This document shows positions 1 to 21,932 of a stretch of 21,932 nt of DNA, piece by piece. This DNA comes from a virus. The position numbers and the translations under genes were made by a program. The notes beneath the pieces were generated by a model. That model was not told where the DNA came from. It saw only the letters and a list, made by a program, of their open reading frames with translations, and did not search any database. Each line of letters opens with the position of its first letter. The stretch's first letter is position 1. The stretch lies in IMG/VR virus record IMGVR_UViG_3300010354_000780, positions 1 through 21,932 of that record. The stretch is one strand, 5' to 3'.

Positions 1-74
1 CCTTGTTCTGTTTCTTTTCGCTGAATTTTACCGTAGTTGTATTGTGGATTATGTGTTACTAAGATATTTGTCAT
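1..74 (-). CDS. 5' end of a gene running off the window; possibly a RecB/Cas4-like PD-(D/E)XK nuclease
   Basis: An ATG at 74-72 overlaps the TGA of the preceding gene as ATGA, and the frame stays open to the window edge. Only about 24 residues are visible, beginning MTNILVTHNPQYNYGKIQRK. An N-terminus of the type asparagine/proline, aromatic, Y-x-K-h-x-R-K resembles, from memory, the start of small PD-(D/E)XK exonucleases of marine T4-like phages, which continue into a 'TP-x-G-x-x-x-PSVTT' segment. That diagnostic segment lies outside the window, so the function is a guess. The overlapping start indicates it belongs to the same minus-strand operon as the genes just upstream. Confidence 0.45.
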   Translation of the reverse strand, partial: MTNILVTHNPQYNYGKIQRKETEQ

Positions 75-748
75 TTTTGCCATGTTATATTAGAATATAA
101 ATCATAAAAATTCCTAAGTAAATTTATATTTTCTAACTCACAATCAAAAAAATTTAATAACTTTTGATATTCCTGATAAAATGAATTCCATGTTATTAAT
201 TTTAAACAATTAATTGTGCAAAAATTATTATAAGATTCAAAGTTAAAAAATTCTTCTTTAATTTGAATTTCAAAATTTTTGCGATAATTTTTAATATATT
301 CATTTTGGTTCGTTAATACGATAATTTTACTATTAGGCCAAATTTTTTTATAAAAATCTAAATCTTTTTCTGTATGACAAACTCGGAAAAAAAATTTATT
401 ATTTTCTAAACATTTTTCTAAAGTTTTTGATTTTAATATAAAACTTTTATGTAATTCTATTAACTCAGAATTAACTTTATCTTCAGGTAATAAATTTTTT
501 GTTTTAAAAAATTGATTATCACCCAAATCCATATCATTCCAAAAATGTAAATTTTTCTCTTTATATGCAGAGAGTGTTTTTAGTAACCAATTTATTTGAT
601 CAATTGGTTTAGAAAAATATCCATTACTTTGAATGTGAAAATTTTTATTAAAACCTAAACAATTGGAAATAAATTTTCCACTTGCACCTATATTATATAC
701 TAAAAGTATACACTTATTAGTTGAAAAAATATTAAATTTATCATTCAC
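71..748 (-). CDS. Unknown protein, sulfotransferase-like architecture (family member 1 of 3)
   Basis: This 225-residue protein is not firmly recognised. Near the N-terminus a hydrophobic strand (CILLVYN) runs into a glycine-rich loop, GASGKFISNCL, which resembles a P-loop or PAPS-binding loop. Further on, FFRVCHTEKD is followed by a strand and an acidic/aromatic helix start, KIIVLTNQNEYI. That order (loop, histidine motif, strand) resembles sulfotransferase-type folds and recurs in the proteins at 11302-12111 and 18439-19179. The chosen start is GTG at 748, because it gives a GTGA overlap with the stop of the upstream gene; a TTG at 763 is also possible. The gene is rich in Lys, Asn and Phe and visibly more AT-rich than its neighbours, which suggests separate acquisition. 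The sulfotransferase link is inference. Confidence 0.7.
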   Translation of the reverse strand: MNDKFNIFSTNKCILLVYNIGASGKFISNCLGFNKNFHIQSNGYFSKPIDQINWLLKTLSAYKEKNLHFWNDMDLGDNQFFKTKNLLPEDKVNSELIELHKSFILKSKTLEKCLENNKFFFRVCHTEKDLDFYKKIWPNSKIIVLTNQNEYIKNYRKNFEIQIKEEFFNFESYNNFCTINCLKLITWNSFYQEYQKLLNFFDCELENINLLRNFYDLYSNITWQK

Positions 749-1083
749 CAGGATATTTGCCAAGATATATTAGTTCCGTCTGTTGATTTACGGCTTATAG
801 TATATCCCAGTTTTGCAAAGTTGTCAATAACAGATTGCATTTGTCCACTTGCCAAAGCATTGGCAGTTGATGTTTGCCATGCGGTATAATATTGTGTAGC
901 TAATGTCATAGGTGTTCCAACAACTGTATTGCCATTTAATGCTGTTGTTGTAGTTTTACTAACAGTAACAGTTACGTTACCAGCAGTAACTGCATTCAAT
1001 ATATTAAGATTCAACAAAGCGATTTCTGTCTCTGTTGCTACACTTGTTACACTTTGTGTTCTGGCGTTGGTTGCACTAAACAT
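745..1083 (-). CDS. Small virion-type protein of unknown function
   Basis: This 112-residue protein has a Thr/Val/Ala-rich first half (NVTVTVSKTTTT). The second half contains YYTAWQ, QMQSVIDNFAKLGYTI and a C-terminal WQISW. The combination 'YY-x-x-W ... QM-x-x-VI-x-x-F-x-x-LGY-x-I-x-R ... W-x-I-x-W' is one I recall from small hypothetical proteins of marine myophages, often encoded among virion genes. The exact role is unknown. The ATG at 1083 is preceded by GGAAAA and by a CCTAAATA late-promoter-like motif 16 bases upstream. Its stop overlaps the GTG of the next gene. The composition is typical of structural proteins. Confidence 0.7.
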   Translation of the reverse strand: MFSATNARTQSVTSVATETEIALLNLNILNAVTAGNVTVTVSKTTTTALNGNTVVGTPMTLATQYYTAWQTSTANALASGQMQSVIDNFAKLGYTISRKSTDGTNISWQISW

Positions 1084-1099
1084 ATATTTTTTCCATTAA

Positions 1100-1107
1100 T
1101 ATTTAGG
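1100..1107 (-). promoter_or_regulatory. Late-promoter-like motif CCTAAATA
   Basis: Read on the minus strand, CCTAAATA lies 16 bases before the ATG at 1083 and overlaps the stop codon of the preceding gene. It shares TAAATA with the T4 late promoter TATAAATA. The same variant, also 16 bases from a start codon, occurs at 6202-6209. Confidence 0.45.
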
Positions 1108-2035
1108 ATACACTCTTGCTTTTAGTCTTACCACCTGCTTGTCTTTTACGACGACCAGCACAATGTGCTTTCTGGCTAAAACCTTTTGGATTACTGCAAT
1201 TGATACTTTTCTTGTATTTTTTAGTCCATGCTTCTACAATTTTTTGCATAGACTTTTTAACTTTATATTTTTTTCCATCAACAATAAAATAATCTAAACC
1301 TTTTTCACGGGCAGTACGAAGTGCTCCACTAAAAGCATTACCTTCACTTAAACTTAAATCATTATCAACGGCTTGTAAATGTGCATCACTTAACTTATCT
1401 AAATCACCACTGTTACGAAGTAATTTGAAGGCAAGATTTTCTACACCAAATTCACCTTCACGGTCAAGACCACTTTGACGAAGTTTCTTAATTCGTGTTT
1501 TTAATCGTTGGATTGTATGACGGTCACCACTTTCAATTGCTTGATCTATTTCAGCATGTAGGTGTTCATACTTGTCCTGTATATTTGTTGTATCTGGATT
1601 AGCTACAATCTTCTTTGGGAACTTTACCCAATTATTATCATAGACACTGTATATACCATTGCTTATGTGCTTTTCATCACTGCGTTGAACATATACTTCT
1701 ACAGCATGACCATAAATGTTAATATCGTGTTGGTCATTAAAAGCACCTTTCTTTGCCATAAATAATTGGTCAAGGTCTGCTTCACAAGGACCATTAACAT
1801 CAGCAACAAGATGTAAATCAATATCGCTATCACTATTATAATTGTAACTTGCGTTACTACCACTTACAGTAATATCTGTTAATTGTAAATCTGGTATATT
1901 AATAAAATCAACAAATGCTTTTGCAATTTTGAAAAGTGCAAGACGCACTTCTGGTTTAAGGCGATTGTTTTCCCATAAATCAGGATTCAACTTGTCATGA
2001 AATTGTGTAAGTTGTTCTAAATCACCAATGCGCAT
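1103..2035 (-). CDS. Nucleotidyltransferase-fold protein with a Cys/basic C-terminal tag
   Basis: This 310-residue protein probably has a polymerase-beta-type nucleotidyltransferase fold. The signature is G59-S60 followed by D71-I-D73 in 'SDSDIDLHLV', with E113 in 'AVEVYV' as a candidate third metal ligand. Such domains transfer a nucleotide to RNA, a protein or a small molecule; the substrate here is unknown. Residues about 150-200 are helical and charged. The last 35 residues form a separate module: two cysteines bracketing NPKGFSQKAH, then a run of Arg/Lys. I recall this Cys-NPKGF-Cys-basic tag at the ends of various phage virion or maturation proteins. The gene lies in a row of structural-type genes, suggesting a packaged or head-associated enzyme (inference). 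The start is ATG 2035. Confidence 0.7.
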   Translation of the reverse strand: MRIGDLEQLTQFHDKLNPDLWENNRLKPEVRLALFKIAKAFVDFINIPDLQLTDITVSGSNASYNYNSDSDIDLHLVADVNGPCEADLDQLFMAKKGAFNDQHDINIYGHAVEVYVQRSDEKHISNGIYSVYDNNWVKFPKKIVANPDTTNIQDKYEHLHAEIDQAIESGDRHTIQRLKTRIKKLRQSGLDREGEFGVENLAFKLLRNSGDLDKLSDAHLQAVDNDLSLSEGNAFSGALRTAREKGLDYFIVDGKKYKVKKSMQKIVEAWTKKYKKSINCSNPKGFSQKAHCAGRRKRQAGGKTKSKSVS

Positions 2036-2039
2036 AAGG

Positions 2040-2047
2040 TATTTAGG
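2040..2047 (-). promoter_or_regulatory. Possible late-promoter-like motif CCTAAATA
   Basis: CCTAAATA on the minus strand sits in the 12-base gap before the ATG at 2035, only 4 bases from the start codon. The sequence is identical to the motifs at 1100-1107 and 6202-6209. The short distance would leave almost no leader, so this copy is weaker than the others. Confidence 0.25.
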
Positions 2048-2464
2048 TTAAAAACGTGCAGCACGTGCCGCCATTTTATCTACAGTAGCACGTTCTGGAT
2101 TACGACCATTACCAACATCTACTGGTGCTGGTTCACTTGGAACTGGTTCTGGCACAGGTGCTGCACCACTTTGGTCCATATCTTGATTTTCATCAGGTGG
2201 TGGTATTTCTGGTTCTTCTTTACCCAAAGTAATAAAGTTTTCATCTACACTGCCAATAAGATTATCAAGTGCAGGATATTTTTCTTTAAGACCTTCAATA
2301 GCACGCCAATCAAATGGATAACCAGCGTTATTCATTAGATTAACTACATTTTGTGTTGGAATTTTTGTACCAGTTTTTGTTTTATTTTGCAAGAATTGCA
2401 AAATAGTCATCAAGACACCTACTTGACTACGAACAAAGTCTGGCGCAACTTCCAGAAGTTTCAT
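2048..2464 (-). CDS. Unknown protein with Pro/Glu-rich C-terminal tail; structural context
   Basis: This 138-residue protein is not recognised. Residues 1-75 look like a compact helical domain (MKLLEVAPDF through DNLIGSV). Residues about 80-120 are a disordered stretch rich in Pro, Glu, Asp and Ala (PEIPPPDENQD, PVPEPVPSEPAPV), followed by a short basic helix ending MAARAARF. It starts one base after the stop of the scaffold-like gene upstream, so the two are probably translated together. Small partner proteins with acidic linkers are common near prohead scaffold genes, but no specific role can be assigned. ATG 2464 is the only start that fits the spacing. Confidence 0.65.
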   Translation of the reverse strand: MKLLEVAPDFVRSQVGVLMTILQFLQNKTKTGTKIPTQNVVNLMNNAGYPFDWRAIEGLKEKYPALDNLIGSVDENFITLGKEEPEIPPPDENQDMDQSGAAPVPEPVPSEPAPVDVGNGRNPERATVDKMAARAARF

Positions 2465-2465
2465 A

Positions 2466-3386
2466 TTATACTCTCTTGCCGCGACCTAATTCAGCAGCAC
2501 CACCTGTAGCAGCATCAGCAGTAGCTAAATCTTCTTCGCCATCACGTGGTGGCATTGGAGCAGCACCATCTACTGGTTCACCACCAATATCGCCCACAGG
2601 TTCAGCACCCATATCACCAACAGGAGCACCCATTGGTTCAGCACCATAAACGCCACGACTTGCATTATCAAGTGTATCACGTGCACTATTAGCAGTTGTA
2701 AGTAAGTTTGCAAGGACATCGCTTACACTTGCCTTAAATGAATCAGCTTTATCTACACCGATTTGGTCTTTCATAGCACTAACAAGTGCTGGTAGTTGCT
2801 CATTCTGCATATCACTGATTTTTTCAACAATATCTTGAACTGTATCAGCAAGGTCACGTGCAGCCATAGTTACACGTGCTTGTTCAATTTCACCTTCAGT
2901 CAATGCTGGTGGTAATTGAATGCTTTCATTCTTTGCCATCTTTGTAGCAGTAGCATACATGACTTCTTTACCACGCTTGCCATAACGCTTTTCAAAATCA
3001 CCACCACGCTTCTTAAGTGACTTTACAAAATGTTCTTTTTTCTTTGCTTCGCCTGGTGTTAATTCACGTTCATTTAATTGAACTGTGCAATATTCATTAA
3101 TTGCTGCCATCTTTTCACCAAGAATTTTACGACCGTGTGCCATTTCTGCTTTCCATGTTTCAAGGACTTTACTTACCATCACAGCTTCCATATATTGTGG
3201 ATTACGTTCTGCATGATGAACTTGTGAACTTTTACGAATATTATGAATCTTGGACTGAACAGTATTAAGCATCTGTGATGCATTGCTTTCGGTTAACTTA
3301 CCAAGATCTAATTGCCACTTGTAAACTTTTGCTAATTGCTTATTAAGTTCTGCGGCAGACGTATTATTAAATTCTTTAACAAACAT
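2466..3386 (-). CDS. Putative prohead scaffold/internal virion protein
   Basis: This 306-residue, strongly helical, highly charged protein has a conserved-looking basic block, GGDFEKRYGKRGKEVMYAT, continuing ATKMAK (about residues 128-152). I recall this 'K-x-Y-G-x-x-x-x-x-VMYATATKMA' motif from core or internal proteins of marine myophages. Residues about 165-245 are predicted amphipathic helices. The last 60 residues form an acidic Gly/Pro/Met-rich tail with an imperfect repeat (GAEPMGAP, MGAEPVGD, IGGEPVDG). A helical body with an acidic disordered tail suits a scaffold or core protein, but this is inference. The start is ATG 3386 with AAGGA upstream, and an AATAAATA late-promoter-like motif lies 21 bases before it. 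Confidence 0.7.
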   Translation of the reverse strand: MFVKEFNNTSAAELNKQLAKVYKWQLDLGKLTESNASQMLNTVQSKIHNIRKSSQVHHAERNPQYMEAVMVSKVLETWKAEMAHGRKILGEKMAAINEYCTVQLNERELTPGEAKKKEHFVKSLKKRGGDFEKRYGKRGKEVMYATATKMAKNESIQLPPALTEGEIEQARVTMAARDLADTVQDIVEKISDMQNEQLPALVSAMKDQIGVDKADSFKASVSDVLANLLTTANSARDTLDNASRGVYGAEPMGAPVGDMGAEPVGDIGGEPVDGAAPMPPRDGEEDLATADAATGGAAELGRGKRV

Positions 3387-3407
3387 TTTAATGTCCTTGC
3401 TTTTAGT

Positions 3408-3415
3408 TATTTATT
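3408..3415 (-). promoter_or_regulatory. Late-promoter-like motif AATAAATA
   Basis: On the minus strand AATAAATA, one mismatch from the T4 late consensus TATAAATA, lies 21 bases before the ATG of the scaffold-like gene. The AAGGA ribosome site falls between the motif and the start codon. Confidence 0.5.
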
Positions 3416-3851
3416 GCAAAGACAGACTTTTTTCTAATTCTCGAAGTTGTTGTTCCAATAAATTAAGTTCATCTTCGGTTCTGCTTAACCTACTTTCCAA
3501 TATAGGGTTATTTTTTTGTTTTAGTCGTGTAACAAACCATTGTTTATCTTCTTGTAAGATATTAAACTGACGATCATATGCTACCATTTTTTTACTATCA
3601 TAATAACGTTTTTTTGTGATAAGTGCGGCAAAAAGTATTGCAATTCGTTTTTGATTGAAACTGGCAATTGGTGTTTTATCTTTTAACACCTGCCAATCAT
3701 TGCTATCTTTATCTTGAATAATTTTAATACCGTTTACAGAAAAACCACCACGAACTGACTTTACAACAATTGTGCCGTGTTTAGGCAAATCATTGTAAGA
3801 ATCAGTTATAAATTTGGTAATTTTGTTGAACTGATGCCGTTCATTGTTCAT
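3411..3851 (-). CDS. Unknown 146-residue protein with C-terminal coiled coil
   Basis: No family is recognised. The N-terminal two-thirds read as a mixed alpha/beta domain (GTIVVKSVRGGFSVNGIKII, then IASFNQKRIAILFAALI). The C-terminal 40 residues form a leucine-rich coiled coil (SRLSRTEDELNLLEQQLREL). I place the start at ATG 3851 rather than the longer in-frame reading to 3887. The shorter form does not run into the upstream gene, and a sigma-70-like promoter ends 6 bases before it (see 3858-3887). There is no Shine-Dalgarno sequence before this ATG, so it is a candidate leaderless gene. It is the only gene in the structural block with this promoter type, which suggests early expression. Confidence 0.65.
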   Translation of the reverse strand: MNNERHQFNKITKFITDSYNDLPKHGTIVVKSVRGGFSVNGIKIIQDKDSNDWQVLKDKTPIASFNQKRIAILFAALITKKRYYDSKKMVAYDRQFNILQEDKQWFVTRLKQKNNPILESRLSRTEDELNLLEQQLRELEKSLSLQ

Positions 3852-3857
3852 AAATGT

Positions 3858-3887
3858 ATTATAACAATTATGTGTGTGCTTTTGCAA
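3858..3887 (-). promoter_or_regulatory. Sigma-70-like promoter giving a probable leaderless mRNA
   Basis: On the minus strand, TTGCAA (3882-3887), an 18-base spacer and a perfect TATAAT (3858-3863) are followed by 6 bases and the ATG at 3851. With initiation about 7 bases after the -10 box, the transcript would begin at the start codon. The geometry matches that of the primase promoter at 13124-13152. Confidence 0.55.
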
Positions 3888-4152
3888 TATAAATTATCAA
3901 CCCCAATAGGGCTGTTAGTAGTGAGCCAATAACGCCAATTCCCAAGCCAACGAGTTTTTTAAGTGCCATAGTTTCTTTCTCGATCAACATTTGTTTGATC
4001 TCGCTGACTATGGATTCAACTGTTTCCAATCTGCTTTCCATAGTATTCATTTTTTCATCCATTCTTTCATAACGCTCTGCACATAGATCAACATGCGCTT
4101 CTAAACTTTCACGTTCGTTTTCATACACTTTAGACACTTTGTGCTTCTCCAT
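3868..4152 (-). CDS. Small coiled-coil plus transmembrane protein, XhlA-like layout
   Basis: This 94-residue protein has two clear parts. Residues about 1-62 form a charged coiled coil (MDEKMNTMESRLETVESIVS). Residues about 68-90 form one hydrophobic membrane span, LGIGVIGSLLTALLGLIIYI, ending in a short AKAHT tail. This order resembles XhlA-type holin-associated proteins and other small phage membrane proteins, so a role in lysis or at the host membrane is possible. The similarity is one of layout only; no catalytic motif exists. The start is ATG 4152, since the longer reading depends on a TTG two codons upstream. An AATAAATA late-promoter-like motif lies 14 bases before the ATG, consistent with late expression. 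Confidence 0.65.
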   Translation of the reverse strand: MEKHKVSKVYENERESLEAHVDLCAERYERMDEKMNTMESRLETVESIVSEIKQMLIEKETMALKKLVGLGIGVIGSLLTALLGLIIYIAKAHT

Positions 4153-4166
4153 TAGCAAAGCACATA

Positions 4167-4174
4167 TATTTATT
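4167..4174 (-). promoter_or_regulatory. Late-promoter-like motif AATAAATA
   Basis: On the minus strand AATAAATA sits 14 bases before the ATG at 4152 of the coiled-coil/membrane protein gene. It is identical to the motifs at 3408-3415 and 13957-13964. Confidence 0.45.
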
Positions 4175-4179
4175 TGGTT

Positions 4180-4527
4180 TTATTGTCTTATAAAGGCGAT
4201 GTTTTTATTTTCACTATCAATAAGTGCACACTTTAAACGAAATTCAATAGTTTCATTAAGTCCAGATATAATTGGTAAGTGATGAACGACTTTTTCAAGT
4301 TCATCTAATTTTATATCTACAGTTGGTGCAAAATCAAACATCCATACATTATGAAAACCATTATAATTTTCACCAAACCCTAAACCGATGATATCACGGT
4401 ATATTTTTTTAGGTTGTGTTTGTATTTCAAAATCGCAATACAAACTAATTGCTTGTAGCAGTGAAATCCAATTTTTGTTAGGATTTTGTTCAGCACCTAA
4501 ATCGAATAGACATAAGCAACGTATCAT
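4180..4527 (-). CDS. Conserved-looking hypothetical protein
   Basis: This 115-residue protein starts MIRCLCLFDLGAEQNPNKNW. It contains IIGLGFGENYNGFHNVWMFD in the middle and VVHHLPIISGLNETIEF near the end. The 'FG-x-x-Y ... VW-x-F-x-F ... P-I-I-x-G-L-x-E' pattern reminds me of a small conserved hypothetical of T4-like marine phages; its function is not known to me. The start is ATG 4527. Longer in-frame readings extend through the terminator hairpin and into the upstream gene. No Shine-Dalgarno sequence is present, and an AT-rich TATATA lies 5 bases upstream. This could be another leaderless start, but no good -35 box is visible because the terminator stem occupies that space. Confidence 0.6.
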   Translation of the reverse strand: MIRCLCLFDLGAEQNPNKNWISLLQAISLYCDFEIQTQPKKIYRDIIGLGFGENYNGFHNVWMFDFAPTVDIKLDELEKVVHHLPIISGLNETIEFRLKCALIDSENKNIAFIRQ

Positions 4528-4540
4528 AGTTGTATATAGA

Positions 4541-4570
4541 CAAAGAAAAAGGGCGGTAAAAATACCGCCC
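4541..4570 (-). terminator. Rho-independent terminator after the 144-residue structural gene
   Basis: On the minus strand, GGGCGGTA (4563-4570), a four-base TTTT loop (4559-4562) and TACCGCCC (4551-4558) form an 8-bp GC-rich stem, followed directly by TTTTTCTTTG (4541-4550). It lies 28 bases after the stop codon at 4598. It stands out strongly in this AT-rich DNA and is the only convincing intrinsic terminator I see in the window. Confidence 0.9.
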
Positions 4571-4597
4571 TTAATTCTTTTACATTTGTATATTTTA

Positions 4598-5032
4598 TTA
4601 TACGTATGAAAGTTTGAAACCACGGTTCACGAAAAGTGATGTAGTTGCGTCTGTGCTGTTGTTACCATAGTAACCGCTACCATTACCACCATTACGAACA
4701 ATAGTTTGAACTGTTGAAGCAATTGTTGCATCAGTTGATGCAATACCTGCACCACCTTCAAGAAGAAGACTGATGTTACCACCACTACCTGCTTCAATTT
4801 GGTATGCAAGAACTGTAATGTTTGCTGAAATTGCCTTAAGGATGCCTTCAACTGCGAGGTTTACACCAAGTTCACTTGCAAGACTTGATGCTGAACCGCC
4901 AGCACCTGCGATATAACCAGCAAGTGCAACTGGTTGCTTACCAATGAAACTTGCACCTGCTGCTGTGCTGATAAAGCCCTTGCCATCACCGACAAGACCA
5001 ACGTTACCATTTACACGATAAAAATCTGCCAT
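4598..5032 (-). CDS. Gly/Ala-rich virion structural protein, probably highly expressed
   Basis: This 144-residue protein is low in charge and rich in Gly, Ala, Ser and Val (AAGASFIGKQPVALAGYIAG, GSGGNISLLLEGGAGIASTD), with Asn/Tyr-rich VRNGGNGSGYYGNNSTD near the C-terminus. Cysteine is absent. This suits a decoration, fibre or other abundant virion protein, though I cannot name the family. It is an isolated transcription unit: a perfect late promoter TATAAATA 40 bases upstream, a strong GGAGA ribosome site, ATG at 5032 and a GC-rich terminator just after the gene. This arrangement implies high, independent late expression. A +1-shifted reading inside the gene is a shadow and is left out. Confidence 0.75.
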   Translation of the reverse strand: MADFYRVNGNVGLVGDGKGFISTAAGASFIGKQPVALAGYIAGAGGSASSLASELGVNLAVEGILKAISANITVLAYQIEAGSGGNISLLLEGGAGIASTDATIASTVQTIVRNGGNGSGYYGNNSTDATTSLFVNRGFKLSYV

Positions 5033-5072
5033 TTTAATTCTCCAAAATCTGCGTTAGTTATTACGCTATAGG

Positions 5073-5080
5073 TATTTATA
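5073..5080 (-). promoter_or_regulatory. T4-type late promoter TATAAATA
   Basis: On the minus strand there is an exact match to the T4 late promoter consensus TATAAATA, 40 bases before ATG 5032, with GGAGA as ribosome site between them. It is the best late promoter in the window. Its presence predicts a gp55-type late sigma factor and sliding-clamp-dependent late transcription elsewhere in the genome (inference). Confidence 0.8.
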
Positions 5081-5101
5081 TTTCTTTAAGAAAACAGTCT
5101 T

Positions 5102-5950
5102 TTAATAGTGTCTATTAAATATGTCTTGTATTTTGGTTAATGTTGTTGCTGGACTTGTTGAATCATCAATACCATCTGTAAAATTAGGCCAAAACACATC
5201 GCTGGCAACTTTAACCCCAAGTAAAGCTTCCATTTCACGTGCTGCGGCTGCATCTAGAGTTTTTACAGTTTCACTACCAGATACTATAGTTGAAGTAGTT
5301 GGATAAACACCTTTTAAAAATGTATGTATATTTTTACGTTTTCGGTCATTATTAAGAGCATCTTTTAAATATTTCCAAAATGTAGGTTCGTCAACATCTA
5401 CTCCCAATGTTATTTGAAAATTATTAGCTGCACTTGCTTCAAGTTTTTGAACTGGAACACCACTTTTTGGTTTGTCAGACGCTGATACTCCACCACTTAA
5501 TTTTGCCCAAAGCGGTTGGTTGTTAAATCTAACATATCTATTTTCATACCAAGTGGATGTAGCTGTATTTGTTAATTGGTCTCTTATATTATTATTAATA
5601 GTAATAATTTTGGTTGTGGGATTCATAGTTGTATTAGTATCATTTAGTTTAAAGGCACGATTAAGTTTAGCAATATCAGTTTTTACAAAATTTACATTTC
5701 CACTTTTAATAATTTCTTCTATAATTTGTTTTTGTAATTCTTGCAATAAACCTTCTGTATCAGTTGTTCTGTTATTAAATTCTGTTGGGTTAGTTCTTGC
5801 TAAAAATGTAAGCTCATCATTAAAGTTTTTTAAAACTCGTGCAACAATTCCATCAAAAGTATTTTTACTTTTTGTAAACTCTGGAGTTCCCATTCGTGGA
5901 GGTGGTCCGCTTGGATTTGAAACTTCAAAAATAAATTCACTTGCTCTCAT
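5102..5950 (-). CDS. Unknown protein with MRASEFIFE N-terminus; probable virion-associated
   Basis: This 282-residue protein starts MRASEFIFEVSNPSGPPPRM. I have seen the short M-(R/K)-(A/L)-S-E-(F/L) opening on many internal or head-associated proteins of marine myophages, where it may act as a sorting or cleavage signal; that reading is inference. The body is Asn/Thr-rich with helices about residues 30-100 (FDGIVARVLKNFNDELTFLA) and beta-like segments (TKIITINNNI). No catalytic motif is visible. The start is ATG 5950, 14 bases inside the end of the upstream small gene, so the two are translationally linked. Its own promoter is not evident. Confidence 0.65.
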   Translation of the reverse strand: MRASEFIFEVSNPSGPPPRMGTPEFTKSKNTFDGIVARVLKNFNDELTFLARTNPTEFNNRTTDTEGLLQELQKQIIEEIIKSGNVNFVKTDIAKLNRAFKLNDTNTTMNPTTKIITINNNIRDQLTNTATSTWYENRYVRFNNQPLWAKLSGGVSASDKPKSGVPVQKLEASAANNFQITLGVDVDEPTFWKYLKDALNNDRKRKNIHTFLKGVYPTTSTIVSGSETVKTLDAAAAREMEALLGVKVASDVFWPNFTDGIDDSTSPATTLTKIQDIFNRHY

Positions 5951-6185
5951 TGACTTTTCTTAATCCACGGACAAATTTTGCAGGTTCTTGACAACGTATG
6001 CTGTTAAGCAATCTACGTTCAAGTTCTTCTGCTTCTGGAGCATCATATGTTTCACGAATTTGATTAATTAAATTAATAGCACTATTGATAATATGATTTG
6101 CACGGCTTTCTAATACCAAGTTGGTATTTTTACCGATTGACATATGGCTCAATTCATCAAGAATGCTACGAGATTGTTTACGCAA
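5937..6185 (-). CDS. Small conserved-looking helical protein
   Basis: This 82-residue all-helical protein contains SRANHIINSAINLINQIRET, then YDAPEAEELERRLLNSI and KFVRGLRKV. The pattern 'R-x-x-H-h-I-x-S-A-I-N-L-I ... E-L-x-R-R-L-x-x-S-I-R' is one I recall from small hypotheticals of T4-like marine phages; its function is unknown. The start is TTG 6185, supported by GGGAG with a 7-base spacer. No in-frame ATG lies upstream. A CCTAAATA late-promoter-like motif lies 16 bases upstream. Confidence 0.65.
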   Translation of the reverse strand: MRKQSRSILDELSHMSIGKNTNLVLESRANHIINSAINLINQIRETYDAPEAEELERRLLNSIRCQEPAKFVRGLRKVNESK

Positions 6186-6201
6186 TTATTTGCTCCCAAA
6201 T

Positions 6202-6209
6202 TATTTAGG
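6202..6209 (-). promoter_or_regulatory. Late-promoter-like motif CCTAAATA
   Basis: On the minus strand CCTAAATA lies in the short gap after the radical SAM gene and 16 bases before the TTG start at 6185, the same spacing as for the motif at 1100-1107. Confidence 0.4.
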
Positions 6210-6214
6210 GTATT

Positions 6215-7225
6215 TTAAACGGTTTCTAATTTACCGCAACACACATCACACTGAACTAAACGACCTTCTTGTGTGCTTGTTTTTGTCCAACTTGATTCAA
6301 CACCATTAAACCATTTAATTGCTTCTTCTAATGTAGTGCTATGTAAATTATTGTTGTAAATTAATGGATTTATTTGTTCATTAATGAATCTATGAAATCC
6401 TTTTTTATAAGTTTCTGGTGCAAAACCAAGGTAACAACAAGGATAAACTTTACCATTTGCTGAAATATAAATTGATTTTACTTGTTTTGTAAAACAATTT
6501 AATTTTCTATTTGGGTCATATTCTGGATATGAGTATTTCTTTGTAGAATCATTTTGAAATTGAATTAAACTTTCAATATCTGTATGTCCATTCCATTTAC
6601 CCATTACATGCAATAAATTTCCCTTACGATCAAACACGGGTCCATTGTTTCTTCCATGATCTACTAATTCAAAATCTTTAAATCCATATTCAACGCTTCT
6701 TTGTTTTGCTGATTCAATTTGATGTTTGTTGTGTTCAAATATTATCATTTTCCATACGGCGTATCCACCTTTTGAAATAAATGATTTTGCATTTTCTATA
6801 ATTTTATTGAAATCTGTATCTTGACGATATAAATGATGTGTATCTTCCAAACCATCCAAACAAAAATCAATTTTTATATCTTCCATTTTTCCTAATTCTT
6901 GCCAAAAATCAATATTTCTAGCACTACCATTTGTGCTTATTTGCATAAAAAGGTTTGGTTTAATTTCTTTAAAATATTTGATTATGTCTAAACTTTCTAA
7001 ATTAGAAGTAAAATCTCCAAAATTACCGTTAATTAAAATCATATCTAATTTTTCAATAAAGTTAGGTAGAAATGATTTTTGTATTAGATCTAATGATAAA
7101 CTTGTTTCTTCATATCCACTGTTATACGGAAATCCAAAAACGTTTCTAGGACATCTAGGACAACGTGCATTACATAAACTACTAAATTCCATATGTAAAT
7201 GACGTATTTCTTCATACTTTATCAT
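6215..7225 (-). CDS. Radical SAM enzyme with Cys-rich SPASM-like C-terminus
   Basis: This 336-residue protein contains the radical SAM iron-sulfur motif C18-x3-C22-x2-C25 in 'SSLCNARCPRCPRN'. The radical SAM barrel continues through ISTNGSARNIDFW and IKIDFCLDGL. The C-terminal part holds further cysteines (LNCFTKQ, VYPCCYLGF, VQCDVCCGK) and the phrase 'YISANGKVYPCCY', typical of SPASM or twitch domains that bind auxiliary clusters. SPASM members mostly modify peptides or proteins, so the target may be a protein, but it cannot be read from the sequence. The ATG at 7225 is divergent from the polymerase-like gene at 7300. The gene is AT-rich. Marine phages commonly carry such enzymes without known roles. 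Confidence 0.85.
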   Translation of the reverse strand: MIKYEEIRHLHMEFSSLCNARCPRCPRNVFGFPYNSGYEETSLSLDLIQKSFLPNFIEKLDMILINGNFGDFTSNLESLDIIKYFKEIKPNLFMQISTNGSARNIDFWQELGKMEDIKIDFCLDGLEDTHHLYRQDTDFNKIIENAKSFISKGGYAVWKMIIFEHNKHQIESAKQRSVEYGFKDFELVDHGRNNGPVFDRKGNLLHVMGKWNGHTDIESLIQFQNDSTKKYSYPEYDPNRKLNCFTKQVKSIYISANGKVYPCCYLGFAPETYKKGFHRFINEQINPLIYNNNLHSTTLEEAIKWFNGVESSWTKTSTQEGRLVQCDVCCGKLETV

Positions 7226-7299
7226 TTTTTTATTTACAGTAATTTTTTAATGATAAATTATTATATATCAGGCACAAATAGGCATAAAAGGCAATATCA
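7226..7299. promoter_or_regulatory. Divergent AT-rich intergenic region
   Basis: This 74-base gap separates the minus-strand radical SAM gene from the plus-strand polymerase-like gene. It must contain or adjoin promoters for both, but neither is clear. On the plus strand there are TATTAT/TATATA sequences and an AAAAGG ribosome site before ATG 7300. On the minus strand TGTAAATA (7231-7238) lies too near ATG 7225 to be convincing. Confidence 0.4.
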
Positions 7300-9012
7300 A
7301 TGAAACTACCAGACAATGCACAGGCACAATGTGAACAGCTATTAAAACAATTTAGACGACAAATACCAGATGATGCGGCATATAGTGACCGACTTGTTGA
7401 AGAAATAGAAATCATACTGGGTTTACGATTTACAGAATACTTCTTACAAATCCGTGAAATATTAGATATGACTGATGACTTGCCACATATGACTCGTGGT
7501 AGTGCTGGCAGTAGTCTTGTATGTTGGGCATTGGGTATTACAGATGTTGATCCTATAAAATGGGATATACCACTATCACGATTTTTAAATCCACACCGTG
7601 ATGACTTACCAGACATAGATATAGATTATCCACATTGGGCACAGAGTATAGTTATGGAACGTATATTCAAACGCTGGCCTGGCAAAAGTGCAAGAATTAG
7701 TAATTATGTAACATTCAAAGAAAAAAGTGCCAAGCGTGAAGCCGCAAGACGGTTAGGTGCTACTGGCAGATTGCCTCGTAACTTCAAATATGATGATCTT
7801 GACATTGACATAGGGGAAGCTATTCGTATTGAAAAGAAGTTACTTGGCAAGAAACGAGCCATCTCTAAACATTGTGGTGGCATACTTGTGTTCAAACACA
7901 ATCTACCTAAAAGTCTTATAAACGCAGACAACCAAATACTGTTAGATAAGCACGAAGTAGAAGACCTTGAACACTTAAAAGTTGATGTGTTAGCCAATCG
8001 TGGGTTAAGTCAACTTTATGAAATAGAACCTAATATGGGTTTAGAAGATTATCCTGATTATGATGAGGATACGATAAGATTACTGTGTAATGGTGATGTG
8101 TTAGGTGTTACACAAGGTGAATCACCAGCAATGCGTAGACTGTTTCGTGCAATACAACCAAAGTCACGCAGTGATTGTGTATTTGCCACAGCACTTATTC
8201 GTCCTGTTGCAACTACTGGAAGACAGAAAGCCAGTTTCTTTCACGATTGGACAGAGAAACGATTAGAAGAAAGTATTGTATATGAAGATGATGCTATCAA
8301 AAAGATAAGCAAACTTATTGGTTGTGATATCTATGAAGCAGATATGTATCGTCGTGCATTTGCAAAAAAGAATGAAGAAAAAGTATATGAGTTTATGCAC
8401 CGTATGGGCACACACCCAAACAAAGGTGCCATTGTAGATGAATTGTATCAACTTGGAAACTTTGGTTTATGCCGTGCCCACGCCGTAAATCTTGGTAGAT
8501 TGATATGGGCATTAGCATACCAAAAAGCACATAATCCAAAAGCATTTTGGGCTGCGTGTCTTAAACATTGCGAAGGTAGTTATCGTCGTTGGGTGTATAA
8601 ATGTGAAGCAAAACGTGCTGGATGGGACTTACGTGATTTAGGATACAATTATAGTTTATTAAATGACCCAATATGGGAATATCGTAAGTATGGTTGGTGG
8701 GGTAATCACGAGTTTCTACCAAATTTTTACTGTGCTAATCAGTATCTAGACAAGTTTGAGTTTGCTGGTCTTGTTGCCAATGGTCGTGTATTCAAAGGTG
8801 AAGGCGGAAAATATATTACATTCTTAACTTTAGGCATAGATAATGGAAAATATATTGACTTGCTTGTTAAAGGTCCAGTAGCATATCATGATTATGATGT
8901 TGTATGTGGTATAGGCAAAGTAAAAACAAGCAACGGTAGCCAATACATAGAGTGTCAAGCAGTTAGGACGTTTAAGTTAGAAAAATATGCAACTAAAAAT
9001 AACTCTGTGTAA
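7300..9012 (+). CDS. PHP-less family C (DnaE-like) DNA polymerase core
   Basis: This 570-residue protein matches bacterial DNA polymerase III alpha from just after the PHP domain. Visible landmarks are TEYFLQIREIL (45-55), TRGSAGSSLVCWALGITDVD (65-84), SRFLNPHRDDLPDIDIDY (93-110) with the catalytic D-x-D-x-D at 105-109, KHCGGILVF (190-198), HLKVDVL with the third Asp at 229, IYEADMYRRAFAKKN (344-358) and RAHAVNLGRLIWALAYQKAH (392-411). Residues about 487-560 look like an OB fold. Palm, thumb and fingers are thus present with all three metal-binding Asp. The PHP domain (about 270 residues in E. coli DnaE) and the tau-binding end are missing, so it is about half the usual length and has no visible proofreading domain. 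The start is ATG 7300 with AAAAGG upstream. It may be a replicative or repair polymerase; activity is unproven. Confidence 0.85.
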   Translation: MKLPDNAQAQCEQLLKQFRRQIPDDAAYSDRLVEEIEIILGLRFTEYFLQIREILDMTDDLPHMTRGSAGSSLVCWALGITDVDPIKWDIPLSRFLNPHRDDLPDIDIDYPHWAQSIVMERIFKRWPGKSARISNYVTFKEKSAKREAARRLGATGRLPRNFKYDDLDIDIGEAIRIEKKLLGKKRAISKHCGGILVFKHNLPKSLINADNQILLDKHEVEDLEHLKVDVLANRGLSQLYEIEPNMGLEDYPDYDEDTIRLLCNGDVLGVTQGESPAMRRLFRAIQPKSRSDCVFATALIRPVATTGRQKASFFHDWTEKRLEESIVYEDDAIKKISKLIGCDIYEADMYRRAFAKKNEEKVYEFMHRMGTHPNKGAIVDELYQLGNFGLCRAHAVNLGRLIWALAYQKAHNPKAFWAACLKHCEGSYRRWVYKCEAKRAGWDLRDLGYNYSLLNDPIWEYRKYGWWGNHEFLPNFYCANQYLDKFEFAGLVANGRVFKGEGGKYITFLTLGIDNGKYIDLLVKGPVAYHDYDVVCGIGKVKTSNGSQYIECQAVRTFKLEKYATKNNSV

Positions 9013-9868
9013 TCCGCAAAATCAAAAAGATGAATATGATTTATTTTTTAATTTAGATGATAACATTCTTGTTAAAAAATGGGCACGTAAATTAGTTACA
9101 GCACAAAAACAGTATTCTATAGATGATCGTAAAAGATTTTATGGATTTAATAGTTTTGAAGAAGAAGTTGTAAAAGCAACAAATTATATTAATGAATGCA
9201 TTACCATTATCAATAATGATAAACCAATAATAGATAGAAAGTTTGATTCAATTTATGATACTGATACCTTAAATTACTTACACCATATATTTGAGATATA
9301 TCACGGTCTATTAGATAAACAAGATCATGATTTTTGGAATAATGCAAAAACAGAAACAAAAATAGCACTTGCCAATTTAAACATTGCAGTTCACAGAGTT
9401 GAAAATGTAATTTATGGTAATAATAAAAGATTTACAATAACTTATTTTGGATTACCAAAAACTGATTTTTTAACAAAAAATGATTATAGTTTTTTTACAA
9501 GAGAATACAAATTTGGAGATATTTTTATAAATTATGTAGAAATTGGAAAAACTATAGAAGACTTATGGCGTGATAAAGATGAATACATTGAACCAGAAGC
9601 ATTTCAACCATTTTGTAGATTTTCTGCAGATTTTACAGTAAAATTTTATGATGAAGATATCAATACTGTAAAAAATATAATGGAATCATGTTCCAAATAT
9701 TTTAATGAAAAGAAAAAATTTTTTAATAGTTTAGGTTATAAAAAATTAGAAAAAAAGTTATTACCAGGATTGCCAAAAATAGGAAGTTTAGTTTATAATA
9801 ATAAACTAGAAGTAATTAAAAATATTGAATCTAGACAAATGATAAAATTAGTTATTTTGTTGCCTTAA
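8987..9868 (+). CDS. Unknown 293-residue protein downstream of the polymerase core
   Basis: This protein is not recognised. It is rich in Lys, Asn, Tyr and Phe, mostly helical in the first 160 residues (YLHHIFEIYHGLL, TKIALANLNIAVHRVENVIY). A more beta-rich part follows (RFTITYFGLP, YKFGDIFINYVEIGKTIEDL, FCRFSADFTVKFYDED). The 'F-I-N-Y-V-E-I-G-K-T ... P-F-C-R-F-S-A-D-F' region looks like a conserved core, and I think relatives exist in marine myophages. ATG 8987 lies 26 bases inside the end of the polymerase-like gene, so the two are probably co-translated. Its end overlaps the helicase gene on the other strand by 17 bases. It is more AT-rich than the polymerase gene. A partner role is possible but unsupported by motifs. 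Confidence 0.65.
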   Translation: MQLKITLCNPQNQKDEYDLFFNLDDNILVKKWARKLVTAQKQYSIDDRKRFYGFNSFEEEVVKATNYINECITIINNDKPIIDRKFDSIYDTDTLNYLHHIFEIYHGLLDKQDHDFWNNAKTETKIALANLNIAVHRVENVIYGNNKRFTITYFGLPKTDFLTKNDYSFFTREYKFGDIFINYVEIGKTIEDLWRDKDEYIEPEAFQPFCRFSADFTVKFYDEDINTVKNIMESCSKYFNEKKKFFNSLGYKKLEKKLLPGLPKIGSLVYNNKLEVIKNIESRQMIKLVILLP

Positions 9869-11258
9869 TATTATTAAGCATTTGTCGCAATACAGTGCTA
9901 TTAACATCTGCTTGTATCTTGCCTGGTTGATCTTCGGGCACAGCATCAGTTGATGGTTTAACATTACTGCCACCCTTAATGCTTGCAAAGATACTGCTAC
10001 TTTGTTTCTTAAATTGTTGATAATCTGGATCTTCTGCAAGGTCACGAATACGCAGACTATCAATATCAAACTCTAACTCAATCTTTTGTCCAACGCCACT
10101 TGACGAACGTGTTTTCATAAGTTGTAGTTGATACTTGCCATGTTCACGCATACTACGGCTTGTAAAGATACCAAATAAGTTATCAGCAGTATTAATCTTG
10201 GAAATACCACCACTAATATGGCTGTGGTCAAACTCAACTTCTTCTACAGATGCACGGTTCAATTGTGACGCCGTAACAAGTAATATATCCATTTCTTTTG
10301 CAAAGTTACGTATTTCTTCACTTACATACTTGTCCTTGACGAACAAATCACTTGGACTTACTTTAGCACTAACTGGCATAAGCAAGTCAAGATAGTCTAT
10401 CATAACAAAATCTACACGACGACCTGTTCTAATTTGTAGTTCTTTGATATATGAACGGACATCGTTAATATTGCTTTGTGCTGGCATATACTTAATTTGC
10501 AATCTACCACTTTTTTTACCAAGCATTTTGACTTTGACTTCAATATCTTCGATGCTTTTGAATATATCACGAGATGGTGTATTAGTAAGCATACCATCAA
10601 TACGCATAGCAGTAAGTTCTTCGCTCAATTCAAGTGTAATATAAACGCCATTAAGACCAGCAAGTATCCAGTTACATGCTATGTTCTGCATAAACAGTGA
10701 CTTACCGCTACCACTGCCACCAGCAAAGATATTCAATTCACCACGATTAAAACCACCAAATAGTTTTTTGTCGAGTGTTACCCAACCACTACTTGTTTGA
10801 CCATTATTGTCCTTAATTTTAGTCAATCGTGCTATAGGGTCTGCAAAGTAATCTGTTCCTAAATCTTTTGTAAGACTAATTTGCACTGCATCTTTAATAA
10901 TCTTTTCTACAGGATCAAAATCACCCTTCTCAAGCATATCTGCGGCTTTAAGAATAGCACGCTCTAATTCTTTTTGTTTGGTAAAACCTTCAAACTCTTC
11001 TAAGAACCAACTTGTATGGTCATCGGTCATACCAGGTATAGACTGAAAACTATTATCCGTTGCCGCATTAATTTGTTCGTGCAGTGGCATAATAGTATGT
11101 TTTTCACAATGTTCTTTGATAAACTTTGCAGCACCTTGCAAACTACGGTCAAAGTTGTTTGGATTGAAAATATTTTGGACACGCACATAACTTTGTGGGT
11201 CTGCCAACATCATTTCAATGAATAGTTTTTGAACTTGGGTATCGTAATTTTTAGACAT
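9852..11258 (-). CDS. 41: Replicative DNA helicase, DnaB-like, T4 gp41 type
   Basis: This 468-residue protein is close in length to T4 gp41 (475). The N-terminal helical domain (about 1-150) precedes a RecA-like ATPase. Walker A is GGSGSGKS (180-187, Lys186). LELSEELTAMRID follows. Walker B is VDFVMIDYLDLL with Asp288. TASQLNRAS is the sensor segment, and KTRSSSGVGQ lies near the arginine-finger end. It would unwind DNA 5' to 3' at the fork together with the gp61-type primase encoded upstream in the same operon. The last 60 residues are a Pro/Asp/Gln-rich tail, possibly for partner contacts. The start is ATG 11258. A weak TATTAT/TATAGT lies upstream in the 43-base gap, so it may also have its own promoter. 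Confidence 0.93.
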   Translation of the reverse strand: MSKNYDTQVQKLFIEMMLADPQSYVRVQNIFNPNNFDRSLQGAAKFIKEHCEKHTIMPLHEQINAATDNSFQSIPGMTDDHTSWFLEEFEGFTKQKELERAILKAADMLEKGDFDPVEKIIKDAVQISLTKDLGTDYFADPIARLTKIKDNNGQTSSGWVTLDKKLFGGFNRGELNIFAGGSGSGKSLFMQNIACNWILAGLNGVYITLELSEELTAMRIDGMLTNTPSRDIFKSIEDIEVKVKMLGKKSGRLQIKYMPAQSNINDVRSYIKELQIRTGRRVDFVMIDYLDLLMPVSAKVSPSDLFVKDKYVSEEIRNFAKEMDILLVTASQLNRASVEEVEFDHSHISGGISKINTADNLFGIFTSRSMREHGKYQLQLMKTRSSSGVGQKIELEFDIDSLRIRDLAEDPDYQQFKKQSSSIFASIKGGSNVKPSTDAVPEDQPGKIQADVNSTVLRQMLNNIKATK

Positions 11259-11301
11259 CTTTCTTGATTTTACTATAATACAATAAGAGATTTCAATATT
11301 T

Positions 11302-12111
11302 TTATAATTTAATAGCTAAATTAATAAACTTTTTGTTATTTTCATAAAAATAAGCATAAAAATCCTTTAAATCAAAATCATCTTCAAAATTTAATGACAA
11401 TTTGTTCAATAAATTGTAAGTTGTGCTACTAAACAAATCATACGAAAAAAAATTTTCAAAATCAAAAACAAAATCTTCTTGATTAATCTGTAAATTTTGA
11501 AAAGAATTAAACATATTTTTAATACCTATATCAATATTTTTGTTCAAAATTAATCTTTTAATGTTTTTAAGTTTATTTTTTTGAATCATTTTAAGAATTT
11601 TTTGTTTGTTATTATTTTTTCCATTAATTGCTGAATTAAAAAATTTTTCAAATTCTTCGTCTTTTTCATCATACATTGATAAAAGTTTTTCTTTTGTAAT
11701 ATCAGCAATTAATTCAATATATTTTTCTTTAAATAAAATAAAAATTGAAAATGAATTTGTAAATAATTTTTTTACTTCATTAACACCTTGATAGTGTGAT
11801 AATCTAATTGGTGGTTGTAGTTTATTAAAATTTATTTTTTCATGTAAATTTTGTAAAATATAATCTTTTTTACTTTCCTCATTCATATTCATCCACATAT
11901 TAAATTCATAATATCCGTGTAATCCATTTATAGGTTCAATAATATGCGCATGAGCCGTTTTGTTTTCATTATTAAATATTTCTTTGTTAGATATATTAAA
12001 ATATTTTTGACATTCCTTTGTATTATGTAACATATGATATAAAGTGCTACCAAAAGTTCCACTTGCATAATGTATAAAAATTAATGGTGTTTTGAATATA
12101 AATTCTATCAT
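11302..12111 (-). CDS. Unknown protein, sulfotransferase-like architecture (family member 2 of 3)
   Basis: This 269-residue protein begins with a hydrophobic strand and loop, LIFIHYASGTFGSTLYHML. It then has IRLSHYQGVNEV followed by a strand and an acidic helix start, FSIFILFKEKYIELI. The order matches the proteins at 71-748 and 18439-19179: strand, Gly/Ser loop and small helix; histidine motif; strand ending before E-(Y/F/K). The C-terminal half is Lys/Asn/Phe-rich and low in complexity. It lies between the primase and helicase genes, starting 7 bases after the primase stop. It is strikingly more AT-rich than either, as expected of a later insertion into a core operon. The function is unknown; a sulfotransferase-fold enzyme is the best guess and the loop is degenerate. 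Confidence 0.65.
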   Translation of the reverse strand: MIEFIFKTPLIFIHYASGTFGSTLYHMLHNTKECQKYFNISNKEIFNNENKTAHAHIIEPINGLHGYYEFNMWMNMNEESKKDYILQNLHEKINFNKLQPPIRLSHYQGVNEVKKLFTNSFSIFILFKEKYIELIADITKEKLLSMYDEKDEEFEKFFNSAINGKNNNKQKILKMIQKNKLKNIKRLILNKNIDIGIKNMFNSFQNLQINQEDFVFDFENFFSYDLFSSTTYNLLNKLSLNFEDDFDLKDFYAYFYENNKKFINLAIKL

Positions 12112-12118
12112 AAAATCA

Positions 12119-13117
12119 TTACTTAATTTTTTTCATCATTAATTTTATTTTAAGACTATTACTTTGCTGAGATTTAATTATACTTTGCATTGTAAACACA
12201 TGACCATACTTAGCAACTGCATCTGCAACATCTTTTATATTAGGTTCCCATTCTGGAAATGCCACACTCCAACCATATTTTAATGCCGCATAAATCATTT
12301 TTTTGCCAGCTTCATCACGGTCAGGAACTACAATAATATCACGGTCAAGTGTTTCAATAACTTCTGCTTGAACATCATTTATTTCGTTACTACAAATAGC
12401 AATAGCATTAATTGCAACTGCATCTAACAAACCTTCTACTACAATACAAAACTTGGCATTGTGTTGTTGCTTGTCATATCCCCAAACAAGATTACTTGGA
12501 TAGTTACTGAAATACTTAATTTTCTTTTTACCATCTACAAATAATCTACCACTATATCCCATAGGTTTGTTTTGCCAAGTAAATGGAATTAATACACGGT
12601 CACGTAGTGATGCTTGATCTGTCCAGTAGAATTGGTCAATTTTATCACCAAACCCACGACTATCAAGATAATTAATAGCTGCTTCTAAACTATTATAATC
12701 TTCTTCAGTAATATGACCATCATTTAACCAACTTGTTATTGGACGACCAGGACACGGTTCACGTGCTTCATATGTTGGTAATTCACGTTGTTCAATAACG
12801 CCAGATTCTGTAGTTTCTTGACTTATTGCGAATAGCGCAAGACGACCTATTACTTCTTCGTCAAACCCAATCCATACCATCCAACGCCGCATTTTATAAC
12901 TTAAACGACGACCTGGCTGCCAACCTGTAGTAAAATGACAATTAAAACAGTGATAATTCACTCCACCTTCTGGTGTAACGTGAATACCACCACGACCACG
13001 AGTATCAGCATTGTGCCCAAGGTGATGACAGCATGGTGCATTAAAACTTATCCATCCACTTGGTGAAGTTTTACGCTTCCACGGCAAATGTGACAATACT
13101 TGGTCAGTAATTTCCAT
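12119..13117 (-). CDS. 61: DNA primase, T4 gp61 type
   Basis: This 332-residue protein has the primase layout. An N-terminal zinc finger has ligands among C29, C30, H31/H32, C57 and C60 (PCCHHLGH ... YHCFNCHF). A helical linker follows, then a TOPRIM domain with E228 in VVEGLLDAVA and D266/D268 in VVPDRDEAGK. Between them, 'DRVLIPFTW ... GYSGRLF' is typical of bacterial and phage primases. It would make RNA primers for lagging-strand synthesis with the gp41-type helicase encoded downstream. The ATG at 13117 lies 6 bases after a perfect -10 box and has no Shine-Dalgarno sequence, pointing to a leaderless transcript. The C-terminus is a Lys-rich tail (LKIKLMMKKIK). Confidence 0.92.
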   Translation of the reverse strand: MEITDQVLSHLPWKRKTSPSGWISFNAPCCHHLGHNADTRGRGGIHVTPEGGVNYHCFNCHFTTGWQPGRRLSYKMRRWMVWIGFDEEVIGRLALFAISQETTESGVIEQRELPTYEAREPCPGRPITSWLNDGHITEEDYNSLEAAINYLDSRGFGDKIDQFYWTDQASLRDRVLIPFTWQNKPMGYSGRLFVDGKKKIKYFSNYPSNLVWGYDKQQHNAKFCIVVEGLLDAVAINAIAICSNEINDVQAEVIETLDRDIIVVPDRDEAGKKMIYAALKYGWSVAFPEWEPNIKDVADAVAKYGHVFTMQSIIKSQQSNSLKIKLMMKKIK

Positions 13118-13123
13118 TTGGTT

Positions 13124-13152
13124 ATTATATCAAATGTATATTAATTTGTCAA
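13124..13152 (-). promoter_or_regulatory. Perfect-consensus sigma-70 promoter for the primase operon
   Basis: On the minus strand, TTGACA (13147-13152), a 17-base spacer (13130-13146) and TATAAT (13124-13129) are all exact consensus, followed by 6 bases and ATG 13117. Transcription starting about 7 bases after the -10 would begin at the ATG. The -35 box overlaps the stop codon of the structural gene upstream. This is a strong host-RNA-polymerase (early) promoter. Confidence 0.9.
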
Positions 13153-13937
13153 GGACGATAGTAGATATAATTCATAGTGCCACTAACTTGTGAAACCTTG
13201 AATCTTACAGCACGATATTTGCCTTGGAAATTAAAATAGTTTGTTCCACTGACATTTGCACAGTTTGCATAACTTACAGTAGTAAAACTATTGGCATTTA
13301 TAACTGATGCTGCATCCATACTTGCTTGTAGTTGTATGTTACCTGTAAAAGCATTTGATTGATACTGAACAGTTTGATAAACAGCACTGCCACGAACATA
13401 ATTGGCTGTAAGAAAACTACTTGTATATGCGACATTTACATAATTTGTATCGCTGTTATTGCTATATGTAAAACTATTGGCATTATAACTTGGTGTAAAT
13501 TCTGGATATACACCATCTTGTATTCGTGCTTGTCCTTGTGCTTGATAGTTGTCATCACTGTAAACAATTTCTTGTTCACCTTCACCATTAGTTGCAACTA
13601 TGCTGTAATTATATAATCCACCATTTATATTATCTAATAAACTACCTTCAATTAGACAAGTAGCAACACCTGTGCTACTGTAAACAAGATCTAAATTACG
13701 ACTAAACACTAATTCTTTTGTAGTCGGATCAATTAAATTAAATAAAACTGTGCTTTGTAAAAGGCTCACAGGTTTTTGGTCATTATTCTTGATAACGAAC
13801 TTAAATCTATTATCTACACCTTTATAAATTTGTAGAGGCTTTGCGTAAAACAACTGATTCTCCCTGTGTAGCGCAAGGTCACTATTCTTAACAACATTTA
13901 TAATTTGTGGATATAAATAACCTGAAATTTGCTGCAA
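13149..13937 (-). CDS. Virion structural protein, possibly baseplate or fibre (BppU-like N-terminus)
   Basis: This 262-residue protein is beta-rich and full of Asn, Ser, Tyr and Thr. Residues about 40-115 (NRFKFVIKNNDQKPVSL ... GGLYNYSIVATNGEG) look like the immunoglobulin-like N-terminal domain of phage baseplate upper proteins. The pattern is 'F-x-F-x-I ... kP-v-x-L-x-x-x-t-v-x-F-x-l ... G-x-Y-x-Y-x-I'. The C-terminal half (TYSNNSDTNYVNVAYTSSFL ... RAVRFKVSQVSG) resembles a binding or jelly-roll domain. The start is TTG 13937: a stop codon lies immediately upstream in frame and AAAAGG precedes it. An AATAAATA late-promoter-like motif lies 19 bases upstream. The assignment is by composition and weak pattern only. 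Confidence 0.7.
   Translation of the reverse strand: MQQISGYLYPQIINVVKNSDLALHRENQLFYAKPLQIYKGVDNRFKFVIKNNDQKPVSLLQSTVLFNLIDPTTKELVFSRNLDLVYSSTGVATCLIEGSLLDNINGGLYNYSIVATNGEGEQEIVYSDDNYQAQGQARIQDGVYPEFTPSYNANSFTYSNNSDTNYVNVAYTSSFLTANYVRGSAVYQTVQYQSNAFTGNIQLQASMDAASVINANSFTTVSYANCANVSGTNYFNFQGKYRAVRFKVSQVSGTMNYIYYRP
13912..13919 (+). promoter_or_regulatory. Exact TATAAATA on the plus strand, possible late promoter
   Basis: This exact late-promoter consensus faces the plus-strand gene at 13965, 45 bases upstream. It lies inside the start of the minus-strand structural gene, where it encodes Gly-Tyr-Leu-Tyr, so it may be chance in AT-rich coding DNA. Confidence 0.3.
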
Positions 13938-13957
13938 TTAAATGGACCTTTTAGAAT
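13929..13957 (+). promoter_or_regulatory. Sigma-70-like promoter giving a probable leaderless mRNA
   Basis: TTGCTG (13929-13934), a 17-base spacer (13935-13951) and TAGAAT (13952-13957) are followed by 7 bases and ATG 13965. No ribosome site precedes that ATG. The -10 region overlaps the oppositely directed late-like motif at 13957-13964. The box match is moderate. Confidence 0.45.
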
Positions 13958-13964
13958 ATTTATT
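13957..13964 (-). promoter_or_regulatory. Late-promoter-like motif AATAAATA
   Basis: On the minus strand AATAAATA lies 19 bases before the TTG start of the structural gene, with the AAAAGG ribosome site between. It sits base-to-base against the ATG of the divergent plus-strand gene. Confidence 0.45.
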
Positions 13965-14339
13965 ATGAGTTTTTCCCTTGAACAAATGCTTGAACAATAT
14001 CCGTTCTTAAGTTATATAAAATACCCCACCGCCGATTTTATTGGAATTATACAAAATTATGATGGTGATATACTTTCAATGTATGCATTCAATAAATTAA
14101 AGACAGAAGAAGATAAAAAAGGTTTTTTAGAAGCGGCAGAAATATGGTGGTGGGAAAGTAATCGCTTAATACCAATCAATATTTTCCTTAAAAATAGTTG
14201 GAATCAATATCGTTACAGCACAGTAACATTAACAACTAAAGATATTCGTGAGCAATGTGGTCATATTGTTAGTATTGCTAAACTTGCAGAACGCAGAACA
14301 AAACGTAGAGTTGTTCAGTTAGTTAAACGACTCGCATAA
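13965..14339 (+). CDS. Conserved marine T4-like phage protein of unknown function (WWWESNR type)
   Basis: This 124-residue protein has PTADFIGIIQNYDGDILSMY and AAEIWWWESNRLIPINIFLK, followed by a Lys/Arg-rich end (AERRTKRRVVQLVKRLA). The WWWESNR-x-I-P-I-x-I-F-L block is very distinctive, and I recall it in small hypothetical proteins of marine T4-like phages, so it is probably conserved. No function is known to me; the basic C-terminus could bind nucleic acid. I choose ATG 13965 over the TTG at 13929. The TTG reading would place the start inside the promoter, and the peptide from ATG begins the recognisable core. Its end overlaps the mini-DnaE gene on the other strand by 21 bases. Confidence 0.75.
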   Translation: MSFSLEQMLEQYPFLSYIKYPTADFIGIIQNYDGDILSMYAFNKLKTEEDKKGFLEAAEIWWWESNRLIPINIFLKNSWNQYRYSTVTLTTKDIREQCGHIVSIAKLAERRTKRRVVQLVKRLA

Positions 14340-14879
14340 CAGATTCATATGAACCATTACTAATTGTGCATATGAATAAGCGTGTGCTTTCTTAAAATAA
14401 TAACCTTCTGTAGGTTTAATCCATATCTCTTCGTTTATTTCTCGCCATCTTTTTCCGATAAGGTATCGTTTTGATGGGCGAATGATTGCCAATACCATAG
14501 CCAACATATCCATTGTAGTAGGAAGATGTTGTTGCAAGACATCATAATGATTTGAAAGATGAATAAGTTTGGCAACGAAATCACGCTCCTTTAATTTTTC
14601 CCACTGTGGTTCACGTTTACAGAGTTCGTCAAGATGCTCGTTACTGCGAACTTGATTATAAACGTGAACATTCAGTAGGTCAAGTTTCATATAACCTAAA
14701 TCTTCTGCTGTTTCATAATCTATATTAGATAATCCAGATATTGGATTAGCAGGTATTGGATTAACATAAACACCAGTATTGTGTTTTACAATTTCACCAT
14801 CACGGTGTATTGTAGCAGGCACATGTTTTATAAGTTTTAATATGGTTTCACGGTCACCAAAGTCAATATCAATATCCAT
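14319..14879 (-). CDS. Mini family C (DnaE-like) polymerase relative, 186 residues
   Basis: The protein opens directly on a catalytic-type motif, MDIDIDFGD (Asp 2, 4, 6). It then shows KHNTGVYVNPIP (compare KHAGGVVIAP in DnaE), YMKLDLLN with Asp67 where DnaE has its third metal-binding Asp, LAMVLAIIRPSKR (compare the ALYRPGP region) and YFKKAHAYSYAQLVMVHMNL (compare the FNKSHAAAYA region). It therefore keeps the order of the DnaE palm and fingers landmarks in about half the usual space and has no PHP or OB domain. The ATG at 14879 overlaps the stop of the zinc-finger gene as TAATG, so both are translated in step. It may be a non-catalytic or accessory derivative, or half of a two-subunit enzyme; activity cannot be judged. 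A longer reading from TTG 14885 is less likely. Confidence 0.8.
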   Translation of the reverse strand: MDIDIDFGDRETILKLIKHVPATIHRDGEIVKHNTGVYVNPIPANPISGLSNIDYETAEDLGYMKLDLLNVHVYNQVRSNEHLDELCKREPQWEKLKERDFVAKLIHLSNHYDVLQQHLPTTMDMLAMVLAIIRPSKRYLIGKRWREINEEIWIKPTEGYYFKKAHAYSYAQLVMVHMNLLCESFN

Positions 14880-15574
14880 TAGCAACCAGCCTCACTCAAT
14901 ATATGCCTTGTCATTTCAGTATCAGCAGGATAATCACGCAGATGCCGTTCCCAAAATGGTGGGTCAATAAAGGCTATTATAATCTCTAATTGATCTTCTG
15001 TCAACTGTGAAAGTTTTTCAGTGCCATTGTCACAACAATATATTACCCACGGACTTATGCGACCATTTTGTATGTGTTGTATAAGTCGATTTGGACTAAT
15101 ATGTGTGAAATATTCATTAAATTGATATTGTGGAAACTCTTCGCTCCACTTTTGCATTGTTACAATACTACGTTCTAATGCGTCTGTAGCACTTTCGTGT
15201 CGTAATAAATGAAATAGATATTCGCTGTATATTGCATCACGGCACCAATGGTCAATCTTAAAATTATTCTTAAGAACATAATCAGTAAATTGATCTACAT
15301 TAATAGCACTTATAGCAACACAGTGTCTTCCAAATTTTACAAAAGCACCATATAGTGAACTTTGGCAAAATTCTTCATAGGTTTTAAGTTTGGCACTGCC
15401 TTGTGTCAATTCATAGAATCGCAACCAAGCATTGAAACCAATAACAACACCTTTTTCATTTTTCTGCAATTCACGGCGTTTTGGTTCACACTGATGCACA
15501 TTCAGTGTGCTTTCACGACTGAATTTAACACCACAATATTTGCATTGATATTCTGTATCAGCAATTGGTTTCAT
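14879..15574 (-). CDS. Zinc-finger protein coupled to the mini-DnaE protein
   Basis: This 231-residue protein has an N-terminal zinc finger, C11-x2-C14-x12-H27-x-C29 (YQCKYCGVKFSRESTLNVHQC), followed by a basic stretch (PKRRELQK). The rest is helical, with FNAWLRFYELTQGSAKLKTY, NFKIDHWCRDAIYSEYL, GRISPWVIYCCDNG and PPFWERHLRDYPADTEM. I recall close relatives of the whole protein in T4-like cyanophages, directly before the same small DnaE-like gene. This suggests a conserved two-gene module. The finger probably binds nucleic acid or a protein partner. I choose ATG 15574, because the finger begins shortly after it and the longer reading only extends into the deacetylase gene. The gene overlaps the upstream deacetylase gene by 17 bases. 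Confidence 0.78.
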   Translation of the reverse strand: MKPIADTEYQCKYCGVKFSRESTLNVHQCEPKRRELQKNEKGVVIGFNAWLRFYELTQGSAKLKTYEEFCQSSLYGAFVKFGRHCVAISAINVDQFTDYVLKNNFKIDHWCRDAIYSEYLFHLLRHESATDALERSIVTMQKWSEEFPQYQFNEYFTHISPNRLIQHIQNGRISPWVIYCCDNGTEKLSQLTEDQLEIIIAFIDPPFWERHLRDYPADTEMTRHILSEAGC

Positions 15575-16094
15575 GTAATCTATGTTGTGCCTCACCAGTA
15601 ATATAATACTTGTAAGTGCTGTTGTCAAATCCTAAAACAACATCTTTATGTAGCGGCAGTTCATCTATATTAAATGGTTCTATGCGAATAATTTCATTGT
15701 AATATTGTGGAAAATTACCAAAATAAACTTTTGGTATTAGTAAATCTTTTACACAACTATTAATAAACTTATGATGTAAGTGTCCATACTCACCATGATG
15801 GTTATGTGTTAATAACAAATCAAAGTTAAATGGCACTTTTTTGCAGAAATCAGCTGCATCTATTTCACTGAATCCCAATTCACCACGCTGTACAGTATTC
15901 CAATCGTCATTAAATTCAGCGTGAATAGTTTTTATATTACGTTTATTCCAGAATTTTTGTAACTCAATACTGCGTTCATCATTTTCTTTATGTGTGAGAT
16001 AGGCAATAGTCCATTCAAACGGATATTTGTTTATAAATCCATAACCAAAAATTACACAATCATCAGGGTGAGCAACAAGACATAATGCTTTCAT
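15558..16094 (-). CDS. PIG-L/LmbE-family N-acetylglucosamine-type deacetylase
   Basis: This 178-residue protein belongs to the zinc-dependent PIG-L/LmbE family, which removes the N-acetyl group from GlcNAc-linked compounds. Visible motifs are the N-terminal 'CLVAHPDDCVIFGYG' (His9, Asp11, Asp12) and 'THNHHGEYGHLHHKFIN' (His105 and His108 as metal ligands). The middle contains the usual AYLTHKENDERSIELQKFW segment. Family members act on sugars in mycothiol, bacillithiol, GPI-anchor and antibiotic pathways; the substrate here is unknown. The ATG at 16094 overlaps the stop of the glycosyltransferase-like gene as ATGA. That coupling suggests the two enzymes act in sequence on one glycan or glycoside. 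It is slightly short for the family (usually 220 or more residues). Confidence 0.85.
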   Translation of the reverse strand: MKALCLVAHPDDCVIFGYGFINKYPFEWTIAYLTHKENDERSIELQKFWNKRNIKTIHAEFNDDWNTVQRGELGFSEIDAADFCKKVPFNFDLLLTHNHHGEYGHLHHKFINSCVKDLLIPKVYFGNFPQYYNEIIRIEPFNIDELPLHKDVVLGFDNSTYKYYITGEAQHRLHETNC

Positions 16095-16930
16095 TTTATA
16101 TAATCGTTCCATCTATTTTGTTGTTCATCAGATAATAAATTATATGCACGTGGATGAATACTTATAGTAAATGGTTGTATGGTTTCCACTTCTGTCATCC
16201 AATTATCAAAATTATCTACTTCCCAATCAGCAAGATTTCGTACTTGTATTTCTTGTTTACCTGAATATAGATCTTCAAATAAACCAGGTATGCTACTAAC
16301 ATATGCACTGTAGCAAAGAAATTCTGTAATGCCACGTGTTTGTGTATCAAATTTGCTTGGAAATTGACAATAGGTATGAAACCATTCTACAAAATCTGGT
16401 TCCTCATAAACCATTGCTCTCATAGTTGGAACGTGTGCAAGAAAAGGAACACCAGCAGGACTTATCCACTTAAAATCTTTAATATCGTATTTGTTTTTTA
16501 GAAATTCTAATCCAGTTTGCCAATGTGGACTGTTACATGGCCAATTTGCAAATCGTCCACGTTCACCATTAAAAATTAAATCAGTTCTATAATCTTGGTT
16601 TAATAATGTTTTTGCATCAAATATAAAACACCATTCGCTTTCAGCAATACTGCAAGTTCCTAATATTTTACAAACTTGTTGTGTGTACCAACCTTTTAAA
16701 TTAGGTGGCGGATAATACCCAAGTTCATTGCGATGAATGACACGAATGCTATCCTTAAACCATCCCCACCACCCTACATTAATATCAGTGGTTTGCAAAG
16801 TATCATCATTTAATACAACAATAATATTATTCACGTGTGGAAATCTTAAATGATAATTAAATCTTTCTGCTTGTTTTTTAAGCAATTCTAACTCATCACG
16901 ATAAACAACAGTAAGAAAGTCTATACTCAT
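16091..16930 (-). CDS. Glycosyltransferase-like protein (DUF6492-type)
   Basis: This 279-residue protein starts IDFLTVVYRDELELLKKQAE and continues with NNIIVVLNDD, GWYTQQVCKILG and WCFIFDAKTLL. This resembles the GT-A-like 'h-h-T-x-x-Y-x-x-D ... W-x-x-Q-Q-x-x-K ... h-h-h-D-x-D' layout of DUF6492-type putative glycosyltransferases. Here the usual D-x-D is D105-A-K107, so metal dependence may be altered. The second half has conserved-looking aromatics (SPHWQTGLEFL, TRGITEFLCYSAYV). It would move a sugar to an unknown acceptor, such as DNA, the cell surface or a small molecule. It is coupled by ATGA to the 71-residue gene before it and to the deacetylase after it. The function is inferred from motif order. 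Confidence 0.72.
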   Translation of the reverse strand: MSIDFLTVVYRDELELLKKQAERFNYHLRFPHVNNIIVVLNDDTLQTTDINVGWWGWFKDSIRVIHRNELGYYPPPNLKGWYTQQVCKILGTCSIAESEWCFIFDAKTLLNQDYRTDLIFNGERGRFANWPCNSPHWQTGLEFLKNKYDIKDFKWISPAGVPFLAHVPTMRAMVYEEPDFVEWFHTYCQFPSKFDTQTRGITEFLCYSAYVSSIPGLFEDLYSGKQEIQVRNLADWEVDNFDNWMTEVETIQPFTISIHPRAYNLLSDEQQNRWNDYIK

Positions 16931-17142
16931 TTTGTTATTTCATGCAGAGTTCGTGCTTGCTTTAATAAATCAATAACAGTTGGGTCTTTGCTTTGAAATA
17001 CTGGTCTCCACTCTTGCCACCAATTAATTAGTTCAATCATTTCAAGTGTAAAATTACAATTTAATTGTTGACCACCATAAACATCATTGGTTGTTAAAGA
17101 TGCTATTCTATATTCATTTGTTGTTACACTTTTATATGTCAT
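16927..17142 (-). CDS. Small conserved-looking hypothetical protein
   Basis: This 71-residue protein contains FTLEMIELINWWQEWRPVFQ and DPTVIDLLKQARTLHEITK. The 'F-x-L-E-M-I-x-L-h-x-W-W-x-x-W ... D-P-T-V-x-D-x-L-x-Q-A' pattern seems conserved among marine T4-like phages in my memory, without a known function. ATG 17142 lies 11 bases inside the end of the SGNH-like gene. Its stop overlaps the next start as ATGA, so it is firmly part of the operon. No metal-binding or catalytic residues stand out. Confidence 0.65.
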   Translation of the reverse strand: MTYKSVTTNEYRIASLTTNDVYGGQQLNCNFTLEMIELINWWQEWRPVFQSKDPTVIDLLKQARTLHEITK

Positions 17143-17797
17143 TGATTTTATCCGCTATTTCTTTTATTAAAAGATTTATTTTTTCTTGTTTATAATCTTT
17201 TGTTCTATCAGCAAGTAAATTGCCAAATGCTAAATTTGTTTTAATTGTAAAATGGTTTTTGTATTCAGGATTGTTCATATCAATATTTCCAACATTAAGA
17301 AGTGGAAAATCAAGATAAGAAAAATTTGGTATTTCACTATATAAAATTTTTATAAGTTCTAAACTTTCACTAAAACATGGTAATAAAATAATATTTGTAT
17401 TATTTTTGTAACTATTAACTATATCTTTTAAAGATTTTATATACAAAAAATCGTGCAATTCCTTGTCAAAAAACCTATCAAAATAATGAAAATGTATTAT
17501 ATCATCTGTAACTTCATTTTTATTTGTAATTGGAAAATATTCACCACGACGAGCACACATTTTAGGATTTGTGCAATAAGGTATTCTATATGGATGTGTA
17601 CAAGTAATTACAATTGTTTTGTATTTGTTTTGTAAAATATTTGTTTTTTCTTTATTAATATTTTTATATGCAATCCAAATGCTTGAACCACCAATGCTTG
17701 TATTATTAAAACTTGAATTAAAATTTTTTGTATATACTTCTGTCCAAGAATTCTCACCATCATTTGCACTAAAACTATCACCTGCAAATAATATCAT
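17132..17797 (-). CDS. SGNH/GDSL-like hydrolase (first of two in the operon)
   Basis: This 221-residue protein starts MILFAGDSFSANDG, where G6-D7-S8 matches block I with the nucleophile Ser8. GGSS (36-39) fits block II. NHFT at 181-184 gives a His182 that could complete the triad. The block III Asn is not obvious (ITCTHPYRIPY occupies that place). SGNH enzymes are esterases or acyltransferases, often acting on acetylated glycans. It is AT-rich and Lys/Asn/Ile-rich compared with its neighbours. ATG 17797 overlaps the upstream stop as ATGA. Together with the glycosyltransferase-like protein and deacetylase it suggests glycan processing; the substrate is unknown. Confidence 0.72.
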   Translation of the reverse strand: MILFAGDSFSANDGENSWTEVYTKNFNSSFNNTSIGGSSIWIAYKNINKEKTNILQNKYKTIVITCTHPYRIPYCTNPKMCARRGEYFPITNKNEVTDDIIHFHYFDRFFDKELHDFLYIKSLKDIVNSYKNNTNIILLPCFSESLELIKILYSEIPNFSYLDFPLLNVGNIDMNNPEYKNHFTIKTNLAFGNLLADRTKDYKQEKINLLIKEIADKINDI

Positions 17798-18258
17798 TTT
17801 AATGCCTCTTTAACTTCTTTATCACTATATCCACGCTCCAATAACATTGCCTTATAATCATTATCGCTAATCTGCTGTGCAAGCAACTCTGCTTCATCAG
17901 TTTTAATATGCGGATATAATTCTAACAATTTTACTGCACGTTTATTCTTTGCTGTCTTGCCACTATAAGCAATCCATTCGTGACGGTGTTTACCCATATT
18001 AGGACTAACTGTTGTCAGCAATAACCATTGTAGTTTTGGATGTTTGTTGATATCAAAGAACCGTTTATTGACACGTTCATTCATTGCTTGCAAATAATAC
18101 TGCTGCAATTCATGTATACCGTTGACTACACTACCCCAACGTAGCATTAGATATGTGGAAAACTTTTTGCGTTCTTCATCATTAAGTTCATCATAGAACC
18201 CACGATTACGCAAATCCAACTGTGCCATTTCGTTGATAATATCAAGTTTATTAACCAT
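17794..18258 (-). CDS. Possible clamp-loader small subunit, T4 gp62-like
   Basis: This 154-residue helical protein has KKFSTYLMLRWGSVVNGIHE, YYLQAMNERVNK, KLQWLLLTTVSPNMGKHRHE and IAYSGKTAKNKRAVKLLELY. T4 gp62 (187 residues) shows the same order: 'K-F-x-V-x-x-A-x-S ... A-M-N ... h-x-Y-L-M-x-x-V-P-x-G-K-R-x-x-K-W ... I-x-L-L'. On that basis I suggest gp62, which with gp44 loads the sliding clamp. The match is by eye and short, so it remains tentative; it is also somewhat shorter than gp62. In T4, genes 62, 44 and 45 are adjacent. Here neither neighbour is gp44 or gp45. ATG 18258 lies inside the end of the upstream gene (8-base overlap). Confidence 0.5.
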   Translation of the reverse strand: MVNKLDIINEMAQLDLRNRGFYDELNDEERKKFSTYLMLRWGSVVNGIHELQQYYLQAMNERVNKRFFDINKHPKLQWLLLTTVSPNMGKHRHEWIAYSGKTAKNKRAVKLLELYPHIKTDEAELLAQQISDNDYKAMLLERGYSDKEVKEALK

Positions 18259-18442
18259 CAAATACAAGTCCGTCAAGTGGTTTTTTAGTTTTATTCTTCA
18301 TTTCTTCACTTGCATAATACAATACTCGTAGCTGATCTGCAAGTTCTTTTAATGTTGGGTTTGTTTTGGTAGCATCTAATATATCTGCCCATTCAACAAA
18401 TTCATCAAAGTTTTGATCTGTTTTATTAAAATCTTCTATCAT
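18251..18442 (-). CDS. Small acidic helical protein of unknown function
   Basis: This 63-residue protein (MIEDFNKTDQNFDEFVEWAD ... LKELADQLRVLYYASEEMKN) has an acidic first half and a basic helix near the end (KNKTKKPLDG). No family is recognised. The ATG at 18442 overlaps the stop of the preceding gene as ATGA and its end overlaps the gp62-like gene by 8 bases. Tight coupling and length suggest it may be a partner of that protein, but this is only inference. Confidence 0.6.
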   Translation of the reverse strand: MIEDFNKTDQNFDEFVEWADILDATKTNPTLKELADQLRVLYYASEEMKNKTKKPLDGLVFDG

Positions 18443-19179
18443 ATTGTATTTGTATTATCAATGTTACTTAAATATCCATAATCTTTAGGTTGCCATAATT
18501 TTCCAAAAATATTAAATTTTTCAGGTAACCATGTTTTTTTTAACAAATTATTAAATAAGTTTTCGTCAAAGTCTTTAAATGTTTCAAAAAAGAAAAAATA
18601 ATTTTTTTTAATATATATTTGTTCATAATTTATGACTGAAGCATAAGATGGTGTTGCATTATTGTGTTGTTTAATTTCATCAATCAAATCATTTAAATTA
18701 TTTAATTTATATTCTAATTCTATTCTTCTATTGAAATCATTGATTTCTAATTCTTTTTTTATTAAATCAATATCTATAAAATATTCAATTTTTTTAAATT
18801 TAGTAAAATTTTCTTTGTAAAAATTATTTTGATCCTTTAAAAAGTCAAAAACTGAAAATTTATGGAAAGCAGTTTTAAATATATATTCTACGGCAACAGT
18901 TTTCATATAAAATTCTTCAACGTTAAGTTGGATAAAAGAACAATTATATTTTTTCATTATATCATATGAAAATAAATGACATCTATGCCCACAACACATT
19001 ACAAAATCTTTTTTAATAACATTTTCAAACTCAATATTATTGAATGAACGATGTAATGATGGACCAAAAACTTTTGATTTATTAAGTAAATTATCAGAAA
19101 AAAATTGTTTGGTATTAAAAAAATTTGTTAAAAAATCTCCTTTGGAACCTGGATTATAATTTAATAAAAACTTTTTCAT
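18439..19179 (-). CDS. Unknown protein, sulfotransferase-like architecture (family member 3 of 3)
   Basis: This 246-residue protein opens with KKFLLNYNPGSKGDFLTNFF, the clearest of the three glycine-rich loops and similar to the PAPS-binding loop of sulfotransferases. It is followed by DFVMCCGHRCHLFSYDI and then CSFIQLNVEEFYMKTVAVEY, giving the same histidine-then-strand order as the proteins at 71-748 and 11302-12111. The remainder is Lys/Asn/Phe-rich. It sits within the uvsW operon, 2 bases after the upstream stop, and is far more AT-rich than its neighbours on both sides. It may be an inserted accessory gene that modifies host surface or small molecules; no catalytic assignment is secure. 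Confidence 0.68.
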   Translation of the reverse strand: MKKFLLNYNPGSKGDFLTNFFNTKQFFSDNLLNKSKVFGPSLHRSFNNIEFENVIKKDFVMCCGHRCHLFSYDIMKKYNCSFIQLNVEEFYMKTVAVEYIFKTAFHKFSVFDFLKDQNNFYKENFTKFKKIEYFIDIDLIKKELEINDFNRRIELEYKLNNLNDLIDEIKQHNNATPSYASVINYEQIYIKKNYFFFFETFKDFDENLFNNLLKKTWLPEKFNIFGKLWQPKDYGYLSNIDNTNTI

Positions 19180-19181
19180 AA

Positions 19182-19682
19182 TTATACTACATTTTGTATA
19201 TCAATAGTTTCACTTGCACGGCTGATTTCTTTAACAAAATATGCACATATTGGTTTTGGACCATCAGTAATTGGAATACAAAGTAGCTGACCATTTTTTA
19301 GTTTAGGAAAATACCAACGCACATCTTGATATACATCCTCTATTTCTATTGGTAAAAACTCTGCACGAAAACTACTAAGGGGATTAAATGTAAATGCTTC
19401 GAAACCACGGTCATTTAACTTTGTAAGTGGTAGTGCTTCTAAATCACCTATCTCTGCCTCACCTATTAGTATTCGCCAATTATATGGCATCATAAGACGA
19501 TGATTGCCTATCTTAAGAACAAGTGCAGGATCATTAAAACTTTCTAAAAATATAAGTGGTAAAAAATAATAATCTGCTTCTGGTGGATTACTATTATCTA
19601 AAACACAAAATCGTAAATCATCTACTTGGTCTGGTAAATTATTCATTTCAAAAACGGTATTATCAACTGTTAGTATTCTCAC
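19182..19682 (-). CDS. Conserved-looking hypothetical protein in the uvsW operon
   Basis: This 166-residue beta-rich protein contains NWRILIGEAEIGDLEALPLT, LNDRGFEAFTFNPLSSF, VYQDVRWYFPKLKNGQLLCI and PKPICAYFVKEISRASE. The phrases 'LNDRGF-x-A-F-x-F-N-P' and 'WYFPKLKNGQLL' are highly characteristic, and I recall them from T4-like marine phages close to replication genes, without a known function. The start is GTG 19682, forming a GTGA overlap with the stop of the SGNH-like gene upstream. No enzyme motif is visible. The strong word conservation suggests a core rather than accessory protein. Confidence 0.72.
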   Translation of the reverse strand: MRILTVDNTVFEMNNLPDQVDDLRFCVLDNSNPPEADYYFLPLIFLESFNDPALVLKIGNHRLMMPYNWRILIGEAEIGDLEALPLTKLNDRGFEAFTFNPLSSFRAEFLPIEIEDVYQDVRWYFPKLKNGQLLCIPITDGPKPICAYFVKEISRASETIDIQNVV

Positions 19683-20449
19683 TGTCTTTCCTTAACAAAA
19701 TTGTAGTATAGTTCTGCGATGGCAACTTGACCATCGGGATGTGTATGATAACCAGGATCTGGTCCTGTTAATGGATGGCTATCACAAAAAGCACCAAGTG
19801 CAAATTTTGGTGGTGCAAAATATTTTTGTAAAAACTGTGGTGGGAAGTCTGCACCCCAACCTTTACCGTGAATATATGTATTCCATCCATTAAACAAAAA
19901 AGGTATTTTTAGATAATCTAATTTCCATAATCCACTGAATAAAACCCAATTATCAACTTGACGTTTCCAATGTGCATCATATAAGAATGCAGCATAGCCT
20001 TCCATTGCTATACGAGTAGGTTTATCTACTTTTGCCAAACGATAATTGTGATCATAATTTTCAATAACACTAAACATGGTCTCACCTATCATACGATAGG
20101 GATGTGCGTCACCATAATTAAAATTCTTTAATCCATCTTCCCAAATATAACCATTGCGGTTTTCACGATGTGCACTATGATTGGGACTACCATCTTCTAT
20201 TTTTAAAAATTTTTCAACTGGAAACTCAATACGATCTTCTGTAGTGCTTGCAATGAATAACCAATCCGCACCATCTTTTATTGCTTCATCAATTTGTAAT
20301 CGGATTACATTATTACCAATACCTTGTCGTGCATAATTTTTAAGTTTTGCACCAAGTTTAGCAGCAAGTATTTCACTCCAATGTGTTCCACTGTATTCAG
20401 GCAAATGACTGACTGCACTAAAACTACAACCACACACTGCTATCTTCAT
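19679..20449 (-). CDS. SGNH-hydrolase-like protein (second of two)
   Basis: This 256-residue protein starts MKIAVCGCSFSAVSHLPEYS, where G-C-S-F-S (7-11) replaces the usual G-D-S of block I. NYARQGIGNNVIRLQIDEAI supplies a block II-like Gly and Asn. DWLFIASTTEDRIEF is the block III region. PGYHTHPDGQVAIAEL near the end provides His235/His237 with the 'H-P-x-G-x-x-x-x-A' form of block V. I recall proteins of this GCSFS type in many marine phages. The likely activity is an esterase or acyl hydrolase, but the substituted Asp means catalysis is uncertain. Its ATG at 20449 overlaps the uvsW stop as ATGA. Confidence 0.72.
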   Translation of the reverse strand: MKIAVCGCSFSAVSHLPEYSGTHWSEILAAKLGAKLKNYARQGIGNNVIRLQIDEAIKDGADWLFIASTTEDRIEFPVEKFLKIEDGSPNHSAHRENRNGYIWEDGLKNFNYGDAHPYRMIGETMFSVIENYDHNYRLAKVDKPTRIAMEGYAAFLYDAHWKRQVDNWVLFSGLWKLDYLKIPFLFNGWNTYIHGKGWGADFPPQFLQKYFAPPKFALGAFCDSHPLTGPDPGYHTHPDGQVAIAELYYNFVKERQ

Positions 20450-21888
20450 TTGTAATTACTCTTTTCTTGCGTAAACGGATACTTGGCCTCTTTATAAAAT
20501 GCTTTGCGTTTTGTTAGGTGACGTTTTGCAAAATTACAGTCAGCAGTTATATCCCATATCTGGACAAAATCCTTGTCTTCTGCTTTGCGGATTCCTCGTC
20601 CGATACTTTGGATGACACGAACAAAACTTTTACCAGGCTCAATAAGCACAAGATTGAAAATGCGAGGGATATTAATACCAACGGCTGCAACGCCGTAAGT
20701 AGCCACGATAATCTTATCACTAACGCCCGCAACTTCATCATAATGTTCTTTGCGATCCACAACTTTCATATCACCATGAACGAATACACTGTTTGGTAAT
20801 CGTGCAACTAACTCATCACCACATTCACGACGATCAACAAGCACAAGTGTATTACCAGTTTTAATAATTTCACTAATCATACTTGCAAGGTGATCTAATC
20901 GTGTACTGTCAGTAGTAAGATATTTAAGTTCTGCTTGATAGTTTTTGAACTGTGCATGTTCAACTGTTTGCACAATATTAACATGACACTCACTTAACAC
21001 ACCACGTTCTTGTAATTCAGACGCACTTAACTGTCCAAACACTTGACCAATTGAAACCAATAATGCAACTTGTTCAAATTTTTCTTTTGGAATTGTTCCT
21101 GTTAAACCCCAACGAATTGGCACATGTGCAAACTCATCAGTAAGCATTGCTTTAAGAACTTCTGCTTTTGCTTGATGCACTTCATCTACAATTAATGCAG
21201 TTACATTAACCATAGACAACCATTCTTTACTGTTTTTATTTGTTTTATATAAACTGTTTAGACTTTGCCATGTGCAGATAGTATGTGTTCGTCCAAGTTC
21301 TTTACGGTCACCAAAGTAAACACCAACATCTAAACCAAGATTGCGATAATCTACTTCTGTTTGTGTAACAAGACTTTTATTTGGAACAATAACAATAGTG
21401 CGTCCATACTTTTCTACACTATGTGATAGTGCGGCAGTCATAATTGTTTTACCAGCACCAGTTGCTACTTCTTGTATGCCTTGTGGATTTGCAAGAAAGT
21501 TATTGATAATTTCTACTTGATAATCACGAAGGACTATTGGTTGTCCTTCTTGTGGATGTGCCTTTGGCCAAACTTTATTAGCAAATGTATTTTCTGTAAT
21601 AGCATCAAATGTAAATTCTTGACGATTAGTTCGTTCATCTTCTAATTCAAAATCCCAATTGCGATCTTGTAACCATTCTATAATTTCTGGTAGAAGATTT
21701 ATGTAAGTAGAACCACCAAGTTGGAAGTATGGAACTTTACCGTCCCATCTTCCTAATTTTACACTTGGTAAATGTCGTGCATAAGGAACTTCATATTTGA
21801 ACTTAGCCACAAGTCTGCGGCGAGTATCAACATCAAGTCCTTCTATTTTGCAATTGACCTCATTACGAATAACAATTTTACATAACAT
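20446..21888 (-). CDS. uvsW: UvsW-type DNA/RNA helicase
   Basis: This 480-residue superfamily 2 helicase is close in length to T4 UvsW (about 500 residues). Residues 1-95 form the UvsW-type N-terminal DNA-binding domain (VPYARHLPSVKLGRWDGKVP). The core follows: the Q-like LRDYQVE, motif I ATGAGKT (142-148), motif II DEVH (235-238), motif III GLTGT (261-265), HGDMKVVDR, motif V ATYGVAAVGIN (396-406) and motif VI QSIGRGIRK (427-435). In T4, UvsW remodels forks, unwinds R-loops to end origin replication, and promotes branch migration in recombination. It is the first gene of a twelve-gene chain on this strand. The ATG at 21888 lacks a Shine-Dalgarno sequence and lies 7 bases after a -10-like box. 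Confidence 0.95.
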   Translation of the reverse strand: MLCKIVIRNEVNCKIEGLDVDTRRRLVAKFKYEVPYARHLPSVKLGRWDGKVPYFQLGGSTYINLLPEIIEWLQDRNWDFELEDERTNRQEFTFDAITENTFANKVWPKAHPQEGQPIVLRDYQVEIINNFLANPQGIQEVATGAGKTIMTAALSHSVEKYGRTIVIVPNKSLVTQTEVDYRNLGLDVGVYFGDRKELGRTHTICTWQSLNSLYKTNKNSKEWLSMVNVTALIVDEVHQAKAEVLKAMLTDEFAHVPIRWGLTGTIPKEKFEQVALLVSIGQVFGQLSASELQERGVLSECHVNIVQTVEHAQFKNYQAELKYLTTDSTRLDHLASMISEIIKTGNTLVLVDRRECGDELVARLPNSVFVHGDMKVVDRKEHYDEVAGVSDKIIVATYGVAAVGINIPRIFNLVLIEPGKSFVRVIQSIGRGIRKAEDKDFVQIWDITADCNFAKRHLTKRKAFYKEAKYPFTQEKSNYK

Positions 21889-21895
21889 TAAGTGT

Positions 21896-21924
21896 AATAT
21901 AATATATTACTAATAGTAATTCAA
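21896..21924 (-). promoter_or_regulatory. Sigma-70-like promoter before uvsW, probable leaderless start
   Basis: On the minus strand, TTGAAT (21919-21924), a 17-base spacer (21902-21918) and TATATT (21896-21901) are followed by 7 bases and ATG 21888. Transcription from it would begin at or beside the start codon. The region is AT-rich, so chance matches are possible, but the geometry repeats that of the primase promoter. Confidence 0.55.
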
Positions 21925-21932
21925 TAACTTTA

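Follow-up and report, generated by a model that had tools for sequence, protein, structure and literature searches.

Can a protein of 186 residues that opens directly on a catalytic motif of the DnaE-type (family C) DNA polymerases be a polymerase in its own right? The question is raised by a small reading frame in a 21,932-nucleotide stretch of viral DNA (IMG/VR record IMGVR_UViG_3300010354_000780; hereafter the window), for which a preliminary description had proposed a self-contained mini-DnaE. The frame lies on the minus strand at 14319-14879 (186 codons plus stop), and the encoded protein begins with MDIDIDF. Upstream of this sequence the window holds four codons in frame (GWLL) and then a stop, which leaves no room for a longer protein; the polypeptide therefore truly starts on the DIDID motif. 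In phage Atu_ph07 the RefSeq start of the homologous gene (NC_042013 gp074; L083:10001-10561) was placed 66 bases inside the conserved frame, so that the annotated gp074 lacks the DIDID motif. This is probably a start-site error.

The protein matched phrog_11778, a family of 197 profile positions annotated as 'DNA polymerase', with an E-value of 1.9e-60 (residues 3-185 on profile positions 7-193), and the same profile matched all 42 aligned homologs. The ordinary DnaE profile phrog_405 matched 41 of 42 family members (best value 2.1e-7). Judged from these sequence comparisons, the similarity to DnaE is far beyond chance, and the proposed relationship to DnaE was borne out. A Pfam search with the protein gave nothing over the cut-off, and a PDB sequence search with its profile returned no significant or relevant match; membership in the DnaE family therefore rests on the phage DnaE profiles together with the fold described below. 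Using tblastn, we found the protein in 63 jumbo-phage records, each covering at least 80% of the query, among them RaK2, 121Q, PBECO4, GAP32, CBB, PA5oct, Paride, Atu_ph07, Phosso and Vibrio 2.275.O, and relatives are present on at least 151 contigs in IMG/VR. A megablast search of the window against phages gave no match. The search of cellular genomes returned only four matches, three on contigs of ~3.5 kb and one on a contig of 335 kb, all with phage gene neighbours. These contigs have the gene order of jumbo phages and had been binned into MAGs, the 335-kb one into a MAG of Neomarinimicrobiota.

Joint alignment with E. coli DnaE confirmed that the landmarks noticed earlier, from DIDID onward, stand in DnaE order within the 186 residues. 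Residues D2, D4 and D6 fell on D401, D403 and D405, K65 and D67 on K553 and D555, R134-P135 on R639-P640, K164 on K758, and H166 on H760. In the E. coli enzyme, D401, D403 and D555 are the catalytic Asp residues, and D405 is an extra conserved Asp near the catalytic centre by which DnaE differs from PolC (PMC3919608); H760 is a proposed steric gate, described as invariant in Pol III alpha (PMC8485763). All three catalytic Asp had been claimed to be kept, and they are, but the trio consists of D2, D4 and D67, whereas D6 corresponds to D405, the Asp typical of DnaE rather than PolC. The four Asp were invariant in the 42-sequence alignment. In a larger set of 54 sequences, D2, D4 and D6 were each conserved in 53/53 and D67 and H166 in 54/54, the single row without the first three being a truncated contig; every sequence covering these positions retained them. 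The steric-gate His, the K-x-H helix and the R-P segment were likewise invariant or nearly so in homologs. Comparison with close relatives gave a dN/dS of ~0.14, and the gene is under purifying selection.

An AlphaFold2 model of the protein (mean pLDDT 85) was compared with known structures using VIA-align. The top 14 entries were all Pol III alpha or PolC (Z 5.5-9.0), and the next, unrelated row had a Z of 3.1. The best match was 5lew (Z 9.0, rmsd 5.8 Å over 184 residues). The alignments begin at the catalytic strand (residue 403 in E. coli, 462 in T. aquaticus and 420 in M. tuberculosis) and close past the K-x-H helix, with an E. coli range of 403-780. The predicted fold is thus that of the Pol III palm and fingers. 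Two outcomes that would have spoken against the preliminary description, a fold unrelated to the Pol III palm and homologs devoid of the Asp residues, were looked for and neither was seen. The rmsd to Pol III chains is high (5-6 Å), as expected for a protein that has almost no thumb and lacks much of the fingers. Indeed, the alignment with E. coli DnaE contains large deletions that remove nearly all of the thumb and the ADMLRRAMGKK segment of the fingers, which makes normal processive synthesis unlikely. The 186 residues span palm and fingers only, with no PHP domain, HhH, OB or clamp-binding motif and no Pfam hits of this kind. Also missing from the chain is the GRGS segment that binds the triphosphate.

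A search with PF07733 located this segment elsewhere. A GRGS-bearing reading frame was present in 7/7 isolate genomes examined that carry the 186-residue protein (GAP32, Atu_ph07, Phosso, Paride, 121Q, Vibrio 2.275.O and RaK2) and also in G001, a 338-kb relative of the window's phage, and was confirmed with a profile; in PHROGs its family is phrog_11127. In every genome examined it comprises ~170-200 codons, contains GRGS and ends in '..EFL(R/K/..)' immediately ahead of where DIDID would come. We refer to its product as the N-half and to the 186-residue protein as the C-half. By tblastn the N-half was found in 64 records, compared with 63 for the C-half, and the two lists of phages are nearly identical. 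The distance between the two genes, counted along the records, is ~30-44 kb in GAP32, 121Q, RaK2, Paride and Vibrio 2.275.O; in Atu_ph07, Phosso and G001 it is ~180-230 kb. The window, a 22-kb fragment, contains no N-half gene, and that of its own phage is therefore deduced from G001. We conclude, with a probability of roughly 0.85, that the 186-residue protein is the C-terminal half of a split Pol III alpha. The earlier idea of a self-contained mini-DnaE is not supported, because in relatives with complete genomes the GRGS half is a separate, distant gene. A protein that binds dNTP and metal and polymerises by itself, with no partner half, would account for the retention of all three catalytic Asp and the steric-gate His, but it would have to do so without a GRGS segment in its chain and would leave unexplained why every complete isolate genome examined has a separate GRGS gene that stops at the split point. 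We regard such stand-alone activity as very improbable.

The model of the N-half was of lower quality (pLDDT 71, with values <50 over residues 153-171 at its low-confidence C-terminus), and Foldseek gave no significant match to it in the PDB. Its VIA matches were modest (Z 3.6-5.1) and fell on Pol III alpha residues N-terminal to the range of the C-half (E. coli 277-384, Taq 295-443), such that the halves tile one palm without overlap. Taken together, the two halves resemble a single nucleotidyltransferase active site to which each polypeptide contributes a part.

A split polymerase of this kind has been predicted before. In the available text of Iyer et al. 2021 (PMC7824862), jumbo phages of 'group 2.2' are described as having, besides a family B polymerase, a minimal Pol III alpha specific to phages and encoded by split, distantly located genes, the N-terminal part being NTP-binding and the C-terminal part Mg2+- and template-binding. 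As far as that text describes the system, the 186-residue protein belongs to it: the C-half family (E=1.9e-60) and the distant N-half gene in relatives are common to both, as is the phage group with a family B polymerase, UvsW and no other Pol III domains. Two features of the window differ from the system as described there, namely a C-half that begins directly on DIDID and an additional one-piece DnaE of 570 residues in the window's subclade, which that portion of the paper does not mention. Earlier genome papers mention only the N-half, as a truncated or ordinary alpha subunit (PMC5259590, PMC6102473), and a literature search for experimental studies of the split Pol III halves found none. 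New relative to the 2021 prediction are the exact split site, the residue mapping, the absent thumb, the replication-gene neighbourhoods of both halves and the one-piece 570-residue DnaE of the window's subclade.

Like E. coli DnaE, the split form has the catalytic Asp trio, D405, K553, K758, H760 and the palm topology. The E. coli protein is a single chain of 1160 residues with PHP, thumb, full fingers, HhH, OB and clamp-binding parts, whereas the split form consists of two short chains without these (nearly all of the thumb is gone). Cyanobacteria also encode Pol III alpha in two distant genes, with inteins that splice the halves into a single chain. No intein-sized coding sequence was found ahead of the C-half frame in the window, where four codons precede the stop, and an intein origin of the split was accordingly rejected for the window.

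The coordinates of the features discussed here are collected in Table 1.

Table 1. Features of the window and the data by which each was assigned.
Feature	Position	Strand	Basis
C-terminal half (186 aa) of a probable split minimal DnaE-type Pol III alpha	14319-14879	-	phrog_11778 profile, homologs, AlphaFold model, residue map
DIDID metal-binding strand; Asp2/Asp4 = E. coli D401/D403, Asp6 = D405	14862-14876	-	alignment, conservation
K65-L-D67 = E. coli K553/D555, third catalytic Asp	14679-14687	-	alignment, conservation
FKKAH; H166 = E. coli H760, proposed steric gate	14382-14396	-	alignment, conservation, literature
Zinc-finger protein (phrog_11058) directly upstream of the C-half gene	14879-15628	-	PHROG profile, neighbourhood comparison
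Conserved opposite-strand gene (phrog_11637), 3' end overlapping 3' end of the C-half gene	13929-14339	+	PHROG profile, neighbourhood comparison
DNA primase of the conserved replication cluster	12119-13117	-	domain/PHROG profiles, neighbourhood comparison
DnaB/gp41-like replicative helicase of the cluster	9852-11258	-	domain/PHROG profiles, neighbourhood comparison
UvsW-like helicase, other end of the cluster	20446-21888	-	domain/PHROG profiles, neighbourhood comparison
One-piece PHP-less DnaE, 570 aa	7300-9012	+	PF07733 9e-40, PHROG profile, alignment

Both halves are encoded among replication genes. The C-half lies in a cluster with the conserved order uvsW, several small genes, zinc-finger protein, C-half, overlapping opposite-strand gene, a structural-like gene, primase and DnaB helicase. 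The N-half was found a few genes upstream of a gp44-type clamp loader in 6/6 genomes (G001, GAP32, RaK2, Paride, Atu_ph07 and SCTP-2). A GroES/gp31-like gene is close to the N-half in several of these six (L127:5001-7652; L199, L200, L201, L202, L188). In the window, the stop codon of the zinc-finger gene overlaps the start of the C-half gene (TAATG), and the zinc-finger protein had been put forward as a partner of the polymerase. Most relatives do have it as a conserved part of the uvsW-primase cluster, but no specific tie to the C-half emerged, and the two genes are several kb apart in many of them. Some relatives carry, between the C-half gene and its opposite-strand neighbour, a putative freestanding HNH homing endonuclease (L018:10588-11220), recognised by eye and with weak PHROG matches only; an extra ~0.5-0.7 kb is found at the same spot in L017, L025, L035, L052-L055, L068 and L069. 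At 6215-7225 on the minus strand, the window also encodes a 336-residue protein with an early Cys cluster (CNARCPRCP) that is radical-SAM-like by eye only and is kept near the replication cluster in close relatives.

The one-piece DnaE of the window contains a palm of its own, a thumb segment reduced in length and the ADMYRRAFAKK motif of the fingers. It shares with the split form the catalytic core and the lack of a PHP domain, as does the nearest relative found elsewhere in the phage collection (LR756508, 37.5%), but in these proteins the palm is contained in a single chain that retains the thumb segment and fingers motif. The phage of LR756508 was found to carry neither split half. As noted in the preliminary description, the 570-residue protein is a genuine DnaE relative that differs from the C-half throughout; few positions can be aligned between it and the split forms, and these are very divergent. 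The presence of two DnaE relatives in one window might suggest that the C-half is a degenerate fragment or a recent duplication of the longer protein. Among contigs that bear the C-half, however, only those of the window's subclade were found to carry the 570-residue DnaE; nine relatives have it, 83-95% identical and located downstream of DnaB on the other strand, and it was absent from 22 others with enough downstream sequence, one of them 86% identical in the C-half. With the C-half family present in many phages that lack the 570-residue gene, this distribution already contradicts a fragment or duplication; the purifying selection on the C-half gene also speaks against it, and the chance that this explanation is correct is negligible. 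The initial view that the C-half is not a broken copy is therefore upheld. The 570-residue DnaE is probably a recent gain beside an older split DnaE and a family B polymerase, repeated losses being a less likely source of its distribution.

We also searched the phages that bear the C-half for other polymerases. No full-length Pol III alpha was found elsewhere in the isolate genomes, in which PF07733 gave only the N-half over the cut-off. A family B polymerase scored over the Pfam cut-off in 7/7 isolate genomes and in G001, which thus carries both halves plus this enzyme; none is visible in the 22-kb window. Family A polymerases gave no match over the cut-off in phages bearing the C-half, and a family A enzyme was rejected as their main replicase.

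Because most Pol III domains are gone, the C-half could be a catalytically dead remnant with a structural or regulatory function, modulating the family B replicase or the host Pol III. The catalytic residues are all invariant across diverse phages, though, the dN/dS is ~0.14 and GRGS is kept in the partner N-half, and we consider a dead protein improbable. A more serious alternative, though still an unlikely one, is that the halves form an active nucleotidyltransferase other than a templated DNA polymerase, such as a terminal transferase, an RNA-end repair enzyme or a helper of primer synthesis. The deletion of most of the thumb and of the ADMLRRAMGKK segment would fit such an activity, as would the presence of a full family B polymerase. 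Against it, the steric-gate His, the K-x-H helix and the R-P segment, which Pol III uses for dNTP selection, are invariant or nearly so, and both half genes sit in replication clusters. We favour, with some reserve, a reconstituted pair that is an active templated polymerase.

For the split Pol III alpha, we infer physical association of the halves, catalysis and a biological role along the following lines. T4-like jumbo phages would carry a two-polypeptide minimal family C (DnaE-type) polymerase beside their family B replicase. A distant gene would supply the N-half, comprising palm helices and the GRGS loop holding the dNTP triphosphate and ending in '..EFL(R/K)', while the C-half would contribute the DxD strand and the third Asp together with its Lys, as well as the R-P segment and the 'steric gate' helix bearing K-x-H. 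The halves may bind each other non-covalently and restore a single active site of the pol-beta type. The resulting enzyme could carry out short, distributive template-directed synthesis near the helicase-primase, for example in gap filling, repair or primer extension. More tentatively, and we think this rather doubtful, it may be a second, thumb-less replisomal polymerase at the fork, with the N-half from the clamp-loader cluster and the C-half from the helicase-primase cluster, that works beside the family B replicase (e.g. in lagging-strand or primer hand-off synthesis) and to which the window's subclade has added a third, one-piece DnaE.

If the split reading is correct, two polypeptides carry the active site of this polymerase between them, the break falling exactly where the triphosphate loop gives way to the metal-binding strand, and a nearly thumb-less split enzyme would show how little of Pol III suffices for nucleotidyl transfer. 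Many jumbo phages would then hold a split Pol III beside their normal replicase, with a C-half that annotations often list as hypothetical. With the residue map and the neighbourhoods of both genes, this reading can be tested directly, and the window's subclade would provide a natural example of a phage with three DNA polymerases.

Follow-up and report, generated by a model that had tools for sequence, protein, structure and literature searches.

The closest described system is the phage-specific minimal form of the DNA polymerase III α subunit (Pol III α) reported by Iyer et al. 2021 (PMC7824862), which in the group 2.2 jumbo phages is made up of two standalone proteins, the halves coming from distantly located genes and occurring alongside a family-B polymerase. 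These authors suggest that the tasks of the split Pol III α may include repair or work on one strand. Their paper also names a standalone zinc ribbon of the primase type, and its zinc-related passages mention no finger companion of the polymerase. For the RaK2-like phage CBB, the relevant passages of the corresponding paper note only a truncated N-terminal piece of 172 aa and give gp59, gp62 and gp45 as missing. The initial annotation of the locus described here regarded a zinc-finger protein (ZnF) and a very small DnaE-like protein (mini-DnaE) as the best candidate there for an undescribed system. The polymerase part of that proposal was already in print in 2021, as set out above, while the ZnF companion is uncharacterized, no other account of it being found in the parts of the literature that were covered.

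The window, the whole stretch of DNA that was analysed, is a virus record of 21,932 bases that represents a genome fragment, its kin being jumbo phages (RaK2, 121Q, PA5oct and Atu_ph07). The open reading frames (ORFs) and the sequence bear out the gene positions, the minus strand and the one-base TAATG overlap originally assigned to the two genes. Their positions, and those of the neighbouring genes and conserved motifs, are listed in Table 1.

Table 1. Genes and motifs in and around the ZnF/mini-DnaE locus (positions are those of the window).
Feature	Position	Strand	Details
Second, single-chain DnaE-like polymerase	7300..9012	+	570 aa, no PHP; PF07733 E 9e-40, PF17657 E 1.7e-14
DnaB/gp41-type replicative helicase, same cluster	9852..11258	-	phrog_19 E 1.8e-65
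DNA primase, same cluster	12119..13117	-	phrog_47 E 4e-32; same strand in 121 loci
Neighbouring gene	13149..13937	-	PA5oct and RaK2 homologues annotated as structural proteins
Convergent small gene, phrog_11637	13965..14339	+	124 aa; E 1.3e-30; 21-nt overlap with the 3' end of mini-DnaE
mini-DnaE gene	14319..14879	-	186 aa, ATG start; phrog_11778 E 2.6e-60; C-terminal half of split minimal Pol III α
H166-x3-Y170 finger motif of mini-DnaE	14370..14384	-	DnaE KSHSAAYA stretch; invariant
R134-P135 finger motif of mini-DnaE	14475..14480	-	DnaE RPGP stretch; invariant; hhalign
K65-x-D67 of mini-DnaE	14679..14687	-	Equivalent of E. coli K553/D555, third catalytic Asp; hhalign
D2-x-D4-x-D6 of mini-DnaE	14862..14876	-	Equivalent of E. 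coli DnaE D401/D403
TAATG, ZnF stop/mini-DnaE start	14877..14881	-	One base in common; minus strand reads TGC-TAATG-GAT
ZnF protein gene	14879..15574	-	231 aa, ATG start; phrog_11058 E 4.7e-56; C2HC finger and ~190-aa helical body
Zinc finger C11-x2-C14-x12-H27-x-C29	15488..15544	-	Codons 11-29; invariant in aligned relatives
UvsW-type DNA helicase	20446..21888	-	Upstream end of the cluster; phrog_16 E 3e-71; same strand, upstream in 100 loci

Profile searches place mini-DnaE in phrog_11778, a phage-only family annotated as ‘DNA polymerase’, and a Pfam search of the protein returned no genuine match. Alignment by hhalign pairs residues 31-137 with E. coli DnaE 509-642, and the first residues of the protein form the DIDID strand, the site of the first two of the three catalytic aspartates in DnaE. 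The AF2 model (pLDDT 95.7) aligns over its whole length with solved structures of Pol III α and PolC, covering residues ~400-780 of the E. coli chains with Z scores of 7.1-8.9; of the listed Pol III and PolC chains, 3e0d_A matches best (Z 9.6), and unrelated chains score at Z ≤3.3. D2, D4 and D6 are invariant in 38/38 and 57/57 aligned relatives, as are K65, D67, R134-P135 and H166-x3-Y170. The DxDxD motif is present in 162 of 164 mini-DnaEs, the remaining two being cut by contig ends, and relatives down to 32% identity retain the catalytic aspartates together with the K553 equivalent. Mini-DnaE, which contains both catalytic segments and the finger core and starts at the DxDxD strand, is the C-terminal half of a split minimal Pol III α, consisting of the Asp triad and finger core and equivalent to E. 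coli α ~400-780 minus the thumb. Compared with bacterial DnaE (E. coli Pol III α; 2hnh/4jom), the likeness resides in the half-palm and finger core with their catalytic residues, whereas the phage protein comprises 186 aa against 1160 and lacks the PHP domain, the first (GS, nucleotide-binding) palm half, the thumb, the OB domain, the tail and, in general, all that follows the finger core. The initial description of mini-DnaE as a protein without DNA-contacting domains is thus accurate for the PHP, thumb, OB and tail regions, but overlooks the finger core, which is kept.

The other half of the polymerase is a separate protein of ~175 aa, the N piece (phrog_11127), which carries the GRGS nucleotide-binding motif. 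Of the ‘split polymerase-like complex’ proposed earlier, the involvement of a split polymerase therefore stands, but the partner of mini-DnaE in it is the N piece and not ZnF. In hhalign alignments the N piece covers E. coli DnaE 322-393, and the two halves meet just before D401, the thumb region being missing. The C terminus of the protein lies 33-34 residues from the GRGS motif in 12/12 N pieces, and this constant distance indicates that the split sits in one loop. The N piece is encoded in 8/8 jumbo phage records, in which PF07733 matches only that piece, and also in Alishewanella phage Slickus01 and in G001, a 338-kb close relative of the window whose mini-DnaE is 87% identical to that described here. 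It is not present in the 21.9-kb window fragment, where a profile match at 7489-7587 falls inside the single-chain DnaE. All nine of the records surveyed for accompanying polymerases (G001 and the eight phage records) encode a T4-type family-B DNA polymerase, and none of them a family-A polymerase above cut-off.

The placement of the N piece varies. In G001 it is located at contig positions 257444-257866, ~227 kb from mini-DnaE on the linear contig, and it is likewise distant from mini-DnaE in RaK2 and 121Q. By contrast, in XacN1, RAS14, CM1 and Slickus01 the N piece, ZnF and mini-DnaE lie on one strand within ~12-15 kb, with ZnF (in a diverged form in Slickus01) between the two halves, and in XacN1 and Slickus01 this cluster also includes an annotated clamp-loader gene. 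These four records, in which both halves belong to one cluster, differ from the distant genes described by Iyer et al. (PMC7824862). In Slickus01 (OQ508957), a genome of 141 kb encodes the N piece and mini-DnaE along with a finger protein of diverged sequence, showing that the gene set is not limited to jumbo genomes. The finger protein of this phage, encoded two genes upstream of mini-DnaE, is assigned as ZnF by position and finger only, the profile matches being at E 0.025 and 0.051.

A further difference from the split Pol III α of Iyer et al. (PMC7824862) is that the clade of the window has a single-chain DnaE in addition. This gene is outside the ZnF/mini-DnaE pair and has the opposite orientation to the replication cluster, and its product has intact GS, DIDID and KxD motifs. 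Homologues with 94-95% identity occur in three relatives, including G001, and the gene was found in 12/164 loci (one a short fragment) and in 0/8 isolated jumbo phages. With its homologue in G001, family-B, split family-C and single-chain family-C polymerases are encoded in one genome. The 484-kb uncultured phage LR756508.1 also encodes a single-chain DnaE (37.5% identity to that of the window), the only gene in this record that the N-piece profile matches. Two families of ~460-aa phage DnaEs, phrog_7513 and phrog_13169, match the 570-aa protein only near their C termini, close to where the split before DIDID falls, and may represent additional cases of split DnaEs among phages.

ZnF matches phrog_11058, a phage-only family of unknown function, over residues 4-230, a full-length profile match that includes the C2HC finger. 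It is a plain member of the family, with the same gene order as RaK2 ORF122, 121Q gp14 and PA5oct gp265. Pfam recognizes the finger alone (zf-C2H2, E 2e-4, under the curated cut-off). The four ligands named in the initial annotation, C11, C14, H27 and C29, are exact and are invariant in 38/38 and 55/55 aligned relatives. All but two of the ZnF ORFs (144/146) contain the complete C-x2-C-x12-H-x-C motif, and the two exceptions are truncated at a contig end. The basic stretch behind the finger is also conserved (K32, R34). The AF2 model (pLDDT 95.1) displays an all-helical body that follows a β-hairpin-helix finger. The invariance of the finger, the confident predicted fold and the co-occurrence with mini-DnaE are new for phrog_11058. 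A pseudogene or chance ORF is ruled out for both ZnF and mini-DnaE by their conservation. The view that ZnF is the primase-type standalone zinc ribbon was rejected, as the finger is of the C2H2 type by profile and the window contains a separate primase gene.

Structural searches with the ZnF model gave weak matches. Of the 12 chains listed at Z ≥2, the helicase loader lambda P has the top rank (Z 4.2), and T4 gp59 comes in at rank 3 (Z 3.4). The gp59 match superimposes ZnF 40-126 on gp59 14-106 (84 residues, rmsd 3.8), and scores of Z 3-4 possibly reflect just a common helical arrangement. Foldseek found nothing in the PDB at E ≤0.001 (best 1.4). T4 gp59 is not known to have a zinc finger, and its sequence contains none. 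In BFVD the top match (E 2.5e-16) is a viral protein of 293 aa that most likely belongs to the ZnF family, followed by a gp59 at E 0.22. T4 gp59 (PDB 1c1k) and ZnF are alike in size, in their all-helical make-up and in their setting near a gp41-type helicase, and display weak collinear similarity; however, ZnF has the added finger and the sequence match is not significant.

That ZnF is genuinely homologous to T4 gp59, with a finger added, is conceivable but doubtful; gp59 is among the proteins that the CBB paper gives as missing. Besides the structural match, a profile alignment spans 96 columns of the following half of the protein (E 0.015) and, in a comparison with 40 block shuffles, takes rank 2 of 41. 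Among 27 local families the best partner of gp59 is the ZnF family (24.6 versus 21.1 for the next), and the median score of the ZnF ORFs to the gp59 HMM is above 30 block shuffles and one reversal. The signal at the sequence level is, however, neither significant nor reciprocal. Deep profile-profile comparisons of ZnF and gp59 gave E 0.013-0.017, but a decoy family scored higher against the ZnF profile (23.0 versus 22.1), against which gp59 ranks 180 among 205 T4 ORFs. A narrow gp59 profile matched ZnF at E 0.52, and wider profiles at E 0.014 and 0.0047, depending on direction. In the gp59 HMM searches, all controls were surpassed in three measures only (median score, best score and top-100 count). 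The number of ZnF ORFs in the top 50 is not significant, being 23 for real gp59 but 28 and 25 for two of the 30 shuffles, and 21 for a third. No gp59 family appears among the Pfam or PHROG matches of the window ZnF at E ≤1, searches with PF08993 and phrog_269 do not match the ZnF gene, and phrog_11058 does not match gp59; by sequence, ZnF does not belong to gp59 (PF08993/PF08994, phrog_269). A canonical gp59 above the Pfam cut-off was detected in none of 10 non-T4 records, the T4 positive control scoring 2e-55. As the sequence tests are mixed, gp59 membership is not claimed for ZnF.

The distribution of the two genes bears on how closely they are tied. A tblastn search over 50,697 phage records identified ZnF in 61 and mini-DnaE in 63, and the 60 records listed for ZnF are identical to the 60 listed for mini-DnaE. 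These are jumbo phages of proteobacteria, or genome parts of such phages (RaK2, 121Q/PBECO4, PA5oct, CBB, GAP32, Atu_ph07, Phosso, SCTP-2, XacN1 and CM1), and the further mini-DnaE records include Slickus01. The suggestion that ZnF is a companion in T4-like cyanophages was rejected, as cyanophages are absent from the ZnF records listed (60 of 61), and the ZnF family profile had no match at E ≤10 in the cyanophage genomes S-PRM1, P-SSM2 and ACG-2014a.

Gene order was compared in 164 loci (80 and 75 new contig loci, eight phage loci and the window), many of which are near-identical and not independent. The contigs, from metagenomic viral sequences, were drawn from the best 80 of 151 relatives and then the best 80 of 556, with flanks of ≤10 kb, larger gaps being beyond view. 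Mini-DnaE is present in 164/164 loci and ZnF in 146, where it is upstream and on the same strand in every case (146/146). The two genes are separated by ≤20 nt in 22 loci, 21-500 nt in 66, 501-2000 nt in 25 and >2 kb in 33, and thus lie >20 nt apart in 124/146 loci, with a maximum of 10.9 kb. Of the 18 loci without ZnF, 17 have <3.7 kb upstream, and one has 9.0 kb and still no ZnF. An opposite-strand gene follows mini-DnaE in 157/157 loci with ≥400 b downstream (median gap -17), making the convergent phrog_11637 gene the tightest and most conserved neighbour of mini-DnaE. ZnF and mini-DnaE stand between the UvsW gene and the primase and helicase genes. The variation in the ZnF/mini-DnaE gap, together with the tighter linkage of the convergent gene, shows that the pair is part of a conserved replication cluster (UvsW, ZnF, mini-DnaE, convergent gene, structural gene, primase and helicase) rather than a two-gene module. 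The tight coupling put forward in the initial annotation, for which homologues regularly found apart would count as contrary evidence, is therefore abandoned, whereas the co-occurrence of the two genes is upheld by the identical listed records. ZnF is a real and constant companion of mini-DnaE, and the TAATG overlap is a local detail. Three minus-strand genes whose matches fall below the Pfam cut-offs are also located in and around the cluster: a PIG-L-like deacetylase gene (15558-16112), a DUF6492-like gene (16091-16930) and a radical SAM/SPASM-like gene (6215-7225).

The direct idea behind the initial annotation, that the finger supplies what mini-DnaE lacks, survives only as a three-part enzyme, in which the N piece, mini-DnaE and ZnF would be subunits of one protein complex, the finger and basic stretch replacing the thumb, PHP domain and tail in holding DNA. 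This is unlikely. The missing thumb of mini-DnaE, the finding that all but one of the phage records listed for the other two proteins also contain the N piece (59/60), the position of ZnF between the halves in XacN1, RAS14, CM1 and Slickus01, and the adjoining or overlapping genes in the minority of loci are all consistent with such an enzyme. However, linkage is equal across the whole replication cluster and tighter still for the convergent gene, ZnF and mini-DnaE are mostly separated by other sequence, and no DnaE thumb or other part of a polymerase occurs among the fold matches of the ZnF body, although such an absence is weak proof. A dispersed family-C enzyme, with ZnF as a helical C2HC-finger subunit in place of the thumb and further DNA-holding domains, that would serve alongside a T4-type polymerase as a second replicase in a large jumbo clade, and of which at least one 141-kb phage would have a diverged set, is distinctly improbable. 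That the split Pol III α is a former polymerase whose halves now clamp the fork in a structural or regulatory role is very improbable, for despite the loss of the thumb, PHP, OB and clamp-binding parts and the family-B replicase in 9/9 records, no variation is seen in the three catalytic aspartates or in the equivalent of K553, and GRGS is present in 12/12 N pieces.

The reading that we consider probable is that mini-DnaE and the N piece constitute a split family-C polymerase and that ZnF is a separate accessory of the replication fork. In this minimal family-C polymerase, mini-DnaE would be the half that binds metal and template, and we infer that it reassembles with the N piece into one nucleotidyltransferase active site. 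We adopt the suggestion of Iyer et al. (PMC7824862) that the split enzyme may work beside the T4-type family-B replicase, with repair or one strand as possible tasks. ZnF, with a putative DNA-binding C2HC finger on its helical body, would bring the helicase or the polymerase to the fork, and in recruiting replication proteins may be likened to lambda P, T4 gp59 and other helicase loaders. It is more likely a helper at the replication fork than the part that completes the polymerase, and a role like that of a loader or recruiter is preferred with modest confidence.

These data correct the earlier lead in that the active site of mini-DnaE would need the N piece and not the zinc finger. A polymerase palm that is naturally divided at one exact loop also offers a way to consider the origin of family-C polymerases. 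ZnF emerges as a third player for testing, in phages in which the passages on CBB report the helicase loader as missing. If ZnF proves to be a loader or a polymerase subunit, it would close a gap already known in the replication apparatus of RaK2-like phages.
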